In this document: positions 1 to 64,000 of the stretch, one piece after another
Layout: each line of letters opens with the position of its first letter
Position numbering within the stretch: the stretch's first letter is position 1
NCBI RefSeq assembly: GCF_020297365.1
Contig: NZ_JAIXIG010000021.1
Location: forward strand, 1-64,000
DNA length: 64,000 bases
Direction of reading: 5' to 3'
DNA from: Curtobacterium oceanosedimentum
Lineage (GTDB): Bacteria; Actinomycetota; Actinomycetes; Actinomycetales; Microbacteriaceae
Position numbers and translations under genes: made by a program
The notes under the pieces: model-generated
Seen by the model: only the letters and a program-made list of their open reading frames with translations
What the model was told of the DNA's origin: nothing
Databases searched by the model: none

Positions 1-43
1 GTGGCGACGCTCGACCGACCCCCCTCCGGCCGAGCGTCGCCAC
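1..43. terminator. Perfect 13-bp inverted repeat at the window edge
   Basis: GTGGCGACGCTCG at 1-13 is exactly complementary to CGAGCGTCGCCAC at 31-43, with a 17-nt loop. It lies before the first gene and most likely ends a gene outside the window. No T-run follows, as is usual for GC-rich actinomycetes. Confidence 0.5.
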
Positions 44-88
44 CCCCGTACGACCCACACCGATCCATCCCGAACGACGGAGCAGCAG

Positions 89-973
89 ATGAGCCAGACG
101 GCAGTGGTCCCGCTCAGCGGCACGCTCGACCGCCCGGCCCTCCGTGGGCGTCCGGTCTCCCACGCCGAGTCCGTCCTCGCCTGGTCGGTCGCCCTGGTCG
201 CCGCGCTGCTGCTCACCGCCGCCTTCCTGTTCCTCTCCGCCGGGGGCCGCTGGTTCGTCGTCGAGACGCCCTCGATGGGCGTGGCCGCCCCGGTCGGCAC
301 CCTCGTCCTCGACCTGCCCGTCGACGTCGCCACCCTCGAGGTCGGTGACATCGTCACCTTCGAGACCGCCGCCAACCCGGACGTCGTCTACACCCACCGC
401 ATCGTCTCGATCGACGCCGACGGCGGCCTGCACACCCGCGGCGACATCAACGGCGCCACCGACCCGTGGACCCTCACCCAGGACGACGTGATCGGCGCCC
501 CCGCTCTGCTGGTGCCGCACATCGGCTGGCTCTTCCGCGCCGCCCCGATCCTGCTCATCGGCACGCTGATCATCCTGACCCTGACCAGCGCGTTCACCGA
601 CCGGGTGACGCGGACCTGCCTGCGCATCGCGGGTGGCGCCCTCACCACCGCATACGCGGGCTTCGTCCTCAAGCCCTTCGTCAACGTCACGACCATCACG
701 AACACGTCGAGCCCGGACGGCGTCGACGCGACCGTCGTCTCGTCCGGCATCTTCCCCGTGCGCGTGGACGCCGTCGGCGGCAACACGGTGCACCTGGAGG
801 ACGGCCAGGTCGGTTCGGTCGTGATCCACGAACTCTCCGAGAACGGGCACTACCAGCTGATGTCGAACATCGACCTCGACCCGGTCGGCTGGATCGCCCT
901 CATCGCGCTCTGCGCGGTCCCGCTCGTGGCGTGCCTGGTCGTCGGCCGCGTCGAGGCGGTGCGTCCCTCGTGA
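89..973 (+). CDS. SipW/ER-type signal peptidase I (S26 family)
   Basis: A membrane-bound signal peptidase that cleaves signal peptides of exported proteins. A membrane segment near residues 30-52 is followed by ETPSMG, which holds the catalytic serine. VVYTHRIV carries the histidine that replaces the usual lysine in SipW/ER-type enzymes, and TRGDIN is the usual downstream motif. Two more hydrophobic segments lie near 148-168 and at the C terminus. The 294-residue length fits the actinobacterial form with an extra C-terminal domain. CGGAG lies 6 nt before the ATG. The stop overlaps the GTG of the next gene, so the two are coupled; the LamG protein is the probable client. Family call is firm, client is inference. 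Confidence 0.85.
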   Translation: MSQTAVVPLSGTLDRPALRGRPVSHAESVLAWSVALVAALLLTAAFLFLSAGGRWFVVETPSMGVAAPVGTLVLDLPVDVATLEVGDIVTFETAANPDVVYTHRIVSIDADGGLHTRGDINGATDPWTLTQDDVIGAPALLVPHIGWLFRAAPILLIGTLIILTLTSAFTDRVTRTCLRIAGGALTTAYAGFVLKPFVNVTTITNTSSPDGVDATVVSSGIFPVRVDAVGGNTVHLEDGQVGSVVIHELSENGHYQLMSNIDLDPVGWIALIALCAVPLVACLVVGRVEAVRPS

Positions 974-1821
974 TCCGCCGACTGCGTGACGGCCGCGTCG
1001 TCGCCCTCCTGCTCGTGCTGGCCCTGGCCGTCGTCGTCCTGCTCAACCAGTTCGCGCCGACCCGCTCCGCCTTCGCTGCCCGCGTGACGAACACCACGAA
1101 CAGCGCCGCGACCGCGCCGTACTTCACCTGCACGGGCGCCGTCGGCGCCGACACCGCGAACGCCCTGTTCGCCTACCGCCTGACCGAGGCCTCGGGCGCC
1201 AGGACCGCCACCGACTGGTCGGGACGCGGTGCGAACGGCACCTACCAGGGCACCATGACGGCCACCACGCCGAACCCGAACGCCTGCCCGCGCGACGCCG
1301 GCAGCGCCTACGCGCTGAACGGGTCGACGAGCTTCGTCTCCACGCCCCGCTCCTACGCCAACCCGACGACGTTCAGCGAGGAGGTCTGGTTCCGCACCAC
1401 CGTTGCCGGCGGCATGCTCGTGGGGTTCGGCAGCAGCCAGACCGGTGCGTCGGGTCAGCACGACCGGAAGCTCTACCTCACCACCACGGGGCAGCTCGCC
1501 TTCGGTTCCTACAACGGCACCACACAGGTCCTCACCTCGCCGAAGGCCGTCAACGACGGCGCGTGGCACCACGCCGTGTCGACGATGTCGCCCACCAACG
1601 GGATGCGCCTGTACGTGGACGGCACCCTCGTCGCCTCGAACGCCGCCTTCAAGAGCCCCGAGAACTTCACCGGGTACTTCCGGATCGGCTACGACGTGGT
1701 CAGCGGGTGGCCGGGTGCGACGAGCAACCCGTACTTCACCGGTTCGATGCGCTACGCCGCCGTCTACGGCACCGAGCTGACGGCCAGCCAGGTGGCCGCG
1801 CACGCGGCCGCCGGGTCCTGA
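970..1821 (+). CDS. Secreted LamG/concanavalin-like domain protein
   Basis: A 283-residue exported protein. The N terminus has arginines, a long hydrophobic stretch (about residues 10-27), then SAFAARVTN and NSA, which resembles SipW-dependent TasA/camelysin-type signal regions. Residues 60 to 280 look like a LamG jelly-roll: YALNGSTSFVSTP, FSEEVWFRT, DGAWHHAVSTM, RLYVDGTLV and GSMRYAAVYGTELT are typical strands. The GTG start overlaps the signal-peptidase stop as GTGA. An ORF runs further upstream in this frame but lies inside the peptidase gene, so 970 is preferred. It probably sits on the surface and may bind carbohydrate; the ligand is unknown. Confidence 0.75.
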   Translation: MIRRLRDGRVVALLLVLALAVVVLLNQFAPTRSAFAARVTNTTNSAATAPYFTCTGAVGADTANALFAYRLTEASGARTATDWSGRGANGTYQGTMTATTPNPNACPRDAGSAYALNGSTSFVSTPRSYANPTTFSEEVWFRTTVAGGMLVGFGSSQTGASGQHDRKLYLTTTGQLAFGSYNGTTQVLTSPKAVNDGAWHHAVSTMSPTNGMRLYVDGTLVASNAAFKSPENFTGYFRIGYDVVSGWPGATSNPYFTGSMRYAAVYGTELTASQVAAHAAAGS

Positions 1822-1835
1822 CGCACCAGACCGTC

Positions 1836-1878
1836 GGACGGGAGGCCCGTGGCCGCGCCCGCCCCCGGCCTCCCGTCC
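1836..1878. terminator. GGGAGGC/GCCTCCC palindrome terminator
   Basis: GGACGGGA at 1836-1843 pairs with TCCCGTCC at 1871-1878 and the stem continues inward through GGCC. It follows the LamG gene by 15 nt and belongs to the palindrome family repeated through the window. Confidence 0.65.
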
Positions 1879-1936
1879 GTCCCCTGGACGGGTCGAGCAC
1901 GCGGGCCGGGACGGCGGACCGGGCCCACCAACCCGC

Positions 1937-2023
1937 GGATTCGGGGCGACGAATCCCCCTGATCAGGCCTTTTCGTCCTCCGCGGCGTGCCAGGATCGTC
2001 AGGTCTCGAGACGTCGGCGTCTC
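1937..2023 (+). promoter_or_regulatory. Two small hairpins in the mntP leader
   Basis: GGATTCG/CGAATCC (1937-1956, 6-nt loop) and GAGACG/CGTCTC (2008-2023, 4-nt loop) lie in the 231-nt gap before mntP. They may belong to its leader or promoter. I could not find the conserved motifs of the yybP-ykoY manganese riboswitch, so no riboswitch is claimed. Confidence 0.3.
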
Positions 2024-2052
2024 CTCCTGACCGTCTCGAAAGGCGCCGCCCC

Positions 2053-2622
2053 ATGTCGTTCTGGGCCCTGTTCCTCATCGCCCTCGGTGTCTCCGCCGAC
2101 GCGTTCGCCGTCGCCCTCGGCAAGGGCCTGCACATGAAGCGCTTCGACGTGCGGCACGCGCTCGTCATCGCCGTCACGTTCGGCGTGTTCCAGGCGTTGA
2201 TGCCCCTGCTCGGGTGGCTGCTCGGCTCGGCGTTCGCGCAGTACATCGCCGCGTTCGACCACTGGATCGCGTTCGGCTTGCTCGCCCTGATCGGCGGGAA
2301 GATGCTCTGGGAGGCGTTCTCGGCGCACGAGGACACCGAGCAGGACACCGACCGGCTGCCCGTCCGGCAACTGCTCGTCCTCGCGGTCGCGACGAGCATC
2401 GACGCCCTGGCCGTCGGCGTCACGTTGGCGTTCCTGCCGGTGTCGATCGGCGGCGCGGTGCTGCTCATCGGCATCACCACCGCGGTGCTGTCGTTCGTCG
2501 GGGTCGTCGTCGGGCGCCGGGTCGGTGCCCGGTTCGGCAAGCCCGCCGAGATCGCCGGTGGCGTGGTCCTCATCCTGATCGGCGTCAACATCGTGCTCGA
2601 GCACACCGGCGTCATCGGCTGA
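2053..2622 (+). CDS. mntP: Manganese efflux pump MntP
   Basis: A membrane exporter for Mn2+ of the MntP (YebN) family; 189 residues is the usual size. Six hydrophobic helices are visible in two homologous halves. Each half carries the acidic motif essential in this family: SADAFAVALGKG near residue 13 and SIDALAVG near residue 116. The ATG at 2053 starts MSFWALFLIALGVSADAF, the canonical MntP beginning, and AAAGG precedes it. The frame is open back to 1987, but those residues are not membrane-like. It is monocistronic, closed by a strong palindrome shared with the convergent DUF4190 gene. Confidence 0.92.
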   Translation: MSFWALFLIALGVSADAFAVALGKGLHMKRFDVRHALVIAVTFGVFQALMPLLGWLLGSAFAQYIAAFDHWIAFGLLALIGGKMLWEAFSAHEDTEQDTDRLPVRQLLVLAVATSIDALAVGVTLAFLPVSIGGAVLLIGITTAVLSFVGVVVGRRVGARFGKPAEIAGGVVLILIGVNIVLEHTGVIG

Positions 2623-2637
2623 CGCCCCGCAACGACC

Positions 2638-2667
2638 GGAGGCCCGTGGCGATCGCCACGGGCCTCC
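2638..2667. terminator. Bidirectional perfect-palindrome terminator
   Basis: A 30-bp perfect palindrome beginning GGAGGCCCGTGGCGA, centred at 2652/2653. It is flanked by GCAAC at 2630-2634 and GTTGC at 2673-2677, which extend the stem. It sits between convergent mntP and the DUF4190 gene and can serve both. Confidence 0.75.
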
Positions 2668-2686
2668 GATGCGTTGCGGACGGGGC

Positions 2687-3010
2687 TCAGTACCCGCCGG
2701 TGGTGCTCGCGGGGGCGTTCGCCACGACCGCGATCAGGAAGATCACCCAGATGATGCCGAACACGATGGAGAGCGCGCTGATGATGACGCCGGCCAGGGC
2801 CAGGCCGCGGCCACGCTCCCCCGTCTTCTTGATCTGCGAGAGCGCGATGATCGAGACCACGAGGCCGGCGATGTTCACCACGAAGGCGAGGATGAAGCCG
2901 ACGATCGCCATCACGTTGAAGCGGTCGGATGCCTGCTGCGCGCCGTAGGGCTGGCCAGCGGCGTAGGGGTTCGGGTTCTGCTGGTGGTGCTGGGGCGTGC
3001 CGTCGGTCAT
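2687..3010 (-). CDS. DUF4190 small membrane protein
   Basis: A 107-residue protein. The first 30 residues are polar and rich in Gln, Asn, Pro and Tyr (QNPNPYAAGQPYG). Two membrane helices follow (about residues 33-57 and 70-98), joined by ALSQIKKTGERGRGLA. This ALxQIxRTGxxGRGLA loop is diagnostic of DUF4190, a family common in actinomycetes with unknown function. AGAGAGGA lies about 9 nt before the ATG. The gene is convergent with mntP and divergent from the hypothetical at 3102. Confidence 0.85.
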   Translation of the reverse strand: MTDGTPQHHQQNPNPYAAGQPYGAQQASDRFNVMAIVGFILAFVVNIAGLVVSIIALSQIKKTGERGRGLALAGVIISALSIVFGIIWVIFLIAVVANAPASTTGGY

Positions 3011-3101
3011 GGCGCCGCGTCCTCTCTGGTCGTGGATGTCTGCACAGGAAACGTACAGGACGGAAGGGTCGCGCGGTCACCCGTGATGGGATCATCAGGC
3101 C

Positions 3102-3458
3102 ATGGGATGGCTGCGTCGACACCTGCTGCACGGTGGCCGGTACGACGAACGTGACCGGCGTGACCAGCTCCGGCGGTACGTGGTCCGAGGCGACCGGCTC
3201 GTCGCGTTCCTCGGCGATCACGGCGATCCGCACGTCGAGCGCGTGCGGGCGCGTGTGGACCAGGCGCGTGGGCTGCTCGAACACGGATGGGACCGTGCGG
3301 ACCTGCTGGCGGCCGCCGTGCCCGTGTCGGCACCGTGGCCGAGCGGCAAGGGGCGCGATGCGGGGGCGCCGGCTCCGGAGTACGCCGACCAGGCGGACGG
3401 GCTGATCGCGGACCTGAACGCCGTGGCGATCGAGCTGCGGGCCGTCGCGGAGGCGTGA
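3102..3458 (+). CDS. Small charged hypothetical protein
   Basis: I do not recognise this 118-residue protein. It starts with a basic stretch (MGWLRRHLLHGGRYDERDRRDQLRR), has no signal peptide or membrane helix, and looks mostly helical with heptad-like Leu/Val/Ala spacing (VERVRARVDQARGLLEHG and IADLNAVAIELRAVAEA). The middle is Pro/Ala-rich. No Shine-Dalgarno is visible. GATCAT lies 6 nt before the ATG, a near match to the leaderless -10 pattern seen elsewhere. A GGGAGGC hairpin closes it. Confidence 0.6.
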   Translation: MGWLRRHLLHGGRYDERDRRDQLRRYVVRGDRLVAFLGDHGDPHVERVRARVDQARGLLEHGWDRADLLAAAVPVSAPWPSGKGRDAGAPAPEYADQADGLIADLNAVAIELRAVAEA

Positions 3459-3474
3459 CGGCGACGTCCGCAAC

Positions 3475-3510
3475 CGGGAGGCCCGTGGCGGGCCCGCACC
3501 GCGCCTCCCG
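3475..3510. terminator. GGGAGGC/GCCTCCC palindrome terminator
   Basis: CGGGAGGC at 3475 pairs with GCCTCCCG ending at 3510. The central CCCGTGGCGGG/CCCGCACCG part is imperfect. It ends the hypothetical gene at 3102-3458. Confidence 0.55.
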
Positions 3511-3570
3511 TCCGCCCGGTGCCGGTGCACCTGCCGGACCCGCGTCCGCCACCCGGCGCATGATGGGCGG

Positions 3571-4293
3571 ATGGCACGTATCCTCGTCACCGGATCCACC
3601 GACGGCCTCGGGCGGGGAACCGCCGAATCGCTGCTCCGCAGCGGACACGACGTCGTCGTCCACGCGCGCAACCGAGCCCGCGCCGAGGCGGTCGCCGACC
3701 TGGTGGAGCGCGGCGCCGAACTCGTCGTCGCCGACCTGGCGGACCGCGACGCGGTGATCGCCACCGCTCGAGAGCTCGACGCCGGCACCCCGCTCGACGC
3801 CGTCGTGCACAACGCCGGGGTGATCTCGGGCCGCTCCCTGGTGCCGGTCAACGTCGTGGCGCCGTACCTGTTCACCGCGTTGCTGCGCTCGCCGGAGCGG
3901 CACGTGTACCTGAGCAGCGGGATGCACCGGGGCGGCCGCCCGCGCCTGGACACCGTCGACTGGACCGGCGCTTCCGAGACGAACTCGTACTCCGACACGA
4001 AGCTGTTCGTGACGGCGCTCGCCGCCGAGGTGCCGCTCCGACGCCCGGGCGTGCTGAGCAACGCCGTCGACCCGGGCTGGGTGGCGACCAAGATGGGCGG
4101 GGCCGGCGCGCCGGACGACTTCGAGCTCGGACACCGCACGCAGGAGATGATCGCGACCGACCCGGACCAAACCGTGACAGGTGGTTACTGGTTCCACGGA
4201 GAGCGGCAGGAACCGCACCCGGCGGTCGCCGACCAGCGGTTCCGCACCGACCTGCTCGACGCGCTCGCCGAGGCCACCGGCATCACGCTCTGA
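3571..4293 (+). CDS. SDR family NAD(P)-dependent oxidoreductase
   Basis: A 240-residue classical short-chain dehydrogenase. TGSTDGLG near residue 7 is the glycine-rich nucleotide loop, HNAGV matches the NNAG motif, LSSGM carries the catalytic Ser and YSDTK is the YxxxK pair. HARNR after strand 2 suggests NADP preference. Substrate unknown. There is no clear Shine-Dalgarno. CATGAT lies 6 nt before the ATG, so translation may be leaderless. A hairpin separates it from the gene before. Confidence 0.85.
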   Translation: MARILVTGSTDGLGRGTAESLLRSGHDVVVHARNRARAEAVADLVERGAELVVADLADRDAVIATARELDAGTPLDAVVHNAGVISGRSLVPVNVVAPYLFTALLRSPERHVYLSSGMHRGGRPRLDTVDWTGASETNSYSDTKLFVTALAAEVPLRRPGVLSNAVDPGWVATKMGGAGAPDDFELGHRTQEMIATDPDQTVTGGYWFHGERQEPHPAVADQRFRTDLLDALAEATGITL

Positions 4294-4390
4294 GTCGCTG
4301 ACGGAACCGCCGCGACCGGTCGGGTGCTCCTGCGAAGGCGTTCGTCGCGCCCGGACGAGGATGGCGTCGAGACGACGAACGGAGGACCCG

Positions 4391-5083
4391 GTGACCCTCG
4401 GCCTGCACAACGGATCGAGCGGGTGGCAGCGCGTGCGACGGCACGGCCTGCTCCTCGCGAACGTCGCTGTCTTCGTCGTGTGCTTCGTCGGCATGGTGTT
4501 CGCCGGGTGGCGGGTGTCCGCGGCGGACGCCCTCCAGCACGGCGAGGCGGCCGTGTCGCTCTGGGGCTTCCTGACGAGCGGTGACTTCGCCGAGGCCACC
4601 TTCGAGAACTGGGAGAGCGAGTTCCTGCAGATGGGCGCGTACATCGTGTTCACGGTGTTCCTGTTCCAGAAGGGGTCGAGCGAGTCCGAGCCCCTGGACG
4701 AACAGAGCCCGCAGGACGAGGACCCCCGCGAGCACGCCGACGACCCGAAGGCCCCGTGGCCGGTGCGCCGGGGCGGGATCGTGCTCGTGATGTACGAGAA
4801 CTCCCTGCTGATCCTGTTCGCGGTGCTCTTCCTCGGCAGTGTCGTCGGGCACGTGATCGGCGGCGCTGCGGCCTACAACGAGGAGCAACTCGAGCACGGC
4901 GACCGCGTGGTCTCGGCGTGGGGCTACCTGGGCACGAGCCAGTTCTGGTTCGAGTCGATGCAGAACTGGCAGTCGGAGTTCCTGGTCATCTCGGTGATGG
5001 TCATCGCCACCGTGTCCCTGCGGCAACGAGGGTCGAGCCAGTCGAAGCCCGTGGCGGCACCGACGGAACAGACCCGCGCCTGA
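4391..5083 (+). CDS. DUF6766 family membrane protein with internal duplication
   Basis: A 230-residue membrane protein that I place in DUF6766, whose function is unknown. It consists of two similar halves, about residues 19-99 and 135-218. Each has a membrane helix, a polar stretch ending HG(E/D)xxVSxWGxL, an (E/Q)NWxSEFL motif, a second helix and a GSS(E/Q)S tail. A charged Asp/Glu/Pro linker joins them (about 100-127). The GTG at 4391 has GGAGG 4 nt upstream. The longer ORF from 4181 would overlap the SDR before it and was rejected. Confidence 0.75.
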   Translation: MTLGLHNGSSGWQRVRRHGLLLANVAVFVVCFVGMVFAGWRVSAADALQHGEAAVSLWGFLTSGDFAEATFENWESEFLQMGAYIVFTVFLFQKGSSESEPLDEQSPQDEDPREHADDPKAPWPVRRGGIVLVMYENSLLILFAVLFLGSVVGHVIGGAAAYNEEQLEHGDRVVSAWGYLGTSQFWFESMQNWQSEFLVISVMVIATVSLRQRGSSQSKPVAAPTEQTRA

Positions 5084-5212
5084 GCGGACCCGGCTGACGA
5101 CGATCGCGGGGTTTCCCCACCGACCACGGGGGGCAGCACCGGTGTGCGGGCGGACCCCCGCGGCGAGGCTGGTGTCGGGCAATAAGCTCGTCACCGACAC
5201 GAAGAGGTCCGC

Positions 5213-6556
5213 ATGTACACCGCCGTCGCCACCACGGGCGAACCCACCACCGTCCCCCGGTTCCGACCCCTCCGCGCCGTCGTCGACGGCAGCACCTGGC
5301 GGGCCTTCGCGTTCCACGCCGCGCACCTGCCGATCGCGATCGGTGCGCTGGCCTGGTTCGTCATCGTGCTCTCGGTCGGCATCCCGGTGTCGCTCACCTG
5401 GGTCGGGCTGGTGGTGGCCGCGTTCCTGCTGAGCGGGTCGCACTGGTTCGCCGCGCTCACACGCCGGATGTCGGCATCGCTGCTCGGGCAGACCGTCGTC
5501 GCGCCGGCTCGGCCCCGTCGCGGGTCGTCGGCGCTCGGCAGCGCCTTCGCACGGCTGGCGGACGGCCCCACGTGGCGGGCGTTCGCGTACCTGCTGGTCG
5601 GGTTCGTGCTGACCACGATCACGTTCACCGCCTCGACCACGGTGCTGCTGACCGGCGTCGGGGCGGTGACGCACGTCACCTGGGGGCACTTCCTGCCGGC
5701 GCAGGAGGGCGTGGACGGTGAGCTCCACCGCGGCGTGCAGTTCCTCGGTGTCTTCGTCGACACCCCGCCGCTGCAGCTCGCGTTCGCCGTGCTCGGTCTG
5801 CTCATCGTGCTGTTCCTCTGGCCCGCCGTGAACCACGGCCTCGCCGCGCTGCAGCGTGTCGTGATCCGCGCCCTGCTCGGTGCGACCGCCCGCGACCTGC
5901 GTCTGCGCCAGGTGACGGCCTCGCGCGACGCCGCCGTGCTCGACGCCGACACCACCCTGCGGCGCATCGAGCGCGAGCTGCACGACGGCACCCAGGCGCG
6001 ACTCGTCGGGCTGGCGATGACCCTCGGCGATGCCCGGGACCGCCTGCAGACCGGCGCCGACACCGAGACGGTCACCGCCCTGGTCGACCGGGCGCACGCC
6101 TCGACGAAGGAGGCCCTGGTCGAGCTCCGTGCCCTGGCCAGCGGCATCCACCCGCCCGTGCTCGACGCGGGGCTCGAGGCCGCGCTGACCTCGGCGTGCG
6201 CACGGACCCCGTTCCCGGTCGCGCTGTCGGTCGACCTGCCGGTGCGGCCGTCCCGGGTCGTCGAGGGCATCGCCTACTTCGGGGTGCTCGAACTGCTGAC
6301 GAACGTGGCGAAGCACGCGTCGGCCACCACGACCGCGGTGCGGGTCGGCATGCTCGGCGGCGACCTGCTCGTCGAGGTCGAGGACGACGGCCTCGGTGGC
6401 GCGCACGTCGCCCTCGGCACGCCCGACGGTCACGGCACCGGGCTGGCCGGTGTGCTCGAGCGCCTGCGCGCCGTCGACGGCGACCTGCAGGTGGAGAGCC
6501 CGGTCGGCGGGCCCACCCGGGTCCGCATGCGCGTGCCGAGCGGGGCCACGCGGTGA
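5213..6556 (+). CDS. Sensor histidine kinase (NarL/LiaS type)
   Basis: A 447-residue membrane sensor kinase. Four or five hydrophobic segments occupy residues 32-205 in two similar blocks (STWRAFAFHAAHLP and PTWRAFAYLLVGF), resembling the actinobacterial putative sensor domain. The HisKA_3 phosphoacceptor is in RRIERELHDGTQARL (His about 257). ELLTNVAKHA is the N box, and DDGLGG and GHGTGLAGV are the ATP-lid glycine boxes. AGAGG precedes the ATG. The stop overlaps the response-regulator GTG, so they form one two-component system. The signal is unknown; the DUF6766 neighbour is not clearly linked. Confidence 0.9.
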   Translation: MYTAVATTGEPTTVPRFRPLRAVVDGSTWRAFAFHAAHLPIAIGALAWFVIVLSVGIPVSLTWVGLVVAAFLLSGSHWFAALTRRMSASLLGQTVVAPARPRRGSSALGSAFARLADGPTWRAFAYLLVGFVLTTITFTASTTVLLTGVGAVTHVTWGHFLPAQEGVDGELHRGVQFLGVFVDTPPLQLAFAVLGLLIVLFLWPAVNHGLAALQRVVIRALLGATARDLRLRQVTASRDAAVLDADTTLRRIERELHDGTQARLVGLAMTLGDARDRLQTGADTETVTALVDRAHASTKEALVELRALASGIHPPVLDAGLEAALTSACARTPFPVALSVDLPVRPSRVVEGIAYFGVLELLTNVAKHASATTTAVRVGMLGGDLLVEVEDDGLGGAHVALGTPDGHGTGLAGVLERLRAVDGDLQVESPVGGPTRVRMRVPSGATR

Positions 6557-7197
6557 GGATCGTCGTCGCCGACGACAACACGATCGTGCGCGAGGGGTTG
6601 ACGTCGCTGCTCCGCGGTCGCGGGCACGAGGTCGTACCGGTGTCGGACGGCGACGCCGCCGTGGTCGCGGCGGCGAGCGGCGAGGTGGACGTCGTGGTGA
6701 TGGACATCCGCATGCCGCCCACCCACACCGACGAGGGCGTGCGGGCCGCCGTCCGGGTCAAGGCCGCCCGGCCCGCGGTGGGGGTGCTCTTGTTCTCGCA
6801 GTACGCCGAGGCACAGTGGGCCCGCGCCCTGCTCGACGTCGCGACGGTGGGCGTCGGCTACCTGCTCAAGGACCGGGTCGCCGAGGTCGGCACGTTCATC
6901 GACTCGCTGCACCAGGTCGCCGCCGGCAACGTCGTGCTCGACCCCGAGGTCGCGGCCGCGCTGGTGCAGGCGCCGCGCACCGTCGCCGGTCCGCTCGACC
7001 AGCTCACCGCCCGCGAGACGGACGTGCTGCGGCTGATGGCCGAGGGACGGTCGAACGCCGCGATCGCGGAGACGCTGTTCCTGTCCGGCGGCACGGTCGA
7101 GAAGCACGTCACCGCCGTGTTCACGAAGCTCGGGCTCGAGGCGACGCCGAACGAGAACCGCCGGGTGCTCGCGGTCCTGCGGTTCCTGGCGGACTGA
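6553..7197 (+). CDS. LuxR/NarL-family response regulator
   Basis: The partner of the kinase just upstream. The receiver domain has the acidic pocket DD at residues 7-8, phospho-accepting Asp at about 51 (VVVMDIRMPP) and the conserved Lys in YLLKDR. A LuxR helix-turn-helix follows at about 148-192 (LTARETDVLRLMAEGRSNAAIA, then TVEKHVTAVFTKL). The GTG start overlaps the kinase stop (GTGA), which fixes it. Length 214 residues is typical. Target genes are not evident; autoregulation is possible. Confidence 0.92.
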   Translation: MRIVVADDNTIVREGLTSLLRGRGHEVVPVSDGDAAVVAAASGEVDVVVMDIRMPPTHTDEGVRAAVRVKAARPAVGVLLFSQYAEAQWARALLDVATVGVGYLLKDRVAEVGTFIDSLHQVAAGNVVLDPEVAAALVQAPRTVAGPLDQLTARETDVLRLMAEGRSNAAIAETLFLSGGTVEKHVTAVFTKLGLEATPNENRRVLAVLRFLAD

Positions 7198-7222
7198 TCC
7201 GGGCCCTGGACGGTCCCGAGGC

Positions 7223-7264
7223 GGACGGGAGGCCCGTGGCGGGCCGCCGGTGCGCCTCCCGTCC
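7223..7264. terminator. GGGAGGC/GCCTCCC palindrome terminator
   Basis: GGACGGGA (7223-7230) pairs with TCCCGTCC (7257-7264). It lies between the convergent response regulator and MerR genes and probably ends both. Confidence 0.65.
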
Positions 7265-7279
7265 GTCCCCGCGTGCGTC

Positions 7280-7675
7280 TCAGGCCGCGACCGGCTCCGC
7301 CGGTCGGTCGCGGAGCGCCGGGCAGTGCTCGGCCGTGGGGTGCTCGGTGATCGCGATGACCTCGTCCAGTCGCCCGCGCACCGCCTGGAGTTCGGCGAGC
7401 TGCGCCGTGATCCGGTCGCGCTCGGCGAGCAGCAGGGCGAACGACTCCGGCGTCGACTCGCCACGGTCGACGCACGGCAGCAGCTGCACGATGGTGCGGC
7501 TGGCCAGCCCCGCGGCGAACAGCTGCTGCACGAGCTGCACCCGCTCGACGGCCGCTGCGGTGTAGACGCGCTGTCCACTCGCGGTGCGGTCGGCCGCGAG
7601 CATCCCCTGTTCCTCGTAGTACCGCAGCGAGCGGACGCTGACACCTGTCTCCGCCGCGAGGTCGCCGATGCGCAC
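7280..7675 (-). CDS. MerR-family transcriptional regulator
   Basis: A 131-residue one-component regulator. Residues 1-70 form the MerR winged helix: RIGDLAAETGVSVRSLRYYEEQGML, then the wing GQRVYTAAAVERV. A coiled-coil dimerisation helix (ALLLAERDRITAQLAELQAVRGRL) follows. Only a few residues follow it, with cysteines that do not form a clear metal site. I chose the GTG at 7675 because GGAG lies 6 nt before it and the family usually begins here. An ATG at 7708 is possible but would overlap the promoter. It is divergent from the SDR at 7773, its likely target. Confidence 0.82.
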   Translation of the reverse strand: MRIGDLAAETGVSVRSLRYYEEQGMLAADRTASGQRVYTAAAVERVQLVQQLFAAGLASRTIVQLLPCVDRGESTPESFALLLAERDRITAQLAELQAVRGRLDEVIAITEHPTAEHCPALRDRPAEPVAA

Positions 7676-7695
7676 GTCGTGCTCCGATCCGGGGC

Positions 7696-7727
7696 TTGCC
7701 CCTGACATCCATGTGAGGTCCTACCGT
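7696..7727 (+). promoter_or_regulatory. Candidate MerR-type promoter with 20-bp spacer
   Basis: TTGCCC (7696-7701) and TACCGT (7722-7727) are separated by 20 bp. MerR-controlled promoters typically have an over-long spacer of 19-20 bp. GACATC and GAGGTC inside the spacer form an imperfect dyad where the regulator could bind. It faces the SDR gene at 7773. Confidence 0.4.
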
Positions 7728-7772
7728 AGCCGAGCCGCCGCGGGAGATGCCCGCGCGGCAGGAGGAGACACC

Positions 7773-8474
7773 ATGGACATCGCCGGATCGGTCGCACTCG
7801 TGACGGGCTCGAACCGCGGCATCGGTCGCCGCTTCGCCCTGGAGTTGCTCGAGCGCGGGGCCACCAAGGTCTACGCCACCGCCCGCCGCCCGGAGCTCGT
7901 CGACCTGGAGGGCGTCGTGACCCTGCCCCTCGACATCACCGACCAGGCGTCCGTCGACGCCGCGGCCGCGGCCGCCGGTGACGTCACGCTGCTCGTGAAC
8001 AACGCGGGCGTCTCGTCGCAGGGCTCGCTGCTCACCGACGACCTGGCCAGCGCCCGGCACGCCGTCGACACGCACCTGTGGGGCACCCTGGCGATGATCC
8101 GCGCCTTCGCCCCGGTCATCGAGCGCAACGGCGGCGGCGCGGTCGTCAACGTGCTCTCGGCGCTCTCGTGGTTCGCCGCCCCCGGAGCGGGCGGGTACGC
8201 GGCGGCGAAGGCCGCGGAGTGGAACATGACGAACGCCGTGCGTCCGGAGCTCCTCGCCCGCGGGATCAGCGTGCAGGGCCTGCACCTGGGCGCGGCCGAC
8301 ACCGACATGATGGCCGGCTACGACGGCCCGATGCTCGACCCCGCCGACGTCGCACGCGCCGCGCTGGACGGCGTCGAGCGCGGCGCGAGCGAGGTGCTGG
8401 CGGACGACTGGAGCCGGCTGGTCAAGGACTCGCTGGCCCACGAGCCGGAGTGGCTCGCCGCCCGGCTCGGCTGA
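7773..8474 (+). CDS. SDR family oxidoreductase next to MerR
   Basis: A 233-residue classical SDR. TGSNRGIG (about residues 10-17) binds the cofactor, NNAG is intact, NVLSALSW carries the catalytic Ser, and YAAAK is the YxxxK pair. ATARRPE after strand 2 suggests NADP(H). AGGAGGAG lies 6 nt before the ATG. It is divergent from MerR with a MerR-type promoter between them, so it is probably induced by the ligand MerR senses. Substrate unknown. Confidence 0.88.
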   Translation: MDIAGSVALVTGSNRGIGRRFALELLERGATKVYATARRPELVDLEGVVTLPLDITDQASVDAAAAAAGDVTLLVNNAGVSSQGSLLTDDLASARHAVDTHLWGTLAMIRAFAPVIERNGGGAVVNVLSALSWFAAPGAGGYAAAKAAEWNMTNAVRPELLARGISVQGLHLGAADTDMMAGYDGPMLDPADVARAALDGVERGASEVLADDWSRLVKDSLAHEPEWLAARLG

Positions 8475-8594
8475 TCCCGCCCCGACCTGGGGGTGTGTCC
8501 CGACAGCGCAGGCCTGGACCGGGTGGGTGGTCATCGGTCAGCATGGACCCGGATCAGGAACGGCCGGCACCGCGCCCGCCGCTGGAAGGGAACC

Positions 8595-9617
8595 ATGCGT
8601 GCTGTCAGGAACGCGCTCACCGTCGTCGGGGTCGTCACGATCGTCGCCGGCCTCACCGTCACGGCCGCTCCGGCGCAGGCGGCGACCGCGGGAGCCGGCA
8701 CCAGCTGCGCCCCCGGGACGCTGTCGGTGCAGGCGCTGGCGAGCGGGTGCACCACCACGTCCGGGACCGTCGTCACGCCCGACGGACGGACCTTCGCGAT
8801 CCCCGCACCGGGTGAGAGCGTGATGGCGAGCAGCAGCTCGGCCCCGGGGGCGCGCGAGCTGCCCGACGTCGTCGTGGCGAACAACGGGTCGGCGGGCGTC
8901 GCGGTGCGCGTCGACGAGGAGTGGAGCGGGTCGGCTCCGGCCGTGGAGCAGGAGCGTGCGGAGCACAGCGCTGCGGCGACGTCGGGTGCGGCAGCGTCGG
9001 CTGCTTCGTCCGCTGCAGCCGCGGCGCCGGCCGCCACGACCGCCGCCAGCACGAAGTGCACGAGCGCGGCGTGGGAGCCGACCGGCTACCGCTGGGCGAG
9101 CACCGTCAAGTGGTACTACAACGAGTCCGGCCAGAAGTCGACGTACGCCAAGAAGGCCCTGCGCAAGGGGGCGAACGCCTGGACGGGCACGATCTCGGCG
9201 TGCGACCGCACCGTGACGTCGACGGCGAGCAACACCTACCTGCGCCTCGCGACGCAGAAGCCGAACCTGACCGACCAGGGCGGCTGCTCGCGGAACAACG
9301 GCTACAACGTGATGGGCTGGGGCAAGCTGCCGAGCGGCGTGCTCGGCGTGACCTGCGTCTGGTTCGACGGCAACGGTACGGCCCGTGAGGCCGACCAGCG
9401 CTACGCCACCGGCTTCCGGTGGAGCTCGACGGAGACCTGCTCCGGCTCCCGGTTCGACACCCAGGTCGTGGCGACGCACGAGTGGGGCCACCTGTACGGC
9501 CTCGACCACGTGCAGACCGGGACCGGCCAGGTCATGGAGCCGTCCGGCGGGTACTGCCAGCTCAGCTCGCGCACGCTCGGCCGTGGCGACATGACGGGCA
9601 TCGACTCGCTCTACTGA
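8595..9617 (+). CDS. Secreted matrixin-like zinc metalloprotease
   Basis: A 340-residue exported metzincin protease. Residues 1-32 are a signal peptide ending APAQAA. Residues 33-150 form an Ala/Ser-rich propeptide-like region. The catalytic part holds HEWGHLYGLDH at about 295-305, the HExxHxxGxxH zinc motif, and the Met-turn lies in QVMEPS. There are several Cys pairs. GGAAGGG precedes the ATG. It is monocistronic and convergent with the NAD-binding gene at 9694. It probably degrades extracellular protein; target unknown. Confidence 0.85.
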   Translation: MRAVRNALTVVGVVTIVAGLTVTAAPAQAATAGAGTSCAPGTLSVQALASGCTTTSGTVVTPDGRTFAIPAPGESVMASSSSAPGARELPDVVVANNGSAGVAVRVDEEWSGSAPAVEQERAEHSAAATSGAAASAASSAAAAAPAATTAASTKCTSAAWEPTGYRWASTVKWYYNESGQKSTYAKKALRKGANAWTGTISACDRTVTSTASNTYLRLATQKPNLTDQGGCSRNNGYNVMGWGKLPSGVLGVTCVWFDGNGTAREADQRYATGFRWSSTETCSGSRFDTQVVATHEWGHLYGLDHVQTGTGQVMEPSGGYCQLSSRTLGRGDMTGIDSLY

Positions 9618-9630
9618 CCCGGCGCACGCA

Positions 9631-9668
9631 ACAGGCCCGGCCCCTCCGGAACGAGGGACCGGGCCTGT
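9631..9668. terminator. Bidirectional hairpin terminator
   Basis: ACAGGCCCGG (9631-9640) pairs exactly with CCGGGCCTGT (9659-9668) across an 18-nt loop. It lies between convergent genes. Confidence 0.65.
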
Positions 9669-9693
9669 GGTGTCTGCTGGCCGTCGGCGGCGG

Positions 9694-10344
9694 TCAGGAG
9701 GCGTCGGCGCGCAGGAAGTCCGCGACGGGCGTCGAGCCCCCGTTGAACCGGAACGTGTTGCCCGCGGTGCCCGGGGTCTCGACCACGTCGGCGACCACGT
9801 GTGCGACGTCACCTCGGGACACCTCGGTCGCCGAACCGTCCCAGTCCACGGAACCCGTCGGGTCGTCGTCGGTCAGGGTGCTCGGGGCGACGATCGTCCA
9901 CTGCAGTCCGGAGTCGCGGAGCACGGCGTCGGCGATCATCTTCGACTGCGCGTACGCGAAGAAGTCCTGGTCCTGCGGCACCCCGTGGTCGAGCTGCGAG
10001 CCGGCCCACGACACCATCACGTACCGGTCCACACCGGCCTGCTGCGCCCCCTGCACCGAGAGCACCGCGGCGTCGCGGTCGATGGCCCAGGTGCGGTCGG
10101 CGGAACCGCCACCGGCACCGGCCGACCACACCACCGCGTCGTGCCCGCGCACCAGGTCGGCGAAGTCGGACAGGGACTGCTGCTGGATGTCCGCCACGCG
10201 GGGTTCGCCGCCGTGGGCACGGACCTCGTCGGACTGGTCGGCGTCCCGGATGACCGAGGTGACCGAGTGGCCGCGGTCACTGAGGATGCGGGTTGCCAGG
10301 AGTGCGACCTTGCCGTGGCCGCCGAAGACGATGACGTTGCTCAT
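9694..10344 (-). CDS. NAD(P)-binding atypical SDR/NmrA-like protein
   Basis: A 216-residue atypical SDR. GGHGKVAL near residue 8 is the dinucleotide loop, and VIRDADQ at the end of strand 2 indicates NADP. The family's VSWAGS and the Tyr-Lys of FAYAQSKMIAD are present. It resembles the YwnB/BVR-B-type NAD(P)H-binding group. Function unknown. There is no Shine-Dalgarno; TACCGT lies 7 nt before the ATG, so the transcript is probably leaderless. Confidence 0.82.
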   Translation of the reverse strand: MSNVIVFGGHGKVALLATRILSDRGHSVTSVIRDADQSDEVRAHGGEPRVADIQQQSLSDFADLVRGHDAVVWSAGAGGGSADRTWAIDRDAAVLSVQGAQQAGVDRYVMVSWAGSQLDHGVPQDQDFFAYAQSKMIADAVLRDSGLQWTIVAPSTLTDDDPTGSVDWDGSATEVSRGDVAHVVADVVETPGTAGNTFRFNGGSTPVADFLRADAS

Positions 10345-10351
10345 GCGCCGG

Positions 10352-10357
10352 ACGGTA
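10352..10357 (-). promoter_or_regulatory. Leaderless-type -10 (TACCGT)
   Basis: TACCGT ends 7 nt before the ATG at 10344. At this spacing transcription would begin at or beside the start codon. Confidence 0.55.
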
Positions 10358-10389
10358 CTCGCGGCGGCTCGGTGCCCGGGGCACGCGGC

Positions 10390-10432
10390 GTGGCGGCGCG
10401 GGGCGCGCGGTGTGGCGGCGCGGGGCGCGCGG
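10390..10432 (+). repeat. 21-bp tandem direct repeat, two copies
   Basis: The unit beginning GTGGCGGCGCGGGGCGCGCG occurs at 10390-10410 and again at 10412-10432, a 22-bp period. The surrounding 10376-10490 is low-complexity GC. It lies in the divergent gap between genes at 9694 and 10542. Confidence 0.7.
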
Positions 10433-10541
10433 CGCGGCGGGCCTGGCGCGCACGGCGTGGTGGCCCCGGGCGGCGGCGCGGTTCCTCGGTGTCCCCGCGG
10501 CTCGCGTGCGTACGGTCGGGGTCACCACGACAGGAGACACG

Positions 10542-11027
10542 ATGAGCAAGAACAACGAGCAGCACACCCTGGTCCGCACCCTGGCACTCGGCATCCTGAG
10601 CGGCGGCCGCAGCGCCACCCCGCTCGCCGTCCTGGCACTCAACCACGACCGGTCCGCGCTGAAGGGCTCGTGGCAGCAGTGGAAGGTCTTCGCCACCCCG
10701 CTCGGTCGCGGCCTGCTCGTCGCGTCCGCCATCGGGGAGCTCATCGGCGACAAGCTGCCGAAGACCCCGAACCGCATCTCGCCCACCGGTCTGATCGGCC
10801 GTGTCGCCTCCGGTGCGCTCGCCGGTGCCGCCCTCGGCACGACCGGCAAGCGTGACCTGCGCATCGAGGGCGCGATCCTCGGCGGCGTCGGCGCGATCGT
10901 CGGCAGCTTCGTCGGCTGGGCCGCGCGCAAGGCCGTCGGCGCCACCGGGCTGCCCGACCCCGTCGTGGCGCTCGCCGAGGACGCGGCCACCGTGGCCGGC
11001 TCGGTGAAGGTCATCGCCGCCGACTGA
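10542..11027 (+). CDS. DUF4126 family membrane protein
   Basis: A 161-residue hydrophobic protein that fits DUF4126. It has GGRSATPLAVLAL, IGELIGDKLPKTPNRI and several Gly/Ala-rich membrane helices (GALAGAALG, ILGGVGAIVGSFVGWAAR). The GELxxDKLP motif after a helix is typical of the family, whose function is unknown. CAGGAG lies 6 nt before the ATG, and TACGGT at 10511-10516 may be its -10. No operon partner. Confidence 0.78.
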   Translation: MSKNNEQHTLVRTLALGILSGGRSATPLAVLALNHDRSALKGSWQQWKVFATPLGRGLLVASAIGELIGDKLPKTPNRISPTGLIGRVASGALAGAALGTTGKRDLRIEGAILGGVGAIVGSFVGWAARKAVGATGLPDPVVALAEDAATVAGSVKVIAAD

Positions 11028-11079
11028 CCGCAGGCGTTCTGCCCGCGCTCGCCCCGCGCGTGCGCTGCGCGTGGCTTTC

Positions 11080-11130
11080 GTGAGCAGGAATGGTCGGGTC
11101 GGTCCGCCGCACCCGACCATTCCTGCTCAC
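11080..11130. repeat. 51-bp hairpin repeat, copy 1
   Basis: GTGAGCAGGAATGGTCGGGT at 11080-11099 and its exact complement at 11111-11130 enclose an 11-nt loop. The same arms recur at 16618-16668 with a different loop. It lies just downstream of the DUF4126 gene and just upstream of the -10 of the next gene. Confidence 0.8.
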
Positions 11131-11148
11131 CATCTGCGGGGCCGGGCC

Positions 11149-11154
11149 TACGGT
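11149..11154 (+). promoter_or_regulatory. Leaderless-type -10 (TACGGT)
   Basis: TACGGT lies 6 nt before the ATG at 11161, and no Shine-Dalgarno is present. The -35 region would overlap the right arm of the 51-bp hairpin. Confidence 0.55.
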
Positions 11155-11160
11155 GGCCCC

Positions 11161-12132
11161 ATGCACATCGTCGTCATCGGAGCCACCGGCCACATCGGGA
11201 CCTTCCTCGTCCCCCGTCTCGTCCGTGCCGGACACCGGGTCACGGCCCTCAGCCGCGGGACGAGCACGCCGTACGCAGACGCCCCCGAGTGGCAGCAGGT
11301 CGAGCGGGTGACCGCCGACCGCGAGCAGGAGGACCGCGACGGTAGCTTCGGCGACCGCATAGCCGCACTCGGAGCGGACGCCGTCGTCGACCTCGTCTGC
11401 TTCACCGTCGACTCCGCGCGCTCCCTGGTCGAGGCACTCCGCGGCAGCGGTACGCACCTGGTGCACTGCGGTTCGATCTGGCGAGCGGGAGCCTCGCACG
11501 TGCTCCCGATCACCGAGGAGAACGCGACCCCGCCGACGGGCGAGTACGGCGTGCAGAAGGACGCCATCGCCCGGATGCTCGAAGAGGAAACCGCCTCAGG
11601 GGGTTTGTCCACGACCTCACTGCACCCCGGCCACATCAGCGGTCCGGGCTGGATCCCGATCGGTCCGCTCGGCAACCTCGACACCTCGGTGCTGGCCAGG
11701 CTGTCCGCCGGTGGAGCCGTCGAGGTCCCCGGGCTCGGAGCCGAGTCGATGGCCCACGTGCACGCCGACGACGTCGCGCAGGCGTTCCAGCTCGCGGTCG
11801 AACACCGCGACGCGGCCGACGGGCAGGCCTTCTTCATCACGGCTCCGACGGCGCTCACCGCGCGCGGGTACGCCCACCTGGCAGCGTCGTGGTTCGGCCA
11901 GGAGGCCCGGCTCGACTCCGTCACGTGGGACCGGTTCCGCGAGACCACGGCTCCGGAACACGCGGACGCCAGCTGGGAGCACCTGTCGCGCAGCCAGGTG
12001 TTCAGCACCGAGAAGGCGACGCGACTGCTCGGCTACGCGCCCGCGTTCACCGCCGAGGAGACCGTGTTGGACGCCGTGCGCTGGCTCGTCGAGCACGGAG
12101 AACTCGAACTGCCGAACCCACTCGTCGTCTGA
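11161..12132 (+). CDS. NAD-dependent epimerase/dehydratase family protein
   Basis: A 323-residue extended SDR. GATGHIG (about residues 7-13) is the extended-SDR GxxGxxG loop. VVDLVCFTVD, HCGSIW and YGVQKDAI (the Tyr-Lys pair) follow the usual order. HVHADDVAQAFQLAVEH is the conserved substrate-domain start seen in nucleoside-diphosphate-sugar epimerase-like proteins. Substrate unknown. The ATG at 11161 is chosen because TACGGT lies 6 nt upstream; earlier in-frame codons fall in the hairpin repeat. It is convergent with the MFS gene, with only 11 nt between them. Confidence 0.85.
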   Translation: MHIVVIGATGHIGTFLVPRLVRAGHRVTALSRGTSTPYADAPEWQQVERVTADREQEDRDGSFGDRIAALGADAVVDLVCFTVDSARSLVEALRGSGTHLVHCGSIWRAGASHVLPITEENATPPTGEYGVQKDAIARMLEEETASGGLSTTSLHPGHISGPGWIPIGPLGNLDTSVLARLSAGGAVEVPGLGAESMAHVHADDVAQAFQLAVEHRDAADGQAFFITAPTALTARGYAHLAASWFGQEARLDSVTWDRFRETTAPEHADASWEHLSRSQVFSTEKATRLLGYAPAFTAEETVLDAVRWLVEHGELELPNPLVV

Positions 12133-12143
12133 CGCCGCCGCGG

Positions 12144-13337
12144 TCAGCGCGGCGCAGACCCGACCACGAGCCCACGGTCCCGGTGCACGACCCAGACCGT
12201 CGCAGCGAACCCGGTCAGCACCGCAGCACCGACCGTGACCGCCGTCCAACCACCGGCGTTCCACAGCACCGACGCCAGCGCCGAGCCGATCGCGCCACCG
12301 ACGAAGTTCGCGGTGACGAAGGCCGTGTTGAGCCGGCTCCGCGCCGCCGGGTCGACCGAGAAGAGCCGGGTCTGGTTGAGCACGTTCGCCGCCTGCACCG
12401 CGACGTCGAGCAGGAGCACGGCGAGCAGCACCACGACGATCGATCGCGCACCGATGCCGGCCACGACCAGGGACACGAGCAGGAGCACGATCGCTCCCCC
12501 GGTGACCGGCACCGACAGGCCGCGGTCGTGCAGTCGTCCCACCCGCTGCGCCGCCACGGCGCCCGCGAGCCCCACCAGACCGACCAGCCCGATGCCGCTG
12601 GTGGAGAAGTCGTAGGGGGCGCTGCTCAGCAGGAACGTCAGCGCGGTCCAGAACATCGTGAACACGGCGAACACCGACGAGCTGATCACCAGCGTGACCC
12701 GCACGGTCCGGTGGGTCCGGACGGCGCGGAACACCGACAGGACGAGCTGCGGGTAGGGCACCCTGTCGCGGGCTCTGAGCTCCGGGACGGCCCGCCGCAG
12801 CAGCACGGCGAGGACGACCGCGACGACGGCGGCGAGCACGAAGATCGCACGCCACCCGAACGTATCAGCGACCACGCCGCTGATCGTCCGCGACACCAGG
12901 ATGCCGGTGAGCACCCCGGACGCGATCGTGCCGACCACGCGTCCGCGCTGTGCGGGGTCGGCGAGGTCCCCGGCCAGCGGGATGAGGAGCTGCCCGGCGA
13001 CCGTGGTGAGCCCGACCAGTGCCAGGGCGACCAGGAGCGTCGTGAACGTCGGGGCGATCGCGGCGAGCACCAGCGCGACGGCGGAGGCGACGAGCACCCA
13101 CGGGATGAGCCGTCGGCGATCGAGGACGTCCCCGAGCGGCACGACGAGCAGGATGCCGAGGGCGTAGCCGACCTGGGTCAGCGTGACGAGCAGCCCGGCG
13201 AGCGACGCCGACGTGCCGAGCGACGATGCGATGTCGTCGAGCAGCGGTTGCGACCAGTACAGGTTGCCGACCGCCGCTCCCCCGGCGACGGCGAACAACA
13301 GGGTCCTGCCGGTCGACATCTCGTGATGCGTGGTCAT
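12144..13337 (-). CDS. MFS transporter
   Basis: A 397-residue major facilitator protein with about 12 membrane helices. The start YWSQPLLDDIASSLGTS and the loop GDVLDRRRLIPW (motif A, between helices 2 and 3) match the YnfM/sugar-efflux-like branch. GVLTGILVSRTISG is motif C-like, suggesting export. The ATG at 13337 has GGAGGAG upstream and overlaps the stop of the small upstream gene (ATGA), which fixes it. Substrate unknown. Confidence 0.88.
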   Translation of the reverse strand: MTTHHEMSTGRTLLFAVAGGAAVGNLYWSQPLLDDIASSLGTSASLAGLLVTLTQVGYALGILLVVPLGDVLDRRRLIPWVLVASAVALVLAAIAPTFTTLLVALALVGLTTVAGQLLIPLAGDLADPAQRGRVVGTIASGVLTGILVSRTISGVVADTFGWRAIFVLAAVVAVVLAVLLRRAVPELRARDRVPYPQLVLSVFRAVRTHRTVRVTLVISSSVFAVFTMFWTALTFLLSSAPYDFSTSGIGLVGLVGLAGAVAAQRVGRLHDRGLSVPVTGGAIVLLLVSLVVAGIGARSIVVVLLAVLLLDVAVQAANVLNQTRLFSVDPAARSRLNTAFVTANFVGGAIGSALASVLWNAGGWTAVTVGAAVLTGFAATVWVVHRDRGLVVGSAPR

Positions 13338-13576
13338 GCGTCGATCGCTCCTCCGTCCGGGACGTCCAGCTTCTGCCGTCGCCGGAAGAGCGCACCCAGG
13401 TGCCACGGACCTGGGACGAGCCGCACGGCCGCCTCGGCTCGGACGCGTTCCTCGAGCTCGCGGTCACGGGTGAGCTCGTGGATCTCCTGCTCCGCACGCA
13501 GCCGGAACCGCAGGCGCTGCAGGAGACCGAGCGGTGCCGCGGAGGCGGCGTTCCGCAGGGACTCGGTGTCGTTCAT
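13334..13576 (-). CDS. Small charged protein coupled to the MFS gene
   Basis: I do not recognise this 80-residue protein. It is highly charged and probably helical (LRFRLRAEQEIHELTRDRELEERVRAEAA), without signal or membrane segments. Its stop overlaps the MFS start by four bases, so the two are co-translated. The start is uncertain. The ATG at 13576 follows a weak AGTGAG; an upstream start at 13621 would add 15 residues and lacks a ribosome site. Confidence 0.6.
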   Translation of the reverse strand: MNDTESLRNAASAAPLGLLQRLRFRLRAEQEIHELTRDRELEERVRAEAAVRLVPGPWHLGALFRRRQKLDVPDGGAIDA

Positions 13577-13640
13577 GCGCTGATCACTCACTTCGTTCTC
13601 GTGACTGTGGACACCCGGCACGGCGCGTGACGCGAGTGGT

Positions 13641-13688
13641 GACGGCCGGGAGGCGCGGTGCGGGCCCGCCCCGCGCCTCCCGGCCGTC
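13641..13688. terminator. GGGAGGC-type palindrome terminator
   Basis: GACGGCCGGGAGGCGCGG at 13641 pairs with CCGCGCCTCCCGGCCGTC ending at 13688. It is downstream of the XRE regulator at 13710-14588. Confidence 0.65.
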
Positions 13689-13709
13689 GAGCGGTCGCGA
13701 CCACCTGCG

Positions 13710-14588
13710 TCAGGCGAGCTGGCGCGCCCGCTCCGCGATGCCCTCGGTCGCCGCCCACGAGGCCAGTACCCGCAGGGCGTCCGCGGTCGGGCTGCCCGGC
13801 GTCGCCGGGTAGATGGTGAGCGCGAGCCCCGGGTCCTCGGCGAGTTCGAGCGTCTGGAAGTGCAGTTCGAGCGGCCCGACGACGCGGTGCCGGAACGACT
13901 TCACGCCGGCGTAGTGGCGCCGGACGTCGTGCGCCGCCCAGAGGTCGCGGAAGTCATCGCTCCGCATCGACAGCTCGCCGATCAGCGCCGCGAGGTCCTT
14001 GTCGTTCGGCGTGCGGCCCGCTTCGCGGCGCAGGATCGCGACGTTGATCCGGGCTGCCCGCTGCCAGTCCTGGTAGAAGTCCCGCGCCCGCGGGTCGAGG
14101 AAGATGAAGCGCGAGAAGTTCATCGGCCGTGCCGGCGCCGTGACCATGTCCGAGTGCATCGCGAAGCCGAGTGCGTTCGCGGCGACGATGTCCTGCCGGG
14201 TGTTGATGATGATCGCCGGGGCGTCCGTGACGACGTCGAGCAGGTACTGCAGCTCGGGTCGGACCGCCGCGACGGGCACGACGCGACCGGCCCGGCGCGG
14301 CGTCTCGTTCTGGTGCCGCGACAGGTCGCGCAGGTGCTCCTGCTCGGCGGGGTCGAGCTGCAGGGCCCGGCCGATGGCGTCGAGCACGCTGTCCGAGACC
14401 CCCTGCAGGTTGCCGCGCTCGAGCCGCGTGTAGTAGTCGATGCTGACGCCGGCCAGGCGCGCGACCTCTTCACGACGCAGCCCGGTGACGCGGCGCCGCG
14501 TGCCGAAGGTCTCGACGCCGGCCTGCTCGGGGGTGATGCGGGCGCGACGGCTGGAGAGGAAGTCGCGCGCTTCGTCGCGGTGGTTCAT
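13710..14588 (-). CDS. XRE-family regulator with MmyB-like ligand domain
   Basis: A 292-residue DNA-binding protein. The N terminus carries the family signature RDFLSSRRARITPEQAG, then the helix-turn-helix GLRREEVARLAGVSIDYYTRLERGN (about residues 36-61). The C-terminal 180 residues match the MmyB-like ligand domain (INTRQDIVAANALG, FIFLDPRARDFYQDW, LIGELSMRSDDFRDLW). Such regulators often control adjacent oxidoreductases. No Shine-Dalgarno precedes the ATG; TACGGT lies 6 nt upstream. A paralogue is at 26210-27121. Confidence 0.9.
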   Translation of the reverse strand: MNHRDEARDFLSSRRARITPEQAGVETFGTRRRVTGLRREEVARLAGVSIDYYTRLERGNLQGVSDSVLDAIGRALQLDPAEQEHLRDLSRHQNETPRRAGRVVPVAAVRPELQYLLDVVTDAPAIIINTRQDIVAANALGFAMHSDMVTAPARPMNFSRFIFLDPRARDFYQDWQRAARINVAILRREAGRTPNDKDLAALIGELSMRSDDFRDLWAAHDVRRHYAGVKSFRHRVVGPLELHFQTLELAEDPGLALTIYPATPGSPTADALRVLASWAATEGIAERARQLA

Positions 14589-14594
14589 GCCGTC

Positions 14595-14600
14595 ACCGTA
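14595..14600 (-). promoter_or_regulatory. Leaderless-type -10 (TACGGT)
   Basis: TACGGT on the minus strand ends 6 nt before the ATG of the XRE gene at 14588. Confidence 0.55.
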
Positions 14601-14643
14601 CGGCGCGGCGTCCGGCGGGAGCGAGGGGCTGTGGGAACCCCTC

Positions 14644-15801
14644 TCACGTGCGGGTGATCGGCACCGAGACGATCCGGTCGTCGCCCTCCGACGGGGTCCC
14701 GCGGCCGTCGGTGTTGTTCGTCACGAACCACAGGGTGTCCGACGGGCCCTCGAGCACCGTGCGGATGCGACCGAAGTCGCCGGCGAAGTACTCGGTCGCC
14801 GTGTCGGGTTCGTCGGCGGGGACCGCGCGGAGGACCCGGCCCTGCAGGTTCGCGATGAAGACCGTGTCGTCGACGACGGTGAGCCCGCTCGGGGACGCCT
14901 CGTCGGTGGACCACTGCTGCACGGGGTCGACGAAGCCCTGGTCCTCGCCGCCGGTGCCCTCGACCTCGGGCCAGCCGTAGTTCGACCCGGGCTCGATGAC
15001 GTTGAGCTCGTCGTGCGCGTCCTCACCGAACTCCGACGCGAACATCGTGCCGTCCGACGACCACCCCATGCCCTGCACGTTGCGGTGCCCGAGGCTCCAC
15101 ACCGGCGACCCCTCGATCGGGTTGTCCTCGGGGACCTCGCCGTCCGGGGTGAGCCGCAGGATCTTGCCCGCGAGCGATCCCTCGTCCTGCGCGTCCGTGC
15201 TCGCGCCGGCGTCCCCGACGCTCGCGTAGAGCATGTCGTCGGGACCGAACGCGATCCGGCCGCCGTCGTGGAACGTGTTCTTCGGCAGCCCGTCGATGAT
15301 CGTCGTCGCGTCGCCGAGCGCCCACGACCCGGCGCTCCCGGTCAGCTCGTACCGCTGGATGCGGTTGCCGTCGTCGGCCGTGGAGTACACGAACAGGTCG
15401 TCGTCGTGCAGCGCGAGCCCGAGCAGCCCGCCCTCGCCGCCGTGGCTGACGCCGTCGACGGTGCCGACCTGGCGGGTGGTGCCGTCGGACCGCAGCTCGA
15501 GCACCCGGGCCGAGTCGCGCTCGCTGACCAGCGCGTCGCCGTCGTCACCCGTCAGGACCACCGACCATGGGGCCTCCAGGCCGGTGACCACGTCGCTGGT
15601 GTCACCGTCGAGCCCTACCTGACCGGCCGACAGGTCGGCGGGGGCGGTCGCGCGCGCCGACGGCGAGCCGCCCCGGTCGGATCCGTCCTGCTCCGTTCCG
15701 CCACCGCTCGAGCAGCCGGTGAGGGCCAGGGCGGCGACGGCGGCGATGCCGGCCGCCGACCAGAGGCGGCGGCTGCGGGGCGTTCCGGCGGGTGTGTCCA
15801 C
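14644..15801 (-). CDS. PQQ-type sugar dehydrogenase lipoprotein
   Basis: A 385-residue lipoprotein. The lipobox LTGC lies near residue 30 after a hydrophobic helix. The rest is a soluble glucose/sorbosone dehydrogenase-like beta-propeller: GLEAPWSV, GGEGGLLGLALH, HDGGRIAFGPDDMLYASVGD, LRLTPDGEVPEDNP, HRNVQGMGW, NYGWPEVEG and DDRIVSVP follow the order of the PQQ-dependent sugar dehydrogenase (GSDH) family. The likely reaction is periplasm-side sugar oxidation. The GTG at 15801 has a strong GGGAGG six bases upstream; the more distal GTG at 15831 has none. Confidence 0.87.
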   Translation of the reverse strand: MDTPAGTPRSRRLWSAAGIAAVAALALTGCSSGGGTEQDGSDRGGSPSARATAPADLSAGQVGLDGDTSDVVTGLEAPWSVVLTGDDGDALVSERDSARVLELRSDGTTRQVGTVDGVSHGGEGGLLGLALHDDDLFVYSTADDGNRIQRYELTGSAGSWALGDATTIIDGLPKNTFHDGGRIAFGPDDMLYASVGDAGASTDAQDEGSLAGKILRLTPDGEVPEDNPIEGSPVWSLGHRNVQGMGWSSDGTMFASEFGEDAHDELNVIEPGSNYGWPEVEGTGGEDQGFVDPVQQWSTDEASPSGLTVVDDTVFIANLQGRVLRAVPADEPDTATEYFAGDFGRIRTVLEGPSDTLWFVTNNTDGRGTPSEGDDRIVSVPITRT

Positions 15802-15926
15802 GATGATCCTCCCGGGTCGTGGGTCGATCACACTCGCTGTGTTCGGGAAACGCCTGAGGGACCGCGGTGCCCGGCTTGGTTCAGTGGGCGACGGTCGGCA
15901 CCACGTCGTCCCGGAAGGACCAGCAC

Positions 15927-16598
15927 ATGACCACCATCGCCATCGTCGGGGCCGGCAAGGGCCTCGGCCTCGCCGTCGCCGAGCGCTTCGCCCGTGAGGG
16001 CTTCGCCGTCGCCCTCATCTCCCGCAACCAGGACCGCCTGGACGGCCTCGCGGCAGAGCTGCGCGAGCGCGGCCACACCGCCGCCGGGTTCGCCGCGAAC
16101 GTGCGCGACGGGGACTCCCTGCGCGCCGCACTCGAACGCGCCACCGAGCAGCTCGGCCCCATCGAGGTGCTGCAGTACAGCCCGCTCCCCGCCAAGGAGT
16201 ACATGCGTCCCGTGCTCGAGACCACGGCGGAGGACCTGGTCGGTCCGATCGAGTTCTCGGTCTACGGCTCGGTCAACGCCGTCCGCCAGGTGCTCCCCGG
16301 CATGCGCGCGATCGGCCACGGCACGATCCTGTTCGTCAACGGCGGCAGCGCGGTCCGTCCGGGCGCTCGCGTCACCGGAACGTCCGTCGCCTTCGCCGGC
16401 GAGAGCGCCTACGCCCAGCTGCTCCACGATGCCGTCCGTGACGAGGACGTGCACGTCGGCCAGCTCATCATCCCGTTCGGCATCGACGACGGACAGCCCG
16501 AGCACTCCGGGGAGTCCATCGCCGACCGCCTGTGGACGATCCACACCGAGCGCGGCGACTTCCGCACGTACGCGGAGCCGCTGCCCGAGCTCGGGTGA
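15927..16598 (+). CDS. SDR-fold protein lacking the YxxxK pair
   Basis: A 223-residue SDR-fold protein. GAGKGLGLAVAERF (about residues 8-21) is a good cofactor loop, and SRNQDRL suggests NADP. However NNAG is replaced by LQYSP (about 82-86), and around residues 153-160, where YxxxK should be, the sequence is SVAFAGES. Ser141 remains. It may bind a nucleotide without classical catalysis or use other residues. GGAAGGAC lies 7 nt before the ATG. It is convergent with the ABC permease. Confidence 0.8.
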   Translation: MTTIAIVGAGKGLGLAVAERFAREGFAVALISRNQDRLDGLAAELRERGHTAAGFAANVRDGDSLRAALERATEQLGPIEVLQYSPLPAKEYMRPVLETTAEDLVGPIEFSVYGSVNAVRQVLPGMRAIGHGTILFVNGGSAVRPGARVTGTSVAFAGESAYAQLLHDAVRDEDVHVGQLIIPFGIDDGQPEHSGESIADRLWTIHTERGDFRTYAEPLPELG

Positions 16599-16617
16599 GC
16601 GTGGCGCTCGCCGCTTC

Positions 16618-16668
16618 GTGAGCAGGAATGGTCGGGTCCGACGCAGCGACCCGACCATTCCTGCTCAC
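16618..16668. repeat. 51-bp hairpin repeat, copy 2
   Basis: Arms at 16618-16637 and 16649-16668 are identical to those at 11080-11130 (20 of 20 bases each), with an unrelated 11-nt loop. It lies just after the SDR gene and just before a GGGAGGC terminator. Confidence 0.8.
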
Positions 16669-16673
16669 GATGT

Positions 16674-16721
16674 GACGGACGGGAGGCCCGTGGCGATGCC
16701 GCCACGCGCCTCCCGTCCGTC
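16674..16721. terminator. GGGAGGC/GCCTCCC palindrome terminator
   Basis: GACGGACGGGA (16674-16684) pairs with TCCCGTCCGTC (16711-16721). It separates the convergent SDR and FtsX-type permease genes and overlaps the permease stop by two bases. Confidence 0.65.
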
Positions 16722-19539
16722 AGTGCGCCCGTCGCACCGCCACGCGCCGCCGACCCCTCGAGGTCAGCCACGCCCCGGCCGTCACCACGAGGGGCAGGCC
16801 GATCGCGAGCAGCGCCAGCACCGGCCAGTCCGGCACGAACGGCAGGTGGTTCACCGCATCCGGGCCCTGGGCGAACCGCAGGGTCAGGGCGCGGATGGGC
16901 AGCAGGCCGAGCAGCGTCCCGATCACCGAGCCGACCGTCGCCAGGATCGCCGCCTGCCAGGTGGACACCCCGCGTCGGAGTCGCGGGGCGGCACCGATCG
17001 CGTCGAGCACCTCGTCGTCCCGCCGCCCGTCGGACCGCGCGAGACCGATCGCCACCGTCGTCGCACCGATCGTCACGGCGGCAGCCAGGGCCAGCACGAT
17101 CGCCCGGACCAGCGCGCCGTGGTCGACCGGACCGGTCTCGTAGATGAACGACGGGCCGCCCCACCGGTCACGGTCGTCGCCGCCGAAGCTCTGCCACGCC
17201 GAGCTCAGCTCGTCCCACTGGGCCGGCTGGATGTCGTGGGGCAGCGTCGTGACGAGCATGCCGTCCACCGCGGGCACGTCGTAGCGCTCGGCGGTGGCCT
17301 TCGTCATGAACACGCCGACCTGGATCCGCGGGGTCTGGACGTCGAGCACGGCCGGGATCGTCACGCTCGTGTCTGGCCGGGTCCGCTCGGTGATGGTCGG
17401 GCTCTCCCACGTGCGGTCGTGGAAGGTGTCGATGCGGACCGTGCCGTCGTGGGCGTACTCGGGCCACAGCGAGATCGCCCGGCCGCCCTCCAACGCGTCC
17501 CGGACGGCTGCGGACGGCCGGTGCCCGGTGAGCACGGCGTAGTCGTCGACCGTGCCCGTCCAGACGTGCGGGGTCGAGGTGTAGGTCGGGTCCAGGTAGG
17601 TCGAGCACGTCGTGGTGTCGTTCGTCGGGCAGTCGTACGGCGTCCAACGGTGCGCCACCGTGATGGTCGAGGGGGTGTCACCGAGCGAGTCGTTCGTGAC
17701 GCCGAGCACCCGGATGCGGTCCTGGTCGAACACGCCGGCGACGACCTTCGCCGCGTGCGCGGTGAGTGCGGCGTCGTGCTGCCCGGCCGACCCCTCCTCG
17801 GTCATGGCCTGCACCTCGGACGTGGCGACGCCGACGGCCGTCGTGTACTCGTACCCGCGGACGTACTGCGCGTGGCTCGAGGCGCTCCAGGTGATCACGA
17901 CCGACGCGACGAACACGACGCTCATCACGCTCGCGAGCACGGGGACCGTCCGCACCGGGTTCCGGCGGGCGTCGCGGGCGGCCAGGCGCGCGGACAGTCC
18001 GGCGCGTGCGGTCAGTCGCGTGACGAGGGCGAGCAGCCACGGCGAGCAGATCGCGATGCCGAGCTGCATCAGGCACGGCCCGATCGCGACGCCGGCACCG
18101 ACGGCCCACGCCCAGTGGTCCTGCTGCACCCGTCGGTCGTTCAGCATGAGCACGCCGACCCCGCAGGCCAGCGTCATCACGGCGCCGAGGACCACGAGCA
18201 ACGGTCCCCAGATGCGCCGACGACGACGGGCCGGACGGCTGACGGGCACCGGACGGAGCGAGCCCCGCAGTGCCGCGAGCACGTTGATCCGGGTCGCCGA
18301 CCGTGCCGCGACGAGCGCGGAGACGAGTCCGGCGAGCACCCCGGCGGCGGCGATGGACAGCAGCAGGAGCGGCGGCACGTGCAGCCCGGGGAAGGACACC
18401 ACGTTGCCGTTGTCGACCAGGCGGAACGCGAGCACGCCGAGCCCGGTGCCGACGGCGACCCCGAGGACCGCTCCGACGACCCCGAGCACGAGCCCGGACC
18501 CTGCGACGACGGCGCGGACGAACCGCTTGTCCCCGCCGACGCTCGTGACGATGGCGTACGAACGGGTGTCGGCGCGGGTGCCGACCAGGAACGCGGCCCC
18601 GGCGAGCAGGGCGACCTCGAACATGGCGAAGACGCCGAACAACGCCATCGCCCCGAGGTACCAACCGACCGAGAACCCCTGCCCGGCACCGGCCAACCGG
18701 GCGTCCGGCGGGTCGAGCACCACGGGTCGTGACTGCACGACGATGCCGTGCGCGTTGAGCTGCCGGATCTCCGACCAGGTGGGCGGATCGGTCGGCAGGT
18801 AGACGGTGACGTCGGAGAGTCCGGCGTCGTCGGTCGTGTCGGTCGTCGCCAGCGTCGTGCCCCACGGCAGGAACACGCCCTGCGCGTCGGGGTCGGCACC
18901 GAGGTCGACCATGGTGCCGGTGATCGTGAAGCGCTTGGTGACCGGGTCGGTCAGGTCCACGGTGTCGCCGATCCGGGCGCCGAGCCGCTCGAGGGTCGCG
19001 GGGGTGACCATCAGCTGCCCGCGCGCGGTCGGCGTGGCGCCATCGAGCACGCGCCAGTGCCCCTCGAGGGACGGGTCCCAGGCGCTGCCCTCGACCGCGG
19101 TCAACCCGACCGGTCCCCCCGACCCCTGCACGACGACCGGCGTGCTGCCGATCGGGATCGACAGTGCGCCGTCGGGTACGTGGGCCAGGACGTTCGCGAA
19201 GGGCGAGTCCTCGTCCGACTCCGTGACGGGGCTGTTCCGCTCCGAGTCCGTGAACTCCCACTGCACCGGGTCCTGCACCATGCCGGGCAGGTCCGGGCCA
19301 GACACGCGCATCTGCGCCCGTGCCTGGCCGAGGTCGTAGTCCAGCCGCTCGGTGACCGTGGCCTGCGTCGACTGCACCACGACGGCCACGGCCGCGAACC
19401 CCGCCGTGGGGATGCCGATGAGGGCGACGATCAGGGCCGCCCGCCCCGTCTTCGCGAACGCCAGTCGACGCCCCAGTCGGAGCGCCGGTCTCAGGGCGAA
19501 CGGCGTCCGGCCGGTCCCGGCACGCCGACCCCGGCTCAC
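16720..19539 (-). CDS. FtsX-type ABC transporter permease (large)
   Basis: A 939-residue permease of a MacB/FtsX-type transporter. A first helix (about residues 33-58) is followed by a large extracellular domain (about 60-290). A block of helices with the FtsX-like core comes next (GVFAMFEVALLAGAAFLVG, then ILGVAVGT-type segments). A second exported domain (about 550-790) and terminal helices follow. Two FtsX cores in one chain make it a fused double permease. The GTG overlaps the ATPase stop by four bases. Substrate unknown; lipophilic drugs, peptides or lipoproteins are usual. Confidence 0.87.
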   Translation of the reverse strand: MSRGRRAGTGRTPFALRPALRLGRRLAFAKTGRAALIVALIGIPTAGFAAVAVVVQSTQATVTERLDYDLGQARAQMRVSGPDLPGMVQDPVQWEFTDSERNSPVTESDEDSPFANVLAHVPDGALSIPIGSTPVVVQGSGGPVGLTAVEGSAWDPSLEGHWRVLDGATPTARGQLMVTPATLERLGARIGDTVDLTDPVTKRFTITGTMVDLGADPDAQGVFLPWGTTLATTDTTDDAGLSDVTVYLPTDPPTWSEIRQLNAHGIVVQSRPVVLDPPDARLAGAGQGFSVGWYLGAMALFGVFAMFEVALLAGAAFLVGTRADTRSYAIVTSVGGDKRFVRAVVAGSGLVLGVVGAVLGVAVGTGLGVLAFRLVDNGNVVSFPGLHVPPLLLLSIAAAGVLAGLVSALVAARSATRINVLAALRGSLRPVPVSRPARRRRRIWGPLLVVLGAVMTLACGVGVLMLNDRRVQQDHWAWAVGAGVAIGPCLMQLGIAICSPWLLALVTRLTARAGLSARLAARDARRNPVRTVPVLASVMSVVFVASVVITWSASSHAQYVRGYEYTTAVGVATSEVQAMTEEGSAGQHDAALTAHAAKVVAGVFDQDRIRVLGVTNDSLGDTPSTITVAHRWTPYDCPTNDTTTCSTYLDPTYTSTPHVWTGTVDDYAVLTGHRPSAAVRDALEGGRAISLWPEYAHDGTVRIDTFHDRTWESPTITERTRPDTSVTIPAVLDVQTPRIQVGVFMTKATAERYDVPAVDGMLVTTLPHDIQPAQWDELSSAWQSFGGDDRDRWGGPSFIYETGPVDHGALVRAIVLALAAAVTIGATTVAIGLARSDGRRDDEVLDAIGAAPRLRRGVSTWQAAILATVGSVIGTLLGLLPIRALTLRFAQGPDAVNHLPFVPDWPVLALLAIGLPLVVTAGAWLTSRGRRRVAVRRAH

Positions 19540-20264
19540 GAGGCGGTCCGGTCCGTCAGCGCCGCCTCGACGCCCGAGTACACGGTCTCGTCGACCACCC
19601 GACCGTCGCGCAGGAACACGATCCGGTCCGCCCAGGCAGCGTGCCGGGCGTCGTGGGTCACCAGGAGCGCACCGGCCCCTGCGTCGACGTGCCGCCGGAG
19701 CATGCGGAGCACGACCTCGCCGGTCTGCGAGTCGAGGGCGCCGGTCGGTTCGTCAGCGAGCACGAGCCGGCGCTCGCCGACCACCCCACGGGCGATCGCG
19801 ACGCGCTGCTGCTGCCCGCCCGACAGGTCGTCGGGGTAGGCGTCGGCGCGGTGCGACAGCTCGACGTTGTCGAGTGCGAGCTCCGCGGCACGGCGGGCCT
19901 GCGACGCCTTCCAGCCGTCGAGCTCGAGCGGCAGCGCCACGTTCTCGACCGCGGTCAGCGAGGGGATGAGGTTGAAGTCCTGGAACACGAACCCGACGAG
20001 TCGGCGACGCAGGGCCGCGAGTTCCCGGGCGGGACGGTCGGCCACGTAGTCACCGTCGATGAGCACCTCGCCGCTCGTCGGCGGCAGCAGGGTGCCGGCG
20101 CAGGCGAGCAGCGTCGACTTGCCCGAGCCGGAGGTGCCCATCACGGCCACCATCTCGCCGCGCTCGACCCGCAGGTCGATGCCGGCCAGGGCCGTGACGG
20201 CCTTCGCACCGGAGCCGTAGTGCACGCTCACGGCGTCGAGCTGCAGGAGCGGGGCGGCGGTCAC
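19536..20264 (-). CDS. ABC transporter ATP-binding protein
   Basis: A 242-residue ATPase of the LolD/MacB type. GTSGSGKST is Walker A (about residues 43-51), FQDFNLIPSLTAVENV the Q loop, LSGGQQQRVAIAR the signature, LVLADEPTGALDSQT Walker B with D loop, and VTHD the H loop. The GTG at 20264 overlaps the PadR stop (GTGA), and the homologous sequence begins here; the ORF upstream is low-complexity. It powers the FtsX-type permease and is coupled to both neighbours. Confidence 0.92.
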   Translation of the reverse strand: MTAAPLLQLDAVSVHYGSGAKAVTALAGIDLRVERGEMVAVMGTSGSGKSTLLACAGTLLPPTSGEVLIDGDYVADRPARELAALRRRLVGFVFQDFNLIPSLTAVENVALPLELDGWKASQARRAAELALDNVELSHRADAYPDDLSGGQQQRVAIARGVVGERRLVLADEPTGALDSQTGEVVLRMLRRHVDAGAGALLVTHDARHAAWADRIVFLRDGRVVDETVYSGVEAALTDRTAS

Positions 20265-20845
20265 CGTGCGCTCCGGGCAGCGGCAGCGGCAGCGGCCGCG
20301 TCGGCACTGGCAGGCGCCGCAGGGTGCTCGTCCGGCCGGTACCGCGCGACACTCGACTCCACGTGGTCGAGCCAACGCACCTCGGCCTCGGCCTGGAACA
20401 CCATCGACTCGAGCACGAGCGACCACGCCAGGTCGGTTGCCGGGTCCGTCGTGCGCTTCAGCCGGGTCAGGTCCTGCAGGTTCCGGATCGCCGCTCCGCG
20501 CTGCACCTGGACGAGCCGGGCGACGTCGACGCCGGGGACCGTGACGGCCAGGGCGAACTTGATCGCCAGCTCGTCACGACCGCGCTTCGCCGGTACGGGC
20601 TCGCTGAACCAGCGCGCCACTTCCTCGCGACCCGCGTCGGTCGCCGTGTAGACGACGTGGCCGTCGTCGTCGGCGTCGCCGCGGGCCACGAGGCCGTCGC
20701 GTTCCAGGCGGTCGAGGGTCGTGTAGACCTGGCCGATGTTCAGCGGCCAGCTCCCGCCGGTGCGGTGCTCGAACTCCCCCCGGAGCTGGTACCCGTATCC
20801 GGGTCCCCCCACCAGCAGCGCGAGTACGCCCATCCGAACGCTCAT
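20261..20845 (-). CDS. PadR-family transcriptional regulator
   Basis: A 194-residue repressor. Residues 1-80 are the PadR winged helix: MGVLALLVGGPGYGYQLRGEFE, then GQVYTTLDRLERDGLVA. The C-terminal helices (AIRNLQDLTRLKR to VRWLDHVESS) match the dimerisation region of longer PadR proteins. An Ala-rich tail ends it. The ATG at 20845 has GGGGGAG 4-5 nt upstream. As the first gene of the PadR-ATPase-permease operon it probably represses its own operon through the two palindromes upstream. Confidence 0.9.
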   Translation of the reverse strand: MSVRMGVLALLVGGPGYGYQLRGEFEHRTGGSWPLNIGQVYTTLDRLERDGLVARGDADDDGHVVYTATDAGREEVARWFSEPVPAKRGRDELAIKFALAVTVPGVDVARLVQVQRGAAIRNLQDLTRLKRTTDPATDLAWSLVLESMVFQAEAEVRWLDHVESSVARYRPDEHPAAPASADAAAAAAAARSAR

Positions 20846-20872
20846 GACACTCCCCCGTCTCGTCCTCCTGGA

Positions 20873-20909
20873 CATACTGAGTATGCACATACCCGGTATG
20901 TGGGCGCAA
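20873..20909 (-). promoter_or_regulatory. PadR operator inside its own promoter
   Basis: On the minus strand, TTGCGC (20904-20909) and CATACT (20880-20885) form a -35/-10 pair 18 bp apart. The spacer holds the palindrome CACATACCCGGTATGTG (20886-20902). A second palindrome, CATACTGAGTATG (20873-20885), covers the -10. Both share ATACNNNGTAT, so a dimer at either site would block polymerase. Confidence 0.65.
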
Positions 20910-20936
20910 GCAGGGATCCGGTCAGCAAAGGAACGA

Positions 20937-20974
20937 ACGGGAGGCGCGGTGCCAGCTGGCACCGCGCCTCCCGT
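20937..20974. terminator. 38-bp perfect palindrome terminator
   Basis: A perfect palindrome starting ACGGGAGGCGCGGTGCCAG, centred on CAGCTG. It follows the aldo/keto reductase on the minus strand and belongs to the GGGAGGC family, variant with the GGTGCCAGCTGGCACC core. Confidence 0.7.
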
Positions 20975-20995
20975 CCGTCTGCTGGTCGCGTCGGG

Positions 20996-21877
20996 TCAGT
21001 GACCCAGCTTCGCGAGCTCCTCGAACTCGTCGTCGGTCAGCTCGACCGTCGCACCCGCGAGGTTGTCCTCCAGGTGCGCGACGCTCGACGTGCCGGGGAT
21101 CGGCAGCATCACCGGGGAGCGCTTGAGCAGCCAGGCGAGCGCGAGCTGTGCCGGGGTGGCGCCCTTGCGCTCGGCGATCTCGGTCAGCGGCGAGTCCTCG
21201 CCGGTCAGACCACCGGTGGCCAAGGGGAACCACGGGATGAAGCCGATGCCCTGCTCCTCGGACCAGTCGAGCAGTTCCTCGGCGTCGCGCTTCTGCAGGT
21301 TGTACAGGTTCTGGACGGAGACGATCGTGGCGATCTCCTGCGCGGCCTTGACCTCGTCGACGGAGACCTCGGACAGGCCGATGTGGCGGATCTTGCCCTC
21401 GTCCTGCAGCTTCTTCAGCTCGCCGACCTGGTCCTCGAGCGGGACCTTCGGGTCGATGCGGTGCAGCTGGAACAGGTCGATGCGCTCGAGGCCGAGGCGG
21501 CGGAGACTCATCTCGGCCTCCTGCCGCAGGTACTCCGGGCGGCCGACCGGCGGCCACTCGTTCGGGCCGGTGCGGGTCAGGCCGGCCTTCGTGGCGATGA
21601 CGACGTCGTCGCCGTAGGGGTGCAGGGCCTCCTTGAGGAGGTCCTCGGCGACGTAGGGGCCGTACGAGTCGGCGGTGTCGAAGAAGTTCACGCCGAGCTC
21701 GACCGCACGCTTGAGGACGCGGATCGCCTCGTCGTGGTCCTTCGGCGGTCCCCAGACGCCGGGGCCGGTGAGCTGCATGGTGCCGTAGCCGAGGCGGTTG
21801 ACCTCGAGGTCGCCGCCGATGCGGAAGGTGCCGGAGGACGCGGCCGGACGGTTCGTGGTGTCAGTGCCTGTGGTCAT
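20996..21877 (-). CDS. Aldo/keto reductase
   Basis: A 293-residue NADPH-dependent (beta/alpha)8 oxidoreductase. The catalytic set is in order: FFDTADSYG (Asp, Tyr), IATKAGL (Lys) and LFQLHRID (His). IRHIGLSEV and the C-terminal IPGTSS that binds the NADPH phosphate are present. It resembles the YdbC/YakC-like stress group; substrate unknown. There is no clear Shine-Dalgarno. TAGACC lies 6 nt before the ATG, a near match to the leaderless pattern. Confidence 0.9.
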
Positions 21878-21951
21878 GACCCCGGTCTACGCCGGGTGCG
21901 TGGCTGCTCTCTGAGCGGGTGTCCCCCGACGGCTTGCCGTGCTCGCAGGTT

Positions 21952-22539
21952 CTACGGACGGGCGGGCCGCGGGTACGGGGTCTCGCCGCGTTCGAGCCCG
22001 CCGACGAGCTTGGTGAGTCGGTTCGTCCGCACCGTGGCGTTCGGGGCGGTGGTGATCCGGTGCAGGACGGCGTACCGGTTCGTGGCGTCGAGCTCGGCGA
22101 ACAGCGCCGCCGCCGCGGGCGCAGCGTCGAGGGCGGCCTGCAGGTCCTCGGGCACGGTGGCGGTCGCCGCTCCGGCGTAGGCGCGGTCCCACCGGCCGTC
22201 GGCCTTGGCGCGTTCGATCTCGGCGTGCCCGCGCTCCCGCATCCGGCCGTCGGCGATCAGGGTCGCGACCAGGCCGAGGTTCCGCTGCGACCACAGCGAG
22301 GCCTTCCTCCGTGGGGTGAAGCGCTGGCGGAACGTCGTCGCATCGCGGCCGCGCCGCTGGCCGTCGATCCAGCCGGAGCACAGCGCCTCGTCGAGGGCGG
22401 TGTCGTAGGTCAGGGCCGTCGGGTCCGTCACGCCCTTCTTGGCGAGGACGAGCCAGACGCCGTCGGAGTCGTCCTCGTGGTCGTCGAGCCAGGCGCGCCA
22501 GGCCGCGGGATCGGGCAGCACGAGGTCGACGACGTCCAT
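21952..22539 (-). CDS. YdeI/OmpD-associated family protein
   Basis: A 195-residue protein of the bacteriocin-protection YdeI/OmdA-like family. LDEALCSGWIDGQRRGRD and TFRQRFTPRRKASLWSQRN are the family's strongest motifs; the C-terminal helical region (APAAAALFAELDATNRYAVLHRI) is the usual OmdA end. The molecular role is not established. The ATG at 22539 begins MDVVDLVLPDPAAWRAWLDDH, the usual start, with TACGAT 6 nt upstream and no Shine-Dalgarno. The longer ORF upstream runs through a heptamer repeat and was rejected. Confidence 0.85.
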   Translation of the reverse strand: MDVVDLVLPDPAAWRAWLDDHEDDSDGVWLVLAKKGVTDPTALTYDTALDEALCSGWIDGQRRGRDATTFRQRFTPRRKASLWSQRNLGLVATLIADGRMRERGHAEIERAKADGRWDRAYAGAATATVPEDLQAALDAAPAAAALFAELDATNRYAVLHRITTAPNATVRTNRLTKLVGGLERGETPYPRPARP

Positions 22540-22545
22540 GCGGTC

Positions 22546-22551
22546 ATCGTA
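22546..22551 (-). promoter_or_regulatory. Leaderless-type -10 (TACGAT)
   Basis: TACGAT on the minus strand ends 6 nt before the ATG at 22539. The heptamer repeat starts 3 nt further upstream. Confidence 0.55.
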
Positions 22552-22553
22552 GA

Positions 22554-22588
22554 GCGGACGGCGGACGGCGGACGGCGGACGGCGGACG
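22554..22588 (+). repeat. GCGGACG heptamer, five tandem copies
   Basis: Five exact copies of GCGGACG occupy 22554-22588, directly upstream of the -10 of the YdeI-like gene. It sits at the -35 position, so copy number could alter promoter strength. Confidence 0.8.
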
Positions 22589-22625
22589 CGGTCGCACGGT
22601 CGCCGACGGACGGTCCGCGGCCGGG

Positions 22626-23168
22626 TCAGCCCGCGCTGCTGCTGATCCGGGTCGCCGCCGCCCACTCGTGCACCCAGTCCGGCACCGTCAGGTCGCGGTC
22701 CGGCGCACCCGCTGCCGCGAGCAGGTCCGCCGTCGGGACCGTCCCGCCCGAACGCCGCAGGAACCGGGCCTGCACCACGGCCCGCGCCACCACGGCACCG
22801 CCGCGCTCGAACGTCTGCTCGAGGTACACCGCACGCTCGTCGACCCCGAGCACGCGGGTGCGCAGGTCGAACCGCTGCCCCAGCGTCAGGGAGCGCTTGT
22901 ACGTGATCGTCTGCGCCGACACCACCGGGTACCAGCCGTGCTCGGACAGGGCAGTCCAGTAGCCGGAGCGGAGCATCAGGTCGAGGCGGCCGAGGTCGAG
23001 CATCGACAGGTACTTGCCGTTGTTGACGTGCCGCAGCGGATCGAGGTCCGTGGGGACGACCCGGAACGGCGTCCGCACCTCGTCCCACAGCGAGGCCCGC
23101 CGCCCGCCGAGCCGACGACGCAGACGCACGCGCACCTGCAGCAGGAACAGTCGGAGGTACAGGTTCAC
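22626..23168 (-). CDS. Thioesterase family protein (hot-dog fold)
   Basis: A 180-residue 4HBT-type acyl-CoA thioesterase. LRHVNNGKYLSMLDLGRLDL is the hot-dog helix with its usual HxNNxxY start, preceded by PTDLDP; ITYKRSLTLGQRFDLRTRV and YLEQTFERGGAVVARA are the following strands. The N-terminal hydrophobic stretch (NLYLRLFLLQVRVRL) occurs in actinobacterial members. The GTG at 23168 is inferred from homology; no clear ribosome site is present. Confidence 0.8.
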   Translation of the reverse strand: MNLYLRLFLLQVRVRLRRRLGGRRASLWDEVRTPFRVVPTDLDPLRHVNNGKYLSMLDLGRLDLMLRSGYWTALSEHGWYPVVSAQTITYKRSLTLGQRFDLRTRVLGVDERAVYLEQTFERGGAVVARAVVQARFLRRSGGTVPTADLLAAAGAPDRDLTVPDWVHEWAAATRISSSAG

Positions 23169-23298
23169 GGGACGATCACACCAGTGCTCCGCGGGTCCGG
23201 GCCAGCGGGTTGGAGGAACCGCACCAGGTGCGAGCGGGCCGTACGGCCGTCGACGCACTGCTCCCGACAAGCACCGGGACGCCCAGCCAAGAGGTCGA

Positions 23299-23532
23299 TC
23301 AGCCGGGGAACGCGCCGCCAGCACCGGTCACGCCCGGGTGGGCGGACTTGGCGAGGCCCTCGGTGACGGCGTGCGCTGCTTCTGCGTCGGCGCGCGCACG
23401 GCCGCCGGCCGCCGGGTCACCGGCGTCCAGGTGGTCGAGTGCGCGCCGTCGACGGCGGTTCTGCACCTCGAGCACGGTGAGCAGTGCCGCGATGACGACG
23501 ACCACGGCGATGACGGTCCACACGACGGTCAT
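23299..23532 (-). CDS. Small single-pass membrane protein
   Basis: A 77-residue hypothetical. Residues 3-22 form one membrane helix (VVWTVIAVVVVIAALLTVLE), followed by RRRRR, which favours a cytoplasmic C-terminal tail, and an Ala/Gly-rich end. GGGGGAAG precedes the ATG at 23532. The longer frame to 23652 is not protein-like. It diverges from the aldo/keto reductase at 23643. Function unknown. Confidence 0.65.
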   Translation of the reverse strand: MTVVWTVIAVVVVIAALLTVLEVQNRRRRRALDHLDAGDPAAGGRARADAEAAHAVTEGLAKSAHPGVTGAGGAFPG

Positions 23533-23642
23533 GATCTTCCCCCAGACCGGGGCCCCTGCCCCGTCACCGGCAGCGTAGCGCGGCCGAGGCGGGTACAGCC
23601 AGTGCCTCCCGACGGACCGCCGCCCGGGAGTAGACCTGCAGC

Positions 23643-24629
<987 letters not shown>

Positions 24630-24647
24630 ACGCGACCGGTTGACGGC

Positions 24648-24683
24648 CGGGAGGCCCGGTGCCAGCTGGCACCGGGCCTCCCG
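24648..24683. terminator. GGGAGGC palindrome terminator (CAGCTG core)
   Basis: CGGGAGGCCCGGTGCCAG at 24648 and its exact complement form a 36-bp palindrome. It lies between the convergent aldo/keto reductase and FBP genes. Confidence 0.7.
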
Positions 24684-24710
24684 TCCGTCGTCGGTCGCGT
24701 CTGCGGACGC

Positions 24711-24795
24711 GAGACGCCGGCGTCAGCACGAGACGCCTCCGGATCCGGCGGCGTCTCGCTGACTCGGCGGCGTCTTCCGAGGACGCCGGCGTCTC
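24711..24795. repeat. Nested GAGACGCC/GGCGTCTC inverted repeats
   Basis: GAGACGCCGGCGTC (24711-24724) is the exact complement of GACGCCGGCGTCTC (24782-24795). An inner pair, GAGACGCC and GGCGTCTC, lies at about 24730-24757. Several alternative hairpins are possible. The right end overlaps the FBP stop codon. Confidence 0.65.
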
Positions 24796-25276
24796 AGACC
24801 TCGGCGGCGAAGGACGCGGCGCGGAGCTGCAGGTCCTCGATGCGCTGCAGGCGCGCGGCCTCGACGTCGTAGCCCTCGTACGCCGGCGGCGGCAGCTTCC
24901 GGACGTTCCGCGAGCACTGGAAGTCCTGGCACACCAGGGTGCCGACCGTGTTGCCGTTCCGGCCGGCCGGGCCCGACCGCTTCGCGCTGTAGAAGGCGAC
25001 GTCGTTCGGTAGCTTCACGTCCTGGCACCACGAGCACTGCGCGCGGGAACGGGGCGAGGCCTCGGCCTGCCGGAACAGGATGCCGACCAGCTCGCCGTCC
25101 AGGGTCGGCACGACGGCGTACGCACGCCGGCCGATCTTCGGGTCGCGCCAGCCGAGGTAGTCGAGCGCGTCCCAGTCGAGGGTCTCGAAGCCGGCGGGCA
25201 GGGTGAGGTCGGACACCTCCTTGCGCGAGGCGTTGACGAAGGACGTGCGGATGGTCTTCTCCACGATGGGGAGCAT
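24794..25276 (-). CDS. FBP-domain protein (EF-G-binding, FusB-like)
   Basis: A 160-residue protein of the elongation-factor-G-binding FBP/FusB-like family. In FusB proteins this fold rescues EF-G from fusidic acid on the ribosome. Residues 1-75 begin MLPIVEKTIRTSFVNASRKE, typical of the family. The C-terminal treble-clef zinc finger has Cys81, Cys84, Cys116 and Cys121 (CSWC and CQDFQC). The ATG at 25276 has no good Shine-Dalgarno. A leaderless 16-codon ORF and a hairpin (25306-25324) lie upstream, suggesting attenuation. Resistance role is inference. Confidence 0.83.
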   Translation of the reverse strand: MLPIVEKTIRTSFVNASRKEVSDLTLPAGFETLDWDALDYLGWRDPKIGRRAYAVVPTLDGELVGILFRQAEASPRSRAQCSWCQDVKLPNDVAFYSAKRSGPAGRNGNTVGTLVCQDFQCSRNVRKLPPPAYEGYDVEAARLQRIEDLQLRAASFAAEV

Positions 25277-25384
25277 GGGTGATCGCTTTCGTACGGACCC
25301 GGGGCGTGCGGACGCACACCGCACCGGGCAGAGGAGGTCAGGGTTCGACGAGGGCGGCCGCGCCCGAGGGCACGACCGAGGGCC

Positions 25385-25435
25385 TCACGCCCTGATGTCG
25401 GCGATACGGGCGCCGACCACCTCCTGGAAGCTCAC
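25385..25435 (-). CDS. Putative 16-residue leader peptide
   Basis: A short ORF encoding MSFQEVVGARIADIRA (GTG start). TAGGCT lies 6 nt before its GTG, the same signature and even the same hexamer as at 46347. It precedes the FBP gene by 108 nt in the same direction. Its position before a ribosome-protection-type gene suggests a regulatory leader. It is too short for codon statistics, so it could be chance. Confidence 0.4.
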   Translation of the reverse strand: MSFQEVVGARIADIRA

Positions 25436-25441
25436 CCGATC

Positions 25442-25447
25442 AGCCTA
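25442..25447 (-). promoter_or_regulatory. Leaderless-type -10 (TAGGCT)
   Basis: TAGGCT on the minus strand ends 6 nt before the GTG at 25435. It is the best promoter candidate for the FBP transcription unit. Confidence 0.5.
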
Positions 25448-25473
25448 CGACCAGGTGTCAAGCCCGGCTGCGG

Positions 25474-26178
25474 TCAGTTCGGCGTCGCCGTGACCAGGAC
25501 GAGCGAGCCCTCGTACGTCGGGCGGATCCGGAGCGACCCGTGCCGTCGGTCCCACTCCCCTGACTCCAACGCGGTCCGGAGCGCGGCCACCGACCGTCGG
25601 ACGGTCACCTCGTCGACCAGGCCCCACGCCGGATCCGCCCGGCGCACATCGGGGTCGAGCAGGCGTTCGGGGCGGGCGTAGTACGCCTCGGAGAACCCGT
25701 CCACGCACGTGAACGGGATCGGCAGCGGGGTGCTGGTCACCGTGTCGTCGCCGAGCGCATCGGCGAACCGCGGCAGTGCCGGGTGGCGACGGGCGTCGGA
25801 GGCGAGTACCTCGGGGGCGTACTCGGCGAGCCAGGAGCGCTCGATCCGGTCGGGGTCGAACGTCACGATCACGATCGGACCCCGGGTGACCCGGCGGACC
25901 TCGGCGAGGCCGCGTTCCAGGTCGTCCCACTCGGGCACCGAGAAGGTCGTCACCGCGGCGTCGAAGGTGTCGTCGGCGAAGGGCAGGTCCTGGGCGGGCG
26001 CCACCGCCGTCACCTCGCGGTCGCTCGGCGCGTACGACCCGCCGACGCCGGTGCCGATGTCGAGCACGCTCCGGGCGTCACCGACGGCCTTCGCGACCGC
26101 GCGGGCGAACGCGGGTTCGGCCCGCCGGTACCGCCGGTGGTCGGTGTCGCCGGCCGAGCCGTCCGTCGTCCTCGTCAC
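25474..26178 (-). CDS. Class I SAM-dependent methyltransferase
   Basis: A 234-residue methyltransferase. VLDIGTGVG (about residues 38-46) is motif I, VTAVAPAQDLPFADDTFDAAVTTFS contains motifs II-III in UbiE-like order, and LAEVRRVTRGPIVIVTFDP is motif IV. The C terminus is less conserved, so the acceptor is unknown. GGGAGGTGGAG precedes the GTG. It lies 31 nt downstream of the XRE regulator on the same strand and may be co-transcribed. Confidence 0.87.
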   Translation of the reverse strand: MTRTTDGSAGDTDHRRYRRAEPAFARAVAKAVGDARSVLDIGTGVGGSYAPSDREVTAVAPAQDLPFADDTFDAAVTTFSVPEWDDLERGLAEVRRVTRGPIVIVTFDPDRIERSWLAEYAPEVLASDARRHPALPRFADALGDDTVTSTPLPIPFTCVDGFSEAYYARPERLLDPDVRRADPAWGLVDEVTVRRSVAALRTALESGEWDRRHGSLRIRPTYEGSLVLVTATPN

Positions 26179-26209
26179 GTCTCCACCTCCCGGACGGCCA
26201 GCGGCGGGG

Positions 26210-27121
26210 TCAGTCGACCGACTCGGACGCGGACTCCGACTCGCGCAGGGCCGCGTACTGCTCGACCCGCTCCGTCGCCGCCCAGCTGCCGAGCAACGCG
26301 AGCGACCGCTCCGACTCGCTGCCCGGTTCCGCGGAGTACGAGAACATCGTCAGCCCGGGGTCTCCCACCAGCTCGAGCGCCTCGTAGGCCAGCTGCAGGT
26401 CGCCGACGACCGGGTGGTCGATCCGCTTCCTGCCGGTCCGCTGCACCCGGACGTCGTGCGCGGCCCACCAGCCACGGAACTCCTCGCTGCGGGTGGACAG
26501 CTCCCCCACCAGGGTGATCAGGCCGGGCTCGCAGGGGTTCGACACCGCAGCGGCCCGCAGGACGGCGACGGCGTCCTTCGCGGTCTGCGCCCACTCGGGG
26601 AAGAAGTCGTGGGCAGCGGGGTCGAGGAAGATGAAGCGGGCGGTGTTCACCGGGCGCCCGGGGCCGGCGAACATCGGGGCGTACAGGGCACGACCGAGCT
26701 CGTTCGTCGCGACGACGTCCCCGCGCTCGTTCCGGACCCACGCCGGTGCCCCGGTGATCGCGTCGAGCAGGCGCTGCACGCCGGGTCGGACCCGGGTGGG
26801 CACGTCCCGGTGCATCACCTTGACGCCGGAGTTCGCCAGCCGGGCGAGGTCGGTCAGGTGCACACGCTCGTCCTCGTCGAGCTGCAGCGCGGTCGCGAGG
26901 CCGTCGAGCACGCTGTCGGAGACACCCTTGAGCGAGCCGCGTTCGAGCCGCGTGTAGTAGTCGACGCTGACGCCGGCGAGCATGGCGACCTCGTGTCGAC
27001 GCAGCCCGGGGACCCGCCGCACCCCGCCGCCGAACGACGGCATGCCGACCTGCTCGGGGGTGAGCCGCGCCCGCCGGCTGGACAGGAAGTCGCGGATCTC
27101 GTTGCGCACGTCGATACCCAT
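26210..27121 (-). CDS. XRE-family regulator with MmyB-like ligand domain
   Basis: A 303-residue paralogue of the regulator at 13710. It has RDFLSSRRARLTPEQVG, the helix-turn-helix GLRRHEVAMLAGVSVDYYTRLERGS, and the MmyB-like domain (FIFLDPAAHDFFPEW, LVGELSTRSEEFRGWW, YSAEPGS). An acidic Ser/Glu tail ends it. The ATG at 27121 begins MGIDVRNEIRDFL; TACGCT lies 6 nt upstream and there is no Shine-Dalgarno. The ORF extending to 27199 was rejected for that reason. The methyltransferase may be its operon partner. Confidence 0.88.
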   Translation of the reverse strand: MGIDVRNEIRDFLSSRRARLTPEQVGMPSFGGGVRRVPGLRRHEVAMLAGVSVDYYTRLERGSLKGVSDSVLDGLATALQLDEDERVHLTDLARLANSGVKVMHRDVPTRVRPGVQRLLDAITGAPAWVRNERGDVVATNELGRALYAPMFAGPGRPVNTARFIFLDPAAHDFFPEWAQTAKDAVAVLRAAAVSNPCEPGLITLVGELSTRSEEFRGWWAAHDVRVQRTGRKRIDHPVVGDLQLAYEALELVGDPGLTMFSYSAEPGSESERSLALLGSWAATERVEQYAALRESESASESVD

Positions 27122-27127
27122 GGGGAG

Positions 27128-27133
27128 AGCGTA
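27128..27133 (-). promoter_or_regulatory. Leaderless-type -10 (TACGCT)
   Basis: TACGCT on the minus strand ends 6 nt before the ATG of the XRE gene at 27121. Confidence 0.55.
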
Positions 27134-27170
27134 CGTGTCGTGGCCGAGCGTGCGAGCCGGACCGGGGATG

Positions 27171-27211
27171 GACGGGAGGCCCGTGGCGGGCGCCGCCACG
27201 GGCCTCCCGTC
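27171..27211. terminator. GGGAGGC/GCCTCCC palindrome terminator
   Basis: GACGGGAGGCCCGTGGCGG at 27171 pairs with its complement ending at 27211. It ends the CBS-domain membrane gene on the minus strand, one base from its stop. Confidence 0.7.
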
Positions 27212-27212
27212 C

Positions 27213-28487
27213 TCAGACGGTCGCGTCCGTCGAGATCCGCACGCGCGCGACGCGGTGACCGTCCATGGCGGTCACCTCGAGGCGGTGGTCGCCCGCCGTC
27301 ACCACGTCACCGACCTCGGGGATGCGGTCGAGGTGCACCTGCACGAGCCCGCCGACCGTCTCGTAGTCGCCGTCCGGCAGCGCCGGGCCGCCGTCGGCGA
27401 CCAGGTCCTCGAGCACGGTGGCCCCGTCGACGCCGTCGAGGTCCGGTGCCGGCCCGTCGTGCTCGGCGGTGTCCCACTCGTCGCGGATGCGGCCGACGAG
27501 GTCCTCGAGCAGGGCCTCGAGCGTGACCATCCCGGCGCTGCCGCCGTACTCGTCGACGACCAGGGCGATCTGGTGCCCGTCGGTGCGCATGTCGGCGATC
27601 GCGCTCGACAGCGACTTCGTCTCGGGCAGGGCGAGCACCGGCCGCACGAGCGTGGCCACGGGAGCCGCGGGGTCGGTCGGACGGAGCAGGTCGCGCAGGT
27701 GCACGAAGCCCGTGACCTCATCGCGCCCGCCCGAGGTGACGAGGTACCGGGTGTGCCCGGCGTCGATCGCGTGGTCGGTGGCCTCGGCGACGGTCAGCCC
27801 GGCGTCGATGGTGGACACGTCGTACCAGGGGCGCATCGACTCGCGCAGGATCCGTCCGCCGGCGTCCAGGGCACTGCGGGCGATCCGGCGGCCCTGCTCG
27901 TCGACGCCGGTGTGCTCGTCGACCAGGCCGCGGAGCTCCTCGGTGCTCATCGACTCGCTGCGGGCGTCCGGGTCGCCGCCGAGCAGGCGCACGACGGTGT
28001 CGGTCGACCTCGACAGCAGCCAGATCACCGGCCGCATGAGCACGGCGAAGCGTTCGAGCGTCGGGGCGACGGCCATCGAGAAGCCCTCGGCGCGCTGCAG
28101 GGCGAGTCGCTTCGGCACGAGCTCGCCGAACACGAGCGACAGGTACGCGATGACCAGGGTCATCAGCACGAGCGCGACGGCCTCGGCCGCACCCTGGTCG
28201 AGCCCGAGGCCCCGGAACAGCGGCGCGACGTCGGGTGCGATCGAGGACGCACCGTACGCGGCGGAGAAGAACCCGGCGACCGTCACGCCGATCTGCACGG
28301 CGGAGAGGAACCGGTTCGGGTCGCGGCCGAGCTCGGCGACCCGCAGGCCACGGGGACCCCGGCGCTCGAGCTGCTGCAACTGCGACTCCCGGAGGGAGAC
28401 GAGTGCGATCTCGGCGGCGGCGAACACCCCGCCGACCAGCACGAAGAGGATGACGAGCCCGAAGGCGATCCAGGTGTCAGCGCCCAT
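27213..28487 (-). CDS. Hemolysin/CorC-type CNNM-CBS membrane protein
   Basis: A 424-residue membrane protein of the HlyC/CorC (CNNM/PaeA) family, linked to Mg2+ or Co2+ handling. Residues 1-190 form the CNNM domain (VFAAAEIALVSLRESQL, GVTVAGFFSAAYGA, FGELVPKRLALQ). Two CBS modules follow (STIDAGLTVAEATDHAI and DEYGGSAGMVTLEALLEDLVG). The C-terminal CorC_HlyC domain is GGLVQVHLDRIPEVGD. The ATG at 28487 lacks a Shine-Dalgarno; an upstream short ORF ends in TGATG overlapping it, so coupling is possible. Confidence 0.9.
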   Translation of the reverse strand: MGADTWIAFGLVILFVLVGGVFAAAEIALVSLRESQLQQLERRGPRGLRVAELGRDPNRFLSAVQIGVTVAGFFSAAYGASSIAPDVAPLFRGLGLDQGAAEAVALVLMTLVIAYLSLVFGELVPKRLALQRAEGFSMAVAPTLERFAVLMRPVIWLLSRSTDTVVRLLGGDPDARSESMSTEELRGLVDEHTGVDEQGRRIARSALDAGGRILRESMRPWYDVSTIDAGLTVAEATDHAIDAGHTRYLVTSGGRDEVTGFVHLRDLLRPTDPAAPVATLVRPVLALPETKSLSSAIADMRTDGHQIALVVDEYGGSAGMVTLEALLEDLVGRIRDEWDTAEHDGPAPDLDGVDGATVLEDLVADGGPALPDGDYETVGGLVQVHLDRIPEVGDVVTAGDHRLEVTAMDGHRVARVRISTDATV

Positions 28488-28543
28488 CAGCGGGCAGCCG
28501 CCTCGGATCGACGACGGGCGGGCGGTCTGTGGTGATCGTCCAT
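28487..28543 (-). CDS. Possible 18-residue upstream ORF
   Basis: An ATG ORF encoding MDDHHRPPARRRSEAAAR ends in TGATG, its stop sharing one base with the start of the CNNM-CBS gene. CAGACT lies 7 nt before its ATG, a near match to the leaderless -10. It could deliver ribosomes to a start that has no Shine-Dalgarno. It may also be chance. Confidence 0.3.
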   Translation of the reverse strand: MDDHHRPPARRRSEAAAR

Positions 28544-28631
28544 GCCTGTGAGTCTGCACAGGTCAGCTGGGACGACACCGCGACGGTGCTCGACGCGGAC
28601 TGTGCGTCTCGCGTCGGTGTCGGGCGGACCG

Positions 28632-29762
28632 CTAGAGCGTGAGCGAGCGACCGATGCGGGCCTCGAGCCACGCCTCGGGGTCGATCGGGGTGACGCCGTC
28701 CATCAGGACCTCGAGGTGCAGGTGGGCACCGGTCGAGACACCGGACGACCCGACGAGGCCGATGAACTGGCCCGCCCCGACCTGGTCGCCGACCTTGAGC
28801 GGGGACGACCCGGGGATCATGTGCCCGTAGAGCGTGGAGACCTGGCGACCGTCGACGACGTGGTCGATGATGACGGCGTTGCCGTACGAGAAGTACGTGC
28901 CGGACACCCGGACGGTCCCGGCGGCGACCGCGCCGATCGGCGTGCCCATGCCCGGCGTGAAGTCGAGGCCCTGGTGCAGCGACGAGCACGCGCCACACGG
29001 TGCCGCTCGGTAGCCGAAGCCCGAGCTCATCTGCACCGGCCCGGGGAACGGGGAGCGCACGTCACCGCCGAACGACACCGCGCCGTCGGCCTCGTCTGCG
29101 GTCGCGTTGCTCGCCGTCGACGATGCGGTCACGGTCTTGGGGGCGCCGCCGCCGACGGTGAAGCCGTCGCGGTCGAACCCGCTGGCGGTGACGGCCTGGG
29201 TGACGGCGTAGTCCTGCGTGCGGACGATCGGGGCGATGGTGGAGGTGGCCATCGCCGTGCCGGCGCTGGCGTGTGCGGGCATCGCCGACGCCGCGAACAT
29301 CGCGATGGCGGCGGCGGCGCTGGTGAGCGTGATGCGCCCGGCGCGGCCCGACCGGGAGGCCCGGGGTGCGGAGCCGGGGCGGGGAGCACGCGGAGCGGGG
29401 CGGCGGACGACGCGCTGGATGCGGCTGTCGACGTGCTCGGTGGTGGCGCGGGCTGCCGTGGCGCGGCGGCCGGCCGGCGTGGTGCTCGCGGTGGTGGAGG
29501 CCGTCGAGGCGACGACGACGGCGGGCTTCGCGGCCTTCGCCACGCGTGCCGGCTTCGCGGTCTTCGCCACGCGCGCGGGCTTCGCCGGCTTCGCAGCCTT
29601 CGCCGCGACCGGGGCTGCGGCGGGCCTGGGTGCCTTCGCGGCGCGGGCCGGCTTGGTGGGCTTCGCTGCCTTCGCGGCGCGCTCGGCCTCGAGGGCAGCG
29701 CGACGGGACAGGTGCACCACCGGGGTCGCCGGGTGCTGATCGGGTTCGGGTGCAGTCGTCAT
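28632..29762 (-). CDS. M23 peptidase with Lys/Ala/Pro-rich N terminus
   Basis: A 376-residue cell-wall hydrolase. Residues 27-82 repeat AKxAKPAKPAR-like units, resembling histone H1-type tails. A basic region follows, then a single hydrophobic segment near 145-162 ending PAHA. The C-terminal 130 residues are an LytM/M23 zinc endopeptidase: HQGLD (His263, Asp267) and HLH (347/349) are the metal ligands. It probably cleaves peptidoglycan cross-links. The basic tail before the membrane segment is unusual. The start is the ATG at 29762; a TTG three codons earlier is less likely. Confidence 0.85.
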   Translation of the reverse strand: MTTAPEPDQHPATPVVHLSRRAALEAERAAKAAKPTKPARAAKAPRPAAAPVAAKAAKPAKPARVAKTAKPARVAKAAKPAVVVASTASTTASTTPAGRRATAARATTEHVDSRIQRVVRRPAPRAPRPGSAPRASRSGRAGRITLTSAAAAIAMFAASAMPAHASAGTAMATSTIAPIVRTQDYAVTQAVTASGFDRDGFTVGGGAPKTVTASSTASNATADEADGAVSFGGDVRSPFPGPVQMSSGFGYRAAPCGACSSLHQGLDFTPGMGTPIGAVAAGTVRVSGTYFSYGNAVIIDHVVDGRQVSTLYGHMIPGSSPLKVGDQVGAGQFIGLVGSSGVSTGAHLHLEVLMDGVTPIDPEAWLEARIGRSLTL

Positions 29763-29923
29763 GGCCGCCAACCATTCTGCACGACTCTGTCGAGTTGTAC
29801 AGGGGTTCTCGTGATCTTTTCGTTACCGAATGTGCTGGGAGGGTCCTGACGACCCCCGCGGGCACCGTTCCCCGGCTCGTCCCCGTCGGTAGGTTCGACG
29901 GGAGCGACGGAAGGACCCGCACC

Positions 29924-30418
29924 ATGGCCCGATCGCCGCGTGAGCGGTACGGAACGGTCGACCTGGCGTCGGCCGACGTCGTGCTGGCCGGCACCCAGGA
30001 GCTCCTGCCGGTGCTCCGTGCCGCAGCGGTCCGCGCCGGCATCGACGCCGGTCGGATGCGCGTGGTCGGCGTGGACGACCTGCCCGACCCCGGCGAGACG
30101 TGGGACGCGGCGCTCGCCGTCATCGCGATCCGCCGACCGGGTGACGACCCCGCCTTCCACCGCGCGCAGGAGGCAGCCGAACTCATCGCGCCGCTGCTCG
30201 TGCCGCACGCGGTCCGCATCGTCGTCACGGTGTCCGGGCTCACCCGGCTCGCTCCGAAGCTCGAGCGCACCCTGACCTCCGAGGTGCTGCACCAGATCGA
30301 CGCGGCGTCGGCGCCGTCCGGCTTCCGGCGCCCGTTCCGTCCGCTCCGCATGCGCCTGGGTCTGGCCGGACTGCGGGCAGCCGGGGTGCGGGTGTTCCGC
30401 ATCGCGATCGGCGACTGA
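29924..30418 (+). CDS. Hypothetical protein
   Basis: I do not recognise this 164-residue protein. It has no membrane segment or signal. The sequence alternates short hydrophobic strands and helices (ADVVLAGTQELLPVLRAAAVRAG, ALAVIAIRRPGD, AELIAPLLVPHAVRIVVTVSG), like a small alpha/beta domain, and its C terminus is Arg-rich. GGAAGGACC lies 8 nt before the ATG. It is divergent from the M23 peptidase. Conserved-looking, function unknown. Confidence 0.65.
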   Translation: MARSPRERYGTVDLASADVVLAGTQELLPVLRAAAVRAGIDAGRMRVVGVDDLPDPGETWDAALAVIAIRRPGDDPAFHRAQEAAELIAPLLVPHAVRIVVTVSGLTRLAPKLERTLTSEVLHQIDAASAPSGFRRPFRPLRMRLGLAGLRAAGVRVFRIAIGD

Positions 30419-30480
30419 GGGCCGGTCGGCCGCCCTGCCGGTGCCCCGCGCGTGGTGCGCCGACGTGCCGGGGCCGATCC

Positions 30481-30515
30481 GCGCCTCCAGGCCGTCGGCC
30501 GCGCGTCGGAGGCGC
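30481..30515. terminator. Hairpin after the hypothetical gene
   Basis: GCGCCTCC (30481-30488) pairs with GGAGGCGC (30508-30515), and an inner GGCCGTCGGCC adds stem. It separates the hypothetical from icd. Confidence 0.5.
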
Positions 30516-30521
30516 GATGTA

Positions 30522-30557
30522 TCTTGATGTCGAGACATCCTGCGCCACGAGTACCGT
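30522..30557 (+). promoter_or_regulatory. icd promoter with TCTTGA dyad
   Basis: TCTTGATGTCGAGA (30522-30535) is a near-perfect dyad (TCTTGA against TCTCGA). Its right half, TCGAGA, stands 16 bp before TACCGT (30552-30557), a good -10. A factor bound to the dyad would cover the -35. The regulator is unknown; the shape is compatible with MarR-type sites. Confidence 0.45.
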
Positions 30558-30595
30558 GGTCGTACCGACGGTCGAACAAGGGAGTACCCGCCAGC

Positions 30596-32806
<2,211 letters not shown>

Positions 32807-32821
32807 CAGCGCGCAACGCGG

Positions 32822-32861
32822 GACGGGAGGCCCGGTGCCAGCTGGCACCGGGCCTCCCGTC
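32822..32861. terminator. GGGAGGC palindrome terminator (CAGCTG core)
   Basis: A 40-bp palindrome beginning GACGGGAGGCCCGGTGCCAG. It lies between convergent icd and the DUF3817 gene. Confidence 0.7.
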
Positions 32862-32927
32862 GTTCCGTGGTCGCGCTCACGAAGTGGCGCGAGGGGACCC
32901 GGGGAGACCCGGGGGACGCGCAGGGGG

Positions 32928-33392
32928 TCAGCCGCGGGACGGGACGGGCGGACCCACGACGAGCAGCACCACGAAGACCAGGGCGACGGCCACGACACCG
33001 ACGCCGACCGCGAGCGCGGGGTGCCGCACCACGACGAACAGCAGGCGGTCCCACGCGCCCGACCGGGCGTCCGGCGAGCGGCGCCAGCCACCGTCGAGCA
33101 TGCCTCGGCGGGCGACCGCGACCTCGAACGGCACGGTGGCGTAGGGCACGACGGCACTGGCCCAGCCGAGCACGAGGGCGCCGGACGACCACCGCTGGTT
33201 CACCGCGACGACCGTGGTCAGGACCAGGTACGCGAGGAACACGAAGCCGTGCACCCCGCCGCCGATCCGCACCCCCCAGTCGCCGGCGTCGAGTCCGTAC
33301 TTGAGCACCATCCCGACGATGAGCATGGTCCAGGTCACGAGTTCGGCGACCGCGGCGGCGCGGAACAGGGAGCGGGGAGTCATGGCGTCCAT
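32928..33392 (-). CDS. DUF3817 family membrane protein
   Basis: A 154-residue integral membrane protein. RLFRxxAxxE-like LFRAAAVAELVTWTMLIVGMVLKYG opens the family fold, GGGVHGFVFLAYLV is its hallmark, and WASAVVPYATVPFEV the third helix. A C-terminal helix follows a polar loop. DUF3817 has no assigned function; it is widespread in actinomycetes. The ATG at 33392 is chosen; a second in-frame ATG lies three codons later. Confidence 0.87.
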   Translation of the reverse strand: MDAMTPRSLFRAAAVAELVTWTMLIVGMVLKYGLDAGDWGVRIGGGVHGFVFLAYLVLTTVVAVNQRWSSGALVLGWASAVVPYATVPFEVAVARRGMLDGGWRRSPDARSGAWDRLLFVVVRHPALAVGVGVVAVALVFVVLLVVGPPVPSRG

Positions 33393-33417
33393 GGTGGCGG
33401 ACCTGGTTGGCAGACAG

Positions 33418-33453
33418 CAGGGCGCCCCGGGCCGGACGACCCGGGGCGCCCTG
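33418..33453. terminator. Hairpin terminator
   Basis: CAGGGCGCCCCGGG (33418-33431) pairs exactly with CCCGGGGCGCCCTG (33440-33453). It ends the DUF4832 gene on the minus strand. Confidence 0.65.
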
Positions 33454-33462
33454 CACGTCCGG

Positions 33463-34908
33463 TCAGTGCTGCACGACCACCGTCTGGCCGAGGCGGTTCA
33501 CGCCCGTGCTCGCGTCCCAGGTTCCGGTGTTGGCCGTCTGGATCGCGAAGGCGGGGTCCGCGGCGACGGAGGACTCCGGCGCGGGCAGGGCGAGTGCGAC
33601 GCTCCAGCTGCCGTCCGGCACGTCGGTCAACGCGGCCCGGACGGTCACGGTCTGCCCCGGCTGCCAGGACGACGCGTCGGCGTCCACCGGCACGGTCACG
33701 CGACGGTCGCCGTCGGTCAGGACGAGCTGCACCGGGCGGCTGTTGTACGGCGCCGCCCAGCCGTCGTTCCGCACCGACACCGCCACCGACGGCTCGGCAC
33801 CGGACGTCACGGTGCTCGAGGTCATCGTGAAGCGGTAGCCGAGCTTCTTCGCGGCGTCGGTCATGCCGGCCGTGCCCCAGCTCGCCAGGACGTCCTTGTT
33901 GTAGTCGAGGTTGAGGTAGCTGTAGTGGTACTTCGCCATCTCGGCCGAGGCGGACGGGTACTCGGACCGCGGCGCGTTCACGGCGCAGGTCTCACCGCCG
34001 ACCGGGACGTACCGCGAGTCGGCCGCCAGGTAGTCCTGGTCGAGCGAGAGCGGGTTGCTCAGGAACGTGCCGAAGTCGTCCGGTGAGGCGAGGAAGCAGT
34101 CGTGGTGGTGACCGATGCGCGACGCCGCGGAACCGTCGTGCGCCTGCGCCGGGGTGAGGGCCCCGGCGGTGCCGGACGGGGTGCGGAGCGCGTCCTGCTT
34201 CATCTGCATGGTGCGGACCTGGACCGAGCGGCTCGACGGCAGCGCGGCGAGTTCCGCCTCGAGCACCTGGCGCCGGGCGTCCTTGTCCGCCTCGGTCAGC
34301 ACGCCCGGGTTCGCCGGGTCGCTGGCGAAGTGGTCGGTGTAGTACCCCTCGCCCCAGAGCCCGATGAAGCCCCCCTGCAGGGTCGGGATGACGTCGGCGT
34401 TCCGGCGGAGCGTCGGGGTGAGCTGCTCGATGTGCGCGAGCACGGTCGGCAGGTCGGCGTCGCCGTAGGGCGCGGTGTACGGACCTGCCCCGCCCTGCAC
34501 GTACGCGAAGCGGGTGATCACGCCGACCCCGGCTGCGCGGGCGGTGTCGTAGTCCTGCTGCAGGAGCGCCAGCCAGGCCGGGCTGAGCTGTCGCTGCTGG
34601 GCGAACGCCTCCATGTAGAACACCCGGACGACCTGCGTGACGCCCTCGGCCCGGTAGCCCCGGAGCGTGGCGGCGTCGAGCGGGGTGTAGCCGGTGCCGT
34701 CGGCGCGGTAGTGCGTCTCGGTGGTGTGGTCGAACCCGCGTGACGGGTTCGGGATGACCGCGTCGCTCGCCGTGTAGGTCACGGTCGAGGTGGACACGGT
34801 GCGTGGCTGGTGGTCGTGGCCGGCGGGCGACGACGCCCACGCGGTGGTCGGTACGGCGAGTGCCAGCACCGCCGCGAGTGCGACGGTGGAGATGGTCCGG
34901 TGCTGCAT
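33463..34908 (-). CDS. Secreted DUF4874/DUF4832 domain protein
   Basis: A 481-residue exported protein. Residues 1-25 are a signal peptide (MQHRTISTVALAAVLALAVP, then TAWAS). The middle resembles DUF4874 (NPSRGFDHTTETHY, VVRVFYMEAFAQ, GVGVITRFAYVQGG, GLWGEGYYTDHF) and the C-terminal half DUF4832 (HHHDCFLASPDDFGTF, MAKYHYSYLNLDYN, a beta-sandwich end). This arrangement looks like a TIM-barrel glycosidase-like fold with a sandwich domain. Substrate unproven. AGGGG lies upstream of the ATG. It diverges from the ThuA-like gene. Confidence 0.82.
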   Translation of the reverse strand: MQHRTISTVALAAVLALAVPTTAWASSPAGHDHQPRTVSTSTVTYTASDAVIPNPSRGFDHTTETHYRADGTGYTPLDAATLRGYRAEGVTQVVRVFYMEAFAQQRQLSPAWLALLQQDYDTARAAGVGVITRFAYVQGGAGPYTAPYGDADLPTVLAHIEQLTPTLRRNADVIPTLQGGFIGLWGEGYYTDHFASDPANPGVLTEADKDARRQVLEAELAALPSSRSVQVRTMQMKQDALRTPSGTAGALTPAQAHDGSAASRIGHHHDCFLASPDDFGTFLSNPLSLDQDYLAADSRYVPVGGETCAVNAPRSEYPSASAEMAKYHYSYLNLDYNKDVLASWGTAGMTDAAKKLGYRFTMTSSTVTSGAEPSVAVSVRNDGWAAPYNSRPVQLVLTDGDRRVTVPVDADASSWQPGQTVTVRAALTDVPDGSWSVALALPAPESSVAADPAFAIQTANTGTWDASTGVNRLGQTVVVQH

Positions 34909-35036
34909 CGGTCGAGCCCCTGTCCTCGGCGCGGACGGTGATCGGTGCCCCCTGGCGCCGCCGCCCTGCGCGGATGTGATCCGAAGGTAGGTCAAACGAT
35001 CAGAAAACGCCAGAGCCTGCGCGATCTGATCACGGG

Positions 35037-35042
35037 TAGCGT
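35037..35042 (+). promoter_or_regulatory. Leaderless-type -10 (TAGCGT)
   Basis: TAGCGT ends 7 nt before the ATG at 35050; no Shine-Dalgarno is present. Confidence 0.55.
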
Positions 35043-35049
35043 GGACGAC

Positions 35050-35826
35050 ATGTCAGCGCCGACCGAGAACCGTCCCCTGAACATCGTCGTCTGGAACGAG
35101 AACGTGCACGAGACCCGCGGTGACGCGACGGTCGTCGGGCACTACCCCGACGGCATGCACACCGTGATCGCCGAGGCCCTCCGGCAGCTGCACCCCGGGG
35201 CCGACGTCTCCACCGCCACCCTGCAGGAGCCCGACCACGGCATCACCGCCGAGCGGCTCGCCACGACCGACGTCCTGTTCTGGTGGGGCCACGCCGCCCA
35301 CGACGAGGTCAGCGACGCCGTCGTCGACCTGGTCGTCGACGCCGTGCACGCCGGGATGGGCCTGGTCGTGCTGCACTCGGGCCACTACTCCAAGCCGTTC
35401 AAGCGGCTCATGGGCACGACCTGCTCGCTGAAGTGGCGGAACGACGGCGAGCGGGAACTCGTCTGGACCGTGGCGCCCGAGCACCCGATCGCCGCCGGTG
35501 TGCCGCACCCGATCGTCATCGACCGGCAGGAGATGTACGGCGAGTACTTCGACATCCCGCGCCCCGACGAGGAGGTCTTCCTGTCGACCTTCGCCGGCGG
35601 CGAGGTGTTCCGCTCCGGTGTCGCCTACCGCCGCGGCCTCGGCAGGGTCTTCTACTTCTCGCCCGGCGACCAGGAGTACCCCGTCTACCACCACCCGGAC
35701 ATCCAGCGGGTGCTCGCCAACGCCGCGGGCTGGGCCGCTCCCGTGTCCCCTCGACGCGAGCTCACGGCCGACCCCCACCCGCGGGACTGGTTCCTGACGG
35801 AGGGTGCGGGTAGACAGGACGGGTGA
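35050..35826 (+). CDS. ThuA domain-containing protein
   Basis: A 258-residue protein of the ThuA/trehalose-utilisation family, which has a glutamine-amidotransferase-like fold. NIVVWNENVHE, YPDGMHTVIAEAL, DVLFWWGHAAHDEV, GLVVLHSGHYSKPFKRLMGTTCSLKW and RVFYFSPGDQEYPVYHHPDIQRVLANAAGWA match the family end to end. ThuA proteins act on disaccharide 3-keto intermediates in some bacteria; activity here is unproven. The ATG at 35050 has TAGCGT 7 nt before it. Its stop overlaps the GTG of the GAF gene, an odd partnership. Confidence 0.9.
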   Translation: MSAPTENRPLNIVVWNENVHETRGDATVVGHYPDGMHTVIAEALRQLHPGADVSTATLQEPDHGITAERLATTDVLFWWGHAAHDEVSDAVVDLVVDAVHAGMGLVVLHSGHYSKPFKRLMGTTCSLKWRNDGERELVWTVAPEHPIAAGVPHPIVIDRQEMYGEYFDIPRPDEEVFLSTFAGGEVFRSGVAYRRGLGRVFYFSPGDQEYPVYHHPDIQRVLANAAGWAAPVSPRRELTADPHPRDWFLTEGAGRQDG

Positions 35827-36980
35827 CCAACCATCTCGACGGTGCGGACCGCCGCACCGCGCTGGTCGAAGCGCTCGCCGTCCTGGGGTCAGGCCCAGAG
35901 GAGCGCTTCGACCGCATCACCCGCATGACCCACGAGGCCTTCGGGGTGCCGCTCACGTTCCTCAACCTCGTCCACAGCAACCTCGTCACCACCCAGTCGA
36001 CCTTCGGCTGGCACCAGGGATCGAGCGTCCCGGCGAGCGAGCAGTTCTGTGCGACGACGGTGCTCACACCGGAACCCATGGTGATCCCGGACACGACCCT
36101 CGACGAGCGTTTCGCGCACACCGCCGCCGTGGCGGAGCACGGCATCCGGTTCTACGCCGGTGCGCCGCTGACCATGGTCGACGGCACCCGGGTCGGGACG
36201 CTCTGCATCATGGACGCGGCGCCGCGCGTGTTCTCGGACGAGGACGTCGCGCTCCTGCAGGACCTGGCGCGGTGGGCGGAGCGTGAGCTCGGCCACGCGA
36301 TCGACCGCGGTCGGGTCCGACGCGTGCTCGACGGGCTCGTGCCGGCACCGGTCGACCTGCCCGGGTACACCCTCGATGCCCTCGTCGCCCAGCAGGACGA
36401 CGGCGGCGGTGACGTCGCCGACTGGCGGGTCGCGCCCGACGGCGCCCTGCACGTCACCGTCGGCCGGGTCTCCGCCGCCCGCCCCGCCGCCGGCCTGCTC
36501 GCCGCCGGGGTGCACGGTGCCGTCGCCGCGCGCACGGCGACCGCAGTGCAGGACGCCGTCGCCGGCCTGGAGGCGCAGCTCACCGCCGACCTGTCCGTCG
36601 CGTCCGCCGTCGGCTCGCTCTTCCACCTGCGGCTCGACCCGGCGACGGGGCACGTCGACTTCGGTGACGCCGGGCACGGCCTGACGGTGCTCGTCCGTGC
36701 GGACGGGTCCACCAGCTCGCTGCACTCGCTCGACCTGCCGCTGGGGTTGCAGCCCGCGGCGATCCCGCGGTCGCCCGGTGCGATAGACCTCGCGCCGGGA
36801 GACCGGCTGGCGGTGTGCACCCCGGGTGCCCTCACGCTCGAGGGGCTCCGGCACCTGGACGACCTCGCCGCACTGGTGCGTGACGAACCGGACGGCGCCG
36901 CCGCGGTCGCGCGGGTGCGCGAGCTGGTGCCCGAGGGAGCGGCCGTCGACGTCACCGTGGTGGTGCTCACCCGGCGCTGA
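35823..36980 (+). CDS. GAF protein with degenerate PP2C/SpoIIE-like domain
   Basis: A 385-residue two-domain protein. Residues 20-160 are a GAF sensor domain (FDRITRMTHEAFGVPLTFLNLV, GIRFYAGAPLTMVDGTRVGTLCIMD). Residues 170-383 follow the SpoIIE/RsbU phosphatase pattern: GGGDVADW, VGRVSAARPAAGLLAAG, GDAGHGLTVL, DLPLGLQ, LAPGDRLAVCTPG and VDVTVVVL. Several metal ligands are lost: GDV is GRV (Arg215), TDG is TPG, and DD before the last strand is VD. It is probably a pseudophosphatase acting as a signalling or anti-sigma partner. The GTG overlaps the ThuA stop. Confidence 0.75.
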   Translation: MTNHLDGADRRTALVEALAVLGSGPEERFDRITRMTHEAFGVPLTFLNLVHSNLVTTQSTFGWHQGSSVPASEQFCATTVLTPEPMVIPDTTLDERFAHTAAVAEHGIRFYAGAPLTMVDGTRVGTLCIMDAAPRVFSDEDVALLQDLARWAERELGHAIDRGRVRRVLDGLVPAPVDLPGYTLDALVAQQDDGGGDVADWRVAPDGALHVTVGRVSAARPAAGLLAAGVHGAVAARTATAVQDAVAGLEAQLTADLSVASAVGSLFHLRLDPATGHVDFGDAGHGLTVLVRADGSTSSLHSLDLPLGLQPAAIPRSPGAIDLAPGDRLAVCTPGALTLEGLRHLDDLAALVRDEPDGAAAVARVRELVPEGAAVDVTVVVLTRR

Positions 36981-37009
36981 GCGCAATCGGCGGTGTGCAC
37001 CCGCGGGGA

Positions 37010-37453
37010 TCAGGAGCGGAAGCGGTCCTGACGGCTCCGCGGGGCCCCGGTGAGGGCGACCACGAGCAGGGTGGCGAGCAGGGCGAACCCGGCGAGCTCG
37101 ATGCCGAGCCCGGCGAGCTGCCAGTACGCGCTGCCGACGCGCTGCGGCTGCGTGATCGACTCCGGCCACCAGCCGTCGATCAGCGGGAACGACCCGGGGA
37201 ACGGGTCGAGGCCGAACACCACCAGGCCGCCGAGCAGGAGCACGACGCCGACCGCGGCCATCGCCCCGCGCGAACGGCCGAGCATGCGGACCACCAGGGC
37301 GGCGGCCATGCCGGCCAGCCCCACGACGGCGAGCGCGAACGCGATGACCACGACCGTCTGCGGCGCGAGCGCCACCCAGTCGAGCACCGCGATGGGCAGC
37401 AGCAGCCAGCGTCCGGTCCGTGCCCAGCGTGCGGGGTTCCGCCATGCGTCCAT
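37010..37453 (-). CDS. Four-helix hypothetical membrane protein
   Basis: A 147-residue membrane protein with four hydrophobic segments (about residues 16-34, 40-58, 64-82 and 112-135). The loop after helix three reads FGLDPFPGSFPLIDGWWPESITQPQRVG. I do not recognise the family. The ATG at 37453 has TACGGT 7 nt upstream. It is convergent with the GAF gene and divergent from the kinase-like gene. Confidence 0.72.
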   Translation of the reverse strand: MDAWRNPARWARTGRWLLLPIAVLDWVALAPQTVVVIAFALAVVGLAGMAAALVVRMLGRSRGAMAAVGVVLLLGGLVVFGLDPFPGSFPLIDGWWPESITQPQRVGSAYWQLAGLGIELAGFALLATLLVVALTGAPRSRQDRFRS

Positions 37454-37460
37454 GGCCGAG

Positions 37461-37466
37461 ACCGTA
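37461..37466 (-). promoter_or_regulatory. Leaderless-type -10 (TACGGT)
   Basis: TACGGT on the minus strand ends 7 nt before the ATG at 37453. Confidence 0.55.
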
Positions 37467-37636
37467 GGGCACCTGGCCGAGCGCGGGCCGAACGCCGTGT
37501 CGCGGTGCCGACGTGGCGGGCCCTGGGAGTGACGCGGGTCCCCCCAGGGAAACACCCACGTCACCTCGTCTCGAGGATACTCAGGAAGCTCTCGGCCCGA
37601 CGGCCCCAGTTCGCGGGCATGTGTCCGGCGGCCCAC

Positions 37637-37642
37637 TAGCCT
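37637..37642 (+). promoter_or_regulatory. Leaderless-type -10 (TAGCCT)
   Basis: TAGCCT ends 6 nt before the ATG at 37649, with no Shine-Dalgarno. It is divergent from the -10 at 37461. Confidence 0.55.
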
Positions 37643-37648
37643 GTCGCG

Positions 37649-38548
37649 ATGGCCACCCCGTCCGCCGAGGTCGACGTCGACGTCCCCCTCGTCCGCTCCC
37701 TGCTGCGCGACCAGCACCCCGACCTGGCCGGCCTGCCGCTGCGGGTGGTCGCGAACGGCTGGGACAACGTGGTGCTGCGGCTCGGCGACGACCTGGCCGT
37801 CCGTGCCCCGCGTCGGGCGCTCGCCGCACGGCTCGTCGAGCACGAGCAGCGCTGGTTGCCGGGGATCGCCGCCCGGGTCGCCCCGGTGGTGCCGGTGCCC
37901 GTGCCGGTGCGCGTCGGACGTCCCGCGCTCGGCTACCCGTGGTCGTGGAGCGTCGTGCGGTGGCTGCCGGGTGAGCCGGTCGGCGCGCGTGCCGCCGGGG
38001 TCCGGGTCGCCGAGGCGCTGGCGGACTTCGTCGAGCTGCTGCACGTCCCCGCGCCCGGGGACGCACCGGCGAACCCGTTCCGGGCGGTGCCGCTCGCGGC
38101 GCGGAGCGACGCCGTCCTGACGCGACTCGTCACTGCCGACGTGCCGCGAGCCCGTGAACTGGCCGCGGTCTGGCGGACCGCGGCGGCGTTGCCGACGCAC
38201 GCCGGGCCTCCCGTCTGGGTGCACGGCGACCTGCACCCGTTCAACCTGCTCGTCGACCGGTCGCCGGACGGCGACGAACGCCTGTCGGCGGTCGTCGACT
38301 TCGGCGACGTCACCGCGGGGGACCCCGCCGTCGACCTCGCGAGTGCCTGGCTGACGCTCGACCGGGAGGCACGTCACGTGTTCCGCGACCGGGTCACCGC
38401 CCCGGACACCACCTGGGGGCGCGCCCGCGGGTGGGTGGTCGCGATGGCCTCCGCCCTGGCGACGGCCGACGAGCCGGCGTTCCGGAGCGTCGCCCGACGG
38501 AGCATCGACGCGGTGCTGGACGACGACGACCCGCCGGGGCTATCGTGA
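37649..38548 (+). CDS. Aminoglycoside phosphotransferase-like kinase
   Basis: A 299-residue APH/choline-kinase-fold protein. WVHGDLHPFNLLV is the Brenner catalytic motif HGDxxxxN, and AVVDFGDVTAGDPAVDLA is the DFG-like metal site. NGWDNVVLRLGDDLAVRAPRR at the N terminus and SWSVVRWLPGEP as hinge fit the family. Close relatives are often annotated APH(3'')-like without proven drug substrates, so a metabolite kinase is as likely as resistance. Leaderless start with TAGCCT. Confidence 0.87.
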   Translation: MATPSAEVDVDVPLVRSLLRDQHPDLAGLPLRVVANGWDNVVLRLGDDLAVRAPRRALAARLVEHEQRWLPGIAARVAPVVPVPVPVRVGRPALGYPWSWSVVRWLPGEPVGARAAGVRVAEALADFVELLHVPAPGDAPANPFRAVPLAARSDAVLTRLVTADVPRARELAAVWRTAAALPTHAGPPVWVHGDLHPFNLLVDRSPDGDERLSAVVDFGDVTAGDPAVDLASAWLTLDREARHVFRDRVTAPDTTWGRARGWVVAMASALATADEPAFRSVARRSIDAVLDDDDPPGLS

Positions 38549-38585
38549 CCGCACCATCCGTGCACAGCTGATCGGAGGGGCCACC

Positions 38586-39191
38586 ATGACCCTCGAGCTC
38601 CGCGCCCCGCACGACGTCGCCACCGACGCCTCCCCCGCCCCCGCCCGTCCGGACCGACGCGGCCTGCGCGGTGTCCTCGACCGGGTCGCCGAACGCCGTG
38701 CCGCGCGTCGCGCGCGACGGGTCGACGACCGGCTCCGCGAACTCGACGAGCTCGTGCACCTGCTGTCCGACGCCCGCGCGGTCGTCGAGCGCGGGTGGAT
38801 CCAGCACGCCTGGTTCGCCTACGTCGACGAGCACGGCCGGGAACGCACCGCCACGAGTGCCGCCGCGGTGGACGTGCAGGGGCGGCCGCTCGTCGGCGCG
38901 TGCCTGGTCGGCGCGGTGGTCTCGGCGGCCGGCGGGCCGCACGCGGTGCACGGACCCCGGGTCCAGCAGGCGCTCGACGTCGTCTGGCACGCCCTCGCCC
39001 GCGACGAGGGCGAGCCCGTGCTCTGGTGCCCGGCGCCGGACATCCGGATGGGGCGCGTGCGTGACCTGACGAGCTGGAACGACGCCGGGAGCCGCACCGC
39101 ACCCGAGGTGGGGGCGCTGCTGCTGACGGCGGAGCGGGTGGCGGTGCACGAGTCGGCGCGCCTGCAGGAGCTCCGGGTGGCGCGTGCGTAG
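38586..39191 (+). CDS. Hypothetical protein (DUF6197-like)
   Basis: A 201-residue protein. The first 60 residues are basic and helical (RRGLRGVLDRVAERRAARRARRVDD). The rest has VERGWIQHAWFAYVDEHG and DIRMGRVRDLTSWNDAGSRT; the HAWF start and the terminal WND element remind me of DUF6197, a tentative assignment. Function unknown. GGAGGGGCC lies 4 nt before the ATG. It lies 37 nt after the kinase-like gene and is probably in its operon. Confidence 0.6.
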   Translation: MTLELRAPHDVATDASPAPARPDRRGLRGVLDRVAERRAARRARRVDDRLRELDELVHLLSDARAVVERGWIQHAWFAYVDEHGRERTATSAAAVDVQGRPLVGACLVGAVVSAAGGPHAVHGPRVQQALDVVWHALARDEGEPVLWCPAPDIRMGRVRDLTSWNDAGSRTAPEVGALLLTAERVAVHESARLQELRVARA

Positions 39192-39210
39192 CCGGTCCAC
39201 CTGAACGATC

Positions 39211-39338
39211 GTTACCGTTCTCCCAGGGTCACCGTGGTGAACAGCCGCTGACCGGGGGTTACCGTGTGAGCGTCTGACAGGGGAACGTTCCCCTCGGCCG
39301 ATCCGCGTTGTACAACCCGTGCGGGTGCTGCGTAGCTT
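39211..39338 (+). promoter_or_regulatory. Regulatory region of the osmoprotectant operon
   Basis: The 208-nt gap holds GTTACCGT at 39211-39218 and 39258-39265, GTCACCGT at 39228-39235, and the palindromes TCACCGTGGTGA (39229-39240), GGGGAACGTTCCCC (39280-39293) and GTTGTACAAC (39307-39316). TTGTAC (39308-39313) and TAGCTT (39333-39338) could be -35 and -10 with a 19-bp spacer. The palindromes probably bind repressors or activators. Confidence 0.45.
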
Positions 39339-39399
39339 TGGCGCAGCTCGTGCCCCGATCCGTGGGCAGTTCGGCCGACCGGAGAGGGAGCGCTCACCC

Positions 39400-40047
39400 G
39401 TGTTCCAGTACGTCGTGGAGCGATGGAGCCAAATCTGGTTCGCATCGTGGCAGCACTTCTCACTGGTCGTCCAGTGCACGGTGCTCGCCACGGTCATCGC
39501 CGTGGTGATCGCCACACTCGTCTACCGCAGTCCCCGCCTGACCTCGGTCGCGAACGGGGTGTCGGCCATCGGCCTCACGCTGCCGTCCTTCGCCGTGATC
39601 GGTCTGCTCATCGTGCCGCTCGGCTTCGGGGTCCTGCCGTCCGTCGTGACGGTCGTGTTCTTCGCCGCGCTGCCGATCCTGCGCAACGCGGTCGTCGGCC
39701 TCGCCGAGATCCCGCCCACCGTGGTCGAGTCCGCCCGCGGCATCGGCATGAGCCGGTTCCGCACCCTGCTGCAGGTCGAGCTGCCGATGGCGTGGCCGAT
39801 CATCCTGAGCGGCGTACGTGTCTCCGCGCAGATGGTGATGGGCATCGCTGCCATCGCCGCGTACGCCCTGGGCCCCGGCCTCGGCGGCTTCATCTTCTCC
39901 GGCCTGTCGCGCCTGGGCGGCGCCAACGCCTTGTCCTCCGTCGTGGTCGGTGTGGTGGGCGTCGTCCTGCTCGCCCTCGTCCTCGACCTGCTCCTCATCG
40001 GCCTCGGCCGCCTGACCATCTCGAGAGGTATCCGTGTCCAGCACTGA
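39400..40047 (+). CDS. Osmoprotectant (betaine/choline) ABC permease 1
   Basis: A 215-residue OpuBB-type inner-membrane permease. Five to six helices are visible. The EAA-like cytoplasmic loop is PPTVVESARGIGMSRFRTLLQVELPMAWPIILSGVR. VNGVSAIGLTLPSFAVIGLLI is typical of compatible-solute permeases. GGGAG lies 9 nt before the GTG. It is the first gene of a four-gene operon (permease, ATPase, permease, binding protein) and overlaps the ATPase gene by 14 bases. Confidence 0.88.
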   Translation: MFQYVVERWSQIWFASWQHFSLVVQCTVLATVIAVVIATLVYRSPRLTSVANGVSAIGLTLPSFAVIGLLIVPLGFGVLPSVVTVVFFAALPILRNAVVGLAEIPPTVVESARGIGMSRFRTLLQVELPMAWPIILSGVRVSAQMVMGIAAIAAYALGPGLGGFIFSGLSRLGGANALSSVVVGVVGVVLLALVLDLLLIGLGRLTISRGIRVQH

Positions 40048-41305
40048 CTCCGCCACCACCACCGCGCCCGACGGCGACGTCACCGGGCGCAGCATCCTGC
40101 TCGACGAGGTCACCAAGCGGTACCCGGGCCAGTCGAAGCCGGCCGTCGACGGCATCACGCTCGAGATCCCGGCCGGCAAGATCGTCATGCTCGTCGGCCC
40201 GTCCGGCTGCGGCAAGACGACGACGCTCAAGATGATCAACCGCCTGATCGAGCCCACCGAGGGTCGGATCGTCGTCGGTGACGACGACGTGACCGGCATC
40301 GACGGTGACGAGCTGCGCCGCCGCATGGGCTACGTGATCCAGGCCGGCGGGCTCTTCCCGCACATGACCGTCGCGGCGAACATCGCGATCGTGCCGAAGA
40401 TGCTCGGCTGGTCGAAGGAGAAGATCGCGGCCCGCGTCGACGAGCTGCTCGACCTGGTCTCGCTCGACCCCGACACCTACCGCGATCGGTTCCCCCGCGA
40501 GCTGTCCGGCGGCCAGCAGCAGCGAGTCGGCGTCGCCCGGGCGCTCGCCGCGGACCCGCCCGTCCTGCTCATGGACGAGCCGTTCGGCGCCGTCGACCCG
40601 ATCACGCGGCAGCGCCTGCAGGACGAGCTCCTGCGCATCCAGGAGGAACTGCACAAGACGATCGTCATCGTCACGCACGACTTCGACGAGGCCGTGAAGC
40701 TCGGCGACTGGATCGTCATCTTCACCGAGGGCGCGCACATCGTGCAGTACGACACCCCCGAGCGCATCCTGGCCGAGCCGGCGAACGAGTTCGTCGAGAA
40801 CTTCATCGGCTCCGGTGCCGGCCTCAAGCAGCTCACGCTGAACCGCGTGCGCGACGTCGAGGTCGAGTCGGCCGTGACGTGCTCACCCGGCGAAGAGGTC
40901 AAGGCCGTGCTGCAGCGGATGAACGAGGCCGGTGGGCACCAGCACGCCGTCGTCGTCGACCACCGCCAGCGCCCGATCGGGTGGCCGTCGCGTCGCCAGC
41001 TCGAGCGCCTCGACCGCATCCCCGACGGCGTGGAGTCGAACCTGCCCGTGGTGGGCGAGGCCGCGACCCTCAACGACGCGCTCGACACCATGCTCGTCTC
41101 GAGTGCGGGTGCCGCGCTCGTGACCGGCCGTCGCGACGCGTTCCGCGGGGTCATCACCGTCGAGACCGTCATGGAGGCGATCACCCGCTCGCGCACGGCC
41201 GCCGCCGGTGACCAGGCCTACACGCCGGTCGGCACGAACACGAACCAGATCGAGACGCTGCCCGCGTCACCGGCAGCGACCATGCCCACGGGGGAAGACC
41301 TGTGA
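40034..41305 (+). CDS. Osmoprotectant ABC transporter ATPase with CBS domains
   Basis: A 423-residue OpuBA/ProV-like ATPase. GPSGCGKTT is Walker A, YVIQAGGLFPHMTVAANI the Q loop with the IQ..GLFPH signature of the family, LSGGQQQRVGVARALA the signature and LLMDEPFGAVDP Walker B. Two CBS repeats in the C-terminal 170 residues may sense ionic strength, as in OpuA. The GTG start lies within the permease gene; its stop overlaps the next GTG. The C-terminal tail is Ala/Thr/Pro-rich. Confidence 0.9.
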   Translation: MSSTDSATTTAPDGDVTGRSILLDEVTKRYPGQSKPAVDGITLEIPAGKIVMLVGPSGCGKTTTLKMINRLIEPTEGRIVVGDDDVTGIDGDELRRRMGYVIQAGGLFPHMTVAANIAIVPKMLGWSKEKIAARVDELLDLVSLDPDTYRDRFPRELSGGQQQRVGVARALAADPPVLLMDEPFGAVDPITRQRLQDELLRIQEELHKTIVIVTHDFDEAVKLGDWIVIFTEGAHIVQYDTPERILAEPANEFVENFIGSGAGLKQLTLNRVRDVEVESAVTCSPGEEVKAVLQRMNEAGGHQHAVVVDHRQRPIGWPSRRQLERLDRIPDGVESNLPVVGEAATLNDALDTMLVSSAGAALVTGRRDAFRGVITVETVMEAITRSRTAAAGDQAYTPVGTNTNQIETLPASPAATMPTGEDL

Positions 41306-42066
41306 GTGCAGTCGCCGCTGCCGGCCCCGCCACGGGTACCAGCACCTCGTGGAAGGGCCTGCTGTTCCAGCCGATCGCGATCCTGGTCGTCCTGGCCGGG
41401 TTCGCGGTCTGGCTCGCCACGGCGGACCTGACCCCGACGGAGCGGACGACGCTCAACCCGGCGGACATCCTGGCCCTGACCGGCCAGCACCTCGTGCTGA
41501 CCCTGCAGTCGACGGTCCTGGTGCTCGTGATCGGCATCCCGCTCGGCATCGTGCTCACGCGCGGGCCGCTGCGCCGGGCCAGCCCGTACGTGCTCGCCGT
41601 CGCGAACTTCGGGCAGGCGGCCCCCGCCGTCGGCCTCATCGTGCTGCTCGCCGCGTGGCTCGGGCTGAACAGCTGGTCGGCGGTCGTCGCCCTCGTGCTC
41701 TACGCGATCCTGCCGGTGCTCCGGAACACCATGATCGGCGTGCAGAGCGTGGACGCCCGCCTGGTCGAGGCCGGGCGGGGCATGGGCATGAGCGCGTTCA
41801 GCGTGCTCGTGCGCGTGGAGCTGCCGCTCGCGGTCCCGGTCATGCTCTCCGGCATCCGCACGGCACTCGTGCTGCTCGTCGGCACCGCGAGCCTGGCGAC
41901 CTTCGTCGGTGCCGGCGGCCTCGGGCTGCTCATCACCACCGGGGTCAACCTGTTCCTGCCGAAGGTGCTCGTGTCCGGGGCGCTCCTGGTCGCCCTGCTC
42001 GCCCTCTCCATCGACTGGATCGGCCGCGTGGTCGAGACGGTCGCACGACCGAAGGGACTCCGATGA
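41302..42066 (+). CDS. Osmoprotectant ABC permease 2
   Basis: A 254-residue second permease of the same transporter. It has an extra N-terminal helix and extracellular loop, then the core permease with VDARLVEAGRGMGMSAFSVLVRVELPLAVPVMLSGIRTA as coupling loop. FGQAAPAVGLIVLLAAWLGL corresponds to the substrate-gate helices. GTG start and stop are both coupled to neighbours by overlaps. With permease 1 it forms a heterodimer. Confidence 0.9.
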   Translation: MSAVAAAGPATGTSTSWKGLLFQPIAILVVLAGFAVWLATADLTPTERTTLNPADILALTGQHLVLTLQSTVLVLVIGIPLGIVLTRGPLRRASPYVLAVANFGQAAPAVGLIVLLAAWLGLNSWSAVVALVLYAILPVLRNTMIGVQSVDARLVEAGRGMGMSAFSVLVRVELPLAVPVMLSGIRTALVLLVGTASLATFVGAGGLGLLITTGVNLFLPKVLVSGALLVALLALSIDWIGRVVETVARPKGLR

Positions 42067-43079
42067 CCCGCCGTACCCGCCGCGCCCGCACCCGGGTCGG
42101 AGCCGCGGCGTTCGTCGCCGGCACCACCGCCCTCGTCCTGACCGGCTGCGGTCTGCAGCCCGCGACCTCGTTCGTCCCGGAGGCCCAGCCCGGCTCCATC
42201 GAGCGCATCGACGACCTGCCGGCCGACGCCCACATCACCGTGACGTCGAAGAACTTCACCGAGCAGCTCGTGCTCGGCAAGATCGCCGTGCTCGCCGCCA
42301 AGGCCGCCGGGTTCGACGTCACCGACGAGACGAACGTGCCCGGCAGCGTCGCGGTCCGCGAGCTCATGACCTCGCACAGCGCCGACTTCACGTACGAGTA
42401 CACCGGCACCGCCTGGCTGACCTTCATGGGCCACGCCGAGGGGATCCCGGACAAGACCGAGCAGTGGACGGCGGTGAAGCAGGAGGACGCCGCCAACGGG
42501 CTGACCTGGCTCGAGCCCGCGCCGATGAACAACACCTACGCCTTCGCCGTCCGCGACGAGGCCGTCAAGGAGCTCGGGAACGTCACGACGCTCTCCGACG
42601 TCACGAAGCTGCCGGTCGACCAGCGCACGTTCTGCGTCGAGTCCGAGTTCAACTCGCGTGCCGACGGCTTCAAGCCGATGCTCGAGAAGTACGGGTTGGA
42701 GCTCGGCGGGTCCGGCGCGAACGGGGTGCCGAGCAGCAACGTCAGCATCCTCGACACCGGCACGGTCTACACGGCCACCGATCGCGGCAAGTGCAACTTC
42801 GGCGAGGTCTTCACCACCGACGGCCGCATCAAGTCGCTCGGCCTGACCGTGCTCGAGGACGATAAGGGGTTCTTCCCCGCGTACAACGTCGCTCCGGTGC
42901 TCGACTCGGACACCCTGCAGGAGTACCCGCAGCTCGAGGGGATCTACGACCAGATCTCGCCGAAGCTCACGGACGCCGTGCTGCAGGAGCTGAACCGCCA
43001 GGTCGACGTCGAGGGGCGTGAGCCGGCCGACGTCGCCTTCGACTGGATGGTGGAGGAGGGCTTCATCACGAAGCCCTGA
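42063..43079 (+). CDS. Glycine betaine/choline-type substrate-binding lipoprotein
   Basis: A 338-residue OpuAC/OpuBC-like binding protein. The lipobox LTGC is near residue 29 after a twin-arginine-rich start (MTRRTRRARTR). VTSKNFTEQLVLGKI begins the mature fold, a hallmark of osmoprotectant binding proteins. DFTYEYTGTAWLTFMGH and FPAYNVAPVLDSDTLQEYPQLEGI are also typical. The ATG overlaps the permease stop. Exact ligand unproven. A strong palindrome ends the operon. Confidence 0.92.
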   Translation: MTRRTRRARTRVGAAAFVAGTTALVLTGCGLQPATSFVPEAQPGSIERIDDLPADAHITVTSKNFTEQLVLGKIAVLAAKAAGFDVTDETNVPGSVAVRELMTSHSADFTYEYTGTAWLTFMGHAEGIPDKTEQWTAVKQEDAANGLTWLEPAPMNNTYAFAVRDEAVKELGNVTTLSDVTKLPVDQRTFCVESEFNSRADGFKPMLEKYGLELGGSGANGVPSSNVSILDTGTVYTATDRGKCNFGEVFTTDGRIKSLGLTVLEDDKGFFPAYNVAPVLDSDTLQEYPQLEGIYDQISPKLTDAVLQELNRQVDVEGREPADVAFDWMVEEGFITKP

Positions 43080-43102
43080 CCCCTCGCGACGCGCGCGCGA
43101 CC

Positions 43103-43144
43103 GGACGGGAGGGACGGTGCCAGCTGGCACCGTCCCTCCCGTCC
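43103..43144. terminator. GGGAGGG palindrome terminator (CAGCTG core)
   Basis: GGACGGGAGGGACGGTGCCAG starting at 43103 and its exact complement make a 42-bp palindrome. It ends the osmoprotectant operon. Confidence 0.7.
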
Positions 43145-43223
43145 GTCCCGGTGCCGCCACCGCCGCCACCAGAACGTCACCCGATCGTGAGCGACCGCAG
43201 CCCACCGGCGCGCGCCGGTTCAC

Positions 43224-43229
43224 TACGGT
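43224..43229 (+). promoter_or_regulatory. Leaderless-type -10 (TACGGT)
   Basis: TACGGT ends 6 nt before the ATG at 43236; no Shine-Dalgarno is present. Confidence 0.6.
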
Positions 43230-43235
43230 GAACCC

Positions 43236-43964
43236 ATGACCACTCCCGTGCTCGAGGCCCGTGGCCTCGCCAGGACCTACGGCCGTGGCGCGACGCGCTT
43301 CGACGCGCTCAAGGGGGTGTCGCTCGCGGTGCACCAGGGCGAGAGCCTGGCGATCGTCGGCAAGTCCGGCTCCGGCAAGTCGACGCTGATGCACCTGCTC
43401 GCGCTGCTCGACGCGCCGTCGGCGGGTCAGGTGCTGCTCGACGGCACCGACGCGGCCACGCTCGGCGCACGGCAGGTCAACCGCACCCGCAACAGCACCT
43501 TCGGGTTCGTGTTCCAGCAGTTCTTCCTGACGCCGAAGACCTCGGTGCTCGAGAACGTCGTGCTCCCGCTCACGATCGCCGGGGTCCCCCGTGCCGAGCG
43601 GAAGCGCCGGGGGATGGCGGCGCTCGACGCCCTCGGTCTGGCCGACAAGGCGAAGAACGACGCCAACGACCTGTCCGGCGGGCAGAAGCAGCGCGTGGTC
43701 ATCGCCCGGGCACTGGTCGGCGAGCCGAGCGTCATCTTCGCCGACGAGCCGACCGGCAACCTCGACACGAACACCGGGCAGGCGGTCGAGGACCTGCTGT
43801 TCGGCCTGCAGCGCGAGCGGGGGATCACGCTGGTGGTGGTCACCCACGACGACGAGCTCGCCGCGCGCTGCGACCGCAGCGTGCACGTCCGGGACGGCCT
43901 GATCGTCGACGGCTCCGACGACGTGGTCGACGCGTCGGCCACCCACGGAAGGCACTCCGCATGA
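43236..43964 (+). CDS. ABC transporter ATP-binding protein (MacB/LolD type)
   Basis: A 242-residue ATPase: GKSGSGKST (Walker A), FQQFFLTPKTSVLENV (Q loop), LSGGQKQRVVIARAL (signature), IFADEPTGNLDTNT (Walker B) and VTHDDELAARC (H loop). The pattern is that of MacB/LolD ATPases. It starts leaderless after TACGGT and overlaps the permease start by four bases. The pair is probably an efflux or lipoprotein-release type transporter. Confidence 0.92.
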   Translation: MTTPVLEARGLARTYGRGATRFDALKGVSLAVHQGESLAIVGKSGSGKSTLMHLLALLDAPSAGQVLLDGTDAATLGARQVNRTRNSTFGFVFQQFFLTPKTSVLENVVLPLTIAGVPRAERKRRGMAALDALGLADKAKNDANDLSGGQKQRVVIARALVGEPSVIFADEPTGNLDTNTGQAVEDLLFGLQRERGITLVVVTHDDELAARCDRSVHVRDGLIVDGSDDVVDASATHGRHSA

Positions 43965-45238
43965 ACGTCCTCGACCTCCTGCGGGCCGCGGTCGCGAACA
44001 CCTTCCGCTCGAAGCTCCGCACCACCCTGACCGTCATCGCGATCTTCATCGGCGCCTTCACGATCACGCTCACCTCGGCGATCGGCACCGGCGTCAGCAA
44101 CTACATCAACAGCCAGGTCTCGTCGATCGGCGACGACGGGGTGCTCGTCGTCACGAAGGCCGTCGACGGCAGCTCGACCGACAGCGGCCCCGCCGAGTAC
44201 GACCCGGAGGCCTCCGGGCAGAGCGTCGACCGCGGGCCGGCGTCGTTCGCGTACCTGTCGGAGTCCGATGTCGACGCGATCGAGCAGACCGACGGCATCC
44301 GGAGCCTCCGTCCGGCGGTCGCCCTCGCGCCGAAGTACGCCGAGTACCGCGACGAGGGCAAGTACGTCGTCCCGCTGACCGGCAACGCCGGGGAACTCGA
44401 CGCCGACCTGGCCAGCGGCGAGCAACTCGACGACGAGACCGACCGCAACCAGGTGATGCTGCCGACGGACCACCTGGAGAACCTGGGCCTCGGCAGCGCC
44501 TCCGCTGCCGTCGGCAAGGAGCTCACCTTCGCCGTCGACGACTACCAGGGTGAGGAGCACACCCTCACCGCCACGGTCGTCGGCGTGCAGAACGAGTCGC
44601 TGTTCGGCGCCGGCGCCGGGGCGAACGCCGCGCTGACCGACGCCATGCAGGCCGCGCAGGAGACCGGCAAACCGGACTCGATCGCCACCTCGTACGCCAG
44701 CGTCACCGCGACCCTCGACCCCGGTGCCTCGGCGACGACGGTCAAGCAGACCCTGGCCGACGACGGCTTCACCGGCCAGACCATCGAGGACCAGCTCGGC
44801 CAGTTCCAGACCGTGATCGCCGGCATCGTGGGCGTCCTCAACGCCTTCGCCGTCATCGCGCTCGTCGCGGCCGGCTTCGGGATCATCAACACCCTGCTCA
44901 TGAGCGTGCAGGAGCGCACGCGCGAGATCGGCCTGATGAAGGCGATGGGCATGGGCGGCGGGAAGGTCTACACGCTGTTCTCGCTCGAGGCGGTGTTCAT
45001 CGGGTTCCTCGGCAGCGCCATCGGGGCCCTCGCCGCGATCCTGCTCGGCACCGGGATCTCGAACGTGCTGGCGGACACCCTGCTGCAGGACCTGCCGGGG
45101 CTGCAGATCATGCAGTTCGCCCCGGGATCGGTCGCGACGATCATCCTCGTGGTGATGTTCATCGCGTTCCTGGCGGGCACCCTGCCGGCGCGGCGGGCGG
45201 CCCGGCAGAACCCGATCGAGGCGCTCCGGTACGAGTGA
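43961..45238 (+). CDS. MacB-type ABC permease
   Basis: A 425-residue permease with one N-terminal helix (RTTLTVIAIFIGAFTITLTS), a periplasm-side MacB domain (about residues 45-280) and three C-terminal helices with the FtsX core (FGIINTLLMSVQERTREIGLMKAMGM). The last residues, RRAARQNPIEALRYE, match the MacB family end exactly. Coupled to the ATPase by ATGA. No membrane-fusion partner is nearby. Substrate unknown. Confidence 0.92.
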   Translation: MNVLDLLRAAVANTFRSKLRTTLTVIAIFIGAFTITLTSAIGTGVSNYINSQVSSIGDDGVLVVTKAVDGSSTDSGPAEYDPEASGQSVDRGPASFAYLSESDVDAIEQTDGIRSLRPAVALAPKYAEYRDEGKYVVPLTGNAGELDADLASGEQLDDETDRNQVMLPTDHLENLGLGSASAAVGKELTFAVDDYQGEEHTLTATVVGVQNESLFGAGAGANAALTDAMQAAQETGKPDSIATSYASVTATLDPGASATTVKQTLADDGFTGQTIEDQLGQFQTVIAGIVGVLNAFAVIALVAAGFGIINTLLMSVQERTREIGLMKAMGMGGGKVYTLFSLEAVFIGFLGSAIGALAAILLGTGISNVLADTLLQDLPGLQIMQFAPGSVATIILVVMFIAFLAGTLPARRAARQNPIEALRYE

Positions 45239-45271
45239 CGGCGGCGGCGCCGGTGTCGGTGCACGCCGGCG

Positions 45272-46319
<1,048 letters not shown>

Positions 46320-46346
46320 CCGGTACCACGCGCAGTCGCGAGTCCC

Positions 46347-46352
46347 TAGGCT
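46347..46352 (+). promoter_or_regulatory. Leaderless-type -10 (TAGGCT)
   Basis: TAGGCT ends 6 nt before the ATG at 46359. The same hexamer and spacing occur before the 16-codon ORF at 25435. Confidence 0.6.
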
Positions 46353-46358
46353 CGGTGC

Positions 46359-47804
46359 ATGGTTGATGCGGTGGTCGTCGGAGCAGGACCGAACGGGCTC
46401 GCTGCGGCGGTGACGCTCGCCCGGGCCGGCCTGTCGGTCGAGGTCGTCGAGCGGAACGACACGATCGGCGGTGGTGCCCGCACGGCCGAGCTCACCCTGC
46501 CCGGGTTCCTGCACGACGTCTGCTCCGCCGTGCACCCGATGGCACTGCAGTCCGAGTTCTTCCGGCTGTTCCGCATGGAGGAGCGCATCGAGCTCCGCCT
46601 GCCCGAGGTGCAGTACGGCCACCCGCTCGACGGCGGCCGTGCGGGCATCGCGTACCAGGACATCGACCGCACCGCCGAGGGGCTCGGCGTGGACGGGGCG
46701 GCCTTCCGCCACCTGATGGCACCGCTGTCCCGGCACGCCGACCAGGTCGCCGACTTCGCGACCGACGCCCTGCTGCACGTCCCGCGCCATCCGCTCACCG
46801 TCCTGCAGTTCGGCCTGCGCGCCCTGGAGCAGGGCAGCAGCGCGTGGAACCTGCGCTTCCGCGGGGACACCGCGCCGGCGATGGTGTCCGGTGTCGCCGC
46901 GCACTCGATCCAGCACCTGCCCTCGCTGTCCACCGCCGCCGCGGCGCTCTCGCTCGGCTCGTACGCGCACGCCCGCGGGTGGCCGGTGCCGATCGGCGGC
47001 AGCCAGGCGATCGTCGACGCGCTCGCCGCCGACCTCGTCGCGCACGGCGGTCGCATCGTCACCGGGCACGAGGTCCGGTCGCTCGGTGACCTGACCCCCG
47101 CCAAGGCGGTGCTGTTCGACACGAGCGTGCCCGGCATGCTGCAGATCGCGGGGGAGCAGATCCCCACGCCCAAGCGCGGGGCACTCCGACGCTTCCGGTT
47201 CGGCAACGCGGCGGCCAAGGTCGACTTCGCGCTGTCCGACGCGGTGCCGTGGACGAACGACGACCTGCGCCGGGCCGGGACGGTGCACATCGGTGGCACG
47301 CGCGCCGAGATCGCCGATGCCGAACGCGCCGTCGCGCAGGGGCAGCACGCCGAGCGTCCGTACGTCCTCGGGGCCGAGCCGACGGTGGTGGACCCGTCGC
47401 GCGCACCAGAGGGCAAGCACGTGTTCTGGGCCTACGCGCACGTCCCCGCCGGGTCGGACGTCGACCCGACCGAGGTCGTCACGCGGCAGATCGAGCGCTT
47501 CGCGCCCGGGTTCCGCGACACCGTCCTGGCGTCGAGCTCCCGCACCGCCGTGCAGATGGGCGAGTACAACCCGAACTACGTCGGTGGCGACATCGCCGCC
47601 GGCGCCGCGAGCTTCTGGCAGCTCGTCAAGCGCCCCGTCCTGTCGAGCGACCCGTGGCGGATGGGCGGCGGCATGTACCTGTGCTCCGAGTCCTCCGCGC
47701 CCGGCCCCGGTGTGCACGGCATGGCCGGCTGGCACGCCGCGAAGAGCGCCCTGCGGCACACCTTCGGCTTGCCGGAGGACGTCGACCTCACCCCGGAAGG
47801 CTGA
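46359..47804 (+). CDS. Phytoene desaturase-like FAD oxidoreductase
   Basis: A 481-residue FAD-dependent amine-oxidase/CrtI-fold protein. VVVGAGPNGLAAAVTLARAG is the Rossmann FAD loop, with VEVVERNDTIGGGARTAELTLPGF following. GGSQAIVDALAADLVAHGGRIVTG lies mid-chain, and the end has GMYLCSESSAPGPGVHGMAGWHAAKSAL, the second FAD contact. It resembles pyridine-nucleotide-disulphide-like CrtI relatives (PYROXD2-like); no carotenoid genes are near, so substrate is open. Leaderless after TAGGCT. The SRPBCC gene follows by 5 nt. Confidence 0.88.
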   Translation: MVDAVVVGAGPNGLAAAVTLARAGLSVEVVERNDTIGGGARTAELTLPGFLHDVCSAVHPMALQSEFFRLFRMEERIELRLPEVQYGHPLDGGRAGIAYQDIDRTAEGLGVDGAAFRHLMAPLSRHADQVADFATDALLHVPRHPLTVLQFGLRALEQGSSAWNLRFRGDTAPAMVSGVAAHSIQHLPSLSTAAAALSLGSYAHARGWPVPIGGSQAIVDALAADLVAHGGRIVTGHEVRSLGDLTPAKAVLFDTSVPGMLQIAGEQIPTPKRGALRRFRFGNAAAKVDFALSDAVPWTNDDLRRAGTVHIGGTRAEIADAERAVAQGQHAERPYVLGAEPTVVDPSRAPEGKHVFWAYAHVPAGSDVDPTEVVTRQIERFAPGFRDTVLASSSRTAVQMGEYNPNYVGGDIAAGAASFWQLVKRPVLSSDPWRMGGGMYLCSESSAPGPGVHGMAGWHAAKSALRHTFGLPEDVDLTPEG

Positions 47805-47809
47805 TCACC

Positions 47810-48253
47810 ATGGCGAAGAACGTCCGCATCTTCCACTGCTCCCCCGAGGCCGTCTTCGACGTCCTCCGCGACGGCTGGCTCTACCCGACGTGGGTGGTCG
47901 GTGCCTCGCGGATGCGTGGTGCGGACCCGGGATGGCCGGCCGTGGGCACCCGGATCCACCACTCGTTCGGCGTCTGGCCGTTCGTCATCAACGACACCAC
48001 GACCGTCCTGGAGCGTGACGAGCCCCGGCGGCTGGTCATCCAGGCGCGTGGGTGGCCGGTCGGTGAGGCCCGGGTCGAGGTCGAGGTCGAACCGCACCCG
48101 CGCGGCTGCCGCGTGACCCTGCGGGAGAACCCGGTCGAGGGCCCCGGATCGCTCGTCCCCGGCTTCATCGCGCAGCCGGGCATCTGGTTCCGCAACCGCG
48201 AGAGCATCCGCCGGCTCAGCTGGGTCGCGGCCGGGCGCGCGGCGAACGCCTGA
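47810..48253 (+). CDS. SRPBCC family protein
   Basis: A 147-residue START/Bet v1-like protein. SPEAVFDVLRDGWLYPTWVVGASRMR and DTTTVLERDEPRRLVIQARGWPVGEARVEVEV are the usual beta-grip strands lining a hydrophobic pocket. It probably binds a small lipophilic ligand. GGAAGG lies in the end of the oxidoreductase gene, 5 nt upstream, so the two form an operon and may act on the same compound. Confidence 0.83.
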   Translation: MAKNVRIFHCSPEAVFDVLRDGWLYPTWVVGASRMRGADPGWPAVGTRIHHSFGVWPFVINDTTTVLERDEPRRLVIQARGWPVGEARVEVEVEPHPRGCRVTLRENPVEGPGSLVPGFIAQPGIWFRNRESIRRLSWVAAGRAANA

Positions 48254-48266
48254 GACGTCCCCACGA

Positions 48267-48319
48267 GACGGCCGGGAGGCCCGTGGCGGCGCCGCCACGT
48301 CCCTCCCGTCACGGCCGTC
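48267..48319. terminator. GGGAGGC/CCTCCC palindrome terminator
   Basis: GACGGCCGGGAGG at 48267 pairs with CCTCCCG and CGGCCGTC ending at 48319, with the GGCGGC/GCCGCC core between. It serves the convergent SRPBCC and shikimate dehydrogenase-like genes. Confidence 0.6.
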
Positions 48320-48386
48320 GTGCCGCTGGCGCGTCACGCCGGAACCGGCGGGTGGGGCCCACCTCCCGGCCGACACCGGGTCCCGG

Positions 48387-49205
48387 CTACTCGGCGCGCG
48401 AGAAGGCGCTGGCGCGCGCCACCTGGTCGTCCGTCAGCGCGACACCCGTGTAGCGCTCGAACTGACGGGCCGCCTGCAGGGCGATGACCTCGGCGCCGGT
48501 GACGACGTGCTTGCCGGCGTCTCGGCCCGCCCGCACGAGCGGGGTCTCGGACGGGAACGCGACCACGTCGAAGACGGTGTGCGCGGCCTCGATCCGTTCC
48601 GGCGTGAAGGCGAGCGCGTCCTGCCGGTCGCCGCGCATGCCGAGCGGCGTGACGTTCACGACGACGTCGGTCTCCCCCGCCTCGCGTTCCTCGGCGACCC
48701 ACCCGTAGCCGTACTGCTCGGCGAGCGCCGGACCGGTCTGCTCGTTGCGGGCGACCACCGTCAGCTGCTCGAAGCCCGCGCCCCGGAACGCCGCGGTGAC
48801 CGCCTTCGCCATCCCGCCGGAACCGCGGAGCAGCACGCGGGACGACGGGTCGACGCCGTGCGAGCCGAGCAGCGCGGCGACCGCCTCGTAGTCGGTGTTC
48901 GACGCCGTGAGCACCCCGTCGTCGTTCACGACCGCGTTGACGGACTGGATCGCCGCCGCCGACTCCTCGATGTGGTCGACGAGCGGGATGATCGCCTCCT
49001 TGAACGGCATCGACACGGAACAGCCGCGGATGCCGAGCGCGCGGATGCCGGTGACGGCGCCGGGCAGGTCGGTCGTCGTGAACGCCTTGTACAGGAAGTT
49101 GAGACCGAGCTCGTCGTACAGGAAGTTGTGGAACCGGGTGCCGATGTTGCTCGGGCGGGCGGCCAGTGACATGCAGACCTGCATGTCCTTGTTCAGGATG
49201 GGCAT
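48387..49205 (-). CDS. Shikimate 5-dehydrogenase-like protein
   Basis: A 272-residue AroE/YdiB-type oxidoreductase. GCSVSMPFKEAIIPLVD contains the catalytic Lys (usually VTxPxK). TASNTDYEAV supplies the substrate-binding Asn and Asp. LLRGSGGMAKAVTAAF is the NADP loop and VVARNEQTG the phosphate clamp. The substitution SxSMPFK and isolation from other aro genes fit the shikimate/quinate-like paralogues. Begins MPILNKDMQVCMSLAARPSN. GGGAG lies 9 nt before the ATG. Confidence 0.85.
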   Translation of the reverse strand: MPILNKDMQVCMSLAARPSNIGTRFHNFLYDELGLNFLYKAFTTTDLPGAVTGIRALGIRGCSVSMPFKEAIIPLVDHIEESAAAIQSVNAVVNDDGVLTASNTDYEAVAALLGSHGVDPSSRVLLRGSGGMAKAVTAAFRGAGFEQLTVVARNEQTGPALAEQYGYGWVAEEREAGETDVVVNVTPLGMRGDRQDALAFTPERIEAAHTVFDVVAFPSETPLVRAGRDAGKHVVTGAEVIALQAARQFERYTGVALTDDQVARASAFSRAE

Positions 49206-49298
49206 GGCGACAGTCTCCCACTGCCGCGTTCCCCGCGGGTGTGCGGATGGAGCGGTCCACGCGGACCAGTCTTGGAGCGCGGGGTAGCGTCGGACGTG

Positions 49299-50225
49299 AT
49301 GACTGCCATCCCGGAGACCATGCGCGCTGTCCGATTCGACGAGTGGGGCGACCGCTCCGTGCTGCACGTCGCCGAGGTGCCCGTGCCCGAGGTGACGCCC
49401 GGCCGGGTGCTCGTCCGGGTCCGCGCTGCCGGCATCAACCCCGGTGAGTCCGCCATCCGCCAGGGTCTGGTCGGCGGCGACGTGCCGTCGGGGCAGGGCA
49501 CGGACTTCGCGGGCATCGTCGTGGCCGTCGGGCCCGAGGTCGACGGGGTCGACGAGGGCGAAGAGGTCATCGGGTGGTCGTGGGACCGTGCGAGCCACGC
49601 CGAGTACGTCTCGGTGCCGGCCGGCCAGGTGGTGCAGAAGCCGCGCCTGCTCGACTGGACCGTCGCGGGCGGGCTCGACGTGATCGCCACCACTGCGGCC
49701 GCGGCAGTCCGGGCCGTCGACCCGCGCGTCGGTGAGACCGTCGTGGTCTCCGGTGCCGCCGGTGGCGTGGGCGGCTTCGTCACGCAGATGCTGACGAACG
49801 AGGGCATCGACGTGATCGCGATCGCGTCCGAGGCGAACCACGAGTGGCTCCGCTCCAAGCACGCCCGACCCGTCGCGTACGGCGAGGGGCTGCAGGAGCG
49901 CATCGCCGAACTCGCGACGAACGGCGTCGACGCCGTGATCGACACGTACGGGCCGGAGTACGTCCGGCTCGGGATCGCCCTGGGTGTGCCCGCCGACCGC
50001 ATCGAGACGATCATCGCGTTCGACGAGGCGGCCGAGGTCGGGGCGAAGGCCTCCGGCAGCGCCGACACGGCCGACCCCGAGATCCTCGGCGCGCTCGCCA
50101 TGCAGGTCGCCAGCGGCGCGATCGAGGTGCCGATCGCCGCCACCTACCCGCTCGAGCGCGTGCAGGATGCCTACGAGGAGCTCGAGCAGCGGCACACGCG
50201 CGGCAAGATCGTGCTCGTCCCCTGA
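49299..50225 (+). CDS. NADPH:quinone oxidoreductase-like (MDR superfamily)
   Basis: A 308-residue zinc-less medium-chain dehydrogenase. AAGINPGESAIRQG and GTDFAGIVVAVGPEVDG make the GroES-like part, VSGAAGGVGGFVTQM the NADPH loop, and LERVQDAYEELEQRHTRGKIVL the family end. It is likely to reduce quinones or enones. The start is uncertain between GTG at 49296 and ATG at 49299, both just after TAGCGT (49285-49290). Confidence 0.88.
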   Translation: MTAIPETMRAVRFDEWGDRSVLHVAEVPVPEVTPGRVLVRVRAAGINPGESAIRQGLVGGDVPSGQGTDFAGIVVAVGPEVDGVDEGEEVIGWSWDRASHAEYVSVPAGQVVQKPRLLDWTVAGGLDVIATTAAAAVRAVDPRVGETVVVSGAAGGVGGFVTQMLTNEGIDVIAIASEANHEWLRSKHARPVAYGEGLQERIAELATNGVDAVIDTYGPEYVRLGIALGVPADRIETIIAFDEAAEVGAKASGSADTADPEILGALAMQVASGAIEVPIAATYPLERVQDAYEELEQRHTRGKIVLVP

Positions 50226-50264
50226 CCGATCGGCAGCGCTGAGGCCCGACCCGTCCAGACGGGT

Positions 50265-50270
50265 TAGTGT
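50265..50270 (+). promoter_or_regulatory. Leaderless-type -10 (TAGTGT)
   Basis: TAGTGT ends 6 nt before the GTG at 50277; no Shine-Dalgarno is present. Confidence 0.6.
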
Positions 50271-50276
50271 GGCCGC

Positions 50277-51683
50277 GTGCCGGTCTCCGTCTTCGATCTG
50301 TTCAGCATCGGTGTCGGCCCCTCGAGCTCGCACACGGTCGGGCCGATGCGGGCTGGTGCCGAGTTCGCCGCGCTCGTCCGCGGCCTGCCGGTCGACACCG
50401 TGGTCGTCGACCTGTACGGCTCGCTCGCCTCGACCGGGCAGGGGCACGGCACCCTCGGTGCGGTCGTCGCCGGACTCATGGGGTCCCACCCCGAGACGGT
50501 GGACCCCGACGCGATGGCCACTGCGCTCGACGCCCTGCAGCGTGACGGTGTGCTGCAGCTCGACGGCGGCGCCCGCGTGCCCTTCCGCCTGACCGACATC
50601 GTCCTGCACCCCCTGACGATGCTGCCGCGGCACCCGAACGCCATGCGGCTGCGCGCCCGTGACGCCGCCGGGATGGATCTGGCCGACGAGACCTACTACT
50701 CGATCGGCGGTGGGTTCATCACGCGGGACGAGGCCACCGAACCCGCGGTGGACGCGCCCTCCGCCGTCGCCGGTGCCGCGATCCCGGTCGACGACGCGGT
50801 GCCGTTCCCGTTCTCGAGCGGCGCCGAGCTGCTCGCCGCCTGCACGGGCTCGGGTCTGCCGATCAGCGGCGTCGCGCTCGCCAACGAGGCCGTCCACCGT
50901 CCGGAGTCCGAGGTCCGGTCGGGCCTGCTCGGCATCCACGCCGTGATGGAGTCCTGCGTCGAGCGCTCCGTCCGGCGCGACGGCTGCCTGCCCGGCGGGC
51001 TCGACGTCCGACGGCGGGCCGCGACCTGGCACGAGCAGCTCACGCGCGAGGACCCCGACCACGACCCGCTGTTCGCGATGGAGTGGGTGAACCTGGTCGC
51101 CATGGCCGTCAACGAGGAGAACGCCACCGGTGGGCGGGTCGTCACCGCACCGACGAACGGGGCCGCCGGCATCATCCCCGCGGTCGTGTACTACGCGCTC
51201 ACCTACGTGCCGGCGGTCGCCGGGGCGTCCTCGGCGGAGCGTGACGACGCCGTCGTGCGGTTCCTGCTGACGGCGGGGGCGATCGGCTCGATCTACAAGG
51301 AACGCGCCTCGATCTCCGGAGCCGAGGTCGGGTGCCAGGGCGAGGTCGGATCCGCGGCGTCGATGGCCGCGGCCGGCCTGGCCGAGGTGCTCGGCGGCAC
51401 CCCCGAGCAGGTCGAGAACGCCGCCGAGATCGCGATGGAGCACAACCTCGGGTTGACGTGCGACCCGATCGGTGGCCTGGTGCAGATCCCGTGCATCGAA
51501 CGCAACGCGATCGCCGCGAACAAGGCGATCAACGCCGCGCGGATGGCCCTGCGGGGCGACGGGGTGCACCACGTGTCGCTCGACCAGGTCGTCGAGACGA
51601 TGCGGCAGACCGGGGCCGACATGTCGTCGAAGTACAAGGAGACCGCGATGGGCGGGCTCGCGGTGAACGTCCCGCTCTGCTGA
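50277..51683 (+). CDS. sdaA: L-serine ammonia-lyase, single chain
   Basis: A 468-residue iron-sulphur L-serine dehydratase converting serine to pyruvate and ammonia. [23 protein letters not shown] is the invariant N terminus of the beta domain. [24 protein letters not shown] and [17 protein letters not shown] belong to the alpha domain. Cysteines for the 4Fe-4S cluster lie in GCQGE, LTCDPI and IPCIERN. GTG start, leaderless after TAGTGT. It is monocistronic. Confidence 0.95.
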
Positions 51684-51700
51684 GGCCTTCGGGCTCGGCG

Positions 51701-51790
51701 CCGCAGCAGTCGGCGCGGGCGCGGGCGTGCGTGCTGCCTGTGCCGTCGCCGCAGCAGTCGGCGCGGGCGTGCGTGCTGCCCGTGCCGTCG
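51701..51790 (+). repeat. 48/42-bp tandem direct repeat
   Basis: A unit beginning CCGCAGCAGTCGGCGCGGGC occupies 51701-51748 and again 51749-51790 (one GCGGGC lost), with a partial third copy after it. It fills most of the gap between convergent sdaA and the aldolase gene, where a terminator would be expected. Confidence 0.75.
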
Positions 51791-51810
51791 CCGCAGCCGC
51801 GCCGTCGGTG

Positions 51811-52647
51811 TCAGCCGTGCAGGAGCGTCAGGAGGCGTGCCGTCTCCGAGGCCACGGCGTCCCGCCCGGCCCCCACGTACTTGCGCGGGTCGACGACGTC
51901 CGGACGCTCGTCGAGCACGGAGCGCAGCGCCTGGGTGAACAGGCCGTTCAGGTGCGTCGAGATGTTGATCTTCGTCATCCCGGCCCGGACCGCGCCGCGC
52001 AGTTCGTCGTCGGACAACCCGGACGACCCGTGCAGCACGAGCGGCACGGGCACCGCGGCCCGCAGGCGCTCGACGAGGGCACGGTCCACCGCGGCCTCGC
52101 GCGTCTGCATGGCGTGCGAGGTCCCGACGGCGACGGCCAGCGCGTCGACCCCGGTGTCCGCCACGAATGCCGCGGCGTCGGTCGGGTCGGTCCGCACGCC
52201 GGGCGCGTGCACGCCGTCCTTGCCGCCGACCTCGCCGAGCTCCGCCTCGATCGCGATCCCCGCGTCGTGGCACCGCTCGGCGAGCGCGCGCGTGGCGGCC
52301 ACGTTGGCGGCGAAGTCCAGGTGGGAGCCGTCGTACATGACCGAGTCGACGCCCAGGTCGATGCCCGCGGCGACGAGGTCCGGGTCCTCGATGTGGTCGA
52401 GGTGCACGAGGACGTCGACGTCGGCGGCCCGGGCCACGGCCTGGGTCGCGGTCGTGATGGGCGCGAGTCCGCCGTGGTAGCGGACGCAGTTCTCGCTGAT
52501 CTGCAGGACGACCGGCAGGCCCGCCGACTCGGCGCCGGCGACGATGGCCTCGGCGTGCTCGAGCAGGACGACGTTGAAGGCGCCGACCCCGCGGTGGGCG
52601 GTGCGGGCGGTGTCGAGCAGACCCGTGAGGGCGAGGTCGGTGATCAT
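51811..52647 (-). CDS. Class II fructose/tagatose-bisphosphate aldolase (KbaY/GatY-like)
   Basis: A 278-residue zinc aldolase splitting ketose 1,6-bisphosphate into DHAP and glyceraldehyde 3-phosphate. VHLDHIEDPD supplies zinc His and catalytic Asp, SVMYDGSHLDF is the GatY/KbaY-like active site, IEAELGEVGGKDGVH and LVLHGSSGLSDDELRGAVRAGMTKINISTHLN hold further zinc and phosphate ligands. The ATG overlaps the kinase stop (ATGA). As last gene of the amino-sugar operon, tagatose-bisphosphate is the likely substrate. Confidence 0.88.
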   Translation of the reverse strand: MITDLALTGLLDTARTAHRGVGAFNVVLLEHAEAIVAGAESAGLPVVLQISENCVRYHGGLAPITTATQAVARAADVDVLVHLDHIEDPDLVAAGIDLGVDSVMYDGSHLDFAANVAATRALAERCHDAGIAIEAELGEVGGKDGVHAPGVRTDPTDAAAFVADTGVDALAVAVGTSHAMQTREAAVDRALVERLRAAVPVPLVLHGSSGLSDDELRGAVRAGMTKINISTHLNGLFTQALRSVLDERPDVVDPRKYVGAGRDAVASETARLLTLLHG

Positions 52648-53642
52648 GCGGGGGTCCTCGTTCGGTCGGAGGTGGGGGCGGGTGGTCCGGACAGGAAGCG
52701 GTGCACGTCGGCCGGGTCGACCTCGCCGGCCACCGGCTGCAGGACGGCGGCGGCACCGTGCGCGGCGGCGGACCGGAGGGCGCGGAGCAGGGTGGCGTCG
52801 TCGAGGGGTGTGCCGCCGTCGCGCGCCGTGTCGTCCTGCTCGTGGAGCGCCGTGTCGTCCTCGTCGGTCACGAGGGCGCGGACGAGCCCGGCGGTCGCCG
52901 CGTCTCCCGCTCCAGTCGGGTTGCCGGAGACGCCCGGGACCGCGGGGACCTCGAGCACGTGCTCCGCGGTGTGGGCGGCGATGCCGTCCGATCCCCGCGA
53001 GACCACGACGACGGCCGCTCCGAGAGCGAGCAGGTGCAGCGCGCCCGTCCGCTCGTCGTCGGTGCCGGTGGCGGCGAGCAGTTCCTCGCGGTTCGGCTTG
53101 CAGACGGTGACGCCGGCGACCGCGGCCGCCAGGAGCGCCGGGCCGGAGCAGTCGACCACCGTGCGGACGCCGCGCGCACGGGCGGCCGTCACCCAGCGCG
53201 CGACCACGGCGGGATCGGTGCCGCCCGGCAGCGAACCGGACACGACGAGCACGTCGGCGCCGTCGAGCAGCTCGTCGACGGCCGCGGCGACCGCGTCCCA
53301 CTCGAGGGGGCTGAGCGCGGGTCCGGGTTCGCCGAACATCGTCGGGTGGGCCGCGTCGTCGACCACCGTGACCGTCGTCCGGGTCTCCCCCGCGACGGCG
53401 ACGTCGGTGTGTGCGAGCCCGAGGGCGCCGAGCGCCTCCGCGATCCACCGGCCCGCGGTGCCCCCGAGCGGCAGGACGGCTCGGGTCGGGACGTCGAGGG
53501 CGTCAAGGACCCGACCGACGTTCAGCCCCTTGCCGCCCGGGCGCCGCTGCACCTCGAGCACGCGCTGGGTCTCGCCGATGCGCTGCTCGGCGACCCGGTA
53601 GGTCACGTCGACCGCGGGGTTCGGGGTGACGACGAGGATCAC
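52644..53642 (-). CDS. PfkB-family sugar-phosphate kinase (LacC/FruK type)
   Basis: A 332-residue ribokinase-fold kinase. VVTPNPAVDVTYRV, RRPGGKGLNVGRVL (substrate), VSGSLPGG and NPTGAGDAATAGLV (GAGD, catalytic Asp) define the LacC/FruK group of tagatose-6-phosphate and fructose-1-phosphate kinases. The linker ALVTDEDDTALHEQDDTARDGG is an unusual acidic insert. The GTG overlaps the NagA stop, fixing the start. Tagatose-6-phosphate is inferred from neighbours. Confidence 0.88.
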   Translation of the reverse strand: MILVVTPNPAVDVTYRVAEQRIGETQRVLEVQRRPGGKGLNVGRVLDALDVPTRAVLPLGGTAGRWIAEALGALGLAHTDVAVAGETRTTVTVVDDAAHPTMFGEPGPALSPLEWDAVAAAVDELLDGADVLVVSGSLPGGTDPAVVARWVTAARARGVRTVVDCSGPALLAAAVAGVTVCKPNREELLAATGTDDERTGALHLLALGAAVVVVSRGSDGIAAHTAEHVLEVPAVPGVSGNPTGAGDAATAGLVRALVTDEDDTALHEQDDTARDGGTPLDDATLLRALRSAAAHGAAAVLQPVAGEVDPADVHRFLSGPPAPTSDRTRTPA

Positions 53643-54760
53643 GCGGTCACCTCCGTCGGCAGGTCGTGCACGTCGCCGGTCACCGGGTCCAGGACCAGCA
53701 GATCGGCGGGTGTGCCGACCGTGAACGGCGCCGGCATCCCGAGCAGGGCGGCCGCGCGTCCGGCCGAGGCGGCGACGACCTCGGGCAGCGGTGTGCCCGC
53801 GGCCACGAGCCGACGGACGGCGTCGGCGACGGTGATCGTGCTCCCCGCCAGCGACGAGCCGTCGCTGAGCACGGCGATCCCGTCGCGGACCGACACCGCG
53901 GAACCGGCCACCGTGTGCTCGCCGTCCGCGCAGCCGGTCGCCGACATCGCGTCGGAGACCAGGACGGTGCGGCCGGGGGCGCTCCGCTGGACGAGCGCGA
54001 CCGTCGCGGGGTCGAGGTGGTGCCCGTCGACGATGCACTCGAGCAGCACGCGGTCGTCGGTCAGGGCGACCCCGACCGGTCCGGGCGCGCGGTGGTGCAG
54101 CGGCGGCATGCCGTTGAACAGGTGGGTGACCAGCGAGGCGCCGGCGTCGATCGCGCGGCGGGTCTGGTCGGCGGTGGCGTCGGTGTGGCCGATCGCGACG
54201 ACCACCCCCGCGGCGGTGAGGCGTGCGACGGCGTCGAGGGCGCCCGGCAGCTCGGGTGCGAGCGTGACGATGCGGAGCGCACCGCCGGCTGCCTCGCAGT
54301 AGGCGTCCACCTCGGCCGGCGCCGGTGCGTGCAGGAGGTCGGCTCGGTGGGCACCACGTCGGGCCGGAGCGAGCCACGGCCCCTCGAGGTGCAGTCCGGC
54401 GAGCGTGCCGTCCGCCACGAGCGGCCGGAGCCGTGCGAGTGCGGCGGCGGTGTCCGTCGGCGTTCCGGTGGCGACCGAGGCGACGAGCGCGCTGGTCCCC
54501 CGTGAGCGGTGGTGCGCGACCGCGGTCCGGGCACCGTCGACGGAGCAGGTGGCGAAGTCGTGGCCCAGCGCACCGTGGGCGTGCAGGTCCACGAAGCCGG
54601 GGACGACGGTGCCGTCGAGGGTGCGCACCGTGTCGGTCGGTGGTGGCGTCCCCCGCCCGACGGCCTGGACGGTGTCGTCGTCCTCGTCGACCACGAGCCA
54701 GCCGTCGTGCACGTCGTCGGTGGCGGTCAGGATGCGCGGGGCGCGGACGAGCGTGGTCAC
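53639..54760 (-). CDS. nagA: N-acetylhexosamine-6-phosphate deacetylase (NagA family)
   Basis: A 373-residue amidohydrolase removing acetyl from N-acetylglucosamine- or N-acetylgalactosamine-6-phosphate. GTVVPGFVDLHAHGALGHDF is the start of the barrel with first metal His pair, LAGLHLEGPWLAPARRGAH holds the catalytic-site Glu, VVAIGHTDAT and VTHLFNGMPPLHHRAPG the further His ligands, and LVSDAMSATG the catalytic Asp. GTG start and stop are coupled to neighbours. In this operon the galacto substrate (AgaA role) is likely. Confidence 0.9.
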   Translation of the reverse strand: MTTLVRAPRILTATDDVHDGWLVVDEDDDTVQAVGRGTPPPTDTVRTLDGTVVPGFVDLHAHGALGHDFATCSVDGARTAVAHHRSRGTSALVASVATGTPTDTAAALARLRPLVADGTLAGLHLEGPWLAPARRGAHRADLLHAPAPAEVDAYCEAAGGALRIVTLAPELPGALDAVARLTAAGVVVAIGHTDATADQTRRAIDAGASLVTHLFNGMPPLHHRAPGPVGVALTDDRVLLECIVDGHHLDPATVALVQRSAPGRTVLVSDAMSATGCADGEHTVAGSAVSVRDGIAVLSDGSSLAGSTITVADAVRRLVAAGTPLPEVVAASAGRAAALLGMPAPFTVGTPADLLVLDPVTGDVHDLPTEVTA

Positions 54761-55662
54761 ACCAGCACCCCGGTCTCGAGCAGGTGCCGTGCGAGCGCGT
54801 CGGCGCCGATCGCACCGGCGGCGTCACCGTGCTGCGCCGCGACGACGGCCGGCACGCGCACGCCGACGAGGCGTTCGGTCAGGCGGGCACGGAGCCCGTC
54901 GAAGAGCAGGTCGCCGGCCAGGGCGAGTCCCCCGCCGACGACGACCGTGTGGCAGCCCGCGACGGCCGTGGTCCACGCGAGGGCATCGGCAAGCACCGCC
55001 ACGCAGTCGTCCCAGACGGCGGTCGCGACGGGGTCGCCCGCGTGCACCCGACGGACCGCGTCGAGCGCGGAGGCCGTCCCGGTCCGACGCGCGACCGCAC
55101 CGGCGGACGCGATCTCCTCGACGCGCAGTCCGGCGTGCGGCCCGGCGGTGATCCGCACCTGGCCGATCTCCCCCGCCCAGCCGCCGCCCGGCACGACGTG
55201 ACCGTCCACCACGAGCGCACTCGCGAGCCCGGTGCCGACCGGCACGAAGGCGACCGACCCGCGGGCCAGTGCCGGACCACCGGCGCGGACCTCGGCCAGC
55301 GCACCGGCACGGACGTCGTGACCGACGGCGAGCGGAGCGTCGATCCCCCGACGTCGGAGCTCGGCCCGCACGGTGTCACCGACCGGCACGTCGCGCCATC
55401 CGAGGTTCACCGCGAGGACCACGGTGCCCGTGGTCTCGTCGACGACACCCGGTGTCACGAGCCCGACCGCCGCGAGCGGTGCACGCTCCGCGGCCTGCGT
55501 CGCCAGCGCGCCGACGACCGCGGCCAGCTGCTCGGCCCGAGGGTCGTCGCGCGGCGTCGGCACCCGGACCTCGTCGAGGACGAGCCCGTCGGCGCCGGTC
55601 AGCCGGGCCTTGATGCCCGTGCCGCCGACGTCGACCCCGAGCACCGCCGCTGCGGACGCCAT
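54757..55662 (-). CDS. ROK-family sugar kinase without the zinc motif
   Basis: A 301-residue ROK kinase, likely for N-acetylhexosamine. LGVDVGGTGIKARL is the ATP phosphate loop, VGHDVRAGALAE contains the catalytic Asp (about 116, normally in ENDANAAALAE) and VPVGTGLASALVVDG the second glycine loop. The ROK zinc site is lost: GEIGH is GEIGQ and the CxCGxxGCxE motif is GPHAGLRVEE, without cysteines. The lost His also contacts sugar in other ROK enzymes. Start shares one base with the SIS stop. Confidence 0.85.
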   Translation of the reverse strand: MASAAAVLGVDVGGTGIKARLTGADGLVLDEVRVPTPRDDPRAEQLAAVVGALATQAAERAPLAAVGLVTPGVVDETTGTVVLAVNLGWRDVPVGDTVRAELRRRGIDAPLAVGHDVRAGALAEVRAGGPALARGSVAFVPVGTGLASALVVDGHVVPGGGWAGEIGQVRITAGPHAGLRVEEIASAGAVARRTGTASALDAVRRVHAGDPVATAVWDDCVAVLADALAWTTAVAGCHTVVVGGGLALAGDLLFDGLRARLTERLVGVRVPAVVAAQHGDAAGAIGADALARHLLETGVLV

Positions 55663-56540
55663 CAGGTGAGGATGACCGAACGGGTGAGCGACCGGGGGTG
55701 GTCCGGGTCCAGCCCGCGCTGCTCGGCGAGGGCCACGGCGAACCGGTGCACGACGACGAGCCCGGCGATCGGGTCGAGGTCGTGGTGGACGAACCGGGCA
55801 CCGGTGGCGGCGACGTCGTCGGCGAGGCCCGTCGGGGCGGCACCGAGCGACCAGACCAGGCGACCGGGCTGCGCGATGGCGATCGGCCCGTGCCGGTAGT
55901 CCATGGCGGGGTAGGACTCCGCCCAGAACTGCGCGGCCTCGCGCGTCTTGAGCGCAGCCTCGGCGGTCAGACCGACGGCGGCGCCGCGGCCGACGAACGT
56001 GACCTGCTCGGCATCGAGCAGGTCGTCGATCGGCAGCGTCAGCGCGGTCTCGGCCTGGGCGGCGAGGGCGTCCACGTCGTCACCGATCGACGCCCGCAGC
56101 AGTGCGAGGGTCGTCGTCGCGAACCGGGTCTGCACGACCGACCGCTCGTCGGCGAAGGGCAGGGCCACGACGTCGTCGGCGACGGCCGCGGCCGGGCTGT
56201 CCGGCACGGCGGTGATCAGGACGGTCCGCTGCGACGGCAGGGCGCGGAGCAGGTCGACGATCTCGGTCGTCGTGCCCGACCGGCTGATGGTGACCACGCG
56301 GTCGTACTCACGGGACGCCGGGTACTCGGAGCCGGCGAACGCGTCGGTGGTCCCGAGGCCCGCCTGCTCGCGGGCGACGGCGTAGCTCATCGCGATGAAC
56401 CAGCTCGTGCCGCAGCCGACCACCGCGACGCGTTCGCCCGGCTGGGGGAGCGCACCCGCGAACGTCGGCAGCAGGCCCGCCGCGGTCCGCCAGGTCTCCG
56501 GTTGGGACGCCAGCTCGGCGCTCACGAAGGTGTCGGTCAT
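55662..56540 (-). CDS. SIS-domain amino-sugar-phosphate isomerase/deaminase (AgaS-like)
   Basis: A 292-residue double-SIS protein. VAVVGCGTSWFIAMSYAVAREQAG and FAGSEYP begin SIS 1, ISRSGTTTEIVDLLRAL binds phosphate, and FVGRGAAVGLTAEAALKTREAAQFWAESYPAMDYRHGPIA is SIS 2. This is the GlmS-isomerase/AgaS pattern without amidotransferase domain. The likely role is galactosamine-6-phosphate to tagatose-6-phosphate plus ammonia; glucosamine-6-phosphate is the alternative. GGAGG lies 4 nt before the ATG. First gene of the five-gene operon. Confidence 0.85.
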   Translation of the reverse strand: MTDTFVSAELASQPETWRTAAGLLPTFAGALPQPGERVAVVGCGTSWFIAMSYAVAREQAGLGTTDAFAGSEYPASREYDRVVTISRSGTTTEIVDLLRALPSQRTVLITAVPDSPAAAVADDVVALPFADERSVVQTRFATTTLALLRASIGDDVDALAAQAETALTLPIDDLLDAEQVTFVGRGAAVGLTAEAALKTREAAQFWAESYPAMDYRHGPIAIAQPGRLVWSLGAAPTGLADDVAATGARFVHHDLDPIAGLVVVHRFAVALAEQRGLDPDHPRSLTRSVILT

Positions 56541-56614
56541 GGAGGCCTCCCGGTCCGGATCGATCCCGGTGATCGATGATCAGGAAGCGTAGCGAGCGAT
56601 CGTGCGCGACGGAA

Positions 56615-56628
56615 GAGCAAAACGTCAT
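56615..56628 (-). promoter_or_regulatory. Candidate DeoR operator 1 (ATGACGTTTTGCTC)
   Basis: On the minus strand ATGACGTTTTGCTC lies about 75 nt before the SIS-gene start. It matches 12 of 14 bases with the site at 57554 upstream of the oxidoreductase/transporter arm. Confidence 0.5.
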
Positions 56629-56659
56629 TCCCGATCACGACCGGCCGCGCTGGACGCCG

Positions 56660-56665
56660 TAGGAT
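56660..56665 (+). promoter_or_regulatory. Leaderless-type -10 (TAGGAT)
   Basis: TAGGAT ends 7 nt before the ATG at 56673, which supports that start over the ATG at 56664. Confidence 0.55.
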
Positions 56666-56672
56666 GACCGAC

Positions 56673-57461
56673 ATGACCCCCCAACAGCGGCTGAACGCCC
56701 TGCTCGAACTGGTGAGCGAACGCGGCAACGTGTCGATCGCCGAGATCGGCGAGCTGCTCGGGATCTCCGCGGCGACGGCCCGACGCGACCTCGCGACCCT
56801 GGCCGACCAGCGGCTCGTCACGCGCACGCACGGGGGAGCGGCGGCACTCGGCGCGGGGTACGAGCTCCCGCTGCAGTACAAGATCGCTCGGCAGGCCGAG
56901 GCGAAGACCGCGATCGCCCGCGCCGCCGCCCAGCTCGTGCAGCCGGGTGAGACCGTCGGCCTGAACGGCGGGACGACCACGACCGAGGTCGCCCGCGAAC
57001 TCGGCAAGAGCGAGCGCTTCATCCGCGCCGACGGCGAGTTCGGCATCACCATCGTGACCAACGCCCTCAACGTCGGGTACGAGCTGTCCGTCCGCGCGAA
57101 CGTCAAGATCGTGGTCACCGGCGGCGTGGCGCGGCGGCAGTCCTACGAGCTCGTGGGGCCGCTGGTGCGCGACACGCTCGACGAGTTCGCGCTCGACCTG
57201 GTCGTGCTCGGCGTCGACGGCCTGACCGGGCAGTACGGCGCCACCACGATGCACGAGGGTGAGGCAGAGGTCAGCCGGCACTTCGCGTCGGTGGGGCGTC
57301 GTGTGGTGGTGGTCGCCGACTCGACGAAGATCGAGCGCGCCACCTTCGCGCGCATCTGCCCGCTCGAACGCATCGACGTCCTGGTGACCGACCAGCCCGT
57401 GCCCTCGGGCTTCGCTGCCGACCTGGCGAGTGCCGGCGTCGAGCTCGTCGTCGCCGACTGA
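56673..57461 (+). CDS. DeoR/GlpR-family sugar-phosphate regulator (AgaR-like)
   Basis: A 262-residue repressor. Residues 1-60 form the DeoR helix-turn-helix (QRLNALLELVSERGNVSIAEIGELLGISAATARRDLATL, then RTHGGA). The C-terminal domain is the sugar-phosphate-binding DeoRC fold: GETVGLNGGTTTTEVAREL, IVTNALNVGYEL, VVTGGVARRQSYELVGPL and VVVVADSTKIERATFARI. It is divergent from the five-gene operon and precedes the transport arm. The ligand is probably an amino-sugar or tagatose phosphate. Confidence 0.9.
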   Translation: MTPQQRLNALLELVSERGNVSIAEIGELLGISAATARRDLATLADQRLVTRTHGGAAALGAGYELPLQYKIARQAEAKTAIARAAAQLVQPGETVGLNGGTTTTEVARELGKSERFIRADGEFGITIVTNALNVGYELSVRANVKIVVTGGVARRQSYELVGPLVRDTLDEFALDLVVLGVDGLTGQYGATTMHEGEAEVSRHFASVGRRVVVVADSTKIERATFARICPLERIDVLVTDQPVPSGFAADLASAGVELVVAD

Positions 57462-57553
57462 CGCTGGACCGGGTGGAAGGCCGCGGCTCGGGTCCGATCG
57501 ACCCGTCGTCCTCGACCGTCCCGTGCAGGCGTCAGCCGACCGCCGGTGCTGCG

Positions 57554-57567
57554 ATGACGTTTCGATC
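57554..57567 (+). promoter_or_regulatory. Candidate DeoR operator 2 (ATGACGTTTCGATC)
   Basis: ATGACGTTTCGATC lies 73 nt before the leader ORF and is followed by GTGTAAAAC. The first nine bases are identical to the site at 56615-56628. Confidence 0.5.
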
Positions 57568-57614
57568 GTGTAAAACCCGACCGCACCCCCTGCCGTGAGC
57601 GATCCCTGAGCGCC

Positions 57615-57620
57615 TATTGT
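57615..57620 (+). promoter_or_regulatory. Leaderless-type -10 (TATTGT)
   Basis: TATTGT ends 6 nt before the ATG at 57627 of the short leader ORF. Confidence 0.55.
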
Positions 57621-57626
57621 GCATTC

Positions 57627-57677
57627 ATGATCGATTCGGCATCATGGACGTCACTATCACGCAAGGGAGCGAGATGA
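57627..57677 (+). CDS. 16-residue leader ORF overlapping the oxidoreductase start
   Basis: ATG ORF encoding MIDSASWTSLSRKGAR. Its stop overlaps the next ATG as ATGA, and it contains that gene's ribosome site (GGGAG, 57665-57669). The leaderless -10 TATTGT suits its start, so ribosomes may load here and reinitiate downstream. Too short for codon evidence. Confidence 0.45.
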   Translation: MIDSASWTSLSRKGAR

Positions 57678-58894
57678 GCACGAGCGCTGATGACGCAGGA
57701 CTCCGCATCGCGGTGGTCGGGATGGGCCAGCGGTCCGCGATCGCACGGCACGTCGCCGAGGCGACCGCCGCCGACCCGACCCTCCGCGCCAGGATCGTCG
57801 CCGTGGCGGACGTCACCGACGCCGGCCGCGAGCGTGGGCGCGCCGAGTACCCCGACGCACTGGTCGCCGAGCACCACCGGGACCTGACGGGCCACGTGGA
57901 CGCGGCGATCGTCACGACACCGGACTGGACCCACGCCGGGATCGCGATCGACCTGCTCCGTGCCGGCATCGCCGTCTACCTCGAGAAGCCCCTCGCCATC
58001 ACCGTCGAGGACGCCGACGCGGTGCTGAACACGGCTGCGGAGACCGGCACGCCCCTCTACGTGGGGCACAACTTCCGGCACGCGGCGGTGGTCCGCCTGA
58101 TGCGCGACATAATCGACCGCGGCGAGATCGGCGAGGTGAAGGCCGTCTGGTGCCGGCACTTCGTCGGCAACGGGGGCGACTACTACTTCAAGGACTGGCA
58201 CGCCGACCGCTCGAAGGTGAACTCCCTGCTCCTGCAGAAGGCCAGCCACGACCTCGACGTCATCCACGCCCTCGGCGGCGGCGACACCGCACGGGTCGTC
58301 GGCATGGGGTCGCTGTCGGTCTACGGCGACGTGCAGGACCGACGGGACCGCAGCGGCGAGCTGATGGGGGACTGGTTCTCGTTCGACAACTGGCCGCCGC
58401 TCGAGCAGACCGGGCTCAACCCCGTCGTCGACGTCGAGGACGTCTCGATGGTCATGATGACGCTCGACAACGGGGTGCAGGCCAGCTACGAGCAGTGCCA
58501 CTTCACCCCGGACTACTGGCGGAACTACACCGTCATCGGGACCGAGGGGCGGCTCGAGAACATCGGCGACACCGGCGGCGGGGTCGTCAAGGTCTGGAAC
58601 CACCGCCGTGGGTGGGACACCGCGGGCGACCGCGAGTACCCCGTCGACGGCGTCGAGGACGGCCACGCCGACGCCGACCTGCTCACCATGACCGAGTTCC
58701 TCCGGTCCGTCGCCTTCGGCGAACCCACGGAGCTCTCCCCGCTCGCGGCCCGCGCCGCGGTCGCCGCGGGCGCACTCGCGACCCGGTCGCTGCGCAACGG
58801 CTCCGTCCCGATCGACGTCCCGCCCCTGCCGGCCGGGACGATCGCGCACTTCACCCACCCCGTCACCCCCGCCACCCAGACCGTCGTCTCCTGA
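57674..58894 (+). CDS. Gfo/Idh/MocA-family oxidoreductase
   Basis: A 406-residue NAD(P)-dependent sugar oxidoreductase. RIAVVGMGQRSAIARHVAE is the Rossmann loop, YLEKPLAITVEDAD carries the conserved EKP Lys, VGHNFRHAAVVRLMRDIIDRGEIGEV begins the C-terminal domain and LLLQKASHDLDVIHALGG has the catalytic Asp-His pair. Substrate may be the imported glycan or a derivative. GGGAG lies 4 nt before the ATG. The binding-protein gene follows 23 nt later. Confidence 0.88.
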   Translation: MSTSADDAGLRIAVVGMGQRSAIARHVAEATAADPTLRARIVAVADVTDAGRERGRAEYPDALVAEHHRDLTGHVDAAIVTTPDWTHAGIAIDLLRAGIAVYLEKPLAITVEDADAVLNTAAETGTPLYVGHNFRHAAVVRLMRDIIDRGEIGEVKAVWCRHFVGNGGDYYFKDWHADRSKVNSLLLQKASHDLDVIHALGGGDTARVVGMGSLSVYGDVQDRRDRSGELMGDWFSFDNWPPLEQTGLNPVVDVEDVSMVMMTLDNGVQASYEQCHFTPDYWRNYTVIGTEGRLENIGDTGGGVVKVWNHRRGWDTAGDREYPVDGVEDGHADADLLTMTEFLRSVAFGEPTELSPLAARAAVAAGALATRSLRNGSVPIDVPPLPAGTIAHFTHPVTPATQTVVS

Positions 58895-58917
58895 CGGCCG
58901 TGCGAAAGGACCTCCCG

Positions 58918-60222
58918 ATGACCGCACACATCCCCGCCCGAGGAACCGGCGTGCGCCGCGCCCTCCTCGGCGCCGTCGCCGCGCTCGGTGCGGCCGCACT
59001 CCTCGCCGGGTGCTCCTCGTCGTCCGGGGCGTCCGGCTCCGGCGAGGTCGCGAAGGACACCAAGGCGGACCTGACGTACGCCGTCTGGGACCAGAACCAG
59101 GTGAAGGCCATCAAGGCCAACATCGCCGGGTTCAACGAGGAGTACCCCGACATCAAGGTCAACGTCGACGTCACGCCGTACGCCAGCTACTTCACCAAGC
59201 TGCAGACGCAGGGCTCGAGCAACACGCTGCCCGACCTGTTCTGGATGAACGGCCCGAACTTCCAGCTGTACGCAGCCAACGGCAAGCTCGCCCCGATCAC
59301 CGACTCGGTCGAGTCGGGCGCCATCGACCCGGCGAACTACTCGTCCGCGCTCAACAAGCTCTACACGTACGACGGCACCCAGTACGGCGTCCCGAAGGAC
59401 TTCGACACCATCGGCGTCTGGATGAACAAGTCGCTGTTCGAGCAGGCCGGCGTCCCGATGCCGCCGAAGGACTGGACCTGGGACGACTTCCAGCAGACCG
59501 GTGCCGAGCTCTCCGAGAAGCTGAAGAGCAAGGGTGCGTACGGCGCCGCCGCGGGCATGGACGGCCAGACCACCTACTACGACACGATCTTCCAGGCCGG
59601 CGGCTCCGTCATCGACGGCAAGGAGTCGGCGTACGACTCCGAGGCGGCCGAAGCCGGGCTGGCCTTCTGGGCCGACCTCATCGAGTCCGGGGCGTCGCCC
59701 ACGATGCAGCAGCTGACCGACACCACCGCCGACCAGTGGTTCACCTCCGGCAAGGTCGCGATGTACCAGGGCGGCAGCTGGTTCCGTTCCGCGCTGATCG
59801 ACAGCGACATCGAGCAGGACGTCGTCGCCTACCCCCTGCCGAAGGGCAAGGAGCAGGCCACGGTCATCCACGGTGTCTCGAACGTCGTGGCCGAGGGCTC
59901 GAAGAACAAGGCGGCGGCGCAGGCGCTGCAGGCCTACATGGCGTCGAAGCCGGCCCAGCAGCAGCAGGGCGACATGGGCGCGATCATCCCCGCGTACACG
60001 GGGACGCAGGACGCGTTCACGAAGACCATGCCGGACGCCGACCTGCAGGTGTTCCTCGACGCGGTGGAGTACGCGAAGCCGCTGCCCGTGTCGAAGAACA
60101 CCGCCACGTGGAACACCCTCGAGACGAACCTGCTCCCGAGCGCCTTCGACGGCTCGGAGCCGGTCGACGAGGTCGCCGAGGAGCTGGCCGCGAAGATGGA
60201 CGCGGCACTCGCCAAGGAGTGA
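58918..60222 (+). CDS. Sugar ABC transporter substrate-binding lipoprotein
   Basis: A 434-residue family 1 solute-binding protein. The lipobox LAGC is near residue 31. LTYAVWDQNQVKAIKANIAGFNEEYPDIKVNV, LQTQGSSNTLPDLFWMNGPNF, GVPKDFDTIGVWMNKSLFEQAGV and VAMYQGGSWFRSAL follow the MalE/UgpB pattern. GAAAGGA lies 7 nt before the ATG. The ligand is probably an amino sugar or GalNAc-containing oligosaccharide, inferred from context. A stem-loop follows the stop. Confidence 0.92.
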   Translation: MTAHIPARGTGVRRALLGAVAALGAAALLAGCSSSSGASGSGEVAKDTKADLTYAVWDQNQVKAIKANIAGFNEEYPDIKVNVDVTPYASYFTKLQTQGSSNTLPDLFWMNGPNFQLYAANGKLAPITDSVESGAIDPANYSSALNKLYTYDGTQYGVPKDFDTIGVWMNKSLFEQAGVPMPPKDWTWDDFQQTGAELSEKLKSKGAYGAAAGMDGQTTYYDTIFQAGGSVIDGKESAYDSEAAEAGLAFWADLIESGASPTMQQLTDTTADQWFTSGKVAMYQGGSWFRSALIDSDIEQDVVAYPLPKGKEQATVIHGVSNVVAEGSKNKAAAQALQAYMASKPAQQQQGDMGAIIPAYTGTQDAFTKTMPDADLQVFLDAVEYAKPLPVSKNTATWNTLETNLLPSAFDGSEPVDEVAEELAAKMDAALAKE

Positions 60223-60233
60223 CGAGCCCGGTC

Positions 60234-60262
60234 GACCGGCCGGGCCTGATCCCCGGCCGGTC
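60234..60262 (+). promoter_or_regulatory. Intercistronic stem-loop
   Basis: GACCGGCCGGG (60234-60244) pairs exactly with CCCGGCCGGTC (60252-60262). Such hairpins after binding-protein genes usually stabilise that part of the mRNA or cause partial termination, giving excess binding protein over permease. Confidence 0.55.
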
Positions 60263-60339
60263 GGCCGTTCCGCGACCCACCCGCACGCGACGCCCGGGCG
60301 TCGCACCCGATCCGACCGCCCTGGCCGAGGAGCGACCTG

Positions 60340-61290
60340 ATGACGACCACCACCCCGCACCGTGACGCCACACAGGCGTCTCCGCCCCCGACGACGCCCG
60401 GAGCCCGCCGCGGCGGTGCAGCGCGCACCGACGGCCTCTGGCCGTGGCTGTTCGTCCTGCCACTGCTCATCGGCGTCGGCACGTTCTTCATCTGGCCGAT
60501 CCTCCAGACGTTCTGGTACTCGTTCACCAGTTGGGGGGTGTTCGGCGGAGCGAGCTTCAGCGGGATCGCGAACTACGTCCGCCTGGTCTCCGACCCGCAG
60601 CTCTACCAGTCGCTGCTCAACACGATCGTCTACACGGCGATCGTCCTGCTCGGCATCCCGATCGCGGTCTGGCTCGCCAGCCTGCTGAACACCCCGGGCC
60701 TGCGGTTCGCCCAGTTCTACCGCGTGCTCTTCTTCCTGCCCTACGTCGCGATGCCTGCTGCGATCGCCCTGGTCTGGCGCATCATGTTCAACGGCGACTT
60801 CGGCATCGTGAACTCGTTCCTCGGCCTGTTCGGCATCGACGGCCCGTTCTGGATCTCCACCCCGGGCTTCGCGCTCGTGGCGGTGTCCCTGGTCGGACTG
60901 TGGTCGTCGCTCGGCTTCTCGATGATCATCCTCGGCGCCGGGCTCAAGGACATCCCGCCGGAGCTCTACGAAGCAGCCGAGCTCGACGGCGCCAGCCGGT
61001 GGCGGCAGTTCCGCTCGGTCACCGTCCCGCTCCTCAGCCCGAGCATCTTCTTCGTGCTCATCGTCACGACGATCTCGAGCTTCCAGCTGTTCGACCTGCT
61101 CTACGCGATCCTCGGGCCCCTCAACCCGGTGATCCCGAAGACGATGTCCCTCGTCTTCTACTTCTACAACGCCGGGTTCGTCGACGGCGACAAGGGCTTC
61201 GCGGCCGCGATCGCGATGGTGATCTTCCTGCTCATCGGCATCATCACGGTCGTCCAGTTCCGTGTCCAGAAGAAGTGGGTCCAGTCATGA
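60340..61290 (+). CDS. Sugar ABC transporter permease (MalF type)
   Basis: A 316-residue permease with six helices after a 30-residue polar head. WLFVLPLLIGVGTFFIWPILQTFWYSF is helix 1 and the coupling EAA loop is ELYEAAELDGASRWRQFRSVTVPLL. The family's LNTxxY element is in SLLNTIVYT. GAGGAG lies 7 nt before the ATG. The stop overlaps the second permease (ATGA). Confidence 0.93.
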   Translation: MTTTTPHRDATQASPPPTTPGARRGGAARTDGLWPWLFVLPLLIGVGTFFIWPILQTFWYSFTSWGVFGGASFSGIANYVRLVSDPQLYQSLLNTIVYTAIVLLGIPIAVWLASLLNTPGLRFAQFYRVLFFLPYVAMPAAIALVWRIMFNGDFGIVNSFLGLFGIDGPFWISTPGFALVAVSLVGLWSSLGFSMIILGAGLKDIPPELYEAAELDGASRWRQFRSVTVPLLSPSIFFVLIVTTISSFQLFDLLYAILGPLNPVIPKTMSLVFYFYNAGFVDGDKGFAAAIAMVIFLLIGIITVVQFRVQKKWVQS

Positions 61291-62201
61291 CCGGCACCAT
61301 CGCAGCGCGTCGCCCGGAGACCGCCGCCCCGACCACGACGACCACCGGGGTCCGGGTCCGCACCCGGTCGGGCGTCCGCCCCCGTCGGCGGCAGGGCAGC
61401 CACTGGTGGATCCACGTCGTGCTCGGCGTCGGCGGGTTCGTGATGGCGTTCCCGTTCCTCTGGCAGATCATCATGTCGCTGTCCACGAACGCACAGGTGC
61501 AGTCGGTCACCCCGGTCTTCTGGCCGGGGGAGCTGCAGTGGCAGAACTACGCGCAGGTGTTCGACCGCCTGCCGTTCCTGGACCAGCTCGCGACGTCGGT
61601 CTGGGTCACCCTCATCCGGACGCTCGCGCAGATCGTGCTGTGCACCCTCGCCGGGTACGCGTTCGCCCGCATGCGGTTCCGCGGACGCGGCCTCATCCTC
61701 GGGATCGTGCTGTCGATCCTGCTGGTGCCGTCGCAGGTGTACCTCATCTCGCAGTACCAGATCGTGCAGGGCCTGGGCTGGCTCGACACCCTCGCCGGCA
61801 TCGTCGCTCCGGGCCTGTTCAGCGCGTTCGGGACGTTCCTGATGCGGACCGCGTTCCTCAACATGCCGCCGGAGCTCGAGGAGGCCGCGCGCATGGACGG
61901 CGCGAACCCGTTCCAGACGTTCTGGCGGATCATGCTGCCGTTGGCCCGTCCGTCGATCAGCGTCCTCGCGATCACGACGGTGCTGTGGTCGTGGAACGAG
62001 CTGCTCTGGCCGCTCGTGGTGTCCACCCGCGCCGAGGACATGCCCCTGGCGGCCGGGCTCGCCACGCTGTCCAGCGACCGGACGATCGACTACCCGGTGC
62101 TCATGGCGGCCAGCCTGATGGCCATGGCCCCGGTGCTCATCATGTTCGTCGTGCTCCAGCGGCGGGTGATGGACGGGCTCGCGTCGTCCGGCCTGAAGTG
62201 A
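61287..62201 (+). CDS. Sugar ABC transporter permease (MalG type)
   Basis: A 304-residue permease. After an Arg/Thr-rich cytoplasmic head come six helices. FPFLWQIIMSLSTNAQ, LAGYAFARMRFRGR, and the EAA loop ELEEAARMDGANPFQTFWRIMLPLARP are typical. VVLQRRVMDGLASSGLK is the usual C terminus of MalG-like permeases. No ATPase is in the locus, so it probably uses a shared MsmK/MalK-type ATPase elsewhere. Coupled at both ends. Confidence 0.93.
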   Translation: MTGTIAARRPETAAPTTTTTGVRVRTRSGVRPRRRQGSHWWIHVVLGVGGFVMAFPFLWQIIMSLSTNAQVQSVTPVFWPGELQWQNYAQVFDRLPFLDQLATSVWVTLIRTLAQIVLCTLAGYAFARMRFRGRGLILGIVLSILLVPSQVYLISQYQIVQGLGWLDTLAGIVAPGLFSAFGTFLMRTAFLNMPPELEEAARMDGANPFQTFWRIMLPLARPSISVLAITTVLWSWNELLWPLVVSTRAEDMPLAAGLATLSSDRTIDYPVLMAASLMAMAPVLIMFVVLQRRVMDGLASSGLK

Positions 62202-62971
62202 CGGCCGTCGTCCCCGGTCTGGAGGCCCGTCCCGCGTCCGTCGCGGTCCTCGCCGCCGCCGTCGGGTCGCCGGACGACGCCGCGACGGTGGCGACGGCGC
62301 TCGCCGCGACCGTCGCCGACGTGCCGCCGGTGGCGCGGGAGACCCTCCTGGTCGCCGCGCTCCGCGCCGCCGCGCCGGGCAACGCCGCCGCCCTGGAGGC
62401 CCGCGGGCTCCCGCGGGCGCTGGCGGAGGGGACCGTCGCCGACGTCGAGCGCAAGCTGGCACGGTACGGGCTGGACGGGGCCGGACTCGACTGGCTCGTC
62501 GCGGTGGTGACCGGCCGCGTGGTCGCGGTGGGGCGCCTCCAGTTCGAGGTCGGCGACCACCTGGCGGACGGCACACCGGCCTGGCACGTGCACGTGCCCG
62601 AGGGCGGGCCGCTCGACCCCGCGGCCTGCGACCTCGCCTTCGCGACGGCACCCGAGGTGCTCCGCCGACTCGCCCCGGAGCACGCCGCCCGGTGGTGGCA
62701 GTGCCGGTCGTGGATGCTCGACCCCGGGCTGCCGGCCGTCCTGGGGCCGGACGCGAACCTCGTGCGGTTCGCCCGCCGGTTCCGTCTCACACCGCCCGGA
62801 CCGCACGACGGCACCGAGGGGGACGCCAGTGCGGCGAAGTTCGTGTTCGGGGTCCCGCTGGCGACGGCCCGTTCGTCGGCGCCGGCCGGACGACTCCGCA
62901 CGGCCGTGCTCGACCGGTGGGCTCGCGGCGGGGCGTGGACCGAACGGACCGGCACGGCTCCCGTCGCCTGA
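62198..62971 (+). CDS. Putative acyltransferase-domain protein (GNAT-like)
   Basis: A 257-residue protein coupled to the permease gene (GTGA). The first 90 residues are helical; VVAVGRLQFEVGDHL and PAWHVHVPEGGPLDPAACDLAFATAPEVLRRLAPEHAARWWQCRSWMLDPGLPAVL follow. This pattern matches proteins named acyltransferase-domain/DUF5596-like that occur beside sugar hydrolases and transporters. I am moderately sure of the family and not of activity. It could acetylate the imported amino sugar. Confidence 0.6.
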   Translation: MTAVVPGLEARPASVAVLAAAVGSPDDAATVATALAATVADVPPVARETLLVAALRAAAPGNAAALEARGLPRALAEGTVADVERKLARYGLDGAGLDWLVAVVTGRVVAVGRLQFEVGDHLADGTPAWHVHVPEGGPLDPAACDLAFATAPEVLRRLAPEHAARWWQCRSWMLDPGLPAVLGPDANLVRFARRFRLTPPGPHDGTEGDASAAKFVFGVPLATARSSAPAGRLRTAVLDRWARGGAWTERTGTAPVA

Positions 62972-62991
62972 CCCGCGCAGCCCCGGCCGCG

Positions 62992-62997
62992 TACCGT
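62992..62997 (+). promoter_or_regulatory. Leaderless-type -10 (TACCGT)
   Basis: TACCGT ends 7 nt before the ATG at 63005. Confidence 0.55.
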
Positions 62998-63004
62998 GCA
63001 CGGC

Positions 63005-63199
63005 ATGACGAAGCCCGACCACGACCACCTGGACGACGGTGTCGACATGACGTTCGAGGAACGCCGGCAGGACACGTTCCGCCGCATGTCCGGTTCCGAC
63101 GAGCACGACGCCGACCCGCGGGTCGAGGTGTCCCGTGCCGAGGACGGCGACGTCCGCATCGACGTCGCCGACACCGCCGCGGTCCGACCCGGCGAGTGA
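63005..63199 (+). CDS. Small acidic hypothetical protein
   Basis: A 64-residue acidic protein (DHDHLDDGVDMTFEERRQDTFRRM, then many Asp/Glu). No motif recognised and no membrane segment. TACCGT 7 nt upstream and a hairpin downstream argue that it is a real transcription unit. A GTG at 62996 is in frame but lies inside the -10. Confidence 0.6.
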   Translation: MTKPDHDHLDDGVDMTFEERRQDTFRRMSGSDEHDADPRVEVSRAEDGDVRIDVADTAAVRPGE

Positions 63200-63202
63200 C
63201 CT

Positions 63203-63234
63203 CCCACCGACCCCGGTCCGCCAGGGTCGGTGGG
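63203..63234. terminator. Hairpin terminator
   Basis: CCCACCGACCC (63203-63213) pairs exactly with GGGTCGGTGGG (63224-63234), 4 nt after the small acidic gene. Confidence 0.65.
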
Positions 63235-63252
63235 GCACGGCATGATCGTGTC

Positions 63253-64000
63253 GTGCACCTCGTCCTGCGCCGTGTCGACGGCGGCGTCCTCGCGACGCCC
63301 CTGACCGACGCGGGGGCCGCCGGGGGCGAGCCGGTCCGCCTGGACGAGCCGGGCCTCCCGGCCTTCGTCGCGGCCCACGACGCACCGGGCGTGCGCTGGG
63401 TGTGGGACGACACCACACGCTGGTACCCGGCCGTGCTCGCCGCGGGCGGACGGGTCGGTCGCTGTGTCGACCTGCGGCTCGGCCGTCGCGTCCTGCGCAG
63501 CGCGCTCGCCGCGCGCGGTTCCGCGCTGGCCGGGGCGCCGGCCGACGCCCTCGACGCACCCGTGGCGGAGGCCCGGGTCGTCCGGCCGACGCAGGCGCAG
63601 CTCTTCGACGACGCCCTGTTCACCGCCTCGGTGCCGGACGACGAGGTCGATCCGGTCGCCGAGTTCCGCGCGCAGCTCGCCGCCGTCGCCGGTTCGAACG
63701 CTCCCGGTGCGCTGCGGCTCCTGCTCACCGCCGAGTCGGCCGGCGCGCTCGTCGCGGCCGAGATCCTGCACGCCGGGCTGCCGTGGCGTGCCGACGTGCA
63801 CGAGCGCCTGCTCGAGGACGCCCTCGGGCCGCGCGTGCCGTACGGCGTCCGGCCCCGACGCCTCGAGGAGATCGCCGCCGTCGTGCGCGACCGCCTCGGC
63901 GACCCGGGGCTGAACCCGGACTCGCCCGCCGACGTCCTGAAGGCACTCCGCCGTACCGGCCTGATGGTCACGAGCACGCGGAAGTGGGAGCTGCAGGAGA
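63253..64000 (+). CDS. Bifunctional 3'-5' exonuclease/DNA polymerase, 5' part
   Basis: The first 249 residues of an actinobacterial family-A polymerase-like protein, cut by the window end. MHLVLRRVDGGVLATPLTD, GVRWVWDDTTRWYPAVLAAGGRVGRCVDLRLGRRVL (degenerate exonuclease-like part), then LRLLLTAESAGALVAAEILHAGLPWRADVHERLLEDALGPR and LNPDSPADVLKALRRTGL fit the family. The polymerase motifs would lie beyond the window. GTG start; CATGAT lies 6 nt upstream. Confidence 0.8.
   Translation, partial: MHLVLRRVDGGVLATPLTDAGAAGGEPVRLDEPGLPAFVAAHDAPGVRWVWDDTTRWYPAVLAAGGRVGRCVDLRLGRRVLRSALAARGSALAGAPADALDAPVAEARVVRPTQAQLFDDALFTASVPDDEVDPVAEFRAQLAAVAGSNAPGALRLLLTAESAGALVAAEILHAGLPWRADVHERLLEDALGPRVPYGVRPRRLEEIAAVVRDRLGDPGLNPDSPADVLKALRRTGLMVTSTRKWELQE

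Follow-up and report, generated by a model that had tools for sequence, protein, structure and literature searches.

The window, by which we mean the whole stretch of 64,000 nucleotides of Curtobacterium oceanosedimentum DNA that was analysed, contains two palindromes of 51 bp with identical 20-nucleotide arms and 11-nucleotide loops, which raises the question of what these palindromes are and what keeps their arms alike. Read directly from the sequence, the two hairpins are located exactly where the earlier note had placed them, at 11080-11130 and 16618-16668, and each is preceded by TTC, as it had stated (Table 1). A scan of the window allowing up to three mismatches recovered these four arms and no others. 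The arms were not found in 100 dinucleotide shuffles of the window, and the reversed, uncomplemented 20-mer has no copy in the Curtobacterium genome from which the window originates, so a chance origin was rejected. The two palindromes are predicted to fold stably, with free energies of -49.6 and -55.4 kcal/mol and z-scores of -8.6 and -9.1 (four stretches folded).

Table 1. Features of the two palindromes and their surroundings in the window
Feature	Position	Strand	Remark
Palindromic element, copy 1	11080..11130	none	
Copy 1, left arm	11080-11099		GTGAGCAGGAATGGTCGGGT
Copy 1, loop	11100-11110		CGGTCCGCCGC
Copy 1, right arm	11111-11130		complement of GTGAGCAGGAATGGTCGGGT
Copy 1, left flank	11076..11079		TTTC, near the type-A flank CTTC
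Palindromic element, copy 2	16618..16668	none	
Copy 2, left arm	16618-16637		same arm as copy 1 (GTGAGCAGGAATGGTCGGGT)
Copy 2, loop	16638-16648		CCGACGCAGCG
Copy 2, right arm	16649-16668		complement of left arm
Copy 2, left flank	16614..16617		CTTC, the commonest type-A flank
GGGAGGC terminator-like hairpin	16674..16721		other hairpin family, 5 bp past copy 2
Gene upstream of copy 1	10542..11027	+	DUF4126 match; stop codon 52 bp before copy 1
Gene downstream of copy 1	11161..12132	+	NAD-dependent epimerase family; tandem orientation
Gene upstream of copy 2	15867..16598	+	short-chain dehydrogenase; stop codon 19 bp before copy 2
Convergent gene after copy 2	16720..19539	-	FtsX-like permease

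The two palindromes belong to a REP-like family of palindromic DNA that is centred on the genus and dispersed over gene 3′ ends. The exact 20-mer arm occurs 34 times in the 3.32-Mb genome (19 on the + and 15 on the - strand), and all 34 occurrences are paired with a like arm, forming 22 elements; the loop is 11 nucleotides long in 19 of these and 12, 12, and 13 in the remaining three. The covariance model R1, built on 31 elements and with matches counted to an E-value of 0.1, produced 130 matches, which correspond to 65 places, each detected on both strands. The further copies for which the earlier note had proposed to search this genome and its relatives are thus clearly present, and its description of dispersed, extragenic, REP-like palindromes with conserved arms is borne out. 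Three elements with similar loops form a local triplet within 330 bp (L131:2987-3312), amplified locally next to a gene that by eye resembles a phosphate transporter. A run of AGAAGC repeats is located just before another element (L086, about 7445-7495).

The conserved parts of the palindrome were determined from 223 distinct elements, 60 from the same genome as the window and the others from relatives, a few of which are probably false. The loop has 11 nucleotides in 212 of the 223 elements and in 54 of the 60, a count that is biased by the set having been gathered partly with a gap of 8-14 and a model with an 11-nucleotide loop; the exact arms, which were found without an assumption about the loop, agree (19 of 22 elements). 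Stem positions 1-8 (GTGAGCAG), 10, and 14-20 (GTCGGGT) vary little, and positions 9, 11, 12, and 13 are more variable. Of the two main subtypes, A consists of CTTC followed by GTGAGCAGGAATGGTCGGGT and B of TCGA followed by GTGAGCAGAAGACGTCGGGT, and intermediates exist. The left and right mid-stem segments are equal in 134 of the 223 elements (permutation mean 29, maximum 49, 1000 permutations), and left-right matching at the variable stem positions exceeds that after permutation, reaching 176 of 205 at position 12 (mean 82, maximum 103, 300 shuffles). Within the loops of 205 elements, left-right pairing is not above permutation and the ends do not covary.

The outer flanks of the palindrome are conserved. 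Within a subtype, positions -1, -3, and -4 have no left-right excess and position -2 has a slight one (152 versus a maximum of 148), so the flanks look constrained mainly as sequence. Position -2 is G beside 68 of 97 arms with C at position 13 (C13), compared with 19 of 335 other arms, and between orthologs the flank changes jointly in 15 of the 23 arms in which C13 changes, versus 7 of the 85 in which it does not. Among 13 mixed-arm elements, of which one is probably false, the flank was not seen to follow its own arm: it is G in 4, T in 5, and another base in 4 cases beside the C13 arm, and G in 6, T in 5, and another base in 2 cases beside the other arm. The half-sites are thus not read independently, and the coupling of C13 with the flank belongs to the whole element.

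The placement relative to genes, called by a codon-bias script, was counted for 61 of the 65 places, with the four weakest omitted. As the earlier note had described for the two copies, the family is extragenic: no element is inside a called gene, and five share 4 bp with a gene end. A gene 3′ end is adjacent to 59 of the 61 elements, 31 of them flanked by convergent and 28 by tandem genes; of the other two, one is flanked by divergent genes and one is at a contig end. In gaps drawn from stretches taken around the elements, the divergent arrangement is avoided (1 of 58 gaps with an element versus 81 of 236 element-free gaps, p 2e-8) and the convergent one is enriched (31 of 58 versus 35 of 236, p 4e-9). 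When relatives are included, 111 of the 211 distinct elements are flanked by convergent genes, 78 by tandem genes, and 10 by divergent genes, while 2 overlap a called gene and 10 are at an edge. In one complete relative, G008, 62 places are spread over the chromosome in 55 clusters, and no position bias along it was found (KS p 0.46).

Comparison of 49 distinct ortholog pairs, which derive from 25 elements of the window's genome and so are not independent, resolves the palindrome into segments that diverge at different rates. The outer motif GTGAGCAG differs at 7 of 784 sites (0.009), the inner motif GTCGGGT at 35 of 686 (0.051), the mid-stem at 132 of 490 (0.269), with the two arms mostly matching, the flanks of four bases at 146 of 392 (0.372), and the loop at 221 of 539 (0.410). 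The neighbouring aligned DNA is 88% identical on average, a divergence of about 12% compared with the 0.9% of the outer motif. Selection seems to maintain both the arm sequence and the spacing. Some loci switch subtype between species in both arms and the flanks together. The element at the 16618 locus is present in 9 of 30 sequences, with type A in G000, G003, G007, and G008, and a CAATG form in G047; G015, G016, and G055 combine C at position 13 with TCGA on the left, and G056 has such an arm on one side. At the 11080 locus, the element is kept in six genomes, G015 retains the right arm only, and a GGGAGGC hairpin replaces the element in all ten genomes of one clade (L291-L300); the remaining loci are short, rearranged, masked, without either hairpin family, or without the left flank.

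Matches were found in 51 of 66 genomes of the genus, 42 with a best E-value below 1e-8 and nine weaker. A scan of contigs provided at least 104 matches; the 80 listed, which are the named loci and were picked for bearing elements, are all from Curtobacterium and include C. flaccumfaciens, C. aurantiacum, and C. pusillum. A search of the literature for such repeats in Curtobacterium returned nothing among the matches listed. In a midpoint-rooted tree of 43 of the 66 genomes based on two genes, the type-A-rich genomes cluster and element numbers are patchy: the tree neighbours G004 and G006 have 79 and 1 matches, respectively, among the matches listed, with per-genome counts resting on 83 scored candidates at most. 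In the bacterial family, 26 of 398 genomes match, including 17 from other genera with weak matches. Among these, G171 (three places) and G116 (two places) share the 20-11-20 geometry, which the search model itself favours, but with arms of their own; all 10 of their 10 flanks read YCGR. Several further matches outside the genus have another geometry. In the class, 12 of 394 genomes match. The distant actinobacterium G707 contains, at three places, a 40-bp palindrome of GTGAGCAGAAATG, N14, and the complement, with one inner base unpaired in one of them; in this one genome the distance between the paired GTGAGCAGAAATG motifs is shorter by 11 bp, roughly a helical turn.

The reading that we prefer, with a probability of roughly 40%, is that the palindrome is a symmetric, fixed-spacing site at the DNA level, or a DNA hairpin, for a putative protein. 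Each half-site would span about 24 bp, composed of a CRCWTS or YCGA flank, GTGAGCAG, the subtype block, and GTCGGGT, and two half-sites would face each other across a spacer that is almost always 11 bp long. One putative lineage-restricted, sequence-specific protein would read the site as DNA, either as a duplex or as an extruded hairpin, and would need both arms alike. The subtypes would reflect differing specificities of this protein, and the arm symmetry may also gain from one arm being copied onto the other with the hairpin as template. The placement would allow action between transcription units while sparing promoters, as is thought for REPs. We count the dispersion, the placement at gene 3′ ends, the conservation of arms, flanks, and spacing, the symmetry, the joint changes of C13 and the flank, the lack of a G-U excess among stem mismatches, and the 11-bp shift in G707 in support of this reading. 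The flanks of mixed-arm elements, which do not track their own arm, speak against it, as does the fact that symmetry without G-U bias is equally expected from a mutational process. The genes neighbouring the clusters L131, L207, and L223, viewed as candidates for a trans-acting factor, appeared ordinary by eye.

An extension of this reading, which we regard as doubtful, is a chromosome-wide network at gene ends in which symmetric sites with half-sites of about 24 bp, one helical turn apart, are bound by a putative protein with interchangeable specificities. In such a network, whole sites, arms and flanks included, would change type together at fixed loci between species. The family is large and tightly constrained in arms and spacing, no Y1 enzyme was found in the genus, two other genera have a similar geometry, and the subtype changes at fixed loci. 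It thus provides a natural system for asking why scattered palindromes stay alike and whether they serve the host.

The strongest alternative, although we consider it rather unlikely, is that the palindrome functions as a bidirectional RNA hairpin, a terminator or 3′-end mRNA stabiliser without a U-tract, the stem of which is recognised or inherited. The position beside gene 3′ ends and between convergent genes, the very stable predicted fold, and the GGGAGGC hairpins that occupy the place of the element at the 11080 locus are all consistent with such a role. Nevertheless, a stable hairpin after a stop codon is accompanied by few T residues, with a mean of 1.3 and a maximum of 4 in the 10 nucleotides past the stem of 61 elements, and a terminator needs neither a sequence-fixed stem nor a fixed-length loop. 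A GGGAGGC hairpin is present within 120 bp of 11 of the 61 elements, including copy 2, and in convergent gaps GGAGGC hairpins occur in 9 of 31 with an element and 14 of 35 without (p 0.44), so the two do not exclude each other. Mismatches in the sense strand of 78 tandem elements comprise 28 G-U and 30 A-C (p 0.90), and this lack of a G-U excess counts against maintenance at the RNA level. The palindrome is therefore not a typical terminator. No Rfam family reached the gathering score in the window, where the best sub-threshold match, near copy 2, scored 29.7 of 60 bits, and a known RNA family was rejected.

The GGGAGGC hairpins resemble the palindromes in having a conserved stem and in their location between genes (they occur in 23 of 66 gaps between convergent genes, in 20 of 146 between tandem genes, and in 0 of 82 between divergent genes), but differ in stem sequence, in their variable loop length, and in occurring in the element-poor genomes sampled. 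The distinction between the two hairpin families made in the earlier note is thus supported. In 444 kb of sampled DNA from the window's genome there are 35 GGGAGGC hairpins, one per 12.7 kb. In the element-poor genomes G012 and G006, of which 200 kb each were covered, GGGAGGC types were the only substitute hairpin family found among the 8-mers shared most.

Descent from an old non-autonomous mobile palindrome of the REP, REPIN, or MITE kind, moved by a putative transposase and now maintained or decaying, is unlikely. The dispersed copies, their patchy numbers in close genomes such as G004 and G006, and alignable sites with and without the element suit this origin. Like REP elements, the palindromes are short, extragenic, and present in many copies, with a presumed action on transcription ends or mRNA. 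GTAG-tagged REP-like repeats are usually explained by a Y1 transposase. Its family, PF01797, is absent from all 66 genomes of the genus (62 of which reach 90% completeness with no more than 5% contamination; a control search matched in 5 of 14), so the REP-associated transposase that the earlier note had proposed to look for is missing and a Y1 enzyme was rejected as the source. The REP tags are also absent or rare: the tetranucleotides at 446 flanks include CTTC 146, TCGA 41, CCGA 23, CGTC 7, and GTAG 0 times. The neisserial dRS3 repeats likewise have conserved inverted arms that enclose a variable, fixed-length core, but are much shorter. The Curtobacterium arms of 20 bp, symmetric at both ends of a free 11-nucleotide loop of nearly fixed length, differ from the CGTC REP families of PMC3733652, in which the stems measure 8-9 bp and the loops 4-5.

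The earlier suggestions of a mobile and recently copied element are not supported. No gene intervenes between any of the 34 exact arms and its partner. Loops within the window's genome are shared no more than expected by chance, except in the local triplet, and their nearest-neighbour distances are otherwise close to the shuffled null, in disagreement with the similar interior of a MITE. Two groups of equal loops inspected in G008 are located in duplications, one segmental and one tandem (580 bp and 217 bp). The 217-bp unit is tandemly repeated together with its element in L410 (G008:C1:1155000-1158600). Alignable element-free sites of the 16618 locus in four genomes have no clear duplication by eye, and clean insertion with target duplication was not found at the few loci covered. 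No match was found in plasmids for window:11060-11150 or L398, in phages for window:16600-16690, or in viral contigs for the type-A pattern; a phage or plasmid origin was rejected for these queries, mostly one per set.

A mainly mutational origin, in which hairpin template switching and conversion between copies homogenise palindromes of little function, is improbable, since it leaves the placement and spacing unexplained and fits poorly with the 0.9% divergence of GTGAGCAG and the nearly fixed loop length. It draws on mismatches without strand bias, on the whole loop CCCGTGACGGG common to L126 and its ortholog L162, in which both arms and both flanks differ, and on 13 pairs with a C13 change, whose loops differ at 5.4 of 11 sites versus 7.0 after random pairing (lowest of 2000 draws, 5.46). 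This loop signal is weak: six elements of the window's genome supply all 13 pairs, one pair has an identical loop, the pair with L260 is mispaired, and across the subtype change at 16618, 22% of random loops are equally close.

Several other hairpins were observed. GGGAGGC hairpins with a conserved stem are located in the window at 1840, 3476, 7227, 13648, 16681, 20939, 24649, 27174, and 32825. At the 16618 locus in L258, L259, L260, and L263, the GGGAGGC hairpin reads TGGAGGC, and in three of the four the other side of the stem has the matching CCTCCA, a compensatory change. A long hairpin that starts with ACGCAACGTGGGCGGTTCC is common to G012 and G006 (L371:15812 and L375:5850) and is unrelated to the palindrome family. 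Hairpins with a GGTCGC core and another geometry occur in other actinobacterial genera (L329, L330, L331, L407, L421, and L422) and perhaps represent a wider hairpin class, or chance.
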